Origin: Sutterella megalosphaeroides
Lineage (GTDB): Bacteria > Pseudomonadota > Gammaproteobacteria > Burkholderiales > Burkholderiaceae_F
Assembly (NCBI RefSeq): GCF_003609995.1
Contig: NZ_AP018786.1
Location: 1,746,001 to 1,810,000 of the forward strand
Length of the DNA: 64,000 nucleotides
Reading direction: 5' to 3'
In this document: positions 1-64,000 of the stretch, piece by piece
Numbering within the stretch: position 1 is the first letter of the stretch
Layout of the letters: every line of letters begins with the position of its first letter
Program-made: the position numbers and the translations under genes
The notes under the pieces: generated by a model
Seen by the model: only the letters and a program-made list of their open reading frames with translations
Told to the model about the DNA's origin: nothing
Databases searched by the model: none

Positions 1-126
1 CGTCGTTCGTTCAGCCGTTCGTTCACCCGTTCGTCACGTCGTCCGCCCGATCGCCGATCCGTCCCGCCCGAGGGCTGGAAAGCCCGAGGGCCCTTTTCCA
101 CTTCACTCACCCACTTCGTCGTACCC
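1..126. other. Leader upstream of traE
   Basis: No gene could be assigned. The first 40 bases repeat CGTTCGTTCA-like units, and a small hairpin (GGGCT, loop GGAA, AGCCC) lies near 70-85. The last 30 bases before traE are almost pure pyrimidine and hold no Shine-Dalgarno sequence. The stretch may include the end of an upstream gene such as traL, but nothing proves it. Confidence 0.3.
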
Positions 127-759
127 ATGCCGCTTCTCTCCGACCGCGTATGCGAAGCCAACCGCACGAAACTCGTGCTCGAACTGACGGTCGCCGCGTT
201 GTCGGTGACGACCGTCCTGCTCGCAGGCGCCGTTCTCTTTCGCAATCCTCCCGTCCAAACCGTGGTACTCCCGCCCTCGGTCGTGAAAGACGCCGGGTGG
301 ACCTTCACCGAATCGGGCCCCTCGGCCTCCTATCTGGAGCGGTGGTCCGCGGACCTTCTTTCTCTGGCCGCAAACCTCACTCCCGAAACGGCGGACGCCT
401 CGATGCAGAGGCTCTTGGCGCACGTCAACCCCGAAGACGTCGTGCGGCTCCGAATCCTTCTCGAAAACCAAATCGAAGGCCTCAAAGCCGACCGCGCCTC
501 AAGCGTCTTCTATCCCAACGCCGTCGAGGTGAACGAAAAGGCCCTGACGGCGGACGTCTCCGGCATTCAGAAGCTCTTGATCGGCACCCGCGTCACGCAC
601 TCGGAGTCGGTCGTCTATCGGTTGCGCTACCGCTACGAAGCGGGGCGCCTTTTCCTCCGGGCGATCGAACGGGTCGACGGCGGGAACGGTGACGGCGCGG
701 CTTCTTCGTCGAACGCTTTGAACGCCGCCGACCGCACCTCCCGGGAGGCCGCACGATGA
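127..759 (+). CDS. traE: F-type conjugation protein TraE
   Basis: This 210-aa protein is TraE, the VirB8-like inner-membrane component of F-type type IV secretion systems. One N-terminal membrane segment (about residues 18-38) is followed by a periplasmic domain. Seen features include a PPS motif near residue 50, the pattern with SASYLERW, and a C-terminal YRLRYRYEAGRLFL strand typical of the family. F TraE is about 188 aa, so the length is close to normal. The ATG at 127 follows a pyrimidine-rich leader (GTACCC before ATG) without a Shine-Dalgarno sequence. Its stop overlaps the traK start (ATGA), which indicates translational coupling. The E-K-B gene order matches the F tra operon and supports the call. 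Confidence 0.9.
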   Translation: MPLLSDRVCEANRTKLVLELTVAALSVTTVLLAGAVLFRNPPVQTVVLPPSVVKDAGWTFTESGPSASYLERWSADLLSLAANLTPETADASMQRLLAHVNPEDVVRLRILLENQIEGLKADRASSVFYPNAVEVNEKALTADVSGIQKLLIGTRVTHSESVVYRLRYRYEAGRLFLRAIERVDGGNGDGAASSSNALNAADRTSREAAR

Positions 760-2195
760 CGGACCGCACCCGCCGCACCCTCTTTTCGGCGTTCGATCAC
801 GCCCTCCCGCGCGCGAAGCGCTCGGCCCTCTGTTCTTTCTTTCCCTTTGCCGCCTTCCTCACCGCGGGGACCGCGGCGGGAACGGGCGCGGCGCTCCTTT
901 TCGGCCTTCTCCATCCCGCCGAGTGCGAGGCGCGCACGACGGACGCTCCCGCGCAGCCCGAATACCATTCGATTCTTCCGTTCTTGGACGGCTACGCCTA
1001 TACGGGGGACCCCGACGGGGTGCCCGAAGAAGAGAGCGTCTCGACGAAACCGTCGACGGTCGAGCCCGCAAAGACGGAACCGCGAAAAGCGGATTCTCAC
1101 GCTGCAAACGCCGCCCTCCGCAACGAAGCGCCCGTCGCCCCCGAAGGGCGCGCCGTTCCCGATGCCCTTCACTCGGGGGAAGCCCCGGAAGCACCCGAAC
1201 ACCGGGAAGCCTCCCGCCCGATGGAAGACGGAGAAGACGGAGAAGATGCGAAAGAAGCACCCGCGAAGGCGCTTGCGGAAGAGCTCGCCGATACGCACGC
1301 AAAGCACGCAAACGAGCCCGATACCGCCCCGTCGCAAACGAGCAACGCGTCGAGCAACTCGGCGAGCGATGCGGCGATCGACGAGGCGCCCCAAGCGATC
1401 CGAACGACCGAAGCAACCGAAGCGAACGATGTGAACGAAGCGGCCGGAGCGCTCACCCCCGCCCGAACCGTCGAACCCGCCTTCCGCGCGGCTCCTCGGG
1501 CGCAAAACCCCTTCGTGCGGCAGCGGGAAACGGTGCCCTCGTTGGTCTTTCACATTTCTCCCTACCAGACGAGCCGCCTGGCGGTTGAGGGCGAGCGCAT
1601 CGCATCCGCCATCTGGGATCAGGCCGATTTAACGCTCGAAGCCGAAAGCCGCACGGGCGAAGTCTATTTGCTCCCGAAGCGCCTCGGGAGGATGCAGCTC
1701 TACGTCACGACCGAGTCGGGCGAAACCGCGGGGATCACGATCGTCGCGGACGAACGGGCCGAACCCGAGAACATCGTCTTGGAGCGCCGACGCTCGCGCA
1801 ATGCGACCGAACAGGCCGAACACCGTACGGCTCCGACCCGACAGCTCCCCGCCCTTCCCGCTTCGGATTTCGAAGGGGCGCTCAAAACCTTTGCCGCGAC
1901 GCTCGCGCGCGGGGAAGAACCCCCGGCCGTCGAAAAGCGTCCGTGCGTCGAGACGGAAGCGGTGCTCCACGCCCGAAAGGTCCTCGCAACGCTCGCCCCG
2001 AAGGCGGAAGTCTGCTACGCGGCGCGGGGCCTCTTTGCAACGCGCATTCGCATCAAGAACCGCTCGATCCGACCCGTTCTTGTTCGGGAATCCGCCCTTC
2101 TCGCACCCCAAGTGCTCGCCGTCACGGCCGAAAAACCCGTCCTTGCCGCGGGCGAGAGCACCGTTTTTCACATCATCGAGGCTACGCATGACTGA
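756..2195 (+). CDS. traK: F-type conjugation protein TraK (secretin-like) with long disordered insert
   Basis: TraK is the VirB9-like outer-membrane core subunit that assembles with TraV and TraB. A signal or anchor segment lies at about residues 28-50. It is followed by about 200 residues of Glu/Ala/Thr/Pro-rich low-complexity sequence. The recognisable TraK domain begins near residue 263 (FHISPYQTSRLAVEGERI) and contains the strand-rich GRMQLYVTTESG region, then continues to the C terminus. At 479 aa it is about twice the size of F TraK (242 aa); the insert accounts for the difference. The gene overlaps traE by 4 bases and traB by 8 bases. Confidence 0.85.
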   Translation: MTDRTRRTLFSAFDHALPRAKRSALCSFFPFAAFLTAGTAAGTGAALLFGLLHPAECEARTTDAPAQPEYHSILPFLDGYAYTGDPDGVPEEESVSTKPSTVEPAKTEPRKADSHAANAALRNEAPVAPEGRAVPDALHSGEAPEAPEHREASRPMEDGEDGEDAKEAPAKALAEELADTHAKHANEPDTAPSQTSNASSNSASDAAIDEAPQAIRTTEATEANDVNEAAGALTPARTVEPAFRAAPRAQNPFVRQRETVPSLVFHISPYQTSRLAVEGERIASAIWDQADLTLEAESRTGEVYLLPKRLGRMQLYVTTESGETAGITIVADERAEPENIVLERRRSRNATEQAEHRTAPTRQLPALPASDFEGALKTFAATLARGEEPPAVEKRPCVETEAVLHARKVLATLAPKAEVCYAARGLFATRIRIKNRSIRPVLVRESALLAPQVLAVTAEKPVLAAGESTVFHIIEATHD

Positions 2196-3699
2196 TTCGA
2201 CCGAGAATTCCGCCGGATCGAACCCCCTCCGCGATTCGGGCACGACCGCCGATACGGGATCCATCGCCCACCGCCTTCGCGGGCTCTTGGCGAGCGCCGC
2301 CCGCTTCGGAAAAGATATCGACTCGACGGATACGGGCACGAACCCGCCCCTTTCGAACGCGGCTTTGCGCACCCGTCAGAAGCGCCTCGGGGCCGTCACG
2401 GTGCTCGTTTTGACCCTCGTTTCGATCGGGGCCATTTCGAGCGTCGACTCGCCCGAGCCGCTCGCACGCCGCGAACCCGAAGAAACGACGAAGGTCGACC
2501 TCACCTTGGCGCCCGACCGCACGCAGCGCGAACGCTACTTCATCGCATTCGAAAAAGACTTTTCGAAGCTCGAAAACGAAGTGAGTCGCCTGAAGAAGGA
2601 AGCGCTCGAGCGCGAACGGCGCGACGCGGCGGAAACGAAGGCCTTGAGAAGCGAAAACGCGACGCTCAAAGAAGACCTCGATCGTTTGAACGAAGAACTC
2701 GTTGCCGCCAAAAACACGGCGGCCGTGACCGAGCGGACGCTTGCGGACCTCTCCGAGCGCGTTGAGAACGGTACCGCAGGAGACCCCCGACGTCGTCAGG
2801 CGAAGGGAGCGGTGGGGGCCTTCGGGGCCGAACCCCTTCCTCCCGACGCGCGCTTTGCGGGTTCGGGCGGGGTGAGAACGGGCCTTCCGCCCGCCGTCGG
2901 AGGCTCGGTGAAGGGAGAAAGCGACCCGACCGCCCGCTCGGGGCTCGCCGTGCTTCGCATGCCCGAACCCGTAAAGGACGAAAAGCACGCCGTTGCCGCC
3001 GCTCCCGCAGCCCCGGCTCCGTTTGTCGAGCGCGACTCGCCGATCGCTCTCAACCGCGCGGCGGGCAGAACCGTGGAAACGTACCTGCCGCCCGGCACCT
3101 TCACGACGGGAACGCTCTTGACGGGCGGGCTCGTCGCGACGGGAGGCGGCAGCGGCGGCCGCCCCATGCCCGTTCTTCTTCAGGTGGAAGACACCGCCTT
3201 TCTCCCCAACAACTGGAGGAGCGACGTCAAAGACTGCCGCGTGACGGGGTCCGCCTCGGGGGACCTTTCGACCGAACGCGTTCAGGTGCGCTTGGACCGT
3301 CTCTCGTGCGCGGGACCGAACGGCGAGGCGCTTGACGTGCGGGTCTACGGCTACGCCGTGGGGGCGGACGGGCGGGTAGGCCTCAAAGGGAAGCTCGTCA
3401 CGAAGAGCGGCCAGGCGATCGCAAACGCCCTGAAGCTCTCGCTCCTCTCGGGGTTCGGCAAAGCCGTGTCGCTTTCCGCCGAAGAAGTGCAGACGTCGAT
3501 TACGGGCACGCAAACCCACACGTACGAGAACGCCTGGAAGGCGGGACTCGGACAGGGGCTCTCGGGCGGCATGGACCGACTCGTCGCCTACTACCTGAAG
3601 TTGGCCGACCAGGTGATGCCGGTCCTCGAAATGAACCCCGGCCAGCGCGTCGACATCGTCTTCAGCCAGGGGGTGCACCTTGCGGCGGATCCGCGGTGA
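2188..3699 (+). CDS. traB: F-type conjugation protein TraB (VirB10-like)
   Basis: TraB spans the envelope, linking the inner membrane to the TraK/TraV core. The ATG at 2188 was chosen because it overlaps the end of traK, although the frame is open upstream. The 503-aa product has a short cytoplasmic N terminus and one membrane segment at about residues 68-88 (VTVLVLTLVSIGAI). A charged coiled coil follows (about 110-185), then a Gly/Pro-rich linker. The VirB10-like C-terminal domain begins near VETYLPPGTFTTGTLLTGG, a hallmark of the family, and ends with the region around QRVDIVFSQGVHL. It is the last gene before a 2.2 kb gap in the operon. Confidence 0.92.
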   Translation: MTDSTENSAGSNPLRDSGTTADTGSIAHRLRGLLASAARFGKDIDSTDTGTNPPLSNAALRTRQKRLGAVTVLVLTLVSIGAISSVDSPEPLARREPEETTKVDLTLAPDRTQRERYFIAFEKDFSKLENEVSRLKKEALERERRDAAETKALRSENATLKEDLDRLNEELVAAKNTAAVTERTLADLSERVENGTAGDPRRRQAKGAVGAFGAEPLPPDARFAGSGGVRTGLPPAVGGSVKGESDPTARSGLAVLRMPEPVKDEKHAVAAAPAAPAPFVERDSPIALNRAAGRTVETYLPPGTFTTGTLLTGGLVATGGGSGGRPMPVLLQVEDTAFLPNNWRSDVKDCRVTGSASGDLSTERVQVRLDRLSCAGPNGEALDVRVYGYAVGADGRVGLKGKLVTKSGQAIANALKLSLLSGFGKAVSLSAEEVQTSITGTQTHTYENAWKAGLGQGLSGGMDRLVAYYLKLADQVMPVLEMNPGQRVDIVFSQGVHLAADPR

Positions 3700-5918
3700 G
3701 GAGCTCGAAGTGGTTCCGGGAGGTTCCGAAGAGCCCCCGACGGGCCGATCCGGAGCTTGGGGCCCGAAAGCAAACACTAGGAATATCCCTAAGAGGGCCG
3801 GCAGACAGACCCGATTCCCGGCCGTAAATCTAGGTGGTTTCCCGCATTCACAAAATCAAAGCAGATGAAAAACCTTTACATTTTCTTACATTTAGACGGC
3901 AACACAGCCTCCTCCGGATGTGTTTACACCCTCCCGGCATCGCTTCCGCTGCGCGTTTCGGGGGCCTCGTTTCGGCTCGGCGGGGCGGAGGCCGGGCTCC
4001 CCGTCGGGTCCGACCGTGCGCGCAGGGGGTCGCTCACCGCGTCGGCCGAGGGGGCGATCGGGGGCTCGAACGGGGCTCGAACCGCCCTTTCGACGACCTC
4101 GCTCGAGTGCCTCCGAAAGGCCTTCGTCAATCCGATCCTCGCAGAAATCCCGACCCCGAATGTTTTCAAATCCGAGCTCATGAAAGCTCGATACGGACTT
4201 TCGCCCGTATCCAACGGGGCGCCTCGCGCACCCTACGGTATTTCCCCGACGTTTTATTTCGACACGGGTAGGAAAACGTCTACGAAAAGTTCATGTCCGT
4301 CGAAAAACCACCCTATTGAGGGTCGGTTCGGACCGATTCGACTCGTATATTCGGCCGTGTTTTCGGATACCCGGAAAGCCGCCGGCGAATCCCCCGCGAC
4401 GAGGTTTTCGAACACTGCCGTATACGTTGTTCGGCCTACCGAGACGCTCGTTTCGATGAGTCTCCCGACGCAATGCTTTCCCTTTTCAAGGGTCTCGCAA
4501 TTCGCTCTCGCCCCCCTCGGCGGCACGGCCGTCGCCCAGGAAGCAGGCGCCGCCTCTCGCGTTGCCGCGCCAAGCCGTGCGCAAGTTGCCGCGCAAGCAG
4601 AGTGCGTCGGTACCCTCGGCAAACTTTTTCGAAACTTTTCAAAGCATTTCATATTGTTGCGAAGCGAAAACCGATCGCGTTTCCCCGCAAGAGGAACTTG
4701 CTCGGGAGCTTCGACGCGGGACCAGGAGCGCAACCGCCGGCCCCTTCGAGCACGAGCCCTCGGGTACCGAACGCGCCCCGAAATCCATCCGCAAGCGAAT
4801 GAACCGCAATCCCCTTTCCCTTGCGAATGTGTTTCGACGATTCGAAATCCGCCTCTTTTCGGTTGCTGAGAAACCGGCGAAAGAAAATTCGAAAAACGGA
4901 ATCGCACATCGAATGAAAATCCAAAAATATACGTCGAAACGACTTTCTTCGTAATCAACCCTCGAATTTATAAACGTATCGTTGATGTACCTCGGAATAC
5001 TTCGAATCCGAATTCTTGACGAAATGCTTTTGAAATTATTTTGAAATTCCAAAATCGAACTTTTAATTCCGATCATGATGCCCTCGATTTTCCTTTATAT
5101 GAGCTACTTGAAATATCGTTGTTATATTACCCATTGGTATTATCAATACCTCCCGACACAGAGGTATTCCGTCGATCGAACGAGGCTCGCTCTTGCGCGT
5201 CTGCGAGGGCTCGCGCGAATAGCACATCCGAGAAAAATTTGCAAGAGCATTTACCTATCCGCTCGGTCGGTTTTTAGGATCCCGACGGCCGCTTTCGACT
5301 CTATGGTAGCTGAAAACCGCCTTTTGCAAGAATCTCCGTCCGGGCGTATATTTCGCTTCGCTGTCGGACAATCGGGACCCACCCCGAATCCTTCCACACT
5401 CGAAGGGAGCTTTTTGCCGTCGACACGCACCCCTTTCGGGAGACTCTCTCGGTACGCCGAAGAGCCCCTACGAAATCGATGCGCGCTCAGTTTGGAAGCG
5501 AACTTTGAAGGATCGAATTCGGCTCGGTCGCGATGGATCTGCGAGGATTGTCGGGAGCCGTCAAGAACGATCGGCAAGGCATCGATCGGATCGTTGCCAA
5601 GCCTGTCGAACGCCTTTCCGAGCGCCTCTCTGCGCGCCTCTCCGCGAGCCTCGTTTCGGGATTCTCTTCCCGCGTGACGCAACGCTTTGAGACTCGATTT
5701 CGTCGATTCTCGGCCCCCGGCAAAGCCTCGTCGGCATTCCGTTTCGGAACCCGATAGGTACCGCCGCGGTACCTCCGAAGCGCCCCGCAGGATGCCGTCC
5801 GACGAGCAAACCGTCGGGCTGAAAGAGCGCCCGGCATCCGTTCGAGCCCCTTCGGCGGATGCCTCGTCGAACCCCTCAACCCTTGTCAAAAAATTTCTTT
5901 TTTTCACTCCCGACGACC
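3700..5918. other. 2.2 kb intra-operon region without a convincing gene
   Basis: No protein-coding gene could be supported between traB and the next tra-cluster gene. Open frames exist (for example 3865-4869 plus and 5075-5677 plus), but their products are Arg/Ser/Pro-rich with no family signature and no conserved start. Base composition is uneven: most of the stretch is GC-rich, while about 3830-3900 and about 4840-5170 are strikingly AT-rich. An inverted repeat AACACA/TGTGTT lies near 3900-3925. A GGCCGG/CCGGCC pair near 3798-3825 could be a weak hairpin after traB. It may be a regulatory or replication/transfer control region, or the remains of genes. Function unknown. Confidence 0.6.
5016..5170. 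promoter_or_regulatory. AT-rich block with direct repeats and operator-like palindrome
   Basis: A TTGACG box sits at 5016-5021. Two direct copies of TTTTGAAATT lie at 5028 and 5039, an 11-base period. A perfect palindrome GGTATT-ATC-AATACC occupies 5136-5150, and a further GGTATT copy lies at 5163. Such clusters typically bind a dimeric repressor or mark a promoter, but no regulator gene is adjacent. The role is inferred. Confidence 0.4.
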
Positions 5919-6941
5919 ATGTTGGAAGCTAAAAAAATTTTCGGTGCGATCAAAGAAGCTTTCGAAACGACCGCAGAGCCCGCACCCACGACGTCGCTTC
6001 AAGCGTCCCCCGAGGTTGACAATCACAGCGACGCGACGTACGACACGCCCGCCGACCCCGCGACCTACGGGTCGAACGAAGCGCCCGTCAACGAAACGCC
6101 GCCGAAGACCATCCGTCGAAAGTACAAGCGCTCGGCCCGGTCCAAAAAGCGTGCGGTCCCGTCGAACCTTTCCACGAAGCGCGCTCTCGACCCCGAAGCG
6201 CTTTTCCGGGCGACGACCTCGCGCCTTGCGACGCTCACGCCCGAGGAGCTCGAAAGCATTCCGGAAAACCTCGCCCCCGGGCACGAACCGCGCCTCACCG
6301 AAGCGGGCACCCTCGTAAGGAACCTCCCGCGTCCGATGCGTCGGGGCATTCTCGCGCGGTTGGGTGCGTACTGCTCGGAACTCGTTCGTCCCCGGTTCGA
6401 TACGAAGTCCGCGGAGAGCGGCATGCCCGTTTCGCCCGGCTATTGCGTGAAAATCCTCACCGAGACGGACTGCTACGTGTTTCACGCCGCGATTGAAAAC
6501 GACCTCGTTCGTATCCGCGAAGTCCTTCGCATCGAACTTCCCGTGTGGCTTTTGAAAAAGTTCCTGCGCGGGCAGCGGCCGCTTTTTCGCCACCTGACGG
6601 CCTTTTTCGGCCGTACGCCCGAAGAGCGCCGGGCTTTGCTCGACATGGTCGAAGCTCAGAAGCTTCACGGCGACGAGCTCGTGGCGGTTCCGGTGCATCT
6701 GGAGCAGAAGGTGCGCGCTCCGCGCACGACCTCGCAGCTGCGCAATGAGGTTCACTACCACCGCACGCTCCTTGCCGCCGTCGACCTCGAACTCGAACTC
6801 TTTCTCGGTCGCAAGGCCAATCCGACGAGCGAACGCACGGCCATCGACCTTTTCGACAACCTCCCGACCGCGAAGCCCAAGTCCGACAAAGGCTACGTGA
6901 CCTCGTTCTCGAAGAAGACCGAAGAGGGTTCCGACAAATGA
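5919..6941 (+). CDS. Tra-cluster protein of unknown function (340 aa)
   Basis: I do not recognise this protein. The N-terminal third is a polar Pro/Thr/Ala-rich linker containing a basic patch around residues 64-80 (RRKYKRSARSKKR). The remainder (about 120-320) looks globular and mainly helical, with conserved-looking segments such as VFHAAIENDLVRIREVLRIE and WLLKKFLRG. No signal peptide or membrane segment is visible, so it is probably cytoplasmic. The frame is open further upstream, but the ATG at 5919 follows a T-rich leader (CTTTTTTTCACTCCC) closely resembling the one before the accessory gene at 39782. Its stop overlaps the traV start by 4 bases (ATGA), so it is co-translated with the secretion system. 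Confidence 0.75.
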   Translation: MLEAKKIFGAIKEAFETTAEPAPTTSLQASPEVDNHSDATYDTPADPATYGSNEAPVNETPPKTIRRKYKRSARSKKRAVPSNLSTKRALDPEALFRATTSRLATLTPEELESIPENLAPGHEPRLTEAGTLVRNLPRPMRRGILARLGAYCSELVRPRFDTKSAESGMPVSPGYCVKILTETDCYVFHAAIENDLVRIREVLRIELPVWLLKKFLRGQRPLFRHLTAFFGRTPEERRALLDMVEAQKLHGDELVAVPVHLEQKVRAPRTTSQLRNEVHYHRTLLAAVDLELELFLGRKANPTSERTAIDLFDNLPTAKPKSDKGYVTSFSKKTEEGSDK

Positions 6942-8035
6942 CCGCCGACCTCAAAACCCGCGTGCGCCCCGTCGTCGGCTCCCTCGCGCTCGGTTCGATC
7001 CTCGTCCTTTCGGGCTGCGTCACCGACCTCACGGGGATCGGTGCGGGATCGGACTTTGCCTGCCCGATGGACGACGGGACGCTTTGCGCCTCCATGGCGG
7101 ATATCTCGCAGATGAGCCGCCGCGGGGAACTCCCCTGGGAGGAGCGTCGCGAGGCCGCTCGTGCGCGTGCCGAAACCGAAGGGCTCGAAGCCGCGAACGC
7201 TCCGGGCGGTTCTGCCGACTCTTCGTCTGCCGCCTCCGCCGACACGCAAACCGCGCGCGTCAAAGGCGTCGCCAACGCCGTGAGTTCGACCGAAACCTCG
7301 GACAACTCGTCCGGCCAATCGACCTCGTCCGCCAAGGGCGCTCCCGCGAAGGGGACCTCGGCTGCCGAAGCGCATGAATCCGACGGCGTCGAAACCGAAC
7401 TTCGTCCCGGCTTCCGCCCGAACCGGCCGCTCGGGGCCCGCCTCACGGAATCCTGGGGACGCTCCCCCTTGACCGCCTGGGCGACGCCCGAGCGCACGCC
7501 CGAGCGCCTTGTTCGGATTTTCGTCGCCCCGTGGACCGATCGGGACGGGGACCTGCACGACGCGCACTACGTGTACGCGGCCGTGACGCCTCCCGAGTGG
7601 AACACCGCAAGGAGGCGCCATCCCGACGGACGGGCCGTGGTAAAGCTTCCGTTCGAACTCAATCGCCCCGTCCGTTCCCACCGCTCCGACCGCTCCCGCG
7701 AGGTCGAAAACCTCGATGCGGCTTACGGAAATTACGGTACGGTCGGATCGTACGGCGAGTTCGATGCCCACCGCGCGGACGACGTGAAGGACCCCTTCGG
7801 CCATTCGGCGGATTCGGACACCGAATCGGACCCTTCGGGGGCCGAACGACTCCGCACCGATCGGGCCCGACAGATGGCCGCCGCCCGAAAACTTGCGGCA
7901 CCCGCCGCGGCCTTCGGCGTTGGGGACCGGTCGGAGACATCGGACGCACCCGCAACGGCCGAAGTGCCTGAAGCGCAGGAAGCACCTGAAGCACCTGAAG
8001 CACCGGAAGCACCTCACAAGGCCGACGGCTCGTAA
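6938..8035 (+). CDS. traV: F-type conjugation lipoprotein TraV
   Basis: TraV is the outer-membrane lipoprotein (VirB7-like) of the TraK-TraV-TraB core complex. A lipobox LVLSGC places the lipidated cysteine at residue 27. The family motif follows directly: a Gly-rich stretch, then FACPMDDGTLCASMADI, which matches the F TraV cysteine motif with its two Cys. Homology fades after about residue 75. The rest of the 365 residues is a long Ser/Ala/Glu-rich extension with a short motif FVAPWTDRDGDLHDAHYVY around 190-210, seen in many TraV C termini. The very end is a repeated Glu-Ala-Pro tail encoded by a 9-base repeat. F TraV is only 171 aa. Confidence 0.9.
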   Translation: MTADLKTRVRPVVGSLALGSILVLSGCVTDLTGIGAGSDFACPMDDGTLCASMADISQMSRRGELPWEERREAARARAETEGLEAANAPGGSADSSSAASADTQTARVKGVANAVSSTETSDNSSGQSTSSAKGAPAKGTSAAEAHESDGVETELRPGFRPNRPLGARLTESWGRSPLTAWATPERTPERLVRIFVAPWTDRDGDLHDAHYVYAAVTPPEWNTARRRHPDGRAVVKLPFELNRPVRSHRSDRSREVENLDAAYGNYGTVGSYGEFDAHRADDVKDPFGHSADSDTESDPSGAERLRTDRARQMAAARKLAAPAAAFGVGDRSETSDAPATAEVPEAQEAPEAPEAPEAPHKADGS

Positions 8036-8036
8036 C

Positions 8037-8086
8037 GCATAAGGCCGCATGAGACCGCATAAGGTCGCATGAGGCCGAATAAGGCG
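8037..8086. repeat. Five tandem 10-bp repeats (iteron-like) after traV
   Basis: Immediately after the traV stop, five near-identical 10-base units follow one another: GCATAAGGCC, GCATGAGACC, GCATAAGGTC, GCATGAGGCC and GAATAAGGCG. The 10-base period puts each unit on the same face of the helix, as in protein-binding iterons. The array lies outside coding sequence, about 200 bases before the traC start chosen here. Confidence 0.8.
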
Positions 8087-8282
8087 ACGCCGTCGTCTTC
8101 AACCCTTTTCTTCCTCCGCCCGGGGGGTGCGCTCCCCGCCGTTTTTTGTCCTTGCCTGCCTCGCGGCGGGACCTCCGGGCGGACGGAAGAAGCCTTTCGA
8201 ATTTCACAAGAACCCTCAACCCTCACAACCCGCGAGCATCACGCAACCCCCCGGAGCTCACGCCCTCGGGGTCGGAAACGCC

Positions 8283-11183
8283 ATGAGTCACACCACCGAC
8301 ACGCTCCCGACCGGGCACGCCTTCCGTCCCACGGCCGATACCGTCAAGAACCTCTCTCCCTCCGAAGCGCCCGCCGCCTCTGCAGCCGCTTCCGCCCCCT
8401 CCGCCGCCCCTTCCGGCCCCGGCGGTCTTCGCCGGCGCCTGAAGGAAAAGTTCCGAGCCCTCTTTCCCGACTCGAACCTTCGCATCGACCCCGAGCAGTC
8501 GCCCTACGGGGCGGGGCTCGGACCGTCGGATCCCCCGCGCGCGGACCGCTTCGGCGACCTCCTCCCGCATATGGGTACGGTGACGCAATTCCGTTCCGTC
8601 CCGCGGGAACGCGAAGTCGATGCGGGAAGCCTCTTTCTTCTCGAAGGCCCCGTCGCGGGGAAACCCGAAGCACTCGGCTTTGCCCTCGCCGTTTTGCCTC
8701 AGACGGGGGTTTCGGACGAAATGCTGGAGACCCTCAAAACGCTCGGGTTGAATCTCCCTTTGCACTCCACCGTCACCGTCACGACCCACACGATCGCAAG
8801 CGTCATGCCGCGCCTCAATCGTCTTCGCGACGTGTACACGCACGGGATCCGTGCGTTCGAGACGGGGGACAAAGAGGTCTTGACCCGCATGGTCGAAGGT
8901 CGCACCGAGTTTCTTGCGCGCGTCTCCCGCGGGGAGCCCGTGGCAACGAGCGCGCCGTTGCTTGCACGCGAATTCCGTACGGTGGTCTCGGTCGTGATTC
9001 CGTTCGACAACCCGCTCTCGGACGCGGCTCTGTCCGAAATCTCGGACGCCCGAAGTTCCGTTGAAGCGACGCTTCTTCAGGCGGGGCTTCCCTCCGCGCG
9101 GATGGAAGCGCAGAACCTTCTTGAACTTCTTCGCGCCATGGCGAACCCCGAAAAACACCTCCGAGACGAGCTTGGCGGCCGCGCCTTCAACCCCTTGGAG
9201 GAGCTTCGTCACCAGGTGATGGACGCCGACACGGAGGTGACGATCGGAAAGCACGGGATCGAATTCCGCGGAGGGGTGTCGGAGTGGAAAGAGGATGACG
9301 GCCGGGCGACCTCTCCTCACGCCTCGGACCCCGTCACGGCCTTGGCCTTCACCGTTCAAGGGTACCCGGCCGAGATTTCCGTCGCACACGTTTCCGCTTT
9401 GCTCGGCGATACGGGTCGCGCGGGGGCGCAGCTCCCCGGGCGCTTTGCGTTGGCCGTCTCCTGGCAGGTCTTGGACCAACGTCGCGAAAAGGACCGCATG
9501 GGAACGCTTCTCGTGCGCTCCATTCAGATGTCGCACTCTCAGATGGCGGTCTTTTCCACCCAGTACGGCGAAAACATGCGCCACTTCCGTACGGCTCTGA
9601 AGAGTTTCGAGTCCGAAGGGGGCATCGCCTACGTGCGCCACGCGCTGCTTCTCTTTACGAAGAAAAGCCGCATGAAGGCGGATGCGCAGACGGCGGTGGC
9701 GTTGGGAAAACGGTTGTCCTTCGACCTCATCCCCGACACGGCCGTGATGGGGCAGTCCTTTTTGATGATGTTGCCCTTGGGGCTCACGCCCGCCCTTGCC
9801 GCGGACGCCCGCCGCATGGAGCGCTTTGAACGCCGCACCGTCTCCACCGCCACGAACGGCGCGCCCTGGATCGCGGGGTGGTCGGGAAACGGCTGCCGCG
9901 CGGGGCTCGGTTGGGAGACGCCCTTGGTGACGCTCCTTTCGCGCCGCGGACAGATCTTTCACGTGGATCCGTTTGCGAACGTCTCGGGGAACTATTCGGT
10001 AACCGTAGTCGGCAAATCGGGTTCGGGGAAATCCGTCCTCATGAACGAACTCTGCGCTTCGGCTTTGTATGGAAACGGGGTCGTGTGGGTGATCGACGTG
10101 GGTCGCTCCTACGAAAAGCTCGCTCATCTCGTGGGCGGGACGTATCTTGACTTTGCGAGCGACCGCGTGCGGGACCTCAATCCCTTCCGATTTGCGCTGG
10201 CTGCGGCGGGAGCTCAAGCTTCTCAAACCGCTCAAACGGCTCAATCCGTTCAATCCGCCGCCGACCTCGCGCGCGAGACGCAGGAGATGGTCGTTCGGAT
10301 CATCGAGGCGCTCTTGACCCTCAAGGAGCTCCCCGACCGGGAACTCTCGATCCTGCGTGCGGCGGTCGACCGCGTGGTGACGAAATCGACCTCCGAAGGA
10401 CGCGTCGCCACGCTCGACGACCTTTTCAACGAGCTCATTCTCTATCGCCTCCCCAACGACCCCGACCATACGGTCGACGAAGCCGTGCACCTGGCGGCGA
10501 TGCTCTCGCCCTACACGAAGAGCGGTCCCTTCGGGCGGTGGTTCGACGGCTCGGGCGAGCCCGTCGATCTCACGAACCGCTTCACGGTGCTGGAGTTGGA
10601 AGGCTTGGGAACGCACAAGCCCCTGCGAAACGCCGTGCTTTTGAGCCTCATGCTCGCGATCGAAGGCCAGATGATGAAGCTCCCGAAAGAACGCGTGAAG
10701 CTCGTCGTGATCGACGAAGCCTGGGATTTGATGGGGGAAGGGTCGGCGGGCCACTTCATCGAATCGGGCTACCGCCGTGCGCGAAAGCTCAACGGCGGCT
10801 ACGTCACCGCCACCCAATCGATTGCGGACTACTGGAAGTCCCCCACGGCCCGCGCAGCTTGGGACTGTGCCGACACGCGCATCTATCTGCGACAGGATCC
10901 GGACGCGATCGAGTCGCTGCGCCACGACGGGAAACTCGCATCCGACGAGGGTCTTCGCTGGGCGATCGGAAGCCTCACCACCATCCGCGGGGCCTATTCC
11001 GAAATGGTGGTGAAAGTGGGCGACGGCCCCTTTGAGATCGGGCGCCTGGCGCTCGACCCCTATTCGCGCGTCGCCTACTCGACGCTCCCTGCCGAGCGCG
11101 CGGCCTTGGAAGCCCGCCTCAAGGCGGGGATGACCTTGTCCGACGCCATTGCCGACGTCGCCCGCGGGGAGGTTGCGCCGTGA
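8283..11183 (+). CDS. traC: F-type conjugation ATPase TraC (VirB4-like)
   Basis: TraC is the cytoplasmic or membrane-associated VirB4-like ATPase that powers pilus assembly. The 966-aa product carries a Walker A motif GKSGSGKS near residues 577-584 and a Walker B motif LVVIDEAWD near 806-814. The TraC signature YVTATQSIADYW follows, and then the IRGAYSEMVVK region. The N-terminal half (about 90-500) matches the pilus-assembly domain (for example MSHSQMAVFSTQYGENMRHF). F TraC is 875 aa. The ATG at 8283 was selected because the upstream in-frame sequence (from 8127) looks non-coding; no clear ribosome binding site is visible. The end overlaps the next gene's GTG start by 4 bases. Confidence 0.93.
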   Translation: MSHTTDTLPTGHAFRPTADTVKNLSPSEAPAASAAASAPSAAPSGPGGLRRRLKEKFRALFPDSNLRIDPEQSPYGAGLGPSDPPRADRFGDLLPHMGTVTQFRSVPREREVDAGSLFLLEGPVAGKPEALGFALAVLPQTGVSDEMLETLKTLGLNLPLHSTVTVTTHTIASVMPRLNRLRDVYTHGIRAFETGDKEVLTRMVEGRTEFLARVSRGEPVATSAPLLAREFRTVVSVVIPFDNPLSDAALSEISDARSSVEATLLQAGLPSARMEAQNLLELLRAMANPEKHLRDELGGRAFNPLEELRHQVMDADTEVTIGKHGIEFRGGVSEWKEDDGRATSPHASDPVTALAFTVQGYPAEISVAHVSALLGDTGRAGAQLPGRFALAVSWQVLDQRREKDRMGTLLVRSIQMSHSQMAVFSTQYGENMRHFRTALKSFESEGGIAYVRHALLLFTKKSRMKADAQTAVALGKRLSFDLIPDTAVMGQSFLMMLPLGLTPALAADARRMERFERRTVSTATNGAPWIAGWSGNGCRAGLGWETPLVTLLSRRGQIFHVDPFANVSGNYSVTVVGKSGSGKSVLMNELCASALYGNGVVWVIDVGRSYEKLAHLVGGTYLDFASDRVRDLNPFRFALAAAGAQASQTAQTAQSVQSAADLARETQEMVVRIIEALLTLKELPDRELSILRAAVDRVVTKSTSEGRVATLDDLFNELILYRLPNDPDHTVDEAVHLAAMLSPYTKSGPFGRWFDGSGEPVDLTNRFTVLELEGLGTHKPLRNAVLLSLMLAIEGQMMKLPKERVKLVVIDEAWDLMGEGSAGHFIESGYRRARKLNGGYVTATQSIADYWKSPTARAAWDCADTRIYLRQDPDAIESLRHDGKLASDEGLRWAIGSLTTIRGAYSEMVVKVGDGPFEIGRLALDPYSRVAYSTLPAERAALEARLKAGMTLSDAIADVARGEVAP

Positions 11184-14100
11184 GCCGAAAGAAAGCCGCC
11201 GTGGAGGCGATCAAGGCGAAGAAGGCCCAAGAACGGGCCGAAGCACGAGCCGAAACACAAGCGAAGGCGCGGACCGCGAAGAACAAAGGAAGAACGGCAT
11301 CGACGTCGTCGGCGTCGAACCTCCCGCCCTCCGCACCGCACGCAGCCCCGACGAGTACGGGCTTTGTCGCCGCGAAGCGCCTCGAAGACGCGACCCCCGA
11401 AGAGTTGGAGCGCCTCCGTTTGACGCCCGACGGACGGATGTTCCGGCGGGAAGCGTTGAGTTCGAAAGTCCGCCCCCCGAAGGCCGAAAGTCCGAGCAGA
11501 ACGGAAAGCGAGGAAAGCGCGGAGAACGCGAGAACGGCGGCAACTCCCACCCCCGCCCCGCTCGACCCCGCGGACCGGACGGGTCGCCCGCACACGCCCT
11601 TCAAAACGCGCCTTTACGACCAGTACGCGCGCAACTCCGCCGCCCGCGCGACGCTCCTCGACCGCTTCGCGGAGATGGAGCGGGAGCGCAAAGAAAGAGA
11701 AGAGCAAAAAGAAAAAGAAGACGACGAGGATGCCGCCCGAGCGGCCTCAAGGCAAACCGAAACCGACGAACACGAACCCCCTCAACCTTCCGACACCGAA
11801 GACGCCATGACGAAAACGAACCGCACCGCTTCCGAATCGACGGAAGCGAACAAAGACGACGAAACGCTTGATCCCCGCCCGGAAGTGCACGACGGCGAAG
11901 TCGACCTCGACGACTTCGACTACAACCCCGAGGGGCTCGCTCGCATGATTTCGGACGGGTATTCGGACGAGGAAGAAGAGGAAGAGGAAGAGGAAGACGA
12001 CGAGAGCGATTGCGCGTCGGAGGATGACGAGGAGAACAAGGAAGACAAGGTAGAAGGCAAGGCAGAAGACAAGGACGAAGACGTCGATCCCGCCGCGGGC
12101 GTTGCCGGTGCGGCAGGAGTCGTTGCCTCCGCCGCGAGCACCGCGAGCGACTCGAAAGCGGAATCGAAGACGGAACCGAAGCCTGCCGCGAAGACCGCAA
12201 TGAAGGCGACCGCTCAAGCGCCGAAGGCACAGAAGGCACAAAAGTCACAAAAGGCACAAACAACACCAAAGGCCGCCCCTTCGAAAGAAACGGCAAAGAC
12301 CTCCGCGAAGGCCGAGTCTCCCAAGACCGCCGCGAAGAACGCCACGGCGAAACCTCAGGCGAAGAAGGCCGCTCGGCAATCGAAGGCTCAAGCCAAGCCT
12401 CAGTCTCGGCAACCGAAGCCCGCGGCGTCCGCCCCGAAGACGACCGAACCGAACACGCCGAAGGCTTCGAAGGCTTCGAACACGGAAGCGAAAGCCCCCG
12501 AGATCGAGCCCGCCGCCCCCGTCGTGACGGAGGCTCGGGTGCCCGCGGACGTCGTTGAAGCCGCCCTTGAGCCCGACGCTGTTCCCGACATGGATTCCGC
12601 CCCGGATTCCGCTCTTCTCGAAGAAGAGCCGGCGTCCGTTGCCCTCCCGGAGGCCCCTGCAACCGCCCGAGCCGCCGAGTCCGATGCGTCTTCGAAGCCC
12701 GAGAAGCCCGCGAAGAAGCTCCGCGACAAAACGGGCCGTCGCGCGCACGGGTACGCGGATGCGCTGCGTCATGCGGCGGACGTGAAAGCCGCTGCGGAAG
12801 CGCGGGTGGAAGTGTCGCTCGGGCGAACGTTCGACGAAATCCATGACGCGGCCGACGAGGATGACGAGGATGACGATGAGGAAACGGAAGCCGAAATCGA
12901 AACGATGACGCCCGCGCTCCGCTTCTCGACTGCGAACGCCACGCTCGAAGCCGACGAACCCGCGCCGATGCTTGCCGCTCATGGGAGGCGGGGTGCTCAA
13001 GGTGCTCGGTCGTCCCGCGACGGGATGCTCCCCGAAGTCGAACGCATCGACGGGCGTCGCGCGACGCTGCCCAGGAACCGTACGGGGAAAGCGCTTCCGC
13101 GCATTACGCCGCTTTATGCGGACGACCCGGCTCCCGTGGATGTCGGTCGTGCGTACCTCTATGCGGTCGACGAACGGGCTCGCGCCCTCATGGACGAAGA
13201 TGCCGACCGTCTGATGGAAGAAGGCTTCCGAGACCGGTATGTCGTGCGTACCGAGTGGGACGGTCCGTCGCCCGTCGAAAATTGCCTCCGTCTTGAAGCG
13301 GAAACTCCGGCGATTCTCGATGCGGAAGCGGCCCGACGGTGTGCGCGTACGGAAGAAGAGCAAGAGAACGAAAAAGCCGATCGCGACGCCGACGGCACGA
13401 TCGAGGGCAACACGCGGGAACCCCGCAAGAGGGTTCGCTTCGGGCGCTTTCCCTTTGCGCTTTTGCCCGGGAAGCGTCGCGCGCGAGGTGCCGAGACGAT
13501 GAACGCGACCACCGCGACGAATGCCGCGAAAGCAACGAACGCGGAAACGACGTCCGACAAAATCGAAGGCCACAAAGCCCGCGACGTAACCGAAGCCGCG
13601 GACGTTGCGAAAGCCCGCCCGGCTCCCGAAAAGGATGCCGTCGCCGAGGCGACGGAAGGAAATACGACGGCAGGCAGCGTTCCCGCCGCCGAGGCCCGGA
13701 GCTGCTCCCTCGAAAGCTCGGCCGACGAAGCGCCTGCCGCTCACGGCGCCCGTACCGGGAAAAGCTCGAATGCGTCCGATGCGTCCGATGTGTCGAACGC
13801 CGCGCAAGGCTCTTTCTCCGTAGCAGCCTCGAAGGCGCCTCTCTCCCGCCCCTCGAAAACGACGGTCGTCCTCGGTTTGACCGCCCTCGTCGCGTCGGGT
13901 CTGGCCGTCGCACTCGCCTTCACGCACCCCGCGGTGGAAGCGGGCGTCCAGAAGGCAACCGAAATTCTGAAGTCCCGGGTTCCCGCAGTCCTTGGGGGCG
14001 GGACCGCTCCCGATCGGCTTCACCCCGCAATTCTCGTCGTCGACCGCGGGGCGGTGGAAGAACGCGCGGCGCTCGCACGACTTGCCGCCACCCGCCCGGG

Positions 14101-14590
14101 AGCTCAAGCCGCTCGCGACGCTCATGAAGCGAACGCCTTCGCCTCGATCGACCGCGAAGCGATCGATCGCGCGATTGAAGCGACCGCAGCGGAGAACCGC
14201 GCGATCGTTCTGGACCGCCGTCTCGTCTTGGCCGCCGCACCCGAATTTGCGCTTGAGAAGACGACCACCTCCGAGACCTCTCCCGTGATGCGTCTCGACG
14301 CCACGCCCGAGGTCCTCCGCCGTCTCGGGCTCGACAAAACCGACCCCGCCGCTCTGGAGCGCGCCGTGATGGAGCACTGGTTCCCGAAAACGAAAGAAGC
14401 CCGGGGAGCCGAAAACGAGCTCGAAGCGGCAACCGCGTCCGAATCCGCAGGGGCCGCCGCACCTGCTGCGCCGGCCGCACCCGAGAAGACCCTGCGCGAC
14501 CTCGCGGCGTTGCTTCTGCCCGAAGGCGCCGAGCCCGCCGCCACCGATTCCGCTGCGGGATTTCTCCCCGTGAAGCGAGTCCGGAAGTGA
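11180..14590 (+). CDS. Giant TrbI-like conjugation protein (1136 aa)
   Basis: The first 890 residues are almost wholly low-complexity: Glu/Lys-rich at the start, a poly-acidic run (about 255-285), a Lys-Ala-Gln-rich stretch (about 330-440), then Ala/Pro/Asp-rich sequence. A single membrane segment at about 894-914 (VLGLTALVASGLAVALAF) is followed by about 150 residues that resemble F-type TrbI: HPAILVVDRGAV, then an alternating Ala/Arg helix and NRAIVLDRRLVLAAAPE. Position after traC agrees with trbI in F. F TrbI has only 128 aa, so most of this protein is an added cytoplasmic tail. It starts with GTG overlapping the traC stop. Assignment rests on position, topology and modest local similarity. 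Confidence 0.6.
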   Translation: MSRKKAAVEAIKAKKAQERAEARAETQAKARTAKNKGRTASTSSASNLPPSAPHAAPTSTGFVAAKRLEDATPEELERLRLTPDGRMFRREALSSKVRPPKAESPSRTESEESAENARTAATPTPAPLDPADRTGRPHTPFKTRLYDQYARNSAARATLLDRFAEMERERKEREEQKEKEDDEDAARAASRQTETDEHEPPQPSDTEDAMTKTNRTASESTEANKDDETLDPRPEVHDGEVDLDDFDYNPEGLARMISDGYSDEEEEEEEEEDDESDCASEDDEENKEDKVEGKAEDKDEDVDPAAGVAGAAGVVASAASTASDSKAESKTEPKPAAKTAMKATAQAPKAQKAQKSQKAQTTPKAAPSKETAKTSAKAESPKTAAKNATAKPQAKKAARQSKAQAKPQSRQPKPAASAPKTTEPNTPKASKASNTEAKAPEIEPAAPVVTEARVPADVVEAALEPDAVPDMDSAPDSALLEEEPASVALPEAPATARAAESDASSKPEKPAKKLRDKTGRRAHGYADALRHAADVKAAAEARVEVSLGRTFDEIHDAADEDDEDDDEETEAEIETMTPALRFSTANATLEADEPAPMLAAHGRRGAQGARSSRDGMLPEVERIDGRRATLPRNRTGKALPRITPLYADDPAPVDVGRAYLYAVDERARALMDEDADRLMEEGFRDRYVVRTEWDGPSPVENCLRLEAETPAILDAEAARRCARTEEEQENEKADRDADGTIEGNTREPRKRVRFGRFPFALLPGKRRARGAETMNATTATNAAKATNAETTSDKIEGHKARDVTEAADVAKARPAPEKDAVAEATEGNTTAGSVPAAEARSCSLESSADEAPAAHGARTGKSSNASDASDVSNAAQGSFSVAASKAPLSRPSKTTVVLGLTALVASGLAVALAFTHPAVEAGVQKATEILKSRVPAVLGGGTAPDRLHPAILVVDRGAVEERAALARLAATRPGAQAARDAHEANAFASIDREAIDRAIEATAAENRAIVLDRRLVLAAAPEFALEKTTTSETSPVMRLDATPEVLRRLGLDKTDPAALERAVMEHWFPKTKEARGAENELEAATASESAGAAAPAAPAAPEKTLRDLAALLLPEGAEPAATDSAAGFLPVKRVRK

Positions 14591-14677
14591 GTTCGCACAC
14601 GCTTCGTTTTCATTGAAATCCCGACGCAATAAAAGCAATCAACACACCCGTCACCTCCCGAACACGAGAACGTTCCC

Positions 14678-17026
14678 ATGACCGCCCTTCACGACACAGA
14701 ATCCGACAATTTCGACGCCGTCGATGCCTCCCGCCATACGATCGAGCCGATCGAGCCGATCGAGTCGCTCGACGCCGATACGTCCCCGAGGGCTTTCGCC
14801 CGCACGAGCACAAACCGCTCCGCACCGCGCTTTGACATTCGCGACGCGCAAAGGCCCGCCGAACCCGCCATGCAGCGCTTCGAATACGCCGTTGCGGCTT
14901 TTGCGACGGGCGTCCCCTTCGAGCGCCGACCCGTTTTCCTTCAGAACGCCTTCCTCGCGGAAGCGAGCACCCGCTCGGCGGGGGCCGCGGACGTCGTGCA
15001 GGCGATTTTGGGATACGCCACCGTAGGCCGCTCGCTTTTGGCTGCGCTCGACATTTCCCGCACCGAAGCGCGCGAGCTCGTGACGCGCGAAATCAAGGGC
15101 GAAAAGAATCAGGCGACGATCGACGCCGCGGAGCGCCTCGTGCAGTGGTGGCGTCGTCGGTCGCACCAGATCTACGCCGACCTCTCGAAAAACAACCGCC
15201 CGGCGACGCCCGCAGCCGTTGCGGCCCTCTATCGGAGCCGCTTCGGCGACGCCCTTCCGCCCGCACTGCGTCCCCGCATCCACGCGGATGCCGGCAAGGG
15301 CTTCTACCAAAAGGGCGGCTACACCCCCTACGACGCGCACTTCGACGGGTCGCTCGTCTCGTCCCGAGCCCTCTGGCAGGCGGGGATCGTCCGTTTGGCG
15401 CGAGCGGTCACGCCCGAGACGAGCGACCGCATCACGACGATCGTCGCGGACGCGGCGGCAAGGTCGGGCGCGACGGGCCGAGCCTTGAAAGACGCGGCCG
15501 CCTTCTGGAACCATCGCGCGACGACCGTGCTTCTCGACCGCTTCACGCCCGAAGCACTCAAACTGATCGACGATCTGCGGCTCACCGACCCGCGAATCGC
15601 CGTGGTCTTGACGGCCTCCGACGAACGCATCGCCGCCGCGCACGCGGGCGTGTCGCCCGAGGCCGCGGAACTCGCGGACGAAGCCCGTGCGGATGCGCCC
15701 CTGACCGTGCGGTCTTCCGCTTCTCGGATCGAGTCCTACCGCCGGAGTTTTGCGGACCGCCGCATTCCCCTGATCGTCGACACCCACGGGGCGTTGCGCT
15801 CGATGCTGCGCGTCGACCGTTTGCCTGCCGTTCTCGAACACCGCCACGGGGGTTATGCGCTCTACATCCCGACGGGGGCATTGCGCGATTTGGGTCGCAA
15901 CAAAACCCGAAGCGCGCCGGTTCTCCCCTCCTGGATCCGAACGCTTGCCGAAACCCGCCTCATGACGCTCCTTCGCGAAGTGCTTCGCGAGTGGAAGCAG
16001 GTGGAGGGGGCCCGGAAAGCCGCGGACGACGCCCGCGGGGCCCTTGAAGAAACGATTGAAGCGCTCGAAGTCGCCGAAGCCGAAGTCGAAAACGCAAACG
16101 CCGGAGCTGAAAAAGAAAGCGCGGAACGTTCGTACGATGCTGCTCGGGCTCAGGCCGGGGCTCCCCTTCCGATGCCCCCTCTCCTTCCGACGCTTCCGCG
16201 CACGGTCGATCCCGCGCCCACGCCGGCCGAAATCGAACTCCTCGACAAGCTCGAACGCTTGGAAGCGCTCCTCGAGTGTCCGCTCCTTTGCGAATCGGAC
16301 CTCACCGCCCGCGTCCCCGCCGAAGAGCTCGAAGGAATCAAGGCGCGCCGCGCCGCGTACGTCGCCGCCCGAAATGCGATTTTCGAAACGGTGCGCTCGG
16401 TCACGGCCGAACTCGCCGCGGACCTCGCTTACGAAAAGCGCTCGGTTCACGTCTTGAGAAAGCGCCTGCGCGACGCGCGGGTCGAGGCCGCGCGTCGGAT
16501 GGAGCGCCTCCAAAAGGAGGGGACGATCGGCAAGGGAAAAGCCCGGGCGGTCGACTCCGCCTACCACTACGCCGCGTGGCCCGCGGGGTTCCGCACCGTG
16601 CGCTTCAAGCGCCGTACGGATGCCGAGGCGCAGAACGCCGGTTCCCAAGCGAAGAACGCGGGGAAGATTCCGGTCGATCGAACGGTGACCGATGCGCACG
16701 CTTCCGGGGACGCCGCAACGGACGCCTCGGAGAACGCTTCCCGCCGCCATGCGGGTCGCCGTCAGGTCCCGGGCCGCGCCGTCCTGCGGCTCAACGCCTG
16801 CGTGCACGCGTTGACGGTCGCTCGCAAAGAACGAAAGCGCATCGAAGCCGCTCGGAAGATGCGCAACGAAAAGCGAAACGAAGCAAGGACCGAAGCATGG
16901 ACCGATGCGCGAAACGACGCCCGAACCGCTGTAAGCCTAAAAGCAAGCCCGAAAGCACATACAGCACATACAAAAGCGAGCACTTCGTATCGGGAAGTCT
17001 CGCGTAAATCGGGAGATGCGTCGTGA
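14678..17026 (+). CDS. Tra-cluster protein of unknown function (782 aa)
   Basis: I do not recognise this protein. No signal peptide or membrane segment is visible. Residues about 60-420 look globular and helical, with segments such as GYATVGRSLLAALDISRTEAR and YALYIPTGALRDLGRN. A coiled coil rich in Glu/Ala follows (about 440-490), then another helical region, and the C terminus is strongly Arg/Lys/Ala-rich. It lies between the trbI-like gene and traU, where F has traW; here the TraW domain is found instead at the end of TraU. The ATG at 14678 follows CGTTCCC with no Shine-Dalgarno sequence. The stop overlaps the traU start (TGATG), so it belongs to the transfer operon. Confidence 0.75.
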   Translation: MTALHDTESDNFDAVDASRHTIEPIEPIESLDADTSPRAFARTSTNRSAPRFDIRDAQRPAEPAMQRFEYAVAAFATGVPFERRPVFLQNAFLAEASTRSAGAADVVQAILGYATVGRSLLAALDISRTEARELVTREIKGEKNQATIDAAERLVQWWRRRSHQIYADLSKNNRPATPAAVAALYRSRFGDALPPALRPRIHADAGKGFYQKGGYTPYDAHFDGSLVSSRALWQAGIVRLARAVTPETSDRITTIVADAAARSGATGRALKDAAAFWNHRATTVLLDRFTPEALKLIDDLRLTDPRIAVVLTASDERIAAAHAGVSPEAAELADEARADAPLTVRSSASRIESYRRSFADRRIPLIVDTHGALRSMLRVDRLPAVLEHRHGGYALYIPTGALRDLGRNKTRSAPVLPSWIRTLAETRLMTLLREVLREWKQVEGARKAADDARGALEETIEALEVAEAEVENANAGAEKESAERSYDAARAQAGAPLPMPPLLPTLPRTVDPAPTPAEIELLDKLERLEALLECPLLCESDLTARVPAEELEGIKARRAAYVAARNAIFETVRSVTAELAADLAYEKRSVHVLRKRLRDARVEAARRMERLQKEGTIGKGKARAVDSAYHYAAWPAGFRTVRFKRRTDAEAQNAGSQAKNAGKIPVDRTVTDAHASGDAATDASENASRRHAGRRQVPGRAVLRLNACVHALTVARKERKRIEAARKMRNEKRNEARTEAWTDARNDARTAVSLKASPKAHTAHTKASTSYREVSRKSGDAS

Positions 17027-19749
17027 TGTCCAACCCGTTCGGCGCACACAACGAAGCCGCCCTCGAGGAAGCCGAGGGCGCTTGGACCGCGCTTTGCGTA
17101 CTGCTTCGCCCCGTGCTCTTCACGTTCTTCCTTTGGACGACGGCCGCCATGGCGGGGACGCTCGGGCTCGGGGCGACGGACGCCCGTGCGAGCGTGACTG
17201 CGAGCGAAACTGCTGCCGTGACTGCACGTGCGAATGCGGGACTGAATGAGGAAGCTCCCCTTCCCCCCTCCGAGCGCGTGCGCGACCTCGAAGCGAAGGC
17301 AAGGACTCTCGCGGACGAAGCCAAGCACCGCCGCGAAACGCTTTTGAAGCGCTCGCGCGTTGCGCGCGAAACCCCGGGCGCCTGCTCGGGTCGGGTGCCC
17401 GATCCCGTCACGGACCTCTGCTGGTCGTGCATGTTCCCGATGGTGCTCGGGAAAACGATTCCCGTCTCGGTTTCGGGGAACCTCCCCGACGTCGAAACGG
17501 ACGCCACGGCCTTTTGCCTTTGCGGCTCGGACATCAACGTCGAAGGGGGTCTCAATTTCTCCTTCTGGGAGCCGCTGCGCACGGCCGAGGTCGTACGTCA
17601 CCCGTGGTGCTTTCCGCAGCTCGGAGGGATCTCCATGGAGGGGCCGGGCTCAAGCGACCACGCCCGCACGAGCCGCACGGAAGAAACCCGTCGTCGCACG
17701 GCCTTCTGGAACGTGCACTGGTACCAGTCGCCGTGGTTCTTCATTACGGAAGCGGTGGCCGACACGGGGTGCCTCGAAACCGCACCCTGGGACCTCGCCT
17801 ACTTGTCGGAACTCGACCCCCTGTGGGACGACACGGTGACCTCTTTTCTCCTTTCTCCCGACGCCGCGCTCTTTACCTCCGCCGCTTCGGGCGGGGCGTG
17901 TGCGGTCGACTGTGCGACGGCGTTGCTCGGCACGTCCCTCAATTCGCTCTATTGGTGTTCGGGCTGTCAGGGGCGCGTCTTCCCGCTTTCGGGTTGGATG
18001 GCCGCGATGACGGGATCGGTGCAGGCCTGGCACCTGATGGCGCACCGCTTCGCGCAGAAATTGACGCGCGAAGGCGTCCTCTTTTCGGGTCACGGCGCGC
18101 GCGGCCAGTGCGGTCCCTACATGCAGCCTCTTTTCCAGAAGGACGTCTGGCGTACGCAACTCATCTATCCGAGCCGAAACGCGTCGGGCTCCGCCTGCTG
18201 TCAGCCGCTCGGGCGCTCGACCGCACCTCTCGGCCCCTACAAGACAACGCCCATGACGGGCGAAGACGGCGCGATCCTCCTCTGGCGCAAGCGCGACTGC
18301 TGCATGACGAAGAAAATCGACACCTCAATCGTCGCCCCGGGCACGGAAAATTTCGGACTCGGTCGCGTCCCCGAAGAAATCCGTCCGAAACCCGCGAGCC
18401 GCGACGCGTTCTCGGCCTTGTCCGCCATTGCGAATCCGGACGCGAACCGCGCCCGACCGACGGCCTCCGACCGTGCGCACAAAGAGAACGGCAAGGACAA
18501 TCCGACCGACGCCTCGACGCAACCCCGCACGGATCGAGGTGAGCGTATCGAACCCGCAAAGCTTCTGCCCGAAATCCGCGAGTTCGACGGATACGGCGAA
18601 CGCAACGACCGCCATGAAGGCAACGACTCGAACGGGTTCCTCCGGGAAATCCGCCCGACGGCCGATGCAAGCGACTCCGCGAACATCCTCACGGACCTCC
18701 GTCGCACGCAGGTAGCCCGTGCCCTTTCGGCCTTCACCGCAATGGTCGCCCGCATGACAGCCATGACGTCCATGACCGCTGCGACCGCGCATGCCGCCCC
18801 GACCGAAGAGCCCCGTACGGTCGGGGGCCTCCGCCGTCTGGAGATCGCGCCCGAAGCGAAGAGCCTCTTTCCGAGCCGAGAACCGGCGGCCGAGATCCCC
18901 GAGGCTCCCGCTGTTGCCGATCCATCGAATGCTCAACCCCGCTGCGACGCACGGGTGTCGGTGACGGTGCACCCCGCGGAAGGGCCGCTTTACCCCCACA
19001 CCGACCCCGACTTCCTGGAGCTCCTTCACGCGACCGCCCGCCGGTGGGAGAAGTCGGGCCTCTGGCAAGAGGCCCTCGAGAAAGAAATCGCCGCGGTGCG
19101 TCAAGCGGCCGAAACCCCGACGGGCGCCCGCGTATTGCCTCGCGAAACCCGCTCGCGCCTTCACGTGCGACACGTCGCGTGGGAAGAGAAGGACCGTCGG
19201 CGCTTGGAGACGCTCCTCGGCCCCTTCGAGCGGCGGTTCCTCTTCATCGATGCCGCGGACCCCGTGCAGCTCGCCTTTGCGGCTCGACTCATGAAACTCG
19301 ATGCAAAGACGACCGACGCCTCGACCGACAGCCCGAACGATTCACCGAACGAATCGCCTGACGACCTCGCGAAGCTCGCCCGCCTCACGGGGGCTGCGGG
19401 TACGTCGAGGGCCTCAAAGGGAGTGAACGGAGCCGACGCCCGAACGGATGCTCGCAAAGACGCCGAACACCTCCTTCCGCTTCGCGTCGTTCTGACGGCG
19501 GGCTCCCGGAGCGCAGCCGAGCGTGCCTTGCCCGGAACCCGAATCTGGTTCGACCAGGGCGGAGCTCTCACGCGCCGCCTGGGGCTCAACGCGTTGCCTG
19601 CGTTCGTGCGCTTGACGCCCGAAGCCCACGTCCTCTTTCAGGGGGCGCTCACCGAAAACGGGTTCCTGCGCTTTGACGCCCCGACGGATGCGGACGGGGT
19701 CGAGCGCACCGAGTCGACGAGCGTGATGCCTTCTCTCGGGGCGCGGTGA
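17026..19749 (+). CDS. traU: TraU-TraW fusion protein
   Basis: One 907-aa reading frame carries two F-type mating components. The N-terminal part (about residues 119-425) is TraU: cysteine-rich, with DLCWSCMFPMVLG, FCLCGSDIN, HPWCFPQLGG, YWCSGCQGRVFPLSGW and ACCQPLG. A polar linker of about 200 residues follows. From about residue 641 the protein matches TraW: RRWEKSGLWQEALE, FLFIDAADPVQLAFA, LRVVLTAG, then the signature RIWFDQGGALTRRLGL ending in LPAFVRL. In F, traW and traU are separate and in the opposite order. A signal-like segment lies at about residues 18-45. The ATG overlaps the upstream stop (TGATG); a GTG codon directly before it is an alternative start. Confidence 0.9.
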   Translation: MSNPFGAHNEAALEEAEGAWTALCVLLRPVLFTFFLWTTAAMAGTLGLGATDARASVTASETAAVTARANAGLNEEAPLPPSERVRDLEAKARTLADEAKHRRETLLKRSRVARETPGACSGRVPDPVTDLCWSCMFPMVLGKTIPVSVSGNLPDVETDATAFCLCGSDINVEGGLNFSFWEPLRTAEVVRHPWCFPQLGGISMEGPGSSDHARTSRTEETRRRTAFWNVHWYQSPWFFITEAVADTGCLETAPWDLAYLSELDPLWDDTVTSFLLSPDAALFTSAASGGACAVDCATALLGTSLNSLYWCSGCQGRVFPLSGWMAAMTGSVQAWHLMAHRFAQKLTREGVLFSGHGARGQCGPYMQPLFQKDVWRTQLIYPSRNASGSACCQPLGRSTAPLGPYKTTPMTGEDGAILLWRKRDCCMTKKIDTSIVAPGTENFGLGRVPEEIRPKPASRDAFSALSAIANPDANRARPTASDRAHKENGKDNPTDASTQPRTDRGERIEPAKLLPEIREFDGYGERNDRHEGNDSNGFLREIRPTADASDSANILTDLRRTQVARALSAFTAMVARMTAMTSMTAATAHAAPTEEPRTVGGLRRLEIAPEAKSLFPSREPAAEIPEAPAVADPSNAQPRCDARVSVTVHPAEGPLYPHTDPDFLELLHATARRWEKSGLWQEALEKEIAAVRQAAETPTGARVLPRETRSRLHVRHVAWEEKDRRRLETLLGPFERRFLFIDAADPVQLAFAARLMKLDAKTTDASTDSPNDSPNESPDDLAKLARLTGAAGTSRASKGVNGADARTDARKDAEHLLPLRVVLTAGSRSAAERALPGTRIWFDQGGALTRRLGLNALPAFVRLTPEAHVLFQGALTENGFLRFDAPTDADGVERTESTSVMPSLGAR

Positions 19750-19821
19750 CCGACCGAGCCGCCGAACCTCTTTTGTTTTTCGCCTTTTGTCTTTCGCTTT
19801 TTCCGTTTCGAGTTTCCTTCC

Positions 19822-20745
19822 ATGTCGAAGTTCTTCTCGTCCTTTGCCGAACTCATCGCCCGACGCTTCGCACCCGTGAACCTTCCCACGGGCCTTCCCG
19901 CAAACCCCGAAGCGAAGTGCGCGCTTACGTACGCGGGCGGCTCCGCCCGTGAAAGAAAGCGTGTGCCCGCTTTCGGTTTTTCCCCTGTAAGCCGTGCTGT
20001 TCTTCCCGCTCTGCCCGCTCTTTTCGGCCTCCTCGGCCTCATCGGTCTCCTTGGTCTCGCAAGCGCCGCCCTCGCCGCCGAAGTCCCGACCCTCCCGGCC
20101 CTCTCGGCTCAATCGACGCGCCTCGCCGACATGACCGACCGCATCGGGCCTCAAACATTGCAGAGCCTTCAAGAGGCGGGCCCCGACGGTTCCACTCCGA
20201 ACAGCTCCGAACACCTCACGCCGCTGCGCACCCGGCGCTCGGGGGAAATCGTCCTCTACGTCGACAGCCGCATGCCCGAAGCGGTGCTTCTGCAACTCGC
20301 ACGCTCGGCCGAGCGCCTGGGCGCCACCGTCGCCGTGACGGGCTTTCCCGTGAAGCCTCGCGACAGGAATCCCGCGTTCCGGAAGGAAACCCTCGAAATG
20401 AGCGACGTCCTCAAAGCCGAGGGCCTCTTGCCGCGCGACAAATTCGAGCTCGGAAACGCGGCGGCGCTCGTAAAGGCGGGCATCAACGTTTCCGTCAATC
20501 CTTTGCCATGGGAAGCGATCGAGCGAAGCCTCAACGCAAACCGCGCCCCCGAAGACCGCGTCGCTCTTCCGATGCCCGCGCTCGTGGCGATCTGCGGCAA
20601 TGCCATCGAAGTTCTGCCGGGAGCGGTCGATCCCGTCTACGGAGCCGCCCGCCTCGCGCAGCGTGCCAGAGATCACGGGGTGAGGGCTTACTTGCACGAA
20701 CACCTCCGAGAAAAAGGATTGAACGTTCACATAGCCGAACCCTGA
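19822..20745 (+). CDS. trbC: F-type conjugation protein TrbC
   Basis: F-type TrbC is a periplasmic pilus-assembly factor that works with TraW. The 307-aa product has a long polar N terminus, then a hydrophobic signal-like segment at about residues 62-86 ending in ASAALAAE. The TrbC domain fills the C-terminal half: a strand EIVLYVDSRMPEAVLLQLARS, a GFPVKP loop, and a central region (ALVKAGINVSVNPLPWEAI) that precedes PALVAICG, the usual family ending. The ATG at 19822 is preceded by a T-rich leader with no Shine-Dalgarno sequence. The gene follows traU-traW as trbC follows traU in F. Confidence 0.85.
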   Translation: MSKFFSSFAELIARRFAPVNLPTGLPANPEAKCALTYAGGSARERKRVPAFGFSPVSRAVLPALPALFGLLGLIGLLGLASAALAAEVPTLPALSAQSTRLADMTDRIGPQTLQSLQEAGPDGSTPNSSEHLTPLRTRRSGEIVLYVDSRMPEAVLLQLARSAERLGATVAVTGFPVKPRDRNPAFRKETLEMSDVLKAEGLLPRDKFELGNAAALVKAGINVSVNPLPWEAIERSLNANRAPEDRVALPMPALVAICGNAIEVLPGAVDPVYGAARLAQRARDHGVRAYLHEHLREKGLNVHIAEP

Positions 20746-20881
20746 GAGGAGCCCTGATGGTACCCTGAAGGAGTCTCGTGAAGAGCGCATCAAGCGCCCT
20801 CCCCTACTCCGCTCGAATCTCGCCAAACCCTCAAAACCCTTGAACCCGACAACCCCCGTAATTCCCGAAGCGACTTTTCCC

Positions 20882-22594
20882 ATGACCCGCCGATACACCA
20901 CCGCCGAAGTCGAAACCGAAGACGCAACTCAACCCATGCGCGCCCCCGTGCTCGAAACCATACCCGTAGCCGACGCGTCCGCAACCCGCTCCGCTCACTC
21001 CTCTCACACGACTTGGGATCCCGAATTCGAAGCCGACCTCGCGCCCTTTCGCCGCGCGTCGCTCCGCCGAAAACGCCTCTCCCGCGCGCTCGACCTCCTC
21101 GCCGGAGCGTCCCTTCTCGCGCTCTTCGGCATGCTCCTCGCAGGCATGATCCGGCCGGGCCTCATTCTCAACGACCCCGAAGAGGCGAACCGCGCGGAGG
21201 CGCAAGCTCAGGCCCGGCAGAAAGCGCAAGAAACCAAGGAAACCGACGCGACCCGAGACGCCGACACGAAGACGCCCGAAGGAAACCGCACCTCGACCGC
21301 CCCCGAAGGCCGGCTCGTGCCTTTGAATGTCGTTCCCTCGATTCTCCCCGCCTGGGTCCCCGAAGTCCGCGCCGCGATGAGCGCGTCGGACGCCGTCACG
21401 GCCGCAAACGGCACCGAAGTGCCCGATGCGAACGACGTGATCGGAGGGTCGTCAACGTCCGAGATGCTCGGGGGCTTCGGCTCCGGGGACCTCACCCTCG
21501 TCGAAGACCAAACGAAGCTCTACCAAGGCGGCTACGGGTCGCTTTTCAATCCCGCGACCGACCGGGTCGTCGTCTGCCGCAACGAAAACGACCCCGAGTG
21601 CCTCGCGATTCAGGAGCTCGACCACGGGTTCCCCGAGCGCCCCGACATCGACGACTCTGTGCTCGACGACAAGAACGACGCCGTTCACGATCAGGTCGTG
21701 GAGGTCCCGGGGATCGGCAGCACCGAAGACTGCACGCAGTTCGTCGTCACCACGGACCCCGTCAAAACCACCGAAACCTGCCGCCCGGGCGGTTGGTACG
21801 TCACAAACGACTGCACCTCGGGCTGGCACGTCACCGCCGGCGAAAGCTGGACCCGCTGGACCTGCACGAATTCGCTCGCCTTTGCGACGACCTTGGCCTG
21901 CCGCATTCCGGCGTCGCTTGAAACCACGCCCGAAACCACCGAGCGCTGCTACTTCGATGCGAACGCCCTGGCGCCCGTCTCGACCGTGAAGGAAACGACG
22001 ACCGCCACCGCCACGGGTGTGTGGCCCGCCACCTGCCGCGCGACGCAAATCGTCGAAGAAAACCTCACGTGCGAAAACGTTCTCACGGTGACGGTGACGC
22101 CCGACTCCTGTTCGCTCGGGGAAAAGGCGACTTCCACCACGACCGGGGACTCGTCGCTTTTCGATGACGGCTGCCCCGGGGCGGACACGGCCACGATCAC
22201 GACGACCTGTGCGAAGCCGTCCCTTTTCGGGAAAAGCTTCATGCTGAAGCTGAACGGCGGCTACCCCGAAACCAAAATCACGGGGACGACGAGCCGCGAG
22301 ATTGCCGATACGGCTTCCCCCTGCCGCGCGAAGGTGACCGTTGCCGAACACAGCTGCAACGGGACCGACTGCCTCGTGCGGGCAACGATCGACGTCTACT
22401 ACCGATCGGGGACGACGAACGACTGGAAGGGGACGATCAGCCTTCGCCACCCCTACCGCGGCTACGACGAGAACGCAGGGTCGTCGACCTCCGATGCGTG
22501 GGAAAACGGCTGCGCCGCGCTCGAAGGGAAGAAGTCGGCCGAAGCGCATGAAGCGCATGAAGCGACCGAAACGACGGAAGGAGCCGCCCGATGA
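20882..22594 (+). CDS. Cysteine-rich TraN-like N-terminal partner protein
   Basis: The 570-aa product has a polar N terminus, one membrane segment at about residues 68-92 (LLALFGMLLAGMI) and a large cysteine-rich extracytoplasmic part. The middle (about 185-265) resembles the N-terminal region of long TraN proteins (GGYGSLFNPATDRVVVCRN). Residues about 285-540 contain many paired cysteines within Thr/Ser-rich strands, such as TCRPGGWYVTNDC. I interpret it as half of a split TraN, with the next gene supplying the rest. The ATG at 20882 follows ACTTTTCCC. The stop overlaps the next start (ATGA). It could instead be an independent adhesin-like subunit. Confidence 0.6.
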   Translation: MTRRYTTAEVETEDATQPMRAPVLETIPVADASATRSAHSSHTTWDPEFEADLAPFRRASLRRKRLSRALDLLAGASLLALFGMLLAGMIRPGLILNDPEEANRAEAQAQARQKAQETKETDATRDADTKTPEGNRTSTAPEGRLVPLNVVPSILPAWVPEVRAAMSASDAVTAANGTEVPDANDVIGGSSTSEMLGGFGSGDLTLVEDQTKLYQGGYGSLFNPATDRVVVCRNENDPECLAIQELDHGFPERPDIDDSVLDDKNDAVHDQVVEVPGIGSTEDCTQFVVTTDPVKTTETCRPGGWYVTNDCTSGWHVTAGESWTRWTCTNSLAFATTLACRIPASLETTPETTERCYFDANALAPVSTVKETTTATATGVWPATCRATQIVEENLTCENVLTVTVTPDSCSLGEKATSTTTGDSSLFDDGCPGADTATITTTCAKPSLFGKSFMLKLNGGYPETKITGTTSREIADTASPCRAKVTVAEHSCNGTDCLVRATIDVYYRSGTTNDWKGTISLRHPYRGYDENAGSSTSDAWENGCAALEGKKSAEAHEAHEATETTEGAAR

Positions 22595-25590
22595 GCTTCA
22601 CCACCCGCTCCGTCCGCTCCGTCCGCTCGATCCGCACGACCCGCTCGTACGAGAAGTCCACCGAAGTGAATGCCCGCTTCTCGGAAAAACTCGAAAGCAT
22701 CGCCCCTTCGACCTCCGCCGCCGACCTCGTCTCTCCCCTCTTCCGGGAGCTTCGAGGGTTCCGACGTTTCGGTCTTACGAGCTTTACGAGTTTGGCGTGC
22801 TCGGCGTTCTTGGCCGCGCTCCTTCCCGCAACCTCTGCAAGCGCCGCCCAAGAGCGCAACTGCGTCGAAGTCTCCCGCACGTGCGTCGACACCAAAGACC
22901 GCGTGATCGACGGCGTCACCGTGCACCGCGACTGCTGGCGCTGGGAGAAGAAATTCCGCTGCACGCAACCGTCCCCGGAAGCAAACCGGTGCGACGCCGC
23001 CCACGTCCCTTCCTCCTGCACGATCACGAAGACGACCTGTACGAAAAAGAGCACGACGGGCGAGTGCCTGGCGGTGGAAGCGCAACTCCGTTGCACGACG
23101 AAGCCCTCGGGCCCGGGGATCACGGCGGGGAAAATCGAAGTGTCGATCGCGTACGAGACGAAGACGGGTGCGCCCGTGCCGATTGAAAAGATGGAGAAGA
23201 CGAAGAACGTCGGGACGGACGACTTCGACGCTCTTCTTCGCAACGGCCGCATGGACCGCATTGAGCGCATGGACGGGAGCATCGCGAATGCGGCCCCTCT
23301 CCCCTCGTCGTTCTCCGCACGCTCTTCTTCGTCGTCTTCGCGAGCTTCGTCCTCTTCCGACGACGGCTGCCGCGTCACCGCCGAGCGCTGCATCGATTCC
23401 GCACCCCGCAAAATCCCCGTCTCGAACGCCCCGGGCGAATACGTGACGGCCGCCCCTGCCTGTTGGGTGAAAGAGAAAACAATCTCCTGCCCCTCGATCG
23501 ACGAAGCGGCGTCGTGCTCGAAGTTGGAGAGCGCCGGCTGCCGCCGAACGGGCGACAAAACCAGCGCGCAGAAGGTCGGGGGCACATGCGTGCGGTGGTC
23601 CGCGACGTACGTCTGCCCCGGCGTCCCCGTGACGGGTCCCGACATCGATGCGGACGACACGGTGGACGTTCCGACGGGGGGCGTCGTCGAAGACGAGTCG
23701 CAGTGCGAAGCGGCGGTCGAGGACGCCCGAAAGGAGGGCCTTTCCTGCACGACGGAGTCGAAAACCTGCGTCAAAAAGGGCGGGAAAGTGACGATCGGCG
23801 GCGTCACCGTGACGCTCCCCTGTGCCGAGTACGAAGTCAAGATGAACTGCACGGCCGAAGGGAAAAACGGCTGTGCGGCGCTCGAAGCCCTGGAGCGCGA
23901 CAAGACGTGCCGCCGAGAGGGCGACGTCGTGTGCGTGAAAAAGAACCCCGACGGCACGTGCCGAGAGCAGAAAGCGACCTACGTCTGCGGCGAAGGCGTT
24001 TCGGAGGATCAACCCCCTCAGGGCGGCGACTTCGTCGACTCGGGCGATACGTCAACGGTCGAGCCCGTCGACACGTGCGGCGACTACAAGAAGGACCCGA
24101 GCTGCACCCTTTCGAACTCCGTCTGCACCGACGGCCCCGGGATCAAGTACGTGAACGGCAAACCCGTCTACAAGGACTGCTGGCAGTCGACCGACACCTA
24201 CGTCTGTCAAGCCTCGGGCGAAAACGAGTGTGCGGCCTTTGAAAAAGACCCCTCCTGCACCCTCCAATCCTCGGGCTGCCCCGAGGGAGAGACGAAGTGC
24301 GACCGCCCCGTGAACGTCTACGTGTGCGAGAAGGAGGGGTCGGAAACCGTGATCGGTGAAACCTGTCAGGGCGAAGCCTGCATCGCCGGCATCTGCACGC
24401 CCGTCGACTCGGATGCGAACGACGACTTCGCGGACGCGGTGGTGGGCTTTGAAATCGGTCGCCAGGGGTCGATCTACGGGGACGTCACGGGAAACCGCTT
24501 CTTTCAGGGGCATCTTTCGACCTGCAAAGACCGCGTGGGGGCGACGTCCTGCTGCCGCACGGAAGAAGTGTCGGGGACCTCGAACGCCGGGGGCTTTTCG
24601 ATTTGGCTGAGTTTCGGGCTTCGCGCCGGCTGGGAAGCCGTCAAGTACGTGGGCTCCCCTTACGTCTACGACATCCTCTCCTACTCGGATTCCACGAAGT
24701 GGCTCTTGAATTCGCTTTACGGATCGGCGAGTTCGGGGCTCTACAACCCGAGCTTCAGCTGGTGGGGGGTCTCCGTCTCCTACTCCGCCGCGGAAGGCTT
24801 TGCCTTCGACTTTTCGCCCGCAGGCTTTTTGGCAACCGCCTTGGCGCACTTCTACGCGGGCTACCGCTCGTGCGACGCCGAAGACCAGCAGACCGCTTTG
24901 CAGCGCGGTCAGCGCCTCTGCCACTACGCGGGGACGGTGTGCGAGAAGAAAGCGGCCGGAAAGTGCATCACGACCCGTCAGAAGTACGTGTGCTTCAACT
25001 CGCGTCTTGCTCGGATTTTGAACGAACAAGGTCGCCCGCAGCTCGGGCGCGGCTGGGGGACGCCCGTCAATCCCGACGTGCGGGGGTTCACGCAGGAGGA
25101 ACTCGAGCTTCTCGACTTCACGCAGATGGACTTGCAGGAGTTCGTGCGCGACGTCATTCACGAGGCGATCGAAGGGGCGGACGCCGGAAAAATCGACCTT
25201 GAGGCCGCGAGCCAACGCGCCCAGGAGCGCGTCGACGCGATGCTCGAAGGGGTGATCGGGGCGACCGAAGCGATGCCGGGGCCCACGGGCAAAACGCGCG
25301 ATCCGTCGACGCCCCCTGCCGAGGCGCAGAGCCTCGGGCGTGCCGCCGACGGTTCTAAAGAGAAGGGATGGTCGCACCGGACGCACCGCTCGCCCCTCTC
25401 AACGGACGCACTTCTTCCCGGCACGCAGTCCTTCCGCAGCCCCGCCCGGGAGCACCCCCTCTGGGGGCCCTACTCGCTCGAAGGGGAAATCGCGCGCGCG
25501 GCGCGGGAAGCGGACGAGGAGCGGCGGCGGATCGACGCGATGAGCGGACAGGGTACCGGCCCGGGGTTTCGGCTGCCCGATCCCTTCTGA
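22591..25590 (+). CDS. traN: TraN-like mating-pair stabilisation protein
   Basis: TraN is the outer-membrane protein that stabilises mating pairs by contacting the recipient surface. This 999-aa product begins with an Arg/Ser-repeat N terminus, then a signal-like hydrophobic segment at about 68-88 (FLAALLPATSASA). Several copies of a module follow, with Cys-x5-8-Cys, a Gly-rich turn, then CW and YxC (for example CVDTKDRVIDGVTVHRDCW and CTDGPGIKYVNGKPVYKDCW). A C-terminal domain (about 640-850) carries SCCRTEEVSG and YVCFNSRLARILNEQGRPQLG, diagnostic of TraN. The C terminus adds a variable tail. F TraN has about 602 aa. Position between trbC and traF agrees. Confidence 0.88.
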   Translation: MSFTTRSVRSVRSIRTTRSYEKSTEVNARFSEKLESIAPSTSAADLVSPLFRELRGFRRFGLTSFTSLACSAFLAALLPATSASAAQERNCVEVSRTCVDTKDRVIDGVTVHRDCWRWEKKFRCTQPSPEANRCDAAHVPSSCTITKTTCTKKSTTGECLAVEAQLRCTTKPSGPGITAGKIEVSIAYETKTGAPVPIEKMEKTKNVGTDDFDALLRNGRMDRIERMDGSIANAAPLPSSFSARSSSSSSRASSSSDDGCRVTAERCIDSAPRKIPVSNAPGEYVTAAPACWVKEKTISCPSIDEAASCSKLESAGCRRTGDKTSAQKVGGTCVRWSATYVCPGVPVTGPDIDADDTVDVPTGGVVEDESQCEAAVEDARKEGLSCTTESKTCVKKGGKVTIGGVTVTLPCAEYEVKMNCTAEGKNGCAALEALERDKTCRREGDVVCVKKNPDGTCREQKATYVCGEGVSEDQPPQGGDFVDSGDTSTVEPVDTCGDYKKDPSCTLSNSVCTDGPGIKYVNGKPVYKDCWQSTDTYVCQASGENECAAFEKDPSCTLQSSGCPEGETKCDRPVNVYVCEKEGSETVIGETCQGEACIAGICTPVDSDANDDFADAVVGFEIGRQGSIYGDVTGNRFFQGHLSTCKDRVGATSCCRTEEVSGTSNAGGFSIWLSFGLRAGWEAVKYVGSPYVYDILSYSDSTKWLLNSLYGSASSGLYNPSFSWWGVSVSYSAAEGFAFDFSPAGFLATALAHFYAGYRSCDAEDQQTALQRGQRLCHYAGTVCEKKAAGKCITTRQKYVCFNSRLARILNEQGRPQLGRGWGTPVNPDVRGFTQEELELLDFTQMDLQEFVRDVIHEAIEGADAGKIDLEAASQRAQERVDAMLEGVIGATEAMPGPTGKTRDPSTPPAEAQSLGRAADGSKEKGWSHRTHRSPLSTDALLPGTQSFRSPAREHPLWGPYSLEGEIARAAREADEERRRIDAMSGQGTGPGFRLPDPF

Positions 25591-25696
25591 GGGCTCTCCT
25601 ACGCGAAGGGCTTCGAACGGCTTCAAGCGGCTTTGAGCGGCCTCGCACGGACTTCTTCGACTTCTTTTGACTTCTTCCTTTTTGGGACTACTTTCG

Positions 25697-27196
25697 ATGA
25701 TTTCGACTTTCACGAGTGACCGACGGGCCCGACCGGACCGACGGCAGCGGCAACACCGCAGCGTGCTCCTTGCGAGCCTGGCGGGGCTCTTTGCGTGCGC
25801 TTCGGCGCTCTCGCCCGTATCGTCTGCCGGGGCCGCCCCCGCGACGACTTTTTCAACGACCCCTTCCACCGCCCCGGCGGGCGTGCTCGCTTTTCCGGCC
25901 GTGACGGCCGGTGCGGATGGTGCGGCCGGTGCGGACATTGCGGGCTCTGCGAGTTCTGCCGCCGCTTCCCAAGACCGCTCCCGCTCCGACTGGTGGACCG
26001 AGGACGTCTGGCAGGATCCCGACCGCCCCTTTCTCTTTTACGGGAACCCCGATGAGGAAGAGAAAGCCGCCCGTCGCCGGAAGGCTCGTACGGAGGAAAA
26101 CGACGAGAAAGCGCGCCGCGAAGTGCGTGAAGAACATGAAGAGCCAAAAGCCCCGACCTTCGAGCAACTTGAACACGTTGCAGAAAGCGCTCCCCGGAAA
26201 GAAGACGCCCGGAAAGCGGCAACGCCCTCGAACGCCTCTCCCCTCAACGACCCCGACCTCACGACCTTCACGACCGTCAAGGGTCTGCGCGCCGAAGTCG
26301 AGCGGCGTCTCGAGCGCGCCCTCATGGACCCGACACCCGAGCACGTGTCGGCCTACCTCGAAGCCAACGCCTTCATCCTCGGGAAAGCCCACCGCTTTCA
26401 GGTCGCGTGGGAGCGGACGCGCTTCGCGCACCCCCAATACGACTGGACGGCCTCGCACCCCGTCGCGAACTTCGCCACGGCCGAAGAAAACGAGCGCGTG
26501 ATGCGGGAGAAGTCGGTCTTTTTGAAGTCGCTCGGCGAAGAAGCGGGGATTCTCTTCGTCGTGCGCGCCGACGACCCCTTGAGCGAACTCGCGGCACGGT
26601 CTCTTTCGAGCTTCGCGCGCACGAACGGGATCGAGGTCCTTGTGGCGTCCGACCGCCCCGTCACCTACGCGGGACTGCCTCCGTCGAAACCCTACAACGC
26701 GCTCGTCGCCTCCTTGGGACTCACGCGCCTTCCTGCGGCGGTGCTCGTTCCGAACCCCGCGACGGTTGCGGCGGGAGCGCTCAGGCACCCCGCGCTTCAG
26801 GCGAATCCCCGCCCGACCCTCTTTGCGACGGGGGTGGTGTCGGTGGAAGAGCTCGGGAGCCGCCTGATGCTTCTCCTTGCGCCTCCGGCCACGGAAGCGA
26901 CCGACGCCGTGGCGGCGACCCGCAACGGGCGGGCGCTGACGACGGGAGAAGCCTGGGAAGCGTGGAAAAAGCAGGAGAAGTCGGCCGGATCGACCGGAGC
27001 AGTCGTAGAGGGTACTCCCGCGAGCGCGCGCCTCAACGCGTCCGAAACGCTTGCCGCACAAGACTTTGCGAGCTCCCGCGCGGCGCACGAGGGCATGGCA
27101 GGAGAAGCATCGCGTGCCTCTTCGAATGTGGCTTCGGATGAGGCTTCGCATGCAGCGTCGCATGAGCTTTTCCCCCGAGAGGAGCGCGCGCGATGA
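25697..27196 (+). CDS. traF: F-type pilus assembly protein TraF
   Basis: TraF is a periplasmic thioredoxin-fold protein needed for pilus assembly. A signal peptide covers about residues 22-50. The family motif WWTEDVWQDPDRPFLFYGNP marks the start of the mature domain, followed by a charged Glu/Arg-rich helix. The thioredoxin-like half begins near GILFVVRADDPLSELAARSLSSF, with PAAVLVPNP and GVVSVEELGSRL. No CxxC active-site pair is present, as in F TraF, so it is not expected to be an oxidoreductase. At 499 aa it is about twice F TraF (257), mainly from linkers and a repetitive Ala/Ser/Glu C terminus. The ATG at 25697 was preferred to an upstream TTG. Confidence 0.88.
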   Translation: MISTFTSDRRARPDRRQRQHRSVLLASLAGLFACASALSPVSSAGAAPATTFSTTPSTAPAGVLAFPAVTAGADGAAGADIAGSASSAAASQDRSRSDWWTEDVWQDPDRPFLFYGNPDEEEKAARRRKARTEENDEKARREVREEHEEPKAPTFEQLEHVAESAPRKEDARKAATPSNASPLNDPDLTTFTTVKGLRAEVERRLERALMDPTPEHVSAYLEANAFILGKAHRFQVAWERTRFAHPQYDWTASHPVANFATAEENERVMREKSVFLKSLGEEAGILFVVRADDPLSELAARSLSSFARTNGIEVLVASDRPVTYAGLPPSKPYNALVASLGLTRLPAAVLVPNPATVAAGALRHPALQANPRPTLFATGVVSVEELGSRLMLLLAPPATEATDAVAATRNGRALTTGEAWEAWKKQEKSAGSTGAVVEGTPASARLNASETLAAQDFASSRAAHEGMAGEASRASSNVASDEASHAASHELFPREERAR

Positions 27197-27806
27197 GGGG
27201 CTTCTGGAAGTCGCCGACGGGCGGGAAGAATGCGTCGGAAAGGGATCCTGCAACACTCGAAACGGCCGTCCTTTTTCAGGATGGCGCAAGGGATACGGAG
27301 GAGCTTTCGAGACGACATTTCGATTGCTGTTTCATAGGTCTCCGTCGATTCGTTGCACGAGCTCTTGAAATCTGATTTTTAAGCTTCCCGAAGAACTGCT
27401 TTCAACTGCATTTAAACCGTCTTTAAAACGCTTGTCAAGAGCTTTGTTTGTCTTCTTTTTGTTGATTTCAGCATCTTCTCAATTACGCACTACGGACCGA
27501 ACCACACCGTCATTCACCGTTATTTTTTCAACCATGTTGTCCGACCTCTTTCCAATCACCCCGACGTCGTCCGATGCGGCGAACCGCCCCGCACCGAGCC
27601 CAACCATGCAGGCTCGGCAGGACCTCTGCGCCCTCTCTTGCGGAGCCCGAGCCCGAACCCGCGCCCGCCTCGAATCCCGAGAGGATGTTCGATCCGAATC
27701 CTGATGCACGAATCGAGCGCCCGAACACGCTCGTACCGATTTCGATATTTTCGTCTTTTCTCGGGGTTGTCTTTCGACCTTTGAATGGCCTTCCCTTATC
27801 CGACCT
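27197..27806. other. 610-base gap between traF and traH
   Basis: No firm gene. The first 120 bases remain GC-rich; ATCCTG at 27245 and CAGGAT at 27277 form an inverted repeat. From about 27365 to 27500 the sequence is AT-rich with tandem CTTTAAA-like words, resembling promoter DNA, and could supply transcription for traH-traG. A small open frame at 27534-27704 is listed separately. Confidence 0.5.
27534..27704 (+). CDS. Possible small ORF (56 aa)
   Basis: A 56-codon frame starts at an ATG preceded by TTATTTTTTCAACC, a T-rich leader like those of other genes in this operon. The product has a Ser/Thr/Pro-rich start and an Arg-rich end with two Cys; no family is recognised. It is only supported by its leader and position in a gap where F carries small trb genes. 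The frame could equally be chance. Confidence 0.25.
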   Translation: MLSDLFPITPTSSDAANRPAPSPTMQARQDLCALSCGARARTRARLESREDVRSES

Positions 27807-29549
27807 ATGCCAAATTTTCATTCTCAATATATGAACTATTTTTCGAGCTCCTTATACGAGCTCTTGTTAGGTCTTTCAAGCGGTTGCGTGAAAAGGTTTG
27901 AAGACACCTTCCGTTCGTCGTCGTCTTTCCGGTCGCAGAGCTCTCAAGAAGTGCGCTTCGCGAGGGCTGAAAGCGTCAAGTCTTTGACTGAGAAGTCCCT
28001 CTCCCGGGCGCTGCGGTGCGCGTTTCCGGTGGCGGACGTCGAGGGCTTCGCGTGCGCCTTCGGACGCACGCTTCGCACACTCGTAAAAGGAAGTGCGAGG
28101 CTCGATCGACTTCGCCGCACCTCCGGTCGGTTTTTGCTTGGGGCTGCCGTCGCCTCGTCGATCGCCCTCGCCCTTTCCTCTCCCGCCCGCGCGGGGTTCC
28201 TGGAGGACTACTACGACTCGGTCGGCGCCCAAGGGGCGGTGACGCCCGCGGGGGTCTACCAGTCGCAGGGGATGGGGGTCGCAACGGGCGGCAGTTTCGT
28301 CGTCAAGGTGCCGAGGAAGGATTTCACGCCCGTTGCGATCGAAGCGCCGCACCTCAAAGCGGGCTGCGGCGGGATCGACGTCTTTCTCGGAGCCTTTGCT
28401 TTGCCCTCGCGCGAAGAGTTCGTGAGCTTCTTGCGAAGCATCGGAAGTGCCATGCCGGGGCTCGCGTTTCAGTTGGCGCTTCAGTACCTCTCGCCCGACC
28501 TCAATGAGCAGGTGACGTCGTTCCGAGATCTCATCATGAAGATGACCGACAAGTATTCCGACAGCTGCGTCGCGGCGCAGACCGTCATGCAGGGGGCGGC
28601 GGAACTTTACATGTCGAACCGTCAGGAGCGCGCGAAGACAAGCCTCGTCGCCTCGGGCGAAGTGTCGGACGCTTCCGAAGCCGACCGCGTCACGCGAACG
28701 GACGGCTCGAAATCCCTCACCGCCGCCCCCACCCGCAAGGATGCGAACGGGAACATCGTCGAAGCGACCGAACTCAACCTCACGTGGAGTCTCTTGAAGG
28801 GCGGCAAGTGGGGCTCGAGCGTCGACGAGGAGACGCTTGAAACCATGATGACGCTCCTTGGCACCGTCATCTACACGAAATCGGGCACCGGAGAGTCCGC
28901 CGTGATCGCCGACCGCACGATCGGGGCGCGCGACATTTTGAACGACCTCTACGGGGCCGTGGGCGAAGCGAAGACGAAGGGCAAGCGCCTCGTCTGCGAC
29001 GAGCCCGTCAAGTGCCTGAACCCCAAAGAGACGGACGCCTCGGACCTCAACCTCGTGAACGCCGTCTACGAGGCGGCGCTTCGCTACCGAAAGAGCTTGG
29101 TGGAGCGCAATCGCGCGGCGGTGTCCGAGCGCGACATTCTGCTCCTCGGCAACGTCTCGAGTCTCCCCTTGTTGCGCCTTGTCGAAGTGTCCTCGTCGCC
29201 GCGCATTCCGGCGCTCTCCGACCAACTTCTTCGGATCTATTCCGAAGCGGCCGCGTACGAGGGGTTGACGACCGCGCTCTCGGCGCTTACGGACGACGTG
29301 CGGCGATTGATCGAGTCGTCCTCGGCCCGGTCCGCGACGTCGTTTAACGAGCAGCACGCGAAGAACCTCGAAGACCGTTTGAAGACCGTCACCGCGGAAC
29401 TTCACGCGCGCGAATCGCACCTCTACGAAGCGATGAGTCGCGCGCAGGACTACGCCCTGCAGGTGGAGCACATCGAGCGCTCCGTCTTCGGGACGGCGGC
29501 CGTCAAGACGGTGACGGCGCTCCCTGCGATGACGGGAGGTGCGCGATGA
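27807..29549 (+). CDS. traH: F-type conjugation protein TraH
   Basis: TraH is a periplasmic pilus-assembly protein. The recognisable sequence starts at a signal peptide near residues 110-130 (FLLGAAVASSIALALSSPARA) and continues GFLEDYYDSVGAQGAVTPAGVYQSQ, matching the TraH N terminus. The conserved HLKAGCGGIDVFLGAF motif follows, then FQLALQYLSPDLNEQV. A C-terminal coiled coil covers about 480-560. F TraH is 458 aa. The first 105 residues of this frame are unusual ahead of a signal peptide. The true start may be an internal GTG (for example near 28030), but no ribosome binding site decides it. The stop overlaps the traG start (ATGA). Confidence 0.88.
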   Translation: MPNFHSQYMNYFSSSLYELLLGLSSGCVKRFEDTFRSSSSFRSQSSQEVRFARAESVKSLTEKSLSRALRCAFPVADVEGFACAFGRTLRTLVKGSARLDRLRRTSGRFLLGAAVASSIALALSSPARAGFLEDYYDSVGAQGAVTPAGVYQSQGMGVATGGSFVVKVPRKDFTPVAIEAPHLKAGCGGIDVFLGAFALPSREEFVSFLRSIGSAMPGLAFQLALQYLSPDLNEQVTSFRDLIMKMTDKYSDSCVAAQTVMQGAAELYMSNRQERAKTSLVASGEVSDASEADRVTRTDGSKSLTAAPTRKDANGNIVEATELNLTWSLLKGGKWGSSVDEETLETMMTLLGTVIYTKSGTGESAVIADRTIGARDILNDLYGAVGEAKTKGKRLVCDEPVKCLNPKETDASDLNLVNAVYEAALRYRKSLVERNRAAVSERDILLLGNVSSLPLLRLVEVSSSPRIPALSDQLLRIYSEAAAYEGLTTALSALTDDVRRLIESSSARSATSFNEQHAKNLEDRLKTVTAELHARESHLYEAMSRAQDYALQVEHIERSVFGTAAVKTVTALPAMTGGAR

Positions 29550-32500
29550 GCGTGGCACTTGACTTTTACGCCTACTGGAACGGCTCCCAGGTGGCGGACG
29601 TCCTGCAAGCGGTCGTCGGCATCGTCGGCACCGACGGCTACCGCACCGGGATGAGTTTCTTGGCGATCGCGGGGTTTCTTACCGTCATGACGGTTGCGGC
29701 CGTGCGCTACCGGGGCGGAGACGTCATTCAGTGGTTTGCGGCGACCGTTTTCTTTTTCTTCGTCGTCTTCGTACCGAAAGTGAACGTGAACGTGCACGAC
29801 GTGCGCGCGATGACCGTCAAAACCGTCGCGAACGTGCCCATGGGGCCCGCGTTCGTCGCGTGCGCGACCTCGCAAATCGGAAAGTGGACGGCGGAACTCT
29901 TCGAGACCGCGTTTTCGGACGTCGACGCCGCGCGCTTTACGAAGTTCGGGGCGGTCTTCCCCGAGCGGGTGGTGGCGGCCCTTCAGACGACGGGGCCGGT
30001 TTTGCCCGAGACGCGGGCGCTTTTGAATCCCTTCATCGAGCACTGCATTGCGCCCGAGATTCTCGATTCCGACGCGAAACTCACCGCCCTCATGCAGAGT
30101 ACGAACCTCCTTTCCACGATCAAAACGTCGGGGTGGCTCAATCCCGCACGGTTTTTCCTTCGCGAAGACGGGACGCCGCTTTATTGCACGGATGCCGTTT
30201 CCGTCATTGAGACTCAGCTCAAGACCGTTGAAATCCCCGCACAGGAGCGCAAACTCCTCGTGCGCCTGGCAGACGGCTCTGCGACCGACGCCGTTTTCGA
30301 AACGGCGCTCCGGAAAGCCATTCCGGAAGCGGAAACGCTTCTTCTCGGGATTTCGCGCTCGATGTCGGAGAGCCTCGGGCATGCGCTGCTCATGACGGAA
30401 ATCCCCAAGGGGCTCGCGGACTACGCGGGAACGTCCGCCGCCGGTTCGGGCGCTGCGGCCTTTGCGGCGAGCATCGAACTCTCGAAAGCCCAGGCGCATC
30501 TCTCGACCGAAATTTCTTTCCGAACGATGGGAGAACTCGTGAAGGTGTATCTCCCGAAACTGCGCAACCTCCTTGAAGCCGTTCTCATTGCGGCCTTTCC
30601 CTTGGTCTTTCTCGTTTTGGTGGGGTTGGGTTCCCAGGGCGGGGCGGTGGCGCGCATGTATGCGGTTCTTTTCATCTGGATTTCCCTCTGGGCGCCGCTT
30701 GCGGCCGTCATGAACCACCTGATCGTACACATGGACGCCGAGCCCATGAACCGGCTCGTCGCCGAGTACGGGGGCACCACGCTTCTTGCCGCCGACGCCG
30801 TACGCGTTGCGGGCACGACCTCCCAGGCGATGGCGGGCTACCTCATGATCTTCATCCCGATCATCGCGTACGCCATTGCCAAGGGCTCCGAAATGGGTGC
30901 GGTGTCGCTCGCGTCCTCCGTCTTGTCGCCCGCCAACTCCGCCGCTCAGGCGCAAAGTTCTTCCGCCGCGATGGGGAACGTCACGACGGGTGCGAATGCT
31001 CAGGGGTCGACGACGCTCGGGGCGGTTACGACCGGGAAAACCGATTATTCGAACGTCTTCGCTTCGCCCGACACCTCCCGCACCACCACCCCCTACGGGA
31101 CGGTGACGCGGGACTTCTCAACGGGCGACGTCACGGCCCTTCAGGTCGTGCGCTCCGACCTCGGGGTCGAATCGTCGAGCGCCTTTACGAACACGCTCTC
31201 GAACCAGAACATGTCGTCGGCGTCCTCCACAGTCGCAAGCGGCGCGACGGTGGCGAGCGGCTCGCAGCAGAGCTTCTCGACGGGGTCCTCCACCTCCGCC
31301 GCACGCAGCACCGACACGGGCACCTCGTCCGTCGTGGCGCAGAGCGGCCAGACCACCTACTCGAGCGGCTCGACCTACGCCGAGTCGATCGACAACCGCT
31401 CGAGCTCGGGCTTCGGGCAGAGCGGACGGGTGGATGAGAGCTTGGGGTTGAGGACGAGCGGATCCGTTCGGGCGCATGGCTCTATCGTGGACACCACGAG
31501 CATCAGCAACACTCCTCTTACCGGTCAACCGAATCAATCCGTCTCCGCTCCCGAAGTCACGCTCGAAGGCAATGAAGCTTCCGATGTTCTCATCAGCGTG
31601 CCTGGTAGCACGCCGAGCGTCTTCAACCTTGCGGCCAATAGCTCGAATAATGGAGTTTCTAAGAGGCAAGGTAGTCAGGTCGCTCAGCTGATGCAAGGCG
31701 ATGCGGGCCTGGCCGTATCGACGACCGTCGGCCACGACAACTCGGCCTCGACGACCCAGCTCACCTCGTCGGGCAACTCGTGGAACCAAAATTCCGGCTT
31801 CAACCGATCGGATACGGAAAGCTCGCAGGACGCCTTCCAGACGGCGGCGCGCGCTCAGACGTCATCCTCGGACAACGCCTCGACGACGGATACGCAGAGC
31901 TTCAACCGACAGGAGCAGACCTCGTCGGGCATGAACACGTCGACGGGCTCTTCCGAATCGCGAAACCGCTCGGGCTCCGTCTCGACGCGTACCGCCTCGG
32001 ACCCGATGGTGCGCGATCGCGTCATCGACCTCTACGGCTCTCCGGAAGAAGCGCTGCGAGGCCTCTCCACTGCGGAAGGGCGGCGCGCGCTCGGGCGCGA
32101 TCTCGGGTACCGATCGAGCGCGGAAGCCGATGCCCTGCCGCACTTGAGCGAAGTGAAGACTGACAACGGCAACAGCACCTTCCGAGCGGCCGAAACGCTC
32201 GCAGCGGCGGATAAACGCAATGCCGCCGTGGAGCACGCGTCGGCCGTGCACGCCGTTGAGGCCAAGGGAGCGGCTCAGGCTGCGGCCTTCTCCGCGCCCG
32301 CAGCCGCGCAACGAGGAAACGAACACGACATACAACGGGATGCCGTCGCCCTCAGTGCGGGCGCATCCAAGGTAGTGAGTGCTTCCTTCCAGGATGAACT
32401 CGGATTCAAGACTCTGATGCAGGTAGGGGTTTTGGCCGGGCTCGCGTACGACACCCCGGGCGAGCGCTTCACCTCGTTGATGACTCAGGCCAACAACAAC

Positions 32501-32605
32501 CCCGAACTGCGCCAACACCTCATCGACATCGGTTCGAGCTCCGAGACCAACGCCACGGCGATCCTGAAGGCGCTTGAGACGCCGTCACCCGACGCCCAGC
32601 AATGA
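29546..32605 (+). CDS. traG: F-type conjugation protein TraG
   Basis: TraG is an inner-membrane protein with an N-terminal part needed for pilus assembly and a C-terminal part for mating-pair stabilisation and entry exclusion. The 1019-aa product opens with the family motif FYAYWNGSQVADVLQAVVGI and has membrane segments near residues 35-85 and 345-450 (AVLIAAFPLVFLVLVGLG). From about 455 onward it is extremely Ser/Thr/Gln/Asn-rich, as in F TraG. Residues about 645-715 are encoded by noticeably AT-richer DNA with different codon use. A shorter helical C terminus follows. It is the last gene of the transfer operon in this window. Confidence 0.92.
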   Translation: MSVALDFYAYWNGSQVADVLQAVVGIVGTDGYRTGMSFLAIAGFLTVMTVAAVRYRGGDVIQWFAATVFFFFVVFVPKVNVNVHDVRAMTVKTVANVPMGPAFVACATSQIGKWTAELFETAFSDVDAARFTKFGAVFPERVVAALQTTGPVLPETRALLNPFIEHCIAPEILDSDAKLTALMQSTNLLSTIKTSGWLNPARFFLREDGTPLYCTDAVSVIETQLKTVEIPAQERKLLVRLADGSATDAVFETALRKAIPEAETLLLGISRSMSESLGHALLMTEIPKGLADYAGTSAAGSGAAAFAASIELSKAQAHLSTEISFRTMGELVKVYLPKLRNLLEAVLIAAFPLVFLVLVGLGSQGGAVARMYAVLFIWISLWAPLAAVMNHLIVHMDAEPMNRLVAEYGGTTLLAADAVRVAGTTSQAMAGYLMIFIPIIAYAIAKGSEMGAVSLASSVLSPANSAAQAQSSSAAMGNVTTGANAQGSTTLGAVTTGKTDYSNVFASPDTSRTTTPYGTVTRDFSTGDVTALQVVRSDLGVESSSAFTNTLSNQNMSSASSTVASGATVASGSQQSFSTGSSTSAARSTDTGTSSVVAQSGQTTYSSGSTYAESIDNRSSSGFGQSGRVDESLGLRTSGSVRAHGSIVDTTSISNTPLTGQPNQSVSAPEVTLEGNEASDVLISVPGSTPSVFNLAANSSNNGVSKRQGSQVAQLMQGDAGLAVSTTVGHDNSASTTQLTSSGNSWNQNSGFNRSDTESSQDAFQTAARAQTSSSDNASTTDTQSFNRQEQTSSGMNTSTGSSESRNRSGSVSTRTASDPMVRDRVIDLYGSPEEALRGLSTAEGRRALGRDLGYRSSAEADALPHLSEVKTDNGNSTFRAAETLAAADKRNAAVEHASAVHAVEAKGAAQAAAFSAPAAAQRGNEHDIQRDAVALSAGASKVVSASFQDELGFKTLMQVGVLAGLAYDTPGERFTSLMTQANNNPELRQHLIDIGSSSETNATAILKALETPSPDAQQ

Positions 32606-32657
32606 CATTCCCACAGATCCGAATTCTCGGGCTTGACTTTGAGTTCGAGAGTTCGGC

Positions 32658-32984
32658 TCAAAACCGACGCATCATCAGGCTGATAGCAAAGTTATGTTCA
32701 CGAAAAGCTTCCTCGGCTTGTGCCCGAGTCATCTTGATCCGAGAGCCTTTGGGGGACCGGAAAGGCCGCCCCCACAGCCACGGGTACTTGACCATCCACT
32801 GCTGCGCGGTCATGCGGGGACCGATCTTGCCCGCGCGGCGCAGGAGGTTCGGGATTCGGGTGAATTCGAAAAGCTCCCAGACATAGAAGACCGCGAGGAA
32901 GGCCACGCTTCGGAAAGGCGACTGCACGTAAGTGATGTCTTCGGTCTCGGTTTGAACGTCGTAGGTAACGAGATGATCGGTCAT
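32658..32984 (-). CDS. Small single-pass membrane protein next to traG
   Basis: The 108-aa product is unrecognised. One hydrophobic segment (about residues 27-42, VAFLAVFYVWELF) is followed by a basic, aromatic stretch with WMVKYPWLWGRPF. The start ATG has a proper GGAGA six bases upstream, which supports a real gene transcribed towards traG. In F, the gene right after traG is traS, an inner-membrane entry-exclusion protein; location and size fit such a role, but orientation is opposite and no sequence match is claimed. Confidence 0.6.
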   Translation of the reverse strand: MTDHLVTYDVQTETEDITYVQSPFRSVAFLAVFYVWELFEFTRIPNLLRRAGKIGPRMTAQQWMVKYPWLWGRPFRSPKGSRIKMTRAQAEEAFREHNFAISLMMRRF

Positions 32985-33138
32985 GGGGGTTTCTCCGTTT
33001 CCTGAAATTATCCCGCCTTGAATTTTGTAGCTCGCGGGTCGGGCGCCTCAGGGAGGCCCGTCCCGCAACGATCTTTCCTTTTCTTGTCATAGATCAAAAC
33101 TCAATTTTCGCGGATCGATTCGATCCGCCCCCTTTGCC

Positions 33139-34290
33139 ATGGAATCCACCGAAGCAAAAGAAATCGCCCGTCAAATCGGCTTCAAGAATTTTCTCGACCT
33201 CTCCTCGGGCGTGAGCCTCGCCGCGGTCTTTCGCGAGGCGGGCCTCGCGGACACGCCCGCGGTCTACCTGCTCTTCGACTCGGAAACGAAGCGTCTCTAT
33301 ATCGGGCAGACGAAGCGCCTCCTCAACCGCTACGCCCAGCACGTCTACGACGGCCGCACGATCGACTACATCGCCTGGATCGTCAGCCCCGTAAAGCAGC
33401 TCGACGAGAAGGAGACTTCCTACATTGAGCGAGCGCTCGCACTCGGCTACAACCTTGTGAACAAGATGAAAATGCCCGCCTTCCGGACGGAGACGGCGCC
33501 CTACGACGACATCGTGCTCCCCGTTCGCCAGGACGAGCATCTCAAAAACGTGGGCCTCGGGCTCTTCTCCGACGCGCACCGCGTGCAGCGCGTCTTCGAA
33601 GGCTCGGACGCTCAGCAGCAGGAGCGGTGGGAGCGGCTGCGCGAGCACCCCCGTCACAAGGAGATGCTCGACGCGGCGCGACGCTACATCGAAGTGTCGA
33701 TCCCCGACTATCGGGAGACGGTCGGGAACTTCTGGACGCTCTTCGTCGCCCCGGCTTCGAAGCGCAACGCGGTGCTCCCCTGCGTTTCGATCGTGACGGG
33801 CCCCGTTCAGACGTTCGAGATCTACTGCTACAGCCGTTCGAAAGAGGCGTGCTTCGTCTCGATGGAGCTCTCGGCCTACACCCTTTTTCAGGCGCCCTCG
33901 ATGCTCGCCGACTTCCTGCGCGCTTTTCCCTGGGCGGACCTCGTCTGGGGCGAGACGCCCCTGCGAAGCGGCATGCCGCTTCCCGAATGGCAGGAACCTA
34001 CGGCCGAGGAGCTTCAGCAGTTTCTTCCGCTCCGTCGTCCCTACCCCTCTTACGAAGATCGGGAGGAAGACATCGTGCGTCCCGTGAGCCTCGCTCGCCT
34101 TCGACCATCCGTGACGCTCACCTGCACGCTCGAACACTTCCCCATGATCTTCGAGAAGTCCCTCTTGATCGAGACGGCCGCGTCGAGCTACGCCATCGCC
34201 TCGATGCGCCACAGCCGCATCGTGCATCCTGAAAACCACAATCCGATTGCGATGGCGGCAGTGCTCGGGGAGGCGAACATTGGTGAGTGA
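33139..34290 (+). CDS. GIY-YIG family nuclease-domain protein
   Basis: The N-terminal region carries a GIY-YIG-like fold signature: AVYLLFDSETKRLYIGQTKRL (about residues 41-61), then Arg and His in LLNRYAQHVYDG, matching the usual catalytic Arg and the helix after YIG. The rest of the 383 residues is unrecognised and may give target specificity; a segment VGLGLFSDAHRVQRVFEGSD follows the nuclease domain. No signal peptide. The ATG at 33139 follows CCCCTTTGCC, again without a Shine-Dalgarno sequence. It begins the accessory stretch after the transfer operon. Such proteins occur in mobile elements and repair; the exact role is unknown. Confidence 0.7.
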   Translation: MESTEAKEIARQIGFKNFLDLSSGVSLAAVFREAGLADTPAVYLLFDSETKRLYIGQTKRLLNRYAQHVYDGRTIDYIAWIVSPVKQLDEKETSYIERALALGYNLVNKMKMPAFRTETAPYDDIVLPVRQDEHLKNVGLGLFSDAHRVQRVFEGSDAQQQERWERLREHPRHKEMLDAARRYIEVSIPDYRETVGNFWTLFVAPASKRNAVLPCVSIVTGPVQTFEIYCYSRSKEACFVSMELSAYTLFQAPSMLADFLRAFPWADLVWGETPLRSGMPLPEWQEPTAEELQQFLPLRRPYPSYEDREEDIVRPVSLARLRPSVTLTCTLEHFPMIFEKSLLIETAASSYAIASMRHSRIVHPENHNPIAMAAVLGEANIGE

Positions 34291-34342
34291 GGGCTCACCT
34301 CCGACCCTTCTCCGATCGTCTCACCGCCCTTCGGAATTTCGG

Positions 34343-34410
34343 TACAATAGGGCACTGTGTTTACCAATTGGCCCGCGCCAACCGCGCGGGCTCTCCCTCC
34401 CATTTGGAGA
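34343..34410 (+). promoter_or_regulatory. Promoter -10, leader hairpin and RBS of the BMP lipoprotein gene
   Basis: A TACAAT -10 box lies at 34343-34348. A perfect 8-bp hairpin follows (GCCCGCGC at 34371, loop CAACC, GCGCGGGC ending at 34391), then GGAGA at 34406-34410, six bases before the GTG start at 34417. The hairpin is in the untranslated leader and could stabilise the mRNA or control translation. No strong -35 box is seen. Confidence 0.55.
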
Positions 34411-34416
34411 AACATA

Positions 34417-35559
34417 GTGCAGAAACGTACCGTGTTCAAGTTCGCGCTCGCGGGCGCCGCTTCCCTCGTACTCTCGGCCTGCGGCAAGGAAGAAGCCAAA
34501 ACCGCGGCTCCCGCCTCCGCTCCCGCTTCCGGAGCGGCTCCTGCCAAGGCGGACGGCCCCCTCAAGGTGGCCTTCATCTACATCAGCCCCGTGAGCGAAG
34601 AAGGCTGGTCCTCGCAGCACGACCACGCCCGTCGCGAGCTCGAAAAGCATTTCGGCGACAAGATTTCCGTCACCGCGATCGACAACATTCCCGACACGGC
34701 CGACGCCGAACGCGTTCTGCGCGACCTCTGCAACCAGGGCAACAAGCTTATTTTCGCGACCTCCTTCGGCTACATGAACGGCGTTCAGAAGGTGGCGCGC
34801 GAATTCCCGGACGTGAAGTTCGAACACTGCACGGGCTACCAGACCGCCCCGAACGTGGGCGTCTATATGGGGCGCTTCTACGAAGGGCGCTACCTCGCGG
34901 GGCGCCTCGCGGGTGCGACGACGAAGTCGAACGTTCTCGGCTACGTCGCCGCCTTCCCGATTCCCGAAGTCGTGCGCGGCATCAACGCCTTTACGCTCGG
35001 CGCTCGCTCCGTCAACCCGAACGCTCAGGTTCGCGTCGTGTGGACCTCGTCCTGGTACGACCCAGGTAAGGAAAGCGACGCCGCCAAGTCCCTTGTCGGG
35101 CTCGGCGCCGACATCCTCACGCACCACACCGACTCCTCGGCCGTGGCGCTTGCCGCCGAAAAGCTCGGCGTTCAGGTGATTTCCTACAATTCGCCCATGA
35201 CGAAGGCCGCTCCGACGAAGCTTCTCGGCGCGTCGGTTCCCGAATGGACCGCCTTCTACATCGATCGCGTCAACCAGGTGCTCGAGGGCTCCTGGAAGTC
35301 CGAATCGACCTGGAACGGCGTCGCGGACAAGATGGTCGACCTCGTGGCCGTCAACGATGCCGTCCCGCAGAACGTGAAGGACGACCTCGCCCTCTACCGC
35401 ACGAAGCTCGCGAACCGCGAATTCCATCCCTTCACCGGTCCCATCAAGTCGAACGAAGGCAAGGAAATGATCCCCGCCGGCAAGACCGCGACCGACAAGG
35501 AGCTTCTTGAAATGAACTGGCTCGTCGAGGGCGTCGTCGGGAAGCTGCCGCAGAATTAA
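34417..35559 (+). CDS. BMP/PnrA-family substrate-binding lipoprotein
   Basis: This 380-aa protein belongs to the BMP (basic membrane protein, Med/PnrA) family, periplasmic receptors usually for nucleosides in ABC transport. The GTG at 34417 has GGAGA six bases upstream and gives a compact lipoprotein signal ending in LSAC (Cys at about residue 21). An Ala/Pro linker follows. Family motifs are clear: KVAFIYISPVSEEGWSSQH, DLCNQGNKLIFATSFGY, GRFYEGRYLAGRLAG and NVLGYVAAFPIPEVVRGINAF. No permease or ATPase genes lie beside it, so it may act with a distant transporter. The gene has its own promoter and double terminator. Confidence 0.9.
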   Translation: MQKRTVFKFALAGAASLVLSACGKEEAKTAAPASAPASGAAPAKADGPLKVAFIYISPVSEEGWSSQHDHARRELEKHFGDKISVTAIDNIPDTADAERVLRDLCNQGNKLIFATSFGYMNGVQKVAREFPDVKFEHCTGYQTAPNVGVYMGRFYEGRYLAGRLAGATTKSNVLGYVAAFPIPEVVRGINAFTLGARSVNPNAQVRVVWTSSWYDPGKESDAAKSLVGLGADILTHHTDSSAVALAAEKLGVQVISYNSPMTKAAPTKLLGASVPEWTAFYIDRVNQVLEGSWKSESTWNGVADKMVDLVAVNDAVPQNVKDDLALYRTKLANREFHPFTGPIKSNEGKEMIPAGKTATDKELLEMNWLVEGVVGKLPQN

Positions 35560-35560
35560 C

Positions 35561-35660
35561 CTCGGAGGGCCCGACCGAATTGCCCGATCTGTTTTGAGGT
35601 CGGGCCCGTCCGAGCCTTATGGCGGAAAAAGGCCGCGCTCCGGTTGGAGTGCGGCCTTTT
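35561..35660 (+). terminator. Double hairpin terminator after the BMP gene
   Basis: The first hairpin pairs 35561-35576 with 35598-35614 (16 bp with one bulged base). The second, at 35626-35660, pairs AAAAAGGCCGC with GCGGCCTTTT around an inner CTCC/GGAG stem, a classic Rho-independent terminator. Confidence 0.85.
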
Positions 35661-35741
35661 ACTTGGCCCGCACGTTGCGGTCGCAGCGTCTCTGAAAACG
35701 CTCTCACTCCGGGAAAGCCATCCTTGGCGGAAACCTCACCT

Positions 35742-35759
35742 TATGGGAGAATCCCCATA
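35742..35759. promoter_or_regulatory. Inverted repeat before the HNH gene
   Basis: TATGGG and CCCATA flank AGAATC about 30 bases before the HNH nuclease start, whose own GGAAGG lies close to the ATG at 35788. The repeat could be an operator; this is inference from symmetry and position only. Confidence 0.3.
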
Positions 35760-35787
35760 TTGTTCCTCGTGAGGAAGGAAATTTTCG

Positions 35788-36624
35788 ATGACGAAGCGCA
35801 CTCCCTGGTCCGAAGACGAAATTACGCTGGCGCTCGCGCTCTACTGCGTGACGCCCTACTCGCGCATTACGCCGCACACACCGGGTATCGCTCGGTTGGG
35901 CGAACTCTTGGGGCGCACGTCCGGAGCGGCGTCGATGAAACTCGCGAACCTCGCCTTCTTGGACCCGGCGGTCGCCGCAAGCGGTCGCAAGGGATTTTCG
36001 AACGGCTCCCGCGCGGACCGGGTCGTCTGGGAGCGGTACACGGCGTCAGGGAACCTCACGCAACTCGTCGAGGACGCTCAAAAAATTGCAGAGAATCTTG
36101 GTTTCTCGCTCGACGAAATCCTCGGAGACGCCTCCACGGTGTCGTTGAATTCTGTAGCCTTTGCGCACACGGAAACGCCCAAACTCCTTCCGGGCGAAAC
36201 CGAAGCGATGGCTCAAATTCGCATTCGACGCGGTCAAGACTTCTTCCGCCGCACCGTGCTCGCGAAGACGGGCGGCGCCTGTGCGATCACCCATTGCCCG
36301 ATCACGCAGTTGATCGAAGCCGCTCACATCCTTCCCTGGTCGGAATACCCCGAGCACCGGCTCGATGTGCGAAACGGCATCATGTTGAGTTCCACATTCC
36401 ACCGGGCCTTTGATACGAACCTCTTTGGTATCACGCCCGACGGGCTCATCGTCATTTCCGACGGCTGGCTCTCGAACTGCGGGGACGAGCGGCAACGCCA
36501 TTACCTCGACCAAGTCAACCATACGAACATTGATTTCGGTGACCGCTTCCGGGTCTCGCGCGAGTTCCTCGACGAGCGTTTCAGTCGGTTCGTGAAAGAG
36601 CACGGCTCGAGCCACCACGGCTGA
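35788..36624 (+). CDS. HNH endonuclease family protein
   Basis: The 278-aa protein has an N-terminal helical domain typical of a common HNH nuclease group: WSEDEITLALALYC, then RLGELLGRTSGAASMKLANLAFLDP. The C-terminal HNH core (about 150-235) shows RRTVLAKTGGACAITHCPI, EAAHILPWSEYPEHRLDVRNGIML and HRAFD, giving the His and Asn residues expected to bind metal. Such proteins are often annotated as restriction-like nucleases; the substrate is unknown. The ATG at 35788 has GAGGAAGGA upstream. No methyltransferase is nearby, so it is not a conventional type II restriction system. Confidence 0.85.
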   Translation: MTKRTPWSEDEITLALALYCVTPYSRITPHTPGIARLGELLGRTSGAASMKLANLAFLDPAVAASGRKGFSNGSRADRVVWERYTASGNLTQLVEDAQKIAENLGFSLDEILGDASTVSLNSVAFAHTETPKLLPGETEAMAQIRIRRGQDFFRRTVLAKTGGACAITHCPITQLIEAAHILPWSEYPEHRLDVRNGIMLSSTFHRAFDTNLFGITPDGLIVISDGWLSNCGDERQRHYLDQVNHTNIDFGDRFRVSREFLDERFSRFVKEHGSSHHG

Positions 36625-36752
36625 CCCCCTCAAGCGTCCGCACCCCGAGAGCAAAATCCGCTTCAAACACTGCTCCCTCGGATCCGAGCGCTCAACGCGG
36701 CGACCTTCACAGGTCCTCGATCTTTCAACACTTCGATCACCCTACTCGCCCC

Positions 36753-37055
36753 ATGCTCGACTCCGAAATCGCACTCGTTTGCTTCCTCGCTCCCGTCGCT
36801 TCGTTTCTCGCTTGGGTAGCCTCGTACCTTCCCGAGTCGCTCTCTTTCCTGAAAGCCGATCGCAATGCGGTCGCAACGTGCCTGATCGCGCTCGGGACGG
36901 TCGCGGACATCGCGCTCGCCGGCCTACTCCTCCGTTGGGCGCTGAGGCGGAACGTCTTTTCGACGAACGTCGTGTATTCGGTCGCTTTCGCGTCCTATGC
37001 GTCCGTGCATATCTTTGCGTCCTACGTATTCTTAACCGTCTACATTTTTGATTGA
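36753..37055 (+). CDS. Small membrane protein, copy 1 of a tandem pair
   Basis: The 100-aa product has three hydrophobic segments (about residues 5-25, 40-60 and 72-96) and short charged loops, suggesting an inner-membrane protein. It is closely similar to the next gene over its whole length: both share ALGTVADIALA-type and DRNAVAT/GRNAVAT motifs and the same length. Family unknown. No clear Shine-Dalgarno sequence precedes the ATG (CTACTCGCCCC). Confidence 0.7.
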   Translation: MLDSEIALVCFLAPVASFLAWVASYLPESLSFLKADRNAVATCLIALGTVADIALAGLLLRWALRRNVFSTNVVYSVAFASYASVHIFASYVFLTVYIFD

Positions 37056-37141
37056 GTCGCCTCGGGCGCCGGGCGACCTGCGCGGACACCGGCGGAGGTG
37101 CTCACCCGCCCGACAGCTCGGCACTTCAACCACGCTCTGCC

Positions 37142-37444
37142 ATGATCGACCCCGTAATCGCACTCATCGTCCTCTTCGCTCCCGTCGTCTCTTTGCTCGC
37201 TTGGGCAACCTCGAACCTTCCCGACTCATTCGCATTTCTTGAGGCCGGTCGCAACGCGGTCGCAACGGGTCTGATCGCGCTCGGGACGCTTGCGGACATC
37301 GCGCTTGCTTTCCTGCTTCTCGTTTGGGCGCTCAGACGCGAAAAATTCTCGCTGAGCGTCATCTCGTCGGTAGCCTTCGCGGCTTATGCGGGCGCGCACC
37401 TCTTGGCGTCGTATCTCTTCGTCACTCTCGTGATTCTCGATTGA
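37142..37444 (+). CDS. Small membrane protein, copy 2 of a tandem pair
   Basis: This 100-aa protein is the paralogue of its upstream neighbour, with identical length and hydrophobic layout. Shared features include LIALGTLADIALA and a central Arg-Arg loop before the third membrane segment; endings differ (TVYIFD against TLVILD). The ATG at 37142 was chosen because it aligns with the start of copy 1, though the frame is open upstream. Recent tandem duplication is likely. Function unknown. Confidence 0.7.
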   Translation: MIDPVIALIVLFAPVVSLLAWATSNLPDSFAFLEAGRNAVATGLIALGTLADIALAFLLLVWALRREKFSLSVISSVAFAAYAGAHLLASYLFVTLVILD

Positions 37445-37571
37445 GTGTCTCGAGAGACTTGCCCGGTCTAAAGACCCCCCGCTTTGACGCACCGATCGTG
37501 CCTGAAAGCCTGAGAGCGACCGTGCTGGCTATCGCGCGGCCGCTCACCTCATCTTCCTACACCCAACGCGA

Positions 37572-38660
37572 TTACAGCACCGCCGAGATCTGCAAGGCGA
37601 GCCTCAGAACGTAGCGCCCGTCCGCGAGCCTCTGAATCGCCGTTTCTCCCTCTCGCGTGGGCACCTTCGCCCACACCCGATACGTTTCCATCAGAAAATC
37701 CCCGAAGGCGCTCGACGTCGGCTCAAAGACGATCCGCGTCCCGTCCGCTTTCGTGAGGACGAACGCCCGACTCTGGCGTTCGACGCCGTCCCAACGCACG
37801 TCGGGCGTCGCCCCCGCGTGGAAGGCGAGCAGCATGGCTCGTACCTTGTAGCGGAGCATCTCCACGACCTCCGACGGGCAGAGGACTACGCCATCCGTCC
37901 ATCCGAAGCCAAGGCGGTTCGGGTTCTTTTCCGACGCGAGCACGTCGGCGAGGCGCTCGACACACTCCATCACGGTCGGCATGCGCCCGACCTGGCACGC
38001 GTCGTGCGCGTCATGCGCGTTGAAATGCGCAGTTTCGCCCGACTTTCCGGGCGTCTTTTCAGGCGCCCCATCCGCCACCGCGAGGAGCAACGCCGCCACG
38101 AGTTCCGGGCCGCGCGAGTCGATAAGGCGTAGCGTCGCGGTGAAGTTCGGCTGCGCCTGAAGGAGCTGAAGCTCGAACCCCGCCGCGCGTAACGCCAGCA
38201 AAAGCGCTTCGCCCGCCGATTCCGCGAGAGCGAGCGCGTCGTTCCCTTCCTCATCGGTGAGCGGTCGGTCCGCGCGTCGAACCTCAAACTCAAAGGTCGA
38301 TGCGTCACTTCCCGCTACGAGCGTTTCGCGTCCTTCGAACGGGCTTCGCACCGAACGTACCGAGGCACGCAGGCTTTCTTTCGCGAGCGCCTTGGCGACG
38401 CAGTCGCCCACGAAGTCACGCTCGTGCGTACGGCTTTCCGGATGCACTTCACCGTCGCAGAGCGTCGAGAGGCCGAGAAGCACCCGAACCACATTCGGGT
38501 CGTCCGTCACAACCTTCGTATCGACCGTCGCCTTTTCGACGACGTCGAGCACCTCGCGCGTAGCGCGCTCAAGTGCGGTCTCGGTCCCGAGCGCCTGACT
38601 TGCGTCTTGGTCAGGAATGGAAGTCGGAGAGTGCTTCGTGCACGTTGCGAGTTTCGTCAT
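37572..38660 (-). CDS. Hypothetical protein (362 aa)
   Basis: I do not recognise a family. The start ATG is preceded by GGGAGG eight bases upstream, which supports a real gene. No membrane segment or signal peptide is seen. The sequence is Ala/Leu/Glu-rich and looks soluble, with segments such as VVRVLLGLSTLCDGEVHPES, LIDSRGPELVAALLLAVADG and TRIVFEPTSSAFGDFLMETY. It is the only minus-strand gene between the GIY-YIG gene and the LysR gene. The neighbouring tandem paralogue pairs on both sides suggest an accessory, mobile setting. Confidence 0.65.
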   Translation of the reverse strand: MTKLATCTKHSPTSIPDQDASQALGTETALERATREVLDVVEKATVDTKVVTDDPNVVRVLLGLSTLCDGEVHPESRTHERDFVGDCVAKALAKESLRASVRSVRSPFEGRETLVAGSDASTFEFEVRRADRPLTDEEGNDALALAESAGEALLLALRAAGFELQLLQAQPNFTATLRLIDSRGPELVAALLLAVADGAPEKTPGKSGETAHFNAHDAHDACQVGRMPTVMECVERLADVLASEKNPNRLGFGWTDGVVLCPSEVVEMLRYKVRAMLLAFHAGATPDVRWDGVERQSRAFVLTKADGTRIVFEPTSSAFGDFLMETYRVWAKVPTREGETAIQRLADGRYVLRLALQISAVL

Positions 38661-39062
38661 TTTGCATGCCTCCCAGGAAAGCCATCACGCTGTCGGGGCC
38701 GCGCATTTTCACTCGGCTCGTCCGTCGAGCGATCCGTCGGATTCCCATCGGGTGAGCAGTCCGTGTAGCGTGCTTTTTCTAACGTCGAGGTCGATTGTGC
38801 CGGATCTCGCACGGGTAGTCCGGGGTCCGCGGGAAGCTCGGGCGGCACCGGCAACGCGGTCGGTGCGCACGACGCAGGGGCCGCCGAACGGGGCGCCGCC
38901 CGCAACAACCCCCGCTCACCCTCCTCGACCCCCGACACCCCGAACCGATCGGCTGCACAATGTTCCGAAGCCGCGTGCGAAACGCGCCCGCGAGGCCGCC
39001 CGAGAGGCCGCTCGCTCAACGTCCGCTTCCGCCTGCCGCGCCAACCTTTTCGAGGAACTTTG
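38661..39062. other. 400-base gap, no supported gene
   Basis: The space between two divergent genes contains GC-rich sequence with Arg/Pro/Ala-rich chance frames on both strands. Promoters for both neighbours should lie here, but no convincing -35/-10 pair was found. GAGGAA near 39052 is the ribosome binding site of the next gene. Confidence 0.5.
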
Positions 39063-39668
39063 ATGACTCTTGCCGAACACCTACGCAATTTTCTCTGGAA
39101 CGACCGCATCGGTTTCGCCCGCTGGAAAGTTGCTCGCGAGCTGCTGAAAAAGCGCCCCGACTTTTTCAAGAAGCCCTCCTGCGGCGACCTCGAACTGCTC
39201 TCGGAACACATCGACGGGATGCCGACGGGCAGGACGGTTTTCTTTCCGCCGTCGGGCGTTGCCGGCATCGTCGCGGGCATGGACGACAAATTCGGGCGCG
39301 ACGATTCGTCCGACCGCCTCTTTCCTCCGATCTCCTGCCGCTGGAAGGACGAGGAAACGCCTGTGACGCCCGAGGCCATTCGGGCGGCGAACCTGGACCG
39401 CATCCGCGCGTTGGGATTCGTTGAAAACGGGCTCATCACGGCAACCCCCTCGATTCGGGGCTACGTGCTCATGACCTTCGACGACGCGACGGGCGAACAG
39501 GTCCTCATCCTCGTTCCCATTCGCGTCGTCCTCGAGCGCCTGCGCATGGGCGAGGACTACCGCAACATCCCGCCCGTCGAGGGCGAGCATCATCTTGACT
39601 GGTGGGCGGAACTTCGCCGCCGCTACCCGAAGGAGACCTTTTGGGTTCCGAGGCAGTACCGGCGATGA
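39063..39668 (+). CDS. Unknown soluble protein, copy 1 of a paralogous pair
   Basis: The 201-aa product has no signal peptide or membrane segment. It shares a block with the next gene: DGMPTGRTVFFPPSGVAGIVAGMDD, then FPPISCRWKDEE, ANLDRIRALGF, and a nearly identical C terminus (LRMGEDYRNIPP, then DWWAELRRRYPKETFWVP). The family is unknown to me. The ATG at 39063 has GAGGA nine bases upstream; a TTG codon directly before it is an alternative start. A decayed relative is found at about 51.94-52.02 kb. Confidence 0.75.
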   Translation: MTLAEHLRNFLWNDRIGFARWKVARELLKKRPDFFKKPSCGDLELLSEHIDGMPTGRTVFFPPSGVAGIVAGMDDKFGRDDSSDRLFPPISCRWKDEETPVTPEAIRAANLDRIRALGFVENGLITATPSIRGYVLMTFDDATGEQVLILVPIRVVLERLRMGEDYRNIPPVEGEHHLDWWAELRRRYPKETFWVPRQYRR

Positions 39669-39781
39669 GGCCGGCCCAAACCGCGCCCAAACCGCGCTCA
39701 ACCGCGTCGCATCGTGCCGCATCGTGCGCAAACACGGTGATGTCGGGCCGTCGACCAAGCTCTTTTTTTTCACACCCGACC

Positions 39782-40423
39782 ATGGACATTAAGGACATCG
39801 AGAATATTGAGGACGTCGCAGCCGAGTTTCGCCTCAATCCGCTGCAAAAACTCCTCCGGCGCATCCGCATCGCCATTGCCCGAAGGCGCGTTTTCCGTGC
39901 CATCGCCAAGCGCAATCCGAAGGCCCTCACGCAACTCTCCCGCGGCGGCATCGGGCTCCTTTCGATGCGCTGCGACGGGATGCCGACCGGCCGCACGGTC
40001 GACTTCCCGCCGATGGGCGTGGCAGGCATCGTCGCCTGGATCGACGACAAACTCAAAGACGGGCCCGAGCGCGTGTTCCCGGCGATTTCGGATCGCTGGA
40101 AGGACGACGAGCTCCCCTCGACCCCCGAAACCATCGAAGCCGCGAACCTCGACCGGATCGTCGCCTTGGGCTTTTTCGAGGGCGACCGGTTTCTCGTCGA
40201 GCCTAACATTCACTCAGGCGTCTTGATGACGTTCAACGACGAAACGGGCGAGCAGGTCTTTCTCACCGTCAGGATCACGGAGATCCTCGGGCGTCTCCGC
40301 ATGGGCGAAGACTATCGCAACATCCCGCCCGTTGAGAGTGCCGACGGTTCGGACTGGTGGGCGGAACTGCGCCGCCGCTACCCGAAGGAAACCTTTTGGG
40401 TACCGAGGAAGTACCGGCGCTGA
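39782..40423 (+). CDS. Unknown soluble protein, copy 2 of a paralogous pair
   Basis: This 213-aa protein is the paralogue of the gene before it, most similar from residue 65 (DGMPTGRTVDFPPMGVAGIV) to the end. The N terminus differs and is richer in basic residues (LLRRIRIAIARRRVFRAIAK). The ATG at 39782 follows CTTTTTTTTCACACCCGACC, a leader nearly identical to that of the unknown tra-cluster gene at 5919. No Shine-Dalgarno sequence is visible. Two diverged tandem copies suggest selection for variants, as in immunity or recognition proteins, but this is inference. Confidence 0.75.
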   Translation: MDIKDIENIEDVAAEFRLNPLQKLLRRIRIAIARRRVFRAIAKRNPKALTQLSRGGIGLLSMRCDGMPTGRTVDFPPMGVAGIVAWIDDKLKDGPERVFPAISDRWKDDELPSTPETIEAANLDRIVALGFFEGDRFLVEPNIHSGVLMTFNDETGEQVFLTVRITEILGRLRMGEDYRNIPPVESADGSDWWAELRRRYPKETFWVPRKYRR

Positions 40424-40631
40424 AACGCGGGGCTCTCGCGTTCGTATTCGGCCTGAACCGAAAAGGAAGGCGAGCCGAGTTCCGTCGACAAGCATCCGAC
40501 CGTCGGGGAGGCGCCCGGTGACGCATGACCGCGTCACACCGCCCGACGCGGCGGGCGGGTGCGACGCCCCGCCTCCGCTTCACGAAACAGTCCCGATTCC
40601 GGTTCCGGGTTGAGCCGGAACGACGAACCCT

Positions 40632-40915
40632 CATCCGGTCAACCACCCCTCCTTAAAAGGAGAGGCTTGAGCGATCAGGCCGGTTGACCAGCCTCAGTGA
40701 TCCGAAAGGAGAACTACGTTGCAGTTAGGTTACACGACCCGCCCCGGGGTGCTTCCTCAGCTCCGGGCTCCGGAAACGGCAGAAGCAGACAAGCTTTGGG
40801 TAAGCACGAAACGGTCTGCCGTTGCAATGCCGGACTGCACCATTGGCGAGGGGAATTCAACTTCTATGTTGATGTCACGGGGGTAACCCCCGATTAACAG
40901 TAAGGTTTACTAAAC
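40632..40915 (+). ncRNA. Omega RNA (HEARO-type guide RNA scaffold) of IscB
   Basis: The 280 bases before iscB are dense with stems. Pairings seen: 40637-40644 with 40682-40689; a hairpin 40649-40662; 40741-40749 with 40761-40768; a 9-bp stem 40775-40783 with 40815-40823 enclosing GCTT/AAGC at 40793-40805; CAATG/CATTG at 40825-40845; TCAAC/GTTGA at 40857-40872; GGGGG-TAA-CCCCC at 40879-40891; and AGTAA/TTACT just before the ATG. In characterised IscB systems the RNA is encoded directly upstream and its guide is the 5' end, lying in flanking DNA. The guide should therefore be about 16-20 bases upstream of roughly 40632. The exact boundary cannot be fixed by eye. Confidence 0.75.
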
Positions 40916-42241
40916 ATGTCAGTTTCAGTGTTTGTTCAGGACAGGAAGCACCGGCCTCTGATGCCGTGTCGACCCGCTCGGGCGCGAAGGCTCCTGAAAT
41001 CGGGCCGAGCTCGCGTCGTGAGACTCTTCCCGTTCACGATCCGTTTGACGGATCGGTTGATCGAGGACTCCAAGCTTCAGCCCGTCCTCGTGAAGATCGA
41101 TCCGGGCTCCCGTCGCTCGGGCTTCGCCGTTGTTCGTGTGGACGAGAAGGGAGATCATCATGCCCTCTTCTTCATCGAACTCGTTCATCGCGGCGCATCC
41201 ATCCGTGATGCATTGACCGGTCGCAGTGCCTGTCGCCGTTGGCGACGCGGGAATCTCCGCCATCGTGCCCCGAGGTTTCTCAACCGCACGAAGCCGCAGG
41301 GATGGTTGCCTCCGTCGCTTCGACACCGCGTGGATACCGCGACCGCATGGGTGGCGAAGCTCGTCAAACTCGCGCCCGTTACGGGGATCGTGGAGGAGCT
41401 CGTCAAGTTCGACGCGCAGAAGGTGCAGAACCCGGAAATCTCGGGCACCGAGTATCAGCAGGGGACGCTCTTCGAGTACGAAGTGCGCGAGTATCTTCTT
41501 GAGAAGTTCGGCAGGAAGTGCGTTTACTGTGGAGCGGAGAACGTTCCGCTCAACATCGATCACGTGGTCCCGAAGGCGCGTGGCGGTTCGAACCGCGTCT
41601 CGAACCTCGTGCTTTCCTGCGTGGACTGCAACCAAAAGAAGGATGCGCAACCTGTTGACGTTTTCCTGAAAAATCGCCCCGAAGTGCTTGATCGCATCAA
41701 GCGTCAAATCAAGAAGCCCCTTCGAGATGCGGCGGCGGTCAACGCAACGCGTTGGTCGCTCTTCAACGCGCTGAAGGCCTTCGGCCTTCCCGTCAAAACG
41801 GGGTCGGGCGCACTGACGAAGTTCAACCGCCATACGTTCGGCGTTCCCAAAGAGCACTGGCTCGACGCGCTCTGCGCGGGCCGGGTGAACGGGGTGCACT
41901 ATCCCAAGGGGATGGGCATCCTTCAAGTCCGTTGCACGGGACGGGGGAGCTATCAGCGCACACGGGTCGACAAGTACGGCTTCCCGCGCGGCTATCTGAC
42001 GCGCCAAAAACGCGTTCACGGTTTCGCCACGGGCGACATGGTGAAGGCCGTCGTTCCCTCGGGGAAGAAGGCCGGAGCCTACCTGGGACGCGTGTCTGTC
42101 CGTAAAAGCGGCTCCTTCAACATTCAGACGCCCGAAGGCGTCATTCAAGGTATCGGTTGGCGTCATTGCCGACTGCTTTCTTTCAACGACGGATATGGGT
42201 ATGCGTGGCTTTGCCCCGCACCTCATTCCTTCCCCGTCTGA
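40916..42241 (+). CDS. iscB: RNA-guided nuclease IscB
   Basis: IscB is the HNH/RuvC nuclease ancestral to Cas9, directed by omega RNA. All hallmark parts are seen in the 441-aa product: the N-terminal PLMP domain (RPLMP at residues 13-17); RuvC-I KIDPGSRRSG with Asp62; an Arg-rich bridge helix at about 107-125 (CRRWRRGNLRHR); RuvC-II with Glu160/161 (VEELVKFD); the HNH domain with Cys202/Cys205, Asp215-His216, Asn230 and Cys235/Cys238; and RuvC-III HWLDALCAG with His314/Asp317. The C-terminal part (about 330-440) fits the target-adjacent-motif interaction domain. Length is typical of IscB (about 400-500 aa). Catalytic residues look intact, so the enzyme is probably active. The stop lies in the loop of the terminal hairpin. 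Confidence 0.95.
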   Translation: MSVSVFVQDRKHRPLMPCRPARARRLLKSGRARVVRLFPFTIRLTDRLIEDSKLQPVLVKIDPGSRRSGFAVVRVDEKGDHHALFFIELVHRGASIRDALTGRSACRRWRRGNLRHRAPRFLNRTKPQGWLPPSLRHRVDTATAWVAKLVKLAPVTGIVEELVKFDAQKVQNPEISGTEYQQGTLFEYEVREYLLEKFGRKCVYCGAENVPLNIDHVVPKARGGSNRVSNLVLSCVDCNQKKDAQPVDVFLKNRPEVLDRIKRQIKKPLRDAAAVNATRWSLFNALKAFGLPVKTGSGALTKFNRHTFGVPKEHWLDALCAGRVNGVHYPKGMGILQVRCTGRGSYQRTRVDKYGFPRGYLTRQKRVHGFATGDMVKAVVPSGKKAGAYLGRVSVRKSGSFNIQTPEGVIQGIGWRHCRLLSFNDGYGYAWLCPAPHSFPV

Positions 42242-42261
42242 AGACGGGGGTTTCCTGAGGT
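42220..42261 (+). terminator. IscB 3' end hairpin (IS200/IS605-like)
   Basis: CCCCGTC-TGAA-GACGGGG (42232-42249) forms a 7-bp stem with a tetraloop that contains the iscB stop codon. An outer ACCTCA/TGAGGT stem (42220-42225 and 42256-42261) encloses it. Hairpins of this form mark the right end of many IS200/IS605-type units and may also terminate transcription. Confidence 0.7.
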
Positions 42262-42270
42262 ATTTCTATG

Positions 42271-42309
42271 AAAACCCCCTACCGGGTCAAGGCCCAAACG
42301 GGGAGTTTT
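42271..42309 (+). terminator. Second hairpin after iscB
   Basis: AAAACCCC (42271) pairs with GGGGAGTTTT ending at 42309 around a 20-base loop. The T-run at the end makes it a plausible Rho-independent terminator and possible outer limit of the IscB unit. Confidence 0.5.
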
Positions 42310-42466
42310 CTATCGGACGTATGTCACCGCTATTTGACTGTGCCCCCGAGGAATGCAAGCCTGCGCTTCGGACGGACGGCAACCCATGAGGAACATATTG
42401 TTAATTTCTCAAGATGTCTTTGCAGATTAGCTCTTTATGCGTAGGCATGGGACGGCAACAATAACA

Positions 42467-42528
42467 GGGCGCATCGGACCGGATGCGCCCTCAAAGACCA
42501 ACCAAAGGAGAGGGGTCGGTACGACCCC
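42467..42528 (+). promoter_or_regulatory. Two hairpins in the porin leader
   Basis: GGGCGCATC/GATGCGCCC (42467-42490, 9 bp) and GGGGTCG-GTA-CGACCCC (42512-42528, 7 bp) lie just before the porin. A GGAGAGG sequence overlaps the start of the second hairpin and is about 30 bases from the ATG, too far for normal use unless the hairpin brings it close. Translational control of the porin is a plausible inference. Confidence 0.5.
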
Positions 42529-42538
42529 GGATGATCTT

Positions 42539-43723
42539 ATGCAACTGTCTGCTTTTCAACCCAAACTCGTGGCGCTTCTGATAGCCGGGCTCTGCGCAAC
42601 CACCGCCGGCGCAGCCGAAGTGCAAATCTACGGGATCATCGACGAAGGCTTGTCCTATATCCGCACCGACGCCGACAACGGCTCGGAAGCGAAGGACACC
42701 TTCGGGCTGACGTCCGGCATCACCAAGGGATCCCGCTTCGGCTTCAAGGGGGCCGAAGATCTCGGCAACGGCCTGAAGGTCGGCTTCATCCTCGAAAACG
42801 GCTTCGAAGTCGATTCCGGCGAATTTGCCGCGGCGACGAGCACGCGCATGTTCGGCCGCGAAGCTTCTCTCTACGTCGAGAGCGCCGACTACGGTCAGCT
42901 GGCCTTCGGGCGTCTTCAACACATCACGGCCGGCTACGGCACCTGGGGCGTCGCGGCGGGGATCCTGAACCCGTACGCCATCGGTTGGAGCAATCACGTC
43001 GTCGGCTACAAGAACGTCTTCGGCTTCAATTCCGGGCGTCTTGACAACGTCATCGCCTACAAGTCGCCGACGGTATCGGGCTTTACGTTCTACGCGCAGT
43101 ACTCGGGGAACACCGACCAGTACAACGGGCCCGACGGTGCCGTTGAAAACAAGGGTTCGGCCGATCGGTACGGTTCGCTCGCCCTCAAGTATGCGGGCGG
43201 CGCTTTGACGGCCTTCGGCTCCGTCGAATGGTCGGCATGGAGCAACGCACGGAGCGAAACGCGCGATGCCGACGACGGGATCGCGGTGACGCTCGGTGCG
43301 AACTATGCTTTCGACTTCGGTACGCTCTACTTGGCCGGTCAGTACTTTGATAACCAGTGGAAGCTCCCGAGCCCCTCGGAAATCGAGCCTCTCGCCTTCA
43401 AATCCGCTTCGGGCGCCTCGGATCGTATGGTCCAAGGTTACGGCTTGATTGCCGGCGCGAAGATCCCCGCAGCGGGCGGCGACGTTTTGCTCGCGCTCGG
43501 CATGCGCGACGCCGAGCTCGTTAATCATTCGGACGTGAAGGCCTTCCGCGTGAGCGGCACGGTGGGCTACAAGTATCCGCTGAGTAAGCGCACGTACCTC
43601 TACTCGGCCGCGAGTTACACGCGCGACGATCAGGAGAAGCAAAAGAGCGCCGGCTCCGAAACCACGGTCAATGTGAACCCAAATGCCATGCAGGCGGTGC
43701 TCGGCCTTTGCCACACCTTCTGA
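42539..43723 (+). CDS. Outer-membrane porin (gram-negative general porin family)
   Basis: The 394-aa protein is a trimeric beta-barrel porin of the type common in Betaproteobacteria. The signal peptide is residues 1-22, ending in TTAGA before AEVQIYGIIDEG, the typical first strand. Family features include SRFGFKGAEDLGNGLKVGFILENGF, the Arg-rich GREASLYVESADYGQLAFGR region, and a C-terminal phenylalanine (GLCHTF) needed for barrel assembly. The ATG at 42539 gives a clean signal peptide; the frame is open further upstream. It has a strong terminator and heads the respiratory region, where it may admit small electron acceptors. Confidence 0.93.
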   Translation: MQLSAFQPKLVALLIAGLCATTAGAAEVQIYGIIDEGLSYIRTDADNGSEAKDTFGLTSGITKGSRFGFKGAEDLGNGLKVGFILENGFEVDSGEFAAATSTRMFGREASLYVESADYGQLAFGRLQHITAGYGTWGVAAGILNPYAIGWSNHVVGYKNVFGFNSGRLDNVIAYKSPTVSGFTFYAQYSGNTDQYNGPDGAVENKGSADRYGSLALKYAGGALTAFGSVEWSAWSNARSETRDADDGIAVTLGANYAFDFGTLYLAGQYFDNQWKLPSPSEIEPLAFKSASGASDRMVQGYGLIAGAKIPAAGGDVLLALGMRDAELVNHSDVKAFRVSGTVGYKYPLSKRTYLYSAASYTRDDQEKQKSAGSETTVNVNPNAMQAVLGLCHTF

Positions 43724-43753
43724 TAGTGCGAAACGCCGTGTTCGCTTGATGAG

Positions 43754-43783
43754 GGCCCTTCCGTGAGGAAGGGCCTTCGTTTT
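43754..43783 (+). terminator. Terminator after the porin gene
   Basis: GGCCCTTCC-GTGA-GGAAGGGCC is a perfect 9-bp hairpin with a tetraloop followed by TTCGTTTT, a classic Rho-independent terminator. It touches the end of the convergent LysR gene. Confidence 0.9.
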
Positions 43784-44846
43784 AATAACCGCGTTCGAGT
43801 ACGGCCTCGGGATCCAGACCGAATTTTCGGTACCAGCCCGTCCAGCGAGCCCGGCCCTCCCGACCTTGCTCTTCGGCGAACCAGTTCATGAAACGCATCA
43901 GGTCCTCGTTGAGAAGGTTCCTTTCGCGAATGACGAGCGAATTTTGCCAAAGCGGTCGATGCCACTCTTTGAGCACGGGGACGAGTTGGCCCGACTTCAA
44001 GGCTCCGTCGATGACGCCGAGCGAGAGGTCGAGTGCGATGCCCATGCCCGCGAGCGCGGATTGGTAGCAGGTCATGCAATCGCCGTAGACCGTTGAGAGC
44101 CGGCGGTTCTTCTTCCGAGCGGGACCGCTGTACGCCGACCGGGCAAGGAGCCCGAGCTTGTCGGGGAGCGGCTGACGCTTGAGCGTTTCAAGGTCGAACA
44201 TCTCCTTCAAACTGAAAAGCCGGGTGGTGACGGGATAGTAGCGACCCGTGCGAATCAGCAACCGATGGTGCACCAGGTCTTCGACGCGTTCGGGCGTTCC
44301 GTTCTCCTCAAGGTAGGCGGGAGAGGCGACGATGAGGTTCGTCGCGGTCAGGAAAGGACGGACGTGAAGGCCCGAGACGTTCGTGGGACAGTAGGGCAGC
44401 ATGGCGACGTCGACCAGTCCGTTCTGCACGTCCATGTGGTCGAGATTGCTGAAGATCTCGAAGTCCACGTTCGGATCGACCTCCTGGTTGTAGCGATCCA
44501 TCAGCAACACGAAGAATCGGCGGGCGATGTTGGTCGGTACGCTGAAGCGGATCGTGACGCGAGCTTCCGACTCGGAGAGAAGCGAGGCTTGCTCGATCAG
44601 GTCGCGGTGGAGGTCGAGCATCTCCTCGATTTTGGAGAGCAGAGGCTTGGCGTTCGCGTGAAAGCGCATGGGCTTCGTCGTCCGGTCGACGAGCGGAATT
44701 CCGAGCGACTTTTCGAGGCTCGCCAGCAACCGAGACGCAGCCGAGAGTTCGATGTCGGCGGCCACGGCCGCTTGGGTCAGACTGCCCGTACGTCCGAGAG
44801 CCAAAACCAGACGCCAGGCCGAGAGGTTGTCAAGGTTGTCCGCCAT
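43782..44846 (-). CDS. LysR-family transcriptional regulator
   Basis: The 354-aa protein has the LysR winged-helix domain at residues 1-65 (LVLALGRTGSLTQAAVAADIELSAASRLLASLEKSLGIPLVDR) and a two-lobed effector domain from about 95 onward (VTIRFSVPTNIARRF, MLPYCPTNVSGL, LIVASPAYLEENGTP). The start at 44846 has GGAGG eight to twelve bases upstream; an in-frame ATG 45 bases earlier lacks one. It is divergent from the Tat flavoprotein at 45002, the arrangement expected when a LysR protein controls its neighbour. A palindromic T-N11-A site lies between them. The effector may be the reductase substrate. Confidence 0.92.
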   Translation of the reverse strand: MADNLDNLSAWRLVLALGRTGSLTQAAVAADIELSAASRLLASLEKSLGIPLVDRTTKPMRFHANAKPLLSKIEEMLDLHRDLIEQASLLSESEARVTIRFSVPTNIARRFFVLLMDRYNQEVDPNVDFEIFSNLDHMDVQNGLVDVAMLPYCPTNVSGLHVRPFLTATNLIVASPAYLEENGTPERVEDLVHHRLLIRTGRYYPVTTRLFSLKEMFDLETLKRQPLPDKLGLLARSAYSGPARKKNRRLSTVYGDCMTCYQSALAGMGIALDLSLGVIDGALKSGQLVPVLKEWHRPLWQNSLVIRERNLLNEDLMRFMNWFAEEQGREGRARWTGWYRKFGLDPEAVLERGY

Positions 44847-44877
44847 ACCGTTGTCCTCCGAAAGGTGTAATTGAGAT

Positions 44878-44900
44878 CTTGTGAAAATCACAAGTTGTGA
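44878..44900. promoter_or_regulatory. LysR-type operator between regulator and reductase gene
   Basis: Two overlapping palindromes are present: CTTGTGA-AAA-TCACAAG (44878-44894) and TCACAA-G-TTGTGA (44888-44900). The second fits the LysR consensus T-N11-A exactly. Its position 32 bases upstream of the regulator start and 100 bases from the reductase start suits control of both. Confidence 0.65.
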
Positions 44901-45001
44901 TTGCGTCTCGGGTATAGCTTAACCCGTTCCCGCTATTTAGACTACCCCGTATCGAAAGCGCCGGGACCAACGGCGTTCCTCGACTTTTAAAGGAGAAAAC
45001 C

Positions 45002-46543
45002 ATGACCGATATTTCCCGCCGCAACTGGCTCAAAACCGCCGCAGTGAGTTCCACGCTGATGGCCGGCGGCATCACCGCCGCTTCGGCCAAGGCCGTCGAT
45101 CCGATGCCTTCCAAGTGGGACGAAACCTTTGACGTGGTCGTCATCGGTTCGGGCTTCGCGGGGCTCGCCGCCGCCATCGAAGCGCGTCTTGCGGGCGCCT
45201 CCGTGTGCGTGCTCGAAAAGATGCGTACGATCGGCGGCAATTCCATCATCAACGGCGGCATCATGGGCGTTCCCGGTTCTCCCATGCAAAAGCGCGAAGG
45301 CCTCGAAGACTCGCCCGAACTCATGGCCGAGGACATGTTCCGCGAAGGCGGCGGCCTCAACCATCGCGAAAAGGTCCTCCACATGTGCAAGCAGGCTTTG
45401 CCGACGTGGGAATGGACCGTGAAGGAGCTCGGCGTCGAATGGGTACAGGAACGCGTCGCGCAGGAAGGCGGACACTCCGTTCCCCGTTGCGCGATCACGA
45501 AGAACGGCTCGGGCTCCGGCATCGTGTTGAAGGAAGTCGAGAAGCTGAAGAGCCTCGGCGTTGTCCCCCGCACGCGCGTCTTCATGGAAAAAATCATTCG
45601 CGATGCCGACGGTCGCGTCAAGGGCGTTCAGGTTCGCGAAGGGTATAAGTTCCCCGATGCGAAGTCGGGCAAGGTGAAGTTCATCGCCGCCAAGCGGGCC
45701 GTCGTTCTGGCGCACGGCGGGTTCGGCGCGGACGTGAAGTTCCGCTCGATTCAGGATCCGAAGCTTACCGAAAAGCTCGGCACGACCTGCCAGCCGGGGG
45801 CCACGTCCGAAGCATGGCGCGAATCCGCCCGCATCGGCTGCCACATGATTCAGACCGACTGGATTCAGTGTGCGCCGTGGACGGCGCCGAGTGAAAAAGG
45901 CATGGGCATTGCGCTCTTCTTTGCGCAGGGCGCCGCGGCCATGTTCGGCGTTTGGGTCGAAGACAAGAACGGGACGCGCTTTGTCGACGAGCTGGCCAAT
46001 CGCAAGGTTCGTGCCGACGCGATCATGAACCTTCTCAACCAGGGGGTGCACTGCTACGCCGTGGCGGACGCGAAGGGCGTGGAGCCCATGGGGGTTTCCC
46101 GTCCGGGCCTTCTCGAAAAGATGCTCGAACGCAAATGCGTGCGTCGTTACGACACGCTCGAAGCACTCGCAGCAGGCGAAAAGATCAACCTCGAAGGGCT
46201 CAAGAAGAGCATCGCCGAGTGGAACGATGCCGTTAAGACGGGGCACGACAAGCACTACAACCGCTACGTCAACAAGAAGGCCGTTCCGATGGGCACGGGT
46301 CCCTGGTACGTTTCGACGATGGTGCCGAAGGTTCACCACTGCATGGGCGGCATTTACACCGACATGCACGCGCATGCGCTCGACATTGTCAACGACGAAC
46401 CGATTCCGGGGCTCTACGCCGCGGGCGAAGCGTCGGGCGGCGTGCACGGTGCCGTGCGTCTCGGCTCCTGCGCCGTGACCGATTGCATCGTCTACGGCCG
46501 TATCGCCGGTCAGAACGCCGCCAAGGAAACGCCTTGGAGCTAA
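45002..46543 (+). CDS. Tat-exported FAD reductase (fumarate reductase/flavocytochrome c family)
   Basis: A Tat signal (SRRNWLK, cleaved near residue 30) directs this 513-aa flavoprotein to the periplasm. The FAD fold begins with VVVIGSGFAGLAAAIEARLAG and continues with the TIGGNSIINGG loop. At the active site the equivalents of the fumarate reductase His and Arg are kept: HHCMGG (His445/446) and GGVHGAVRLGS (Arg486). It therefore probably reduces a carboxylate-type double bond such as fumarate, urocanate or an acrylate. Heme domains are absent; the tetraheme cytochrome 60 bases downstream should supply electrons. AAAGGAGAA precedes the ATG. Substrate is not determined by sequence alone. Confidence 0.9.
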   Translation: MTDISRRNWLKTAAVSSTLMAGGITAASAKAVDPMPSKWDETFDVVVIGSGFAGLAAAIEARLAGASVCVLEKMRTIGGNSIINGGIMGVPGSPMQKREGLEDSPELMAEDMFREGGGLNHREKVLHMCKQALPTWEWTVKELGVEWVQERVAQEGGHSVPRCAITKNGSGSGIVLKEVEKLKSLGVVPRTRVFMEKIIRDADGRVKGVQVREGYKFPDAKSGKVKFIAAKRAVVLAHGGFGADVKFRSIQDPKLTEKLGTTCQPGATSEAWRESARIGCHMIQTDWIQCAPWTAPSEKGMGIALFFAQGAAAMFGVWVEDKNGTRFVDELANRKVRADAIMNLLNQGVHCYAVADAKGVEPMGVSRPGLLEKMLERKCVRRYDTLEALAAGEKINLEGLKKSIAEWNDAVKTGHDKHYNRYVNKKAVPMGTGPWYVSTMVPKVHHCMGGIYTDMHAHALDIVNDEPIPGLYAAGEASGGVHGAVRLGSCAVTDCIVYGRIAGQNAAKETPWS

Positions 46544-46554
46544 CCCAACCATTC

Positions 46555-46586
46555 GCGGAGGAGGAAGCTTCGCCTTCCTCTTCCGC
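46555..46586 (+). other. Intercistronic hairpin
   Basis: GCGGAGGAGGAAG pairs with CTTCCTCTTCCGC (13 pairs including one G-U) around loop CTTCGC between the flavoprotein and cytochrome genes. No T-run follows, so it is more likely an RNA-stability or processing element that sets the expression ratio than a terminator. Confidence 0.55.
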
Positions 46587-46604
46587 CACCGCGACAGGTC
46601 TCTT

Positions 46605-46949
46605 ATGAAACTCAAAAATTTTTGTTTCGGTCTTCTCGCCGGAACGCTTGCCGCAGGGGTCTTCGCCGCCGAACCCGGCATCGCGTCGCTCCACGGCGAA
46701 AAGGGCGTCGCGTGCGAAGCATGCCACGGGCCCGACAAGGCGAATCCGACCGAACCGACGACCGCAACGTGCACGGGTTGTCACGACGTCAAGGCGCTTG
46801 TCGCCAAGACGGCCGGCGTGAAGCCCAACAATCCGCACATGTCACCGCACTACCAAGATCAACTCGACTGCACGAACTGCCATCGCGGGCACGAAGAGTC
46901 GGAGAACTTCTGCAACCAGTGTCACGACTTTGATTTCAAGGTCAAGTGA
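46605..46949 (+). CDS. Periplasmic tetraheme cytochrome c
   Basis: The 114-aa protein has a signal peptide ending near AGVFAA (residue 22) and four CxxCH heme sites: CEACH, CTGCH, CTNCH and CNQCH. Additional His residues provide axial ligands. It resembles the cytochrome domain of flavocytochrome c and other small tetraheme electron carriers. Located directly after the Tat flavoprotein gene and followed by a strong terminator, it most likely passes electrons from the quinol pool to that reductase, and perhaps to the related flavoproteins at 59-64 kb. Confidence 0.93.
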   Translation: MKLKNFCFGLLAGTLAAGVFAAEPGIASLHGEKGVACEACHGPDKANPTEPTTATCTGCHDVKALVAKTAGVKPNNPHMSPHYQDQLDCTNCHRGHEESENFCNQCHDFDFKVK

Positions 46950-47446
46950 ACGAACACCGTGAGTCGAGACACCATTTCTCTGCCGTAGAAACAAAGCGGC
47001 GATCGAAATTCGCAGTGTGACTCGCAGTCCGGCGCGGCTTGTGTCCGCGCCGGATTGTTTTTACGGGTTTGACGCGTCGACGCCGACACGAACCGTCGTG
47101 CCGAGGCAACGCGAGCCGATGATGCGACGACGGCTCGTTTTCCCCATGCTTCCATGAGCTTTGAATTCCGGCTCCGCAGCGTTGCGACCGGACAACTCGA
47201 AGAACTCAAGGATCTGCAAGGGCCGGTTCGCGAAGAAAATCTCCTCATGAGCGGGCCTGCCGGCCCGGGCAAGAGCTTGTCGACCGTGAGACCGGGAAAA
47301 CGAGCTGTGCGCGTGTTGCGCGAAAGATACCGCACTTACTTCATCAAGGAGCGCGCCGTGAACGAGCAACTCGATAACGCAACCGCCGGATACGCAGGGA
47401 GTCGCGCATCCGGCGGTAACAAAGAGCCGATCGCTCAAGAGGTCGT
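46950..47446. other. Convergent intergenic region with terminator
   Basis: The strong terminator at 47028-47063 is listed separately. The remaining sequence has a 99-codon plus-strand frame (47154-47453) that lacks a ribosome binding site and any family motif and runs into the convergent dmsB gene; I do not support it as a gene. Nothing else was recognised. Confidence 0.5.
47028..47063 (+). terminator. Terminator after the tetraheme cytochrome gene
   Basis: TCCGGCGCGG-CTTGTGT-CCGCGCCGGA is a perfect 10-bp stem followed by TTGTTTTT, a strong Rho-independent terminator. Confidence 0.92.
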
Positions 47447-48058
47447 TCAGTAGACGTTGCCGGACGTGTCGCCCGCCGGCTTCGCATTGCGTCGCGGCAG
47501 GCCGACGACGAGATTGGGTTTGGTCAACGACGCGCTCGGCAGGGGAGCGATCTCGGCGTTCGCACCGTGCTTGCGCCGCAACTCCTCGATGTCGCCGAAC
47601 TCGATCGCTCGATGAGGACAGGCTTCCACACAGACGGGAAGAAGTCCCTTTTCGAGCCGGTCGACGCAGCCGTCGCACTTACGCATTTTTCGGGCTTTGC
47701 GGTCGAGTTGGGGAGCGTGATACGGACAGGCCGTCGCGCAGGCACCGCACCCGATGCACTTGGATTCGTCGATCAGCACCAACCCGCCCTTGTCAAGGTG
47801 CTTGGCGTGCGCTTTCGTCGGGCAGACCTTCACGCAGGCCGGGTCGGCGCAGTGGTTGCAGGCGTCGGACACGTAGTAAGCGAACACGTCTTGCTTCCAC
47901 GCACCTTCCTCCGTGCGTTTCCACGTGCCGCCCGCATACTCGGTTACGCGCCGAAGCCGGATCCCGGGTTCCGAACCGTGCTTGTCCTTGCAGGCGACCA
48001 CGCAGGTCTTGCAGCCCGTGCACTTGGCCGCATCGATGAAAAAGCCGTATTGTTTCAT
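47447..48058 (-). CDS. dmsB: DmsB-like iron-sulfur electron-transfer subunit
   Basis: The 203-aa protein has the four cysteine clusters of DmsB-type subunits: CTGCKTCVVAC, CNHCADPACVKVCP, CIGCGACATACPY and CDGCVDRLEKGLLPVCVEACP. These bind four [4Fe-4S] clusters and carry electrons to the molybdenum subunit. The ATG at 48058 has AAGGAGAAA upstream. It lies 14 bases after the dmsA-like gene on the same strand. No DmsC anchor follows; the next sequence is a convergent region. It must dock to another membrane or periplasmic donor. Confidence 0.93.
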   Translation of the reverse strand: MKQYGFFIDAAKCTGCKTCVVACKDKHGSEPGIRLRRVTEYAGGTWKRTEEGAWKQDVFAYYVSDACNHCADPACVKVCPTKAHAKHLDKGGLVLIDESKCIGCGACATACPYHAPQLDRKARKMRKCDGCVDRLEKGLLPVCVEACPHRAIEFGDIEELRRKHGANAEIAPLPSASLTKPNLVVGLPRRNAKPAGDTSGNVY

Positions 48059-48072
48059 GATTCGTTTCTCCT

Positions 48073-50514
48073 TCAGGCCTTCGTGACTTCCACAAGGTTC
48101 GTGTGCATGCCGCTGCATTTGCCGACCGGCGTCGGCTCCTGGCTGGTGATGGTGTTGGCGCACGCACCGCGGTCGATACCGTCTTTGTCGGGCGTGTACC
48201 AGCCGCCCTGCGGGAAGGCCACCAGCCCGGGAATGATGCGGGGCGTCACCTTCGCCGGAAGACGAATGGCACCGCGGTCGTTTTTCACGATGACGTCATC
48301 CCCCGTCTTGATGCCGCGCGGCTCCGCATCGATCGGGTTGATCATGAGTTCGTCGGGAGCGATTTCCTTGAGCCACGGAAGGTTGGCGTAGGACGAGTGC
48401 GTATGGCCTTTCCCGTGGTAGCCGTAGGCCTCAAGCGGATACTTCGCTTCAAGCGGGTCGCCCTTGCCGAGCATTTCACGGGAAACGACGTAGGAAGGAA
48501 GTGCGGTGATTTTCTGCCCGATCCCTTCGGGGAGCGGTTCCTTCTCGGCTCGTTCGGCGAGGCGTTCCGAATAGATTTCGATCTTGCCCGAAGGCGTCTT
48601 GAGGGGCGACTTCTGCGGATCGCGCCGGAAGCTCTCCATCGTGATCCCGGTGTCGGCGGGGACCGAATAGCGCACGATGCCGCGCTTCCAGAATTCTTCG
48701 AAGGGCGGCAACTCGGGCGCTTTTTCCCGGGTTGCTTCGTACGCTTCGATCATCCAATCACGGTACGTCTTCCCTTCCGTGTACTTGTCCTCGACACCGA
48801 AGCGGCGAGCCATCTCGCGCATGATTTCGTAGTTCGGCTTCTGCTCCCATTGCGGTTCGACCGCTTTCTGCATGGCGATCAGGTAGCACTGGCCGCCCAC
48901 CGAGTAGGAGTCCGCCGAGAAATCGTCGACTTCCGGACCGAGAACGTCGGGAAGAACGTAGTCCGCAAAGCGGGCGGTCGGCGTCATCATGTTGTCGACT
49001 ACGACAAAGCAGTCGATGAGTCCGGGCGTACGCAAGAGTTTTGCCATTTCGTTGCTGCCCGTGTGTTGGTTGATGACGTTGTTGCCCTGCGTCTCCCACA
49101 TGAACTTGATGTTCGAGCGCAGGCCCGTCGTGTTCTTCGCAAGCCCGTTTTCGACCGTCATCGACGCGGCATCCGTGACGGCTCGATGCCACACGTTGAG
49201 ACAGATCGACGCCTTGACCGGATTGGGCGGCACGGGAATGGAGGCGGCAAAGCCCGCTTGGTCGGCTTCGCGCGCGCCGTTGTTGGTGCCGGGAAGTCCG
49301 ATCTGACCCGTGAGGATCGGGAGCATGGCAATGGCCAGCGTCAGGCTGTCGCCGTTGGCGTGCCGTTGCGGGCCCCAGCCCTGGGCAACGAAGAGCGGCT
49401 TCGTTGTGGCGATCTCCCGAGCAAGACGCACGATGGTTTCGCTCGGAACGCCCGTTTCACGCGCGGCCCACTGCGGCGTTTTTGGGAGTCCGTCGGGACC
49501 TTTACCGAGGATGTAGCTCTTGTAGTCGCTGTTGGCCGGAGCGCTCTTCGGGAGGGTCTTTTCGTCGTAGCCGATGCAATAGCGATCGAGGAACTCCTGA
49601 TCGACCAGGTTTTCCGTAATCATGACGTAAGCCATGCCTTCGACGAGCGCGGCGTCCGTGCCCGGCCGGATCGGCACCCACTCGTCCTCGTTGCCGAGCA
49701 TGGAATCGGTATAAATCGGATCGATCATGATCATGCGGGGCCGCCCCTTGCGAACGGCGCAACCGAAGCCGAAGGACTGTCCGCCTCCCGACGCACGGGT
49801 AACGGCCGGATTGTTGCCGAAGCCGACATAGAGCTTGGCATTGGCAATCTGTTCCATATACGAGCCGACGTTCGTATCCTGGCTCAGAGCGGCACTCGTG
49901 TAACCGGTCGCGGCGAAGTCGCCGAAGAGGTAGGGCCAGGCATGTTGGAACTGACCGGCCGAATAGTCGGAGAAGAAGTTCAGGTTCCCGCCGATCAGGT
50001 TGAAGAAGCGTTGCGTGCACCGACGGGAGTTCACGGCAACGCCGTTGTTGCCCGAACCGTGGTTGATGAAGACCGCTTCGTTGCCGTATCGGGCGATCGT
50101 GGCCTTCAACTTTTCGGCGATTTCGTCAAGCGCCTGATCCCAAGAAATGCGTTCGAACTTCCCGTCGCCTCGTTCCCCGACGCGCTTGAGCGGGTATTTG
50201 AGTCGATCCGACGCGTAGAGCCGCTGACGCATCGACCGACCGCGCAGACAAGCGCGAACCTGCGGGAAAGCCCCGCATGCGACGTCGCCCGTATTGTCGG
50301 TTTCGATACGAATGACCCGACCGTTACGGGAGGCAAGTCGAAGTGCGCAACGACTGCCGCAATTGACCGTGCAGGCGGACCAGGTCCAGGTCTCAAGATC
50401 GGTTACAGCCTCGCCGACCGCTTTGGCCAGCGGCGTAAGGGGAAAAGATGCGAACGCGGTCGCCAGTCCCGCAACCTGCAGGAAGCTGCGGCGGGAAAGT
50501 GATGACGTGCCCAT
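48073..50514 (-). CDS. dmsA: DmsA-like molybdopterin oxidoreductase
   Basis: This 813-aa Tat-exported enzyme (SRRSFLQVAG) is a DMSO-reductase-family catalytic subunit. The FS0 cluster ligands are Cys48, Cys52, Cys56 (CTVNCGSRC) and Cys89. Long stretches follow E. coli DmsA (VRACLRGRSMRQRLY, DRLKYPLKRVGERG, KFERISWDQALDEI). Ser185 in SDYSAGQ matches the molybdenum-ligating serine. Substrates could be DMSO, methionine sulfoxide or another S- or N-oxide. It is first in a two-gene operon with dmsB; AGGAGAT lies before the ATG. The AraC-type gene upstream is the likely neighbour regulator. Confidence 0.92.
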   Translation of the reverse strand: MGTSSLSRRSFLQVAGLATAFASFPLTPLAKAVGEAVTDLETWTWSACTVNCGSRCALRLASRNGRVIRIETDNTGDVACGAFPQVRACLRGRSMRQRLYASDRLKYPLKRVGERGDGKFERISWDQALDEIAEKLKATIARYGNEAVFINHGSGNNGVAVNSRRCTQRFFNLIGGNLNFFSDYSAGQFQHAWPYLFGDFAATGYTSAALSQDTNVGSYMEQIANAKLYVGFGNNPAVTRASGGGQSFGFGCAVRKGRPRMIMIDPIYTDSMLGNEDEWVPIRPGTDAALVEGMAYVMITENLVDQEFLDRYCIGYDEKTLPKSAPANSDYKSYILGKGPDGLPKTPQWAARETGVPSETIVRLAREIATTKPLFVAQGWGPQRHANGDSLTLAIAMLPILTGQIGLPGTNNGAREADQAGFAASIPVPPNPVKASICLNVWHRAVTDAASMTVENGLAKNTTGLRSNIKFMWETQGNNVINQHTGSNEMAKLLRTPGLIDCFVVVDNMMTPTARFADYVLPDVLGPEVDDFSADSYSVGGQCYLIAMQKAVEPQWEQKPNYEIMREMARRFGVEDKYTEGKTYRDWMIEAYEATREKAPELPPFEEFWKRGIVRYSVPADTGITMESFRRDPQKSPLKTPSGKIEIYSERLAERAEKEPLPEGIGQKITALPSYVVSREMLGKGDPLEAKYPLEAYGYHGKGHTHSSYANLPWLKEIAPDELMINPIDAEPRGIKTGDDVIVKNDRGAIRLPAKVTPRIIPGLVAFPQGGWYTPDKDGIDRGACANTITSQEPTPVGKCSGMHTNLVEVTKA

Positions 50515-50635
50515 TTGGGATCTCCTTTTTCGGACTCGGATTCTTCGTGGCGGCGAAGCCTCCGAGCGTTTGAAACCCCGTCATTGTCGGCATCCTACGG
50601 TTTCGGAACCATAGCGTAACCGGTCATTTGATACG

Positions 50636-51547
50636 TCATTTCAGACAGTTGGGGTTTCCCCTGTCCTCCAGCCGGATGTGTGAACCGTCGACGTCTTTGT
50701 GCTCGTAGTCGATGGTCCAGTCCGGATCTTCGCCCGTCAACAGGAGAGTTTTTCGGAAGTTGCCGGGTGTCTTGCCGAAAATCTTTTTGAAAGCCTCAAT
50801 GTAGGCCGACGGGGTTTCGAAACCTGCGTTGTAGCTCGTGCTTTCGACGGATCGGCCGTCGTTGAGGTCGTTCAACGATGCCAGCAGCACCATGTGCATG
50901 CGCCATTTCGCGAAGCTCAGTCCCGTTTCGCGAGACACCAGACGAGAAAGAGTCCGCGCGGTCATGTTGAGACGAGCGGCCCAAGCCTCGTTCGAGAGGT
51001 TCCGGCATTCGGGCGTCAAGAGGTTCTCGGCGATTCGGCGCAGAACAGGATGGTTGGATAGGGGCGCGAAGCCCTTGGGGAGCTCCGGTGCGTGACGGAG
51101 CTCCTCGATGAAGAGCTTTGCAATTCGCTTCGCATGCAGACTTCGGTCGGTCGATCCGTAAACCTTGGTGAAATGACGAATCATCTCGAAGGTCATCGGG
51201 TTCAACAGAATTCGCACGGGGCGCGGCGGGAACGTGCGGGCCACCTGCGGGGCCACGTAAAGCGTCATAAGCTCGGCCCCGGAATCCTGAATGCCGTTAT
51301 GGAACGTTCCCGGCGGCAGCCACGCCGCGGCGTAGCGAGGCAGAACCCAACGCCAGTCTTCGAGTTCGACGCCGCACCGTCCGCCGCTCAGGGGAATGCT
51401 GAACTGCCCGTTGGGGTGCGAGTGCAACGGAACGGTAACGCCTGCCTTTTCCGTCTGAACAAAAACGGTGGCAAACGCGTAGGGGATCGTATCGTTGAAG
51501 TTGGGGGCATTCTTCGGCCACTTTGTAGCAAGGAGAGCGGAGGACAT
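50636..51547 (-). CDS. AraC-family transcriptional regulator with cupin domain
   Basis: The 303-aa protein has an N-terminal cupin sensor (about residues 30-105: VTVPLHSHPNGQFSIPL and AAWLPPGTFHNG) and a C-terminal AraC DNA-binding domain (about 185-275). The latter includes WAARLNMTARTLSRLVSRETGLSFAKWR and FETPSAYIEAFKKIFGKTPGNFRK, both helix-turn-helix units. It lies between the minus-strand dmsAB operon and the plus-strand second dmsA, and could regulate either. The start ATG at 51547 lacks a strong Shine-Dalgarno sequence (AGGTAATGCTTCTCC). Confidence 0.92.
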   Translation of the reverse strand: MSSALLATKWPKNAPNFNDTIPYAFATVFVQTEKAGVTVPLHSHPNGQFSIPLSGGRCGVELEDWRWVLPRYAAAWLPPGTFHNGIQDSGAELMTLYVAPQVARTFPPRPVRILLNPMTFEMIRHFTKVYGSTDRSLHAKRIAKLFIEELRHAPELPKGFAPLSNHPVLRRIAENLLTPECRNLSNEAWAARLNMTARTLSRLVSRETGLSFAKWRMHMVLLASLNDLNDGRSVESTSYNAGFETPSAYIEAFKKIFGKTPGNFRKTLLLTGEDPDWTIDYEHKDVDGSHIRLEDRGNPNCLK

Positions 51548-51717
51548 CGGAGAAGCATTACCTATCGGAGGAGGAAGACTCGAAGCGCTGATCGAACCCT
51601 ACACCTTCTCGACGTCTGCGGGGGACGTGCCGTTGAGCACCGTAAAGGCGGCGGAGAAGACTCGGTAGGTTGTCTTGGCCGATCGAAGCAAGGAGCGTCC
51701 CGGCGGTACCGACGGAG

Positions 51718-51849
51718 TCAGCCGCAGAGGATCTTGCGCGGAATGTCAAGCTTGTCGGCGGCCCGATACGCAGGGCGCTTCTCATGGAAAGCAAGGTGGA
51801 GAGCGTTGAGCTTGAACTCATGGGTGAACCGGTGGCGGGGCATGTCCAT
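51718..51849 (-). pseudogene. IS3-type transposase OrfA remnant
   Basis: A 43-codon frame encodes RHRFTHEFKLNALHLAF and then AADKLDIPRKIL, which matches the helix-turn-helix start of IS3-family OrfA proteins (RRRFT-EFK...A...LGIP). It then stops; the rest of OrfA and all of OrfB are missing. It is a fossil of an insertion sequence in the gap between the AraC gene and the second dmsA. Confidence 0.7.
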
Positions 51850-51935
51850 GGAAAAACTCTTTGAAAGAGGTTGCATCGTGCCTTAACTTCCCCGGGTCAG
51901 CGCGTCTGTTTTTCCGCCTTCATTCCAATTCCATT

Positions 51936-52018
51936 TGCGCCCTCGACGGGCGGGATAAGGCGGTCGAGCGCTCCTCGCACCCGAATGGGTCGTCGATGCC
52001 GGCGACAATGCCCGCAGC
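51936..52018 (-). pseudogene. Decayed third copy of the 39-40 kb paralogue family
   Basis: On the minus strand, bases 51980-52018 encode AAGIVAGIDDPFG, against VAGIVAGMDDKFG in the gene at 39063. After a frameshift, bases near 51940-51970 encode LDRLIPP, matching SDRLFPP at the corresponding place. Neither flank continues the match, so this is a short frameshifted relic. Confidence 0.65.
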
Positions 52019-52170
52019 CCCCCGTTCCTCCTTCGTTGCGGGAGATGACGAAGCGCGCTATTACCGGAATGAATAACTGCACTATGGTGCTAGGCCGCAC
52101 ATACAGCTGGTCGGTCCGGAGAAGGCCGCGGATAATTCGAACATTCCCAGACCCCTTCCAGGAGAACAGG

Positions 52171-54816
52171 ATGTCCCATCGTCCGCCCAAAAATCCGAGT
52201 TCGTGCGGGCTCACGCGCCGCAATCTTTTCAAAACCACGGCGGCTTGCGCCGCGGTGAGTTCTGTTTTCGGTCAACTCGAACGTGCCGTTGCCGCCGTTG
52301 CCCCGAAATTCGTCACCTCGACCCGGTCGATGCTTGAGACGAACGTCAGAGTGATCAACACCTATCACGAAATTCACTGCCACGGGCAGTGCATGCTCAA
52401 GGCGCACGTGCGCGACGGTCGTCTGCTCGCGCTCACTTCGGCCGGTGACGTACCGCGCGCAGAAAGCGCCGGGGACGAATCGATCGGCTGCATGCAACGT
52501 CGCGCCTGCATGAAGGGCTACGCAGAACGCAAGCGCCTTTATGCTCCCGATCGCCTCAAGTACCCGCTTCTCCAGACGGGCGAACGAGGCAATCTCGCCA
52601 CCTTCAAGCGCATTTCCTGGGATGAAGCGATCGATCGCGCGTGCGAGAAGATCGAGTTGATGAAGGAGCGTCAAAAGACGCTCGGCTACCTTCCGATTTG
52701 GGAGTTGGGCGGAACACCCCTGCCTTTCATGGGGCCGTACCTCTCCGCGTACGGTCACCATTCCGCAGGAAACCAGAACGACTGCCTTTACAACGCGCTC
52801 GGTAAGGGCGTGACCGGCCATCCGGCGATCGACATGCTGAATTCGAAGTTCATCGTCGTCTGGTCGGCGGACCCGCAGACGACTTCGCCGCACCTGCCCT
52901 TCATTATGACGAAGGCTCGGGAACAGGGCATCCCGATCGTTGTTGTCGACAGTCGCTACACGGGTACGGTGGGCGCCATGGCAACGGGCGCGCCGGGCCT
53001 TACGCCGTGGATCGCGCCGCGTCCGGGCACCGACTCGGCGATTTTGGTCGCGATGATGAACACGATTTACAGCCGCGGCCTCCATAACGAAGCCTACTTG
53101 CGCAAGTATTGCTTCGGCTTCTATCCGAACGACAAAGTCGTCTCCCGGTCGCCGGGCAAGAATCCGGTTACCGGCGAAGCTTGGAAGGGACAGACGTTTG
53201 TCGTGCCCGAGGGGCAGAGTTTCGTCGAATATCTCGAAGAGCTCAACCGTGAAAAAGGCGGTGAGGCGGGCGTGCTGCGCTGGGCTGCGGAACTCTCCGG
53301 AGTCGATGCGAAGACGATCGAAACCTTGGCGCTCACTTACGCGCACGCCAAACCGGCCTGCCTCTATTCGGGATGGACGGCAGGCGGCGCGCAGCGCACC
53401 GGCAACGGCATGTATTACACCTGGTTGCTCCTCGCACTTGCGGCGATGACGGGCAACGCTACGGTTCGCGGCGGCGGCATCGGTTCGCTCTCGCCCGTGG
53501 ACGGGATGTCGCTCAAACTCGGGCAGGCGCCCGGACTCGGCAAGGGTGAAAAGTCGAAGGCGATTCTCTTCTCGCAACATCTCTCCTCTCAGGTCATCCT
53601 CACGGGGCGCGATTCGCGTACGGCCGAACAGCTTCGCGACGACGTACTGCGCATGAACGGGATCGATCTCGGCGAGGATCCCCGATTGAGGATCGAAATG
53701 ATTTGGCGCGGTGCGGGCTCCTGCGACACGTTCAATCAGCGCGGTGCCATCAACCCGAAGCTTCTCGCCTGGAAGAAGCTCGAATCGATCATCTGCTACG
53801 AACGCTTCATGAGCTCGACCGCACGCTACGCAGACATCGTGTTCCCGGTGGTCACGCATTTCGAAGAAAGCTTCTTCACGGGCAGTCGCGTCAAGACCGA
53901 CACGAACGTCGTGCGCAAGATCGTTGAACCGATGTACGAATCGAAGCCCGACTGGGAAATCAACGCCATGATCGCGGAACGCCTCGGCCTTGATTACGGG
54001 CGTCGCGGTATGAGTGACGAAGAGGTGATGGCGATTCAATGGAAGGGAGCCAAGGTCCCCGAGGCCTACAAGGCGATCGATCCCGACTTCAAGTTGCCTA
54101 CCTTCGAGGAAATGCTCGAGAAGGCCAACCTGCAACTGCCGACACCGCCCGAAAAGAGCGTGATTGCGGCGGCGAAGTTCGCACCGGGCGAGTTCCCGAC
54201 CGACACCGGTCGGATCAACTTCTATTCGCCCTTCCTGGCCTCCCGCGGTCGTCTCATGCAGAAAGCGGCACGTTGCCAGTACGTTCGCCCGCCCGAGGGA
54301 CGCGAAGACGTTGTGGAAGGTCGCAAGGGCGCGAAGGGCGTGGCCTATCCCCTTCAGTTCACGACGCCTCACATGCCCAACCGTTCCCATTCGAGCTTCG
54401 ACAACACGACGATGCTGACGGACACGTTCGAGCACGGCGTGTTCATGCATCCGTCCGACGCTCGGGTCCGCGGGATTTCCGAAGGGGACATGGTTTACGT
54501 GTGGAATGATGCCGGTTGCATGAAGTTGCCCGCGATTCTCACGCTTCGCCAAGTGCCCGGCGTCGTGGCGATCGGCGAAGGCGCCTGGTATCAGCCGAGC
54601 GAGAAGGAGTTCTTCGAGGCTTGGTTCGATACGGACGGCGATGGCAAGCCCGAGAAACACACCGTGCCCGTGGACGTGGGCGGCGCCGTCAATACGCTGA
54701 CGACCGACCGAGACATCGGGGCGGGGGATCCCTTCCTGCACACCCAGACGAGCAAGTCCGGCGGGTTTGCAGCCGGCGGAAACCTCTGCGAAGTATCGAA
54801 AACACTTCCGCATTGA
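52171..54816 (+). CDS. Second DMSO-reductase-family catalytic subunit
   Basis: This 881-aa Tat-exported enzyme (TRRNLFKTTAA) is a molybdopterin oxidoreductase. Its N-terminal iron-sulfur motif reads His66-x3-Cys70-x3-Cys74 with Cys113, so histidine replaces the first cysteine, as in NarG-type FS0. SAGNQND places Ser198 where the molybdenum-ligating serine lies in DmsA. The region GWTAGGAQRTGNGMYYTW and the C-terminal MHPSDARVRGISEGDMVYV are typical of the family. The ATG at 52171 follows CAGGAGAACAGG; the frame is open upstream but without support. It forms an operon with the ferredoxin, TorD-type and sensor genes downstream. Substrate unknown; S- or N-oxides, or sulfur oxyanions, are possible. 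Confidence 0.9.
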   Translation: MSHRPPKNPSSCGLTRRNLFKTTAACAAVSSVFGQLERAVAAVAPKFVTSTRSMLETNVRVINTYHEIHCHGQCMLKAHVRDGRLLALTSAGDVPRAESAGDESIGCMQRRACMKGYAERKRLYAPDRLKYPLLQTGERGNLATFKRISWDEAIDRACEKIELMKERQKTLGYLPIWELGGTPLPFMGPYLSAYGHHSAGNQNDCLYNALGKGVTGHPAIDMLNSKFIVVWSADPQTTSPHLPFIMTKAREQGIPIVVVDSRYTGTVGAMATGAPGLTPWIAPRPGTDSAILVAMMNTIYSRGLHNEAYLRKYCFGFYPNDKVVSRSPGKNPVTGEAWKGQTFVVPEGQSFVEYLEELNREKGGEAGVLRWAAELSGVDAKTIETLALTYAHAKPACLYSGWTAGGAQRTGNGMYYTWLLLALAAMTGNATVRGGGIGSLSPVDGMSLKLGQAPGLGKGEKSKAILFSQHLSSQVILTGRDSRTAEQLRDDVLRMNGIDLGEDPRLRIEMIWRGAGSCDTFNQRGAINPKLLAWKKLESIICYERFMSSTARYADIVFPVVTHFEESFFTGSRVKTDTNVVRKIVEPMYESKPDWEINAMIAERLGLDYGRRGMSDEEVMAIQWKGAKVPEAYKAIDPDFKLPTFEEMLEKANLQLPTPPEKSVIAAAKFAPGEFPTDTGRINFYSPFLASRGRLMQKAARCQYVRPPEGREDVVEGRKGAKGVAYPLQFTTPHMPNRSHSSFDNTTMLTDTFEHGVFMHPSDARVRGISEGDMVYVWNDAGCMKLPAILTLRQVPGVVAIGEGAWYQPSEKEFFEAWFDTDGDGKPEKHTVPVDVGGAVNTLTTDRDIGAGDPFLHTQTSKSGGFAAGGNLCEVSKTLPH

Positions 54817-54854
54817 CGTGTGCACCACGACGAACGACTTCTAGGACGAATGAA

Positions 54855-55562
54855 ATGACGCAATGGGCTTTTTACTTTGATCAACAGCGCTGCCTTGGGT
54901 GTCGTACCTGTACCGTTGCCTGCAAGGAATGGAACGAATGCCGTCGGGGCGACGCCTCTAAGCATCCCGCACTGGATGCGGAAAGCGCCGCAGGCTTCGA
55001 CATCCCCGCTTCGTGGGGTGCGGGCGGACGTCCCACGGCTGAGACCGGACCGCACGACAAGGCGTTGCTTCGCCGCTTCGACATGAAGGAAACCTGGCGA
55101 CGCGTGAGCTTCTTCGAGTTCGGAGAATGCGCGCCCCATGTGGAAATCGTGCCGCTCTCCATGGGATGCAACCATTGTGACGATCCGGCCTGCCTCAAGG
55201 TTTGTCCGGTCAAGGCCATCACGAAGGACGAGAAGTACGGCGCCGTGAAGGTGGATCCCGCCAAGTGTGTGAGTTGCGGCGCTTGCGAAGCCGCTTGCCC
55301 GTGGCACGTGCCGCAGTACGCTCGGAAGGGTTCCACCCCGATGACGAAATGCGACATGTGCACGGACCGACTCGACAAGGGGTTGAAGCCGGCCTGCGTG
55401 GCATCCTGCCCGGGCCGCGCGCTCGAACTCATGCCGATCGAAGAGCTTCGGCGACGTCACCCCGAGGCTGCGCAAATAGCGGTGGGCCTTCGTGAGGAAG
55501 ATGTTCGTCGAACGAAGCCCAACCTTTTCGTGAAGGCTCGTCCGATGCGCGTCAAGCTCTGA
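54855..55562 (+). CDS. DmsB-like iron-sulfur subunit of the second molybdoenzyme
   Basis: The 235-aa protein shows the four cysteine clusters CLGCRTCTVAC, CNHCDDPACLKVCP, CVSCGACEAACPW and CDMCTDRLDKGLKPACVASCP, as in DmsB. About 45 extra residues between clusters one and two (with GGRPTAETGPHD) distinguish it from the 47 kb copy. The ATG at 54855 was chosen because the protein then begins MTQWAFYFDQQRC like other DmsB proteins. It follows the catalytic subunit by 38 bases. No anchor gene is present. Confidence 0.92.
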   Translation: MTQWAFYFDQQRCLGCRTCTVACKEWNECRRGDASKHPALDAESAAGFDIPASWGAGGRPTAETGPHDKALLRRFDMKETWRRVSFFEFGECAPHVEIVPLSMGCNHCDDPACLKVCPVKAITKDEKYGAVKVDPAKCVSCGACEAACPWHVPQYARKGSTPMTKCDMCTDRLDKGLKPACVASCPGRALELMPIEELRRRHPEAAQIAVGLREEDVRRTKPNLFVKARPMRVKL

Positions 55563-55576
55563 TCTCATTTCGGACT

Positions 55577-55612
55577 CCGGGGCAAGGAGCATAATTGATC
55601 CCCTTGCCCCGG
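55577..55612 (+). other. Intra-operon hairpin between iron-sulfur and chaperone genes
   Basis: CCGGGGCAAGG and CCTTGCCCCGG form a perfect 11-bp stem with a 14-base loop. There is no T-run. It could lower expression of the downstream chaperone and sensor genes or protect the upstream mRNA. Confidence 0.6.
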
Positions 55613-55674
55613 GAAAAGACCGCATGCCCGGAGCGATTCGACGATTCGACGCTCCCCTTTAGGAAAACTTGCCG

Positions 55675-56373
55675 ATGCACTTCAACGATCAAACCGTCGA
55701 CGCCCGTGCGCTCGATGCCGCCAAGATCCGCGCGCTTCTGATGCTCTCGCTCGGCGCCTGGTTCGTCTCGGGCCCCCATCCCCGCGTTGCCGAAACATTC
55801 AGGTTCGTACTCGACTGGCTCGCAGAAACCGCCCCTGAGACGGCATCCCGGTTCGAGAGACTTCGAACCGCTCTGAACGCCGACGAGGACGGGGAAGCGC
55901 TGTCGCAAGCCGAGCAAGATTTCGCGCGCATCTTCTGTGTCGGGAAGGAGTTGTTCCCCTCAAGCGAAAGTGCGTTTCGAACCGGACTGCTCATGCAGGA
56001 GCCTCGGGATGAAATGCGCCGTTGGATGGCCGCCAACGGACTTGAACATGCCCCGGACGAGCGCACGCCCGAGGATCATCTCGGCATGGAACTGACTTTC
56101 GGCTATCACCTGCTCAAACGAGTCCTGGCGGCCGATGAGGCGCACGAAGCGCGGGCATCGACGGAGGCCGGTCGGGAGAACGCCGCTCCGGACGAGGTTC
56201 GCGAGGCGATGGAGCGCTTCGAGGCGTACGTGCGCGAACGCTTGGCGTGGCCGATCGAGGCAGAACCCCTTATCGAAGCGTTGCCCGAAGGCGTCACGAA
56301 GGATTTGCTGTGGTTGACGCTCTTCGTCGTGGAAGCGCGCTGGCCCTCGCCCTGCGGAACTCGCCGACTTTGA
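55675..56373 (+). CDS. TorD/DmsD-family molybdoenzyme chaperone
   Basis: This 232-aa, largely helical protein is a cytoplasmic chaperone that binds the Tat signal of the partner molybdoenzyme and assists cofactor insertion. Features include LLMLSLGAWFVSGPHP, a central FARIFCVGKELFPSSES segment (the usual place of the Y/F-x-x-L-F...P motif) and EDHLGMELTFGYHLLKR, close to the family EDH-l-e motif. AGGA precedes the ATG at 55675. It is encoded between the second reductase's iron-sulfur subunit and the sensor kinase. Confidence 0.85.
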   Translation: MHFNDQTVDARALDAAKIRALLMLSLGAWFVSGPHPRVAETFRFVLDWLAETAPETASRFERLRTALNADEDGEALSQAEQDFARIFCVGKELFPSSESAFRTGLLMQEPRDEMRRWMAANGLEHAPDERTPEDHLGMELTFGYHLLKRVLAADEAHEARASTEAGRENAAPDEVREAMERFEAYVRERLAWPIEAEPLIEALPEGVTKDLLWLTLFVVEARWPSPCGTRRL

Positions 56374-56375
56374 GA

Positions 56376-58286
56376 ATGTGCAAAGCGAACGGTATTCGGT
56401 ACGCCGCGCTCGGGAACCTCGTTGCGCGTGCGGTCGTCCTTGTGACGGGGACGGCGTGCGTTTTTGGGGTTCTCGCTACCGAGACAATCGTCCCGAAGGT
56501 AGAGACGACGTTGCGGGTGGGGATTCTCGAAACGGTCGGGAGACTTTCGAGCGCGGAAACATTTCTGCCGACCATTGTATATTTGCGCAAACGGTTGGCC
56601 GATGACGGTATTTCGCTGGAGGTCTCATACCACGACATCGAGTCGCTGCGTCGAGCCGTCGAACAGCAGGAGCTCGATTTTTTCATTTCGAACCCGGGGT
56701 TCTTCGCCGTCGCACAACAAACCTACGGGGCGCGTCACCTCACGACGCAGCGCCCGCGCGAGGCGGATGATCCGAACTTTGCTCTGGGCGGTGTCTTCAT
56801 CGTGCGCGCGGAACGCACGGATCTTCAAACGCTCGAAGACTTAAAGGGTACGCGCGCCGTGGCGGTAGCCTCCAATGGCTTCGGCGGCTATTATGTCGGC
56901 TTGGGCGAAATCAAAGCGCAAAGCAGAGCCGTCGGATTCGACGGACGGGCCCCGGAACGGTTTTTCGACGAAGTACGCTTTACGGGTTACCCGATGCAGT
57001 TGGTAATCAACGAGCTTCAGCGCAATGGCGGCGCGGACGTCGGCTTCGTCAGAACCTGTTTGCTCGAAGAAGCCGAAGCCAAGGGGATCGTCAAATCCGG
57101 CGAGTTTCGCGTTGTTAACGAAAAGCCTTCGATTCCGGGGTTCCGATGCCGTCGCTCGACCGACCTGTATCCGGGCTGGGTCTTTGCGACGACGGCACGT
57201 GCGGGTGCGCAAGCTTCGAAACTCGTTGCGGCGGCGTTGCTTTCGATGCCTGCAGATGCGGAAGGCGCCGAGTGGAGCATCGCAAGCAATTTTCTCGCCG
57301 TGGATCGCCTTTACCAAACACTTGAGGTCGGGCACTACGCATACTTGCGTCACTTCGACGCGAAACGTTTTTTGCTCGCCTACTGGCCGCACGTGCTCCT
57401 CCTCGTCATTTTGATCTTGGGTGGCATCGCGCATGCGATCAAGGTGGAACGGATCGTACGCGAGCGCACTGCTTCGCTTGAGAGTGCGCTGGCCGAACAG
57501 CGGCACTTGGAGGCGCAGGCGCGCGACGCTGGGGAACGACTCGATCGGATGCAAAAGATGAGCGTGATGAGCATGCTCTCCAACATGGTGGCACACGAAC
57601 TCAAGCAACCGCTCGGCGTCATTTCGAACTACACGGAAGGCATTCGGGATTGGTTGCGGGAAACAAGCCGAGCAGAACAATCGAAGGGTTTGCTTGCAAA
57701 CGAATCCGCTCCGGACTGGGAGCTTCTTGAGACGGCGCTCTCCGAAATCGAATCTCAGAACCGACGTGCCGCCGAAATCATCGATCATGTTCGCGGATAC
57801 GCCAAGGGGGAGGCTCGACGCATCGAGCGCTTCACCGTGGCGAATCTTTTGGAGGAAGGTGCGACAACGTTTCGAAAGCTCTACGGAGAACGCTGTCGTC
57901 TCGAGATTGAAGAGAATGAGACGCTATCGCAATGCGTGCTTGAAGGGAGTCGCATGGAACTCGGTCTGGTACTCCTCAATCTGCTTAAGAACGCGGCTGA
58001 AGCGGTACGCCGCGACGCGGATCCGACCGTTTGGCTCTTTGCGGCGCCGCCGCCCGACATTCGTTTTGCCGACGGCATCGGCTTTTGCGTTCTCAACAAG
58101 GGAACGCTCTCCGACGAAGTGCTCGAGCGCGTGTTCGAACCCAAGAAAGCAGTGCGCGACGGCGGGCTTGGCCTCGGACTCGCCATTTGTGCTCAAATTA
58201 TGGAGCGAGAGGGCGGAGCGGTGAGCTTGAGGCGAAGGTCGGACGGCTTTGTGGAGGCTTGGATGATGATGTACGAAGCACGATAG
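56376..58286 (+). CDS. Sensor histidine kinase with PhnD-like periplasmic domain (TtrS-like)
   Basis: The product (about 636 aa) has an N-terminal membrane segment, a periplasmic PhnD/TtrS-type binding domain (about residues 45-310: RVGILETVGR, DFFISNPGFFAV, GVFIVRAERTDLQTLEDLKG), a second membrane segment (about 340-365, HVLLLVILILGGIAH), a coiled coil, and a kinase core. The phospho-acceptor is in MVAHELKQPLGVISNY; the N box is NLLKNAAEA and the glycine box GGLGLGLAIC. The layout matches TtrS, the tetrathionate sensor, so it likely senses a respiratory electron acceptor. The ATG at 56376 lies two bases after the chaperone stop; upstream starts are possible. It pairs with the next gene. Confidence 0.88.
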   Translation: MCKANGIRYAALGNLVARAVVLVTGTACVFGVLATETIVPKVETTLRVGILETVGRLSSAETFLPTIVYLRKRLADDGISLEVSYHDIESLRRAVEQQELDFFISNPGFFAVAQQTYGARHLTTQRPREADDPNFALGGVFIVRAERTDLQTLEDLKGTRAVAVASNGFGGYYVGLGEIKAQSRAVGFDGRAPERFFDEVRFTGYPMQLVINELQRNGGADVGFVRTCLLEEAEAKGIVKSGEFRVVNEKPSIPGFRCRRSTDLYPGWVFATTARAGAQASKLVAAALLSMPADAEGAEWSIASNFLAVDRLYQTLEVGHYAYLRHFDAKRFLLAYWPHVLLLVILILGGIAHAIKVERIVRERTASLESALAEQRHLEAQARDAGERLDRMQKMSVMSMLSNMVAHELKQPLGVISNYTEGIRDWLRETSRAEQSKGLLANESAPDWELLETALSEIESQNRRAAEIIDHVRGYAKGEARRIERFTVANLLEEGATTFRKLYGERCRLEIEENETLSQCVLEGSRMELGLVLLNLLKNAAEAVRRDADPTVWLFAAPPPDIRFADGIGFCVLNKGTLSDEVLERVFEPKKAVRDGGLGLGLAICAQIMEREGGAVSLRRRSDGFVEAWMMMYEAR

Positions 58287-58296
58287 GATCGAACGC

Positions 58297-58980
58297 ATGA
58301 CGATTTCAAACCCTAATTCCGAGACTTCTGCGGTTGATGATGCCGTACTGAAAGCCGCATCGGTGGTGCGCATTGTGGATGACGACGAAGCCATGCGGCG
58401 CTCGTACGCGTTCATGCTCACCATGGCCAAGTGGCGCACGAAGCTCTATCCGAGCGCCGAAGCGTTTCTTGACGAGGACGACCCGGAGATTCCCGGAGCA
58501 ATCATCCTCGACGTACGCATGCCCAGAATTTCCGGCTTGGCGCTTCAGGATCGGTTGAGTGCGGACGGCAACGACTTGCCCGTGATTTTCGTCACGGGAC
58601 ACGGTGACGTCGACATGGCGGTACGTGCGGTCAAGCGCGGAGCTTTTGACTTCATGCTCAAACCCGTGGATCCCGTGCGTCTTAAGAAAGCCGTGACGGA
58701 AGCGATACGAGCAAGCTGGATCAAAGCCAACGAGGCGCGTCGTACGATGGACTTCTCGGGAAAGTGGGCCTTGCTCACACAACGCGAACGCGAAGTGTTT
58801 CAACTCATCGCCGAGGGATGCCTCAACAAGGAAGCAGCCTTTCGTTTGAACATTGCCGAGCGCACGGTGAAATTCCACCGCGCTTCGGCATGCCGAAAGC
58901 TCGGTGCACGCACGCCTCAGGAAATTGCGGCGATCTGGTTGGCGCTCAAAGAAAGCGTACGGTCATCGGGAGGGGCGTGA
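58297..58980 (+). CDS. FixJ/TtrR-type response regulator
   Basis: The 227-aa protein has a receiver domain with acidic residues Asp28-30 (VRIVDDDEA), phospho-acceptor Asp72 (AIILDVRMP), Thr100 (VIFVTGHGD) and Lys122 (FMLKPVDP). A LuxR-type DNA-binding domain follows (about 158-220: LTQREREVFQLIAEGCLNKEAA, IAERTVKFHRA). It follows the sensor kinase by 10 bases and should be its partner, activating the reductase operon. The arrangement recalls TtrR. Confidence 0.93.
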   Translation: MTISNPNSETSAVDDAVLKAASVVRIVDDDEAMRRSYAFMLTMAKWRTKLYPSAEAFLDEDDPEIPGAIILDVRMPRISGLALQDRLSADGNDLPVIFVTGHGDVDMAVRAVKRGAFDFMLKPVDPVRLKKAVTEAIRASWIKANEARRTMDFSGKWALLTQREREVFQLIAEGCLNKEAAFRLNIAERTVKFHRASACRKLGARTPQEIAAIWLALKESVRSSGGA

Positions 58981-59044
58981 GAGCCGTGACGGACCTCTCC
59001 CATTGCGGGAACGTCGTCCGTGCGCCCCCGATCCGTAAGACGAA

Positions 59045-59071
59045 AAAGAAGGGCGGCCCGTAAGCCGCCCT
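59045..59071. terminator. Bidirectional terminator
   Basis: AGGGCGGC-CCGTAA-GCCGCCCT lies between the response regulator gene and the convergent flavoprotein gene. Read on the minus strand it is followed by CTTCTTTTTCG, a good T-run, so it mainly ends the minus-strand gene. Confidence 0.8.
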
Positions 59072-59083
59072 ATTGGAATACGA

Positions 59084-60577
59084 TCAGGACTTCTTTCCTG
59101 CGATTTCCAGCGCGGCAATTCGACCGTACGCCATGGCCTTGCAGACCGCAGTGCCCGTCATGTACGCCGCGCCGTGCACGCCGCCGCAAACTTCGCCGCA
59201 CGCCCAAAGGCCGCGGATCGGTTCGCCGAAGACGTCAATCACTTCGCCCTTCGGATCAATCCGCAAACCGCAATAGGTCGCGATGATGCGTCCGCGCGAG
59301 CGGTACAGATAGAAGGGCCCCTTCTCGATCTTGACGAGCTTGCCGAAGCCCGAAGTCAGGGACGTACGACCGAACTCGGTGTCCTTACCGAAGTCAACCG
59401 CTTGGTTGTAGCGCTCGACCGTCGCCTTCAACGTTTCGGGCGGGATGCCGGCCTTCTTCGCCGCCTCTTCGAGCGTGTCGCCGCGCAGGCAATAGTCGGT
59501 TTCGCCGCCGTTGTCCATCGGCGAGAGGAGCTTCTTGTACTTGGCGCTCTTATTCCGCATCGCAACTCGCAACGGTTCGTCGAAAAGTTGGAAGTTGTTC
59601 GGATCCTTCTGAACAAGAGCGGCGTCGGCGAGAAGCTTGTAGGAGAGCGACTCGTTGACGAAGCGCTTCCCGTCGCTGTTGACGATGATCGCGCCGTCGT
59701 AGTACCCGTGCAACGTGTCGGCCGAGTACTTCTTGGCATCGGGCCTGTAGCCGAACGTGGCCTTGATGTACTGCGTGTCGAGCGTGTCGGCGCCGTAGGC
59801 CTGCGCCATCAGCATGCCGTCGCCCGTATTGCCCATGCCGCCTTCGGGCTCGGTCTTCATCATAAGAGGGTTGTACTTTTCGAGCAGCTTCGGGTTGCGC
59901 GTAAAGCCCCCGGACGCAATGAGGACGCCCCTCTTCGCCTCGATGTACAACGTCTTGCCGTCCTTGGTACGGGCGCGCATGCCGTTGATTCGCTCGGCGT
60001 CGGAGTCCCAGGTCAGGCGTTCGACCCTCGTATTCATCAGAAAGTCGACGCCCTGAGCTTTGTCGTATTCCCAAAGCTTTCCGATGAGATCGGACGGCGT
60101 GAAGTGGTGCGCGCGCGGCACGCTCATGCCGGAAACCGCCGAAACATGATCGGGCTTCAAACCGAGCTCTTGGGTGACGAACTCATAGGCCGCGCGTCCC
60201 GACTTGATCATCGCCTTAACGAGCTCGGGGTCGTTGCGGTGCCCGCCAACTTCGAGCATGTCTTTGAGGAAGATTTCTTCGCTGTCTTTGATTCCCGCTG
60301 CGCGCTGCTCGTCGGAGTCCGCCACGGACCACTCGCCGCCGCACAGCAACGTCGAGCCGCCGACAAGCCCCATCTTTTCGACAACAAGCACGTTGAGCCC
60401 CGTCTTCCGGGCGAAGGCCGCCGCCATCAACCCGCCGCCGCCCGCGCCGACGATCACCATGTCGGCCGAACGGTCCCATTTTTCCGGAGATTTCGTAGAA
60501 ACGGCCGAAGCCGGCGCCGAGGCCAGACACCCCGCTCCGGCGGCAAGAGCCAAACCAAAGAAATTGCGTCTTTGCAT
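59084..60577 (-). CDS. Exported FAD reductase, flavocytochrome c family (variant active site)
   Basis: The 497-aa flavoprotein begins QRRNFFGLALAAGAG, a Tat-like signal. The FAD fold shows MVIVGAGGGGLMAAAFARKTG and EKMGLVGGSTLLCGGEWS. The usual fumarate reductase HHTMGG is replaced by ATYCGLRID, and the final Arg of HGANRLGG is replaced (HGAAYMTGTAV). It therefore should not handle dicarboxylates in the standard way and probably reduces a different substrate. GAGGAGGTT precedes the ATG. Heme domains are absent, so it needs a separate cytochrome donor. It is transcribed alone between two terminators. Confidence 0.88.
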   Translation of the reverse strand: MQRRNFFGLALAAGAGCLASAPASAVSTKSPEKWDRSADMVIVGAGGGGLMAAAFARKTGLNVLVVEKMGLVGGSTLLCGGEWSVADSDEQRAAGIKDSEEIFLKDMLEVGGHRNDPELVKAMIKSGRAAYEFVTQELGLKPDHVSAVSGMSVPRAHHFTPSDLIGKLWEYDKAQGVDFLMNTRVERLTWDSDAERINGMRARTKDGKTLYIEAKRGVLIASGGFTRNPKLLEKYNPLMMKTEPEGGMGNTGDGMLMAQAYGADTLDTQYIKATFGYRPDAKKYSADTLHGYYDGAIIVNSDGKRFVNESLSYKLLADAALVQKDPNNFQLFDEPLRVAMRNKSAKYKKLLSPMDNGGETDYCLRGDTLEEAAKKAGIPPETLKATVERYNQAVDFGKDTEFGRTSLTSGFGKLVKIEKGPFYLYRSRGRIIATYCGLRIDPKGEVIDVFGEPIRGLWACGEVCGGVHGAAYMTGTAVCKAMAYGRIAALEIAGKKS

Positions 60578-60903
60578 GGAACCTCCTCACCGCGAGCAAT
60601 CTCGCGGTTCTCAAGGCCAAGGTAGCACGGTCGAGCGTTTCGGATAATAGTGTTTTTCCTGTTGGCTTCCCGAATAAAGGATCCAACGGCAGCCGCCCGC
60701 CCGCCGAAGCCGCATGTCGCAAAAGAGCCGAAGCGACGCCATCGAAAAAGGCCGCCCTCCCGGCGGGAGAAGCGGCCTTTTGATCGCACTCAAGCACCCC
60801 GGCCCGCGCGCATATTCTGCGAACGCGGCCGCGCACGGTCCCGAGGCATTGTCGGCCAAAGGAAGAAGTTTCCTTCGGTCGGCTCGAAGCAGTTGATCCG
60901 GAC
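60578..60903. other. Intergenic region between two FAD reductase genes
   Basis: It holds a terminator (60746-60781) and presumably the promoter of the 60577 gene. The product frames here are short and show no family features. No further gene or repeat was seen. Confidence 0.5.
60746..60781. terminator. Terminator downstream of the 60904-62367 gene
   Basis: AAAAGGCCGC and GCGGCCTTTT pair around an inner CTCCCGGCGGGAG stem; A- and T-runs on both sides make it functional in either direction. Confidence 0.85.
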
Positions 60904-62367
60904 TCAGCCTTTCACGAATTCGGCCACGGCGACGCCGAAGACCGCTGCGCTCGTGAGCTGCGCACCGCCCACGTAATTGTCGTAGAAGAGGCCGCCCACG
61001 GCGTTCCCCACCGCAAAGAGCCCGTCGATCGGACGATTTTCGGTGTCGAGCACCTGACCGTTCGTGTTGATGAGCGGACCGCCGAACGTAGCCGTCATGC
61101 CGCCCTGGAAGGGCACGATGTAAAATGGCGCCTTTTCAACGAGCGGAGCCTTCGGGAGCGTGTTGACGGGAACGAGTGCGCCGCGCTTGTCTTCTTTCAC
61201 CGCCTTGTTGTATTCGGCCACGGTCGCAGCGACCTTGGCGGGATCGAGCCCGGCCTTCTTTGCCGCCTCTTCGATCGTATTTCCGACGTACACGGGCGCA
61301 CCCAGACGAGCATAGGAGTCCCAGTCGTTGGCCAGCACGGGATTCTCACGACCGGTCTGATCCGTCACCATGAAAGCCCAGTTGTCGGGCGTCATCGAGG
61401 CGACGTCACGAGACATCTGAACGTAGGTTTGCCCTTCGTTCGTGAAGCGCTCGCCCTTTCGGTTGATGCACACGCCGTTGTTGACGATGTTGAGCGGGTT
61501 TGCCCCCGTGGGACCGTGGATCGGACCGCAGTGGTACTGATCGACGTTAACGACTTTCGGGAGGAAGGGAGCGGTGAGCGCGATGTTTTCGCCCGCAATG
61601 ATGCGCGAACCGCGAATCGGCATTTTCGCGCCGCCCGAGCCGATGTACTGCGTAACCATAGCCTGATTGGCGGAGAAGCCGCCCGTCGCGATGACGACGC
61701 CCTTCTTCGAGCGGAGTTCGGAGAGACCTTCCTTCGTCTTGATACGAACGCCGTTGATCGCGCCGGTCTTTTCATCCTGAAGGATCGCCACCGCCTTTGT
61801 GTTGAAACGAAGATCGACACCGAGCGCCTTGGCTCGTTCAATGAGACTCAAGCTGAGCTGGCCGCCGCCGGGCTTGACCTTGCCCGTCACGAGGTGAGCG
61901 CGAGAGAGCATCGGCCAGACAAGTTTGGATCCGGCCGAGAAGTTGATGCCCGCGGACTTGTGCAACCACTCGAGCGTCTTGTCGGCGTCTTCGGCAACCT
62001 TGCGCGTCAACTTCGGATCGCCCTTGCCTTGAGAGACCTTCATCATGTCTTCGTAGAAGGCGTCGACGCTGTCGGCGTCGTTTTTGCCCGCCTGGAACGA
62101 GGTGTGAACACCGAGGAGAAAGCCTGCGGCGTAGATCGTGTTGCCCGCAGAAGTGGACATCTTTTCAAGGAGCGTCACTTTGAGACCGAGTTCCGCCGCA
62201 CGTACGGCGCAACAAAGTCCGCCGCAGCCCGCACCGAGGATAATGAGATCCCGATCGGCCGAGGCCTTGGGCGAGGCGGCCATGACGGTTTCGACGGAAG
62301 CGGCGGCACCGATGGCGCCCGCTGCCGCGGTCTTGAAGAATCCGCGACGGTTGGTGAGTTGACTCAT
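60904..62367 (-). CDS. Tat-exported FAD reductase, flavocytochrome c family (second variant)
   Basis: A Tat signal (NRRGFFKTAAAG) starts this 487-aa flavoprotein. The FAD fold has LIILGAGCGGLCCAVRAAELG and the loop TSAGNTIYAAGF. The active-site region reads TATFGGPLIN in place of HHTMGG and GGLFYDNYVGGAQL in place of GGVHGANRLGGN, so both substrate-binding His and Arg are missing. It probably acts on a neutral or bulky substrate. AAGGAGAAAA precedes the ATG. It is the second of three consecutive minus-strand FAD reductases. Confidence 0.88.
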   Translation of the reverse strand: MSQLTNRRGFFKTAAAGAIGAAASVETVMAASPKASADRDLIILGAGCGGLCCAVRAAELGLKVTLLEKMSTSAGNTIYAAGFLLGVHTSFQAGKNDADSVDAFYEDMMKVSQGKGDPKLTRKVAEDADKTLEWLHKSAGINFSAGSKLVWPMLSRAHLVTGKVKPGGGQLSLSLIERAKALGVDLRFNTKAVAILQDEKTGAINGVRIKTKEGLSELRSKKGVVIATGGFSANQAMVTQYIGSGGAKMPIRGSRIIAGENIALTAPFLPKVVNVDQYHCGPIHGPTGANPLNIVNNGVCINRKGERFTNEGQTYVQMSRDVASMTPDNWAFMVTDQTGRENPVLANDWDSYARLGAPVYVGNTIEEAAKKAGLDPAKVAATVAEYNKAVKEDKRGALVPVNTLPKAPLVEKAPFYIVPFQGGMTATFGGPLINTNGQVLDTENRPIDGLFAVGNAVGGLFYDNYVGGAQLTSAAVFGVAVAEFVKG

Positions 62368-62517
62368 CTGTTTTCTCCTTGATCATTGAAAGGCTTGCGC
62401 CTTGTTCGGCGTCCGCCGGGTGATGCTCGGCAGACGCTCTGTACGTTCATTTTGCGTCCGGACGTACGTTCCGGCGAGACGCCGCAGGGACTTGACCGGG
62501 AGAAAAATTCGTGCTAA

Positions 62518-64000
62518 TCAGGGAGCTCTCGAAGATTCGGGCATTGCGGTCCGTCCTCCGGACGCGGCGCACCTGCCCGCGACGCGTCCCATCGTCAGTG
62601 CCGCGCTCAGGCCGTTTCCGCCGATGCGATTCGCGCCGTGGAGGTTTCCGACAATCTCCCCCGCCGCAAAGAGCCCCGGAATAGGCCGCCCCTCGGCGTC
62701 GAGTACGGCACCCTCGGCATCGATCGTTACGCCCCCCAGCGTGGAATGCACGTTGAGAACGACACGACTTCCCCAAAAGGGCGGCGTCACGATGGGTTTG
62801 CACGCCACGCGCGCGCAGGAAGCCGTTTTCGAGCGCGTCATGTCGTTGTGAGCGTCGAGGCTCGCACGCAACTTCAAGGGGTCGAGCCCCAAAGCACGTG
62901 CGAGCATCTCGGGCGTTGCCGCCCGTACGGCGTCCCCGGTTTCCAGTCCCCGGTAAATGGCCTTGCGACTCACCCGGTCGTAGGATTCGACGGCGGAGTC
63001 GTCGGTGACAACGAAGGCGCCGCCCCCGGGGGCGCTCAAAATGGCGGCCGAAAGCGACAGGCGCGAGCCCGCCGCATCCTTGAGGGCGCGACCGAACCCG
63101 TCGACGAGCACCGAACGACCGGCGTCGAGGTCGAGACGCACCTGAAAGTTCCGATTGCGTTTGGCGCCGGGTACGGTCTGCACGCACTCGAGATTCGTCA
63201 GACGCGCTCCGATGCGTCGGGCTTCAAGCATGACTTCGCCGGTACTGCCGGGGGCATTGTCCGAAGGAAGCTCCGCAAAGCCGGGAGCGAAGCGCCTCAA
63301 AAGCTCGGGATTCGCGCCGTAGCCGCCCGCAGCAAGCACCACGCCCCGGCGAGCGACGACACGCCTTGCCCTGCCCTGCTCATCCGTGAAAATCGCCCCC
63401 GTCACGCGACCGCTCGCTTCGTCGCGCAGGATCCTTTCGACCTTGGCATTCGTCATGATTTTTCCGCCCGATGCGAAAATCGCCTCGGAGAGCATTCTCA
63501 CGTAACTTGATCCTCGAGGCAGGAGCGGCTTGTGCCCGCGAGGCCATTCGGCCCCCCAGGTAGTCACCGTCTCGGGCAGGAAACGAATGCCGTGACGCTC
63601 CAACCAACGAAGCGTCGCGGGCGCTTCGGCGGTAAAGCGCCGTACGACCTCGGCATCGTTTCGACCCGCACCCGAGGCCATCGTCTGCTCGAAATGCCAG
63701 TCGATCGAATCGCGCACGCCCATCGCTTGTTGTCGCTGCGGGTCGGCGGCATTGAAAAGCCCGCTCGCAATGAGCGTGTTTCCGCCGATCGCGGCTTGCT
63801 TCTCAAGAATGACGACCTCGACGCCCGCTTCGAGTGCGCTCAGCCCTGCAGCAAGGCCGGCGCCGCCCGCCCCCACGACGAGTACGTCCGTGACTTCGGT
63901 TTCGGGTTCGAAGCCGAGCCATTGCGCGACGGTTTCGAGCGGGCCCGCCGACGCGAGTTCGGGCGCGAACGCGTACGCGCCCGACAGCATCAAGACGTGT
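62518..64000 (-). CDS. FAD reductase, flavocytochrome c family (5' end outside window)
   Basis: The gene is cut by the window edge; the C-terminal 491 residues are present. The visible start (GAYAFAPELASAG) looks like the end of a signal peptide. The FAD fold is VLVVGAGGAGLAAGLSALEAG and EKQAAIGGNTLIASGLFN. Unlike its two neighbours it keeps the canonical substrate residues: HSTLGGV and LHGANRIGGNG. It is therefore most like a true fumarate-reductase-type or related carboxylate reductase. The gene lies 150 bases upstream of the preceding FAD reductase gene on the same strand, so they may be co-transcribed. Confidence 0.87.
   Translation of the reverse strand, partial: HVLMLSGAYAFAPELASAGPLETVAQWLGFEPETEVTDVLVVGAGGAGLAAGLSALEAGVEVVILEKQAAIGGNTLIASGLFNAADPQRQQAMGVRDSIDWHFEQTMASGAGRNDAEVVRRFTAEAPATLRWLERHGIRFLPETVTTWGAEWPRGHKPLLPRGSSYVRMLSEAIFASGGKIMTNAKVERILRDEASGRVTGAIFTDEQGRARRVVARRGVVLAAGGYGANPELLRRFAPGFAELPSDNAPGSTGEVMLEARRIGARLTNLECVQTVPGAKRNRNFQVRLDLDAGRSVLVDGFGRALKDAAGSRLSLSAAILSAPGGGAFVVTDDSAVESYDRVSRKAIYRGLETGDAVRAATPEMLARALGLDPLKLRASLDAHNDMTRSKTASCARVACKPIVTPPFWGSRVVLNVHSTLGGVTIDAEGAVLDAEGRPIPGLFAAGEIVGNLHGANRIGGNGLSAALTMGRVAGRCAASGGRTAMPESSRAP

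What the first reader, a model, noticed from the sequence alone, without database searches (positions are those of the whole stretch)
40632..42261. Complete, apparently intact IscB with its omega RNA, without a transposase
All IscB catalytic motifs (Asp62, Glu160/161, HNH Asp215-His216, Asp317) and the PLMP and bridge-helix segments are visible, and the 280 bases upstream fold into many nested stems. IscB is the RNA-guided ancestor of Cas9; only a few have been characterised. The absence of tnpA raises the possibility of a non-transposition role or trans mobilisation.
Basis: partly seen in the sequence, partly recalled or inferred. Interest (0 to 1): 0.85.

Follow-up and report, generated by a model that had tools for sequence, protein, structure and literature searches.

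The report
IscB element parked at start codons
The window holds a complete copy of a small mobile element with an RNA-guided DNA cutter (IscB, a Cas9 relative); its relatives often sit exactly in front of gene start codons and seem to bring their own ribosome-binding site, so that the gene behind them can stay on.

Summary
Confirmed: an intact IscB gene (40916-42241) preceded by its omega RNA (Rfam HEARO, 40638-40861). The missing tnpA does not point to a non-transposition role: this is a 1,630-bp element (40638-42267) with four full copies and two truncated relics in its genome, which also has two Y1 TnpA genes elsewhere. In a related genome, TnpA elements and IscB elements share an identical 42-nt end, so mobilisation in trans fits.

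The unexpected part is the right end. All 48 right ends read in the bacterial family abut ATG followed by A or G. In 29 of 43 with both flanks, that ATG looks like a gene start (window control 107 of 600); SerC, LplT and LeuD match their family models from residue 1. At ntrC the element separates a Shine-Dalgarno-like stretch from the start codon; eight relatives keep that site empty. 14 of 16 right-end types carry a Shine-Dalgarno-like motif, against 0 of 11 TnpA-element end types. I infer that these elements live at start codons and supply a replacement ribosome-binding site; no experiment shows it. The window's own copy faces only a 57-codon frame upstream of a porin gene.

The parts
40638..42267 (+). 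whole IscB element, 1630 bp
   Evidence: left limit GTCAA.. and right limit ..TATTTCT shared by copies with different flanks
40622..40637 (+). expected guide of the omega RNA (last 16 nt of the left flank; guide length recalled from characterised IscBs)
   Evidence: lies immediately 5' of HEARO model position 1; differs between copies
40638..40861 (+). omega RNA core (HEARO, RF02033)
   Evidence: 94.6 bits, full-length model match
40862..40915 (+). leader between the HEARO match and the iscB start codon
   Evidence: position only
40916..42241 (+). iscB, 441 aa, RuvC and HNH residues intact
   Evidence: NF040563 428.5 bits; residues; dN/dS 0.26-0.46 among the four copies in the genome
42220..42261 (+). 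right-end hairpin; the iscB stop codon 42239-42241 lies in its loop
   Evidence: fold -30.9 kcal/mol, z -3.1; matches the right-end profile, to which the window belongs
42257..42260 (+). GAGG, candidate Shine-Dalgarno, in the 3' arm of the hairpin's outer stem, 7 nt before the ATG
   Evidence: function inferred
42268..42272 (+). ATGAA, flanking insertion motif and presumed TAM; opens a 57-codon frame
   Evidence: 48 of 48 right ends abut ATG[AG]

Best explanation
A non-autonomous IS200/IS605-type element carrying IscB and its omega RNA. A Y1 TnpA encoded elsewhere moves it in trans by its ends and places it directly 5' of ATG[AG] (shown: copies, ends, flank motif, TnpA elements with the same end in a relative; inferred: the catalysis). 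The omega RNA takes its guide from the left flank, so it matches the vacated or uninserted site beside ATG[AG]; IscB cuts that site and repair from an inserted copy restores the element (inferred from known IscB/TnpB biology). In this family the flanking ATG is mostly the native start codon of a gene (shown), so insertion cuts the gene off from its own Shine-Dalgarno. The right end carries a substitute: AAGGAG-like just 5' of the terminal hairpin in most right-end types, GAGG in the 3' arm in the window's lineage (motifs shown; function inferred). In the window iscB's stop codon lies in the hairpin loop, so ribosomes finishing IscB could open the hairpin and restart on the host gene (inferred).
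For: Four IscB and four HEARO copies in the genome, 92-97% identical to the window copy over 1.63 kb with different flanks; right-end hairpin six times, two on 5'-truncated relics. ATG[AG] at 48 of 48 right ends. 29 of 43 insertions start-like against 107 of 600 control sites. SerC, LplT, LeuD align from residue 1 to model position 1; LolCE and NtrC from 4 to 1. ntrC site empty in eight relatives. Three G022 TnpA elements share 42 nt exactly with 16 of 19 G022 IscB elements, 56 bp from tnpA. Motif in 14 of 16 IscB right-end types against 0 of 11 TnpA end types (p 6e-6).
Against: The window copy and three others in the tally face frames of under 60 codons with no motif in the left flank; 14 of 43 insertions are not start-like by my rule, and c1364k lies inside an open frame. 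The AGGAG motif can pair with UUUCU before the ATG in two folded types, so it may be structural, and in some elements it is part of iscB's codons. In the window the GAGG is paired in the predicted hairpin. L110 has no motif yet faces a repressor-like gene start. In the host genome the match of a TnpA element end to the IscB end is weak (13.3 bits) and its flank is GTGG. The null comes from one window and insertions within a genome are not independent.
Confidence: 0.6

Rival explanations
1. Ordinary IscB element only: the start-codon bias comes from the ATG[AG] target motif plus loss of insertions that break genes, and the Shine-Dalgarno-like motif is structural or an accident of IscB's C-terminal codons.
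For: The motif can pair with UUUCU in two types; in part of the elements it lies in iscB codons. Insertions at ATG between genes would be enriched at start codons anyway.
Against: TnpA elements with the same kind of end have no motif (0 of 11 end types) and less often a long frame behind the ATG (7 of 15 against 36 of 43, p 0.013). The motif persists in short or non-coding contexts (L105, L109, L121, L124, L125). Two motif-less elements of one type, L103 and L106, are not at gene starts.
Confidence: 0.33
2. Domesticated IscB with a non-transposition role.
For: No tnpA beside it; ORF under purifying selection.
Against: Four copies with element ends at unrelated sites; HEARO in only 8 of 12 genomes of the genus; internally deleted derivatives with the same ends in G022.
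Confidence: 0.04
3. The window copy is a stranded element, intact in sequence but no longer moved because no TnpA in this genome fits its ends.
For: Only a weak end match for one of two resident TnpA elements, with a GTGG flank.
Against: Intact ORF with dN/dS 0.26-0.46 and four copies, two of them about 97% identical.
Confidence: 0.25

Closest known systems
IscB / HEARO (OMEGA) systems, e.g. OgeuIscB (PDB 7XHT, 7UTN) and TbaIscB (9K30)
   Same: IscB model match, RuvC and HNH residues, HEARO omega RNA directly upstream, guide position at the left flank
   Different: flank motif ATG[AG] instead of the TAMs that PMC13180657 gives for OrufIscB (NTAAA) and engineered OgeuIscB (NWRGNA) (passages); right end fused to start codons in relatives
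HEARO elements of Weinberg et al. 2009 (paper not held)
   Same: I recall that they integrate next to ATGA or GTGA, which fits ATG[AG]
   Different: I recall no report of gene starts or of an element-borne ribosome-binding site; could not be checked
IS200/IS605 elements with TnpA and TnpB
   Same: terminal hairpin; identical 42-nt end in G022; flank motif RTGR
   Different: no tnpA in the element; Shine-Dalgarno-like motif absent from the TnpA-element ends
IStrons (intron plus IS; abstract of PMC4227781 seen in the listing)
   Same: an insertion made harmless to the host gene
   Different: IStrons use RNA splicing; here a replacement ribosome-binding site is proposed

Membership tests
IscB RNA-guided nuclease | match to the curated IscB model | tested here: met
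   NF040563 428.5 bits, cut-off 175
IscB RNA-guided nuclease | RuvC and HNH catalytic residues | tested here: met
   D62, E161, H216, D317 present and conserved
IscB RNA-guided nuclease | omega RNA (HEARO) directly upstream | tested here: met
   RF02033 at 40638-40861 over gathering score
IscB RNA-guided nuclease | RNA-guided DNA cleavage with a TAM | not testable with these tools
   needs biochemistry; ATG[AG] is predicted from flanks
IS200/IS605 element | terminal hairpin and fixed flank motif at one end, no target duplication | tested here: met
   the absence of a duplication follows from the contiguous ntrC empty site, seen for that site only
IS200/IS605 element | own Y1 transposase (autonomous element) | tested here: not met
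   no TnpA in the element; two elsewhere in the genome. Hence filed as non-autonomous
IS200/IS605 element | end shared with a resident TnpA element | tested here: inconclusive
   identical in G022; weak match, 13.3 bits, in the host genome
start-codon element with its own ribosome-binding site (proposed) | flanking ATG is a native gene start | tested here: inconclusive
   met for the family (29 of 43; models), not for the window copy itself (57-codon frame)
start-codon element with its own ribosome-binding site (proposed) | right-end motif drives translation | not testable with these tools
   motif present; function needs a reporter

The most novel reading that the evidence does not exclude
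A branch of IscB/HEARO elements is specialised for start codons: flank motif, guide and element end together split a gene's Shine-Dalgarno from its ATG and replace it with an element-borne one whose use is coupled to translation of IscB. Important genes such as serC, lolC/E, lepB, ntrC and lptA can then host the element, and their expression comes to depend on it.
Probability: 0.5. Interest if true: 0.8.

Novelty: new variant of a known kind. Interest (0 to 1): 0.55.

Why it matters
How selfish RNA-guided nuclease elements persist without harming their hosts is open. If the reading is right, relatives of the Cas9 ancestor live as leaders of host genes, and the host cannot drop the element without silencing the gene behind it. 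That would also explain the two relics in this genome that keep only the right end in front of a porin-like and an antitoxin-like frame (labels by eye). It predicts ATG[AG] as the TAM of this branch, which is directly testable.

Tried and rejected
A domesticated role was rejected on copy number and patchiness. Empty site of copy c0k: no other genome of the genus matched across the joined flanks (one 25-nt chance-like match in G007), so that test gave nothing; the window copy's own empty site was not searched in relatives. For G022 ntrC it worked: eight of the nine loci examined align across the junction, L138 only on the right side. A search for another target of the window's guide in its own genome (up to 3 mismatches) found five places, none followed by ATG, the best being its own left end. 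The first boundary search used a pattern containing ATG; I repeated it with a profile that ends before the ATG: nine further right ends were found, all with ATG within 6 nt (L083 could also be read as GTGA). Of 57 fetched family loci 15 gave no right end (contig end, decay or another end type) and were left out. L096 was dropped from tallies for Ns; L029, L030, L111 and L121 lack a left end and were left out where one was needed. My start-like rule misses some real starts (for example LeuD in L105). Of 34 downstream frames of 60 codons or more outside the host genome, 30 were scanned against Pfam, three of the other four against NCBIfam, and L125 not at all. Paper searches listed nothing that I recognised as IscB at start codons, but they show ranked lists only, and Weinberg 2009, Kapitonov 2015, Altae-Tran 2021 and Meers 2023 are not held. 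No structure was predicted, since solved relatives exist.

Full report
OBSERVATION. The window contains an intact iscB (40916-42241, 441 aa) matching the curated IscB model at 428.5 bits (cut-off 175), and a full-length HEARO RNA at 40638-40861 (94.6 bits, gathering 83). D62, E161, H216 and H314 are invariant among 25 full-length family ORFs and D317 is kept in 24; E160 and D215 are not conserved. Solved relatives include TbaIscB and OgeuIscB.

IT IS A MOBILE ELEMENT. The host genome is one contig of 2,725,161 bases with the window at 1746001-1810000. It holds four IscB genes and four HEARO RNAs. The other three copies are 92-97% identical to the window copy over about 1.63 kb and differ outside. 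Pairwise dN/dS is 0.26-0.46. The right-end hairpin occurs six times: on the four full copies and on two 5'-truncated relics. Two Y1 TnpA genes lie elsewhere, each beside a tnpB-like frame (by eye).

RELATIVES. HEARO was found in 8 of 12 genomes of the genus and 21 of 67 of the family. One genome, G022, has 21 matches, several internally deleted but with the same ends. I fetched 57 family loci and found the right end in 42; with six from the host genome that makes 48. Left ends, 43 tallied, all start with G, nearly always GTCAA.

THE RIGHT FLANK. All 48 right ends abut ATG followed by A or G (40 A and 7 G in the 47 tallied). In 29 of 43 insertions with both flanks the ATG opens at least 75 codons and lies in the first quarter of its stop-to-stop frame. 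Controls: 107 of 600 ATG[AG] and 23 of 157 ATG[AG]A sites in the window, 6 of 131 ATGA sites in G022 right flanks. A Shine-Dalgarno-like motif ends the left flank in 15 of 43 (control 105 of 600). Family models confirm true starts: SerC, LplT and LeuD align from residue 1 to model position 1, LolCE and NtrC 4 to 1, signal peptidase I 3 to 5; LptA also matches (other genes). For ntrC the joined empty site aligns across the junction in eight relatives, whose start codons vary (ATG, GTG or TTG). Two contigs of Sutterella wadsworthensis DSM 14016 begin with a window-type right end, GAGG included, followed by ATG and an open frame.

THE RIGHT END. There are 16 right-end types. Eleven carry AAGGA, AGGAG or GGAGG about 50-60 nt before the ATG, just 5' of the hairpin; three, all of the host's lineage, carry GAGG 11-12 nt before the ATG; two (L103 and L110 types) have neither. 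The stronger motif set occurs in 60 of 1124 background 30-nt windows of element bodies. The two members of the L103 type are not at gene starts; L110 is at a repressor-like gene start. In the window the hairpin is stable (-30.9 kcal/mol, z -3.1), GAGG sits paired in its outer 3' arm, and iscB's stop codon is in its loop: a layout that could couple a downstream start to IscB translation (inference). In two other folded types AGGAG pairs with UUUCU just before the ATG, which speaks for a structural role as well, or for masking of the motif.

THE NATURAL CONTROL. I scanned 51 TnpA loci with the right-end profile: 17 hits of at least 30 nt, 15 with an RTGR flank, all within about 120 bp of tnpA. 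Three TnpA elements of G022 have the same last 42 nt as 16 of the 19 G022 IscB elements. None of the 15 (11 distinct ends) has the motif before the hairpin or next to the ATG, against 14 of 16 IscB types (p 6e-6). Seven of 15 have at least 75 codons behind the flank, against 36 of 43 IscB insertions (p 0.013). The samples are related sequences, so these p-values are only a guide. This supports trans mobilisation and suggests that the motif is not needed by TnpA. In the host genome only one of two TnpA loci has such an end (13.3 bits), flanked by GTGG, so which TnpA moves the window's element is open.

BEYOND THE FAMILY. I read 14 annotated plasmid or phage regions with an IscB relative, chosen from 91 plasmid and 127 phage records with a match; 11 have a HEARO. 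In six (L144, L147, L149, L151, L152, L153) the next annotated CDS starts exactly at the apparent element limit, judged by eye; in the Deinococcus plasmid iscB lies between a parA and a parB gene. In the other eight the limit does not coincide with an annotated start, or no CDS follows on that strand.

KNOWN AND NEW. As protein and RNA this is a new member of IscB/HEARO. Passages of PMC9755519 say that few HEARO nucleases sit beside TnpA, so the missing tnpA is ordinary. I recall that the 2009 HEARO paper gave ATGA/GTGA as the integration motif. The start-codon habit with a built-in Shine-Dalgarno-like motif I did not find in the searches listed under Tried and rejected; the papers most likely to mention it are not held.

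LIMITS. The window's own copy is not at a proven gene start. Ribosome-binding function, TAM and TnpA activity are untested. Confidence in the best explanation is 0.6 because it joins a near-certain part (mobile IscB element) to an inferred one (replacement ribosome-binding site).

Noticed in passing
L117, L118, L126 (G001 and G009), perhaps L115 (G027): A second HEARO lineage whose ends look like terminal inverted repeats (GGCTATTTCCC... and ...GGGAAATAGCC in those read), unlike the hairpin-ended elements. In L126 a transposase-like frame lies nearby (by eye IS256-like).
   Followed up: partly
L071, L074, L109, L124, L125: Short derivatives (319-779 bp) that keep both ends, like MITEs.
   Followed up: partly
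L029 and L030 (host genome): 5'-truncated IscB relics whose right end directly precedes the ATG of a 392-codon porin-like frame and a 77-codon antitoxin-like frame (labels by eye).
   Followed up: partly
window 39060-39668 and 39602-40423: Two neighbouring frames with similar C-terminal sequences and no Pfam or NCBIfam match; looks like a local duplication just left of the element.
   Followed up: no
window 35788-36624: HNH_2 nuclease frame with a sub-threshold match to phosphorothioate-dependent restriction endonucleases.
   Followed up: no
window 33139-34290: Frame with a sub-threshold GIY-YIG match (21 bits, cut-off 22.6).
   Followed up: no
G011:C4:8905-10815 (L042, L044): Two IscB elements of one type close together, with Ns between them.
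   Followed up: no
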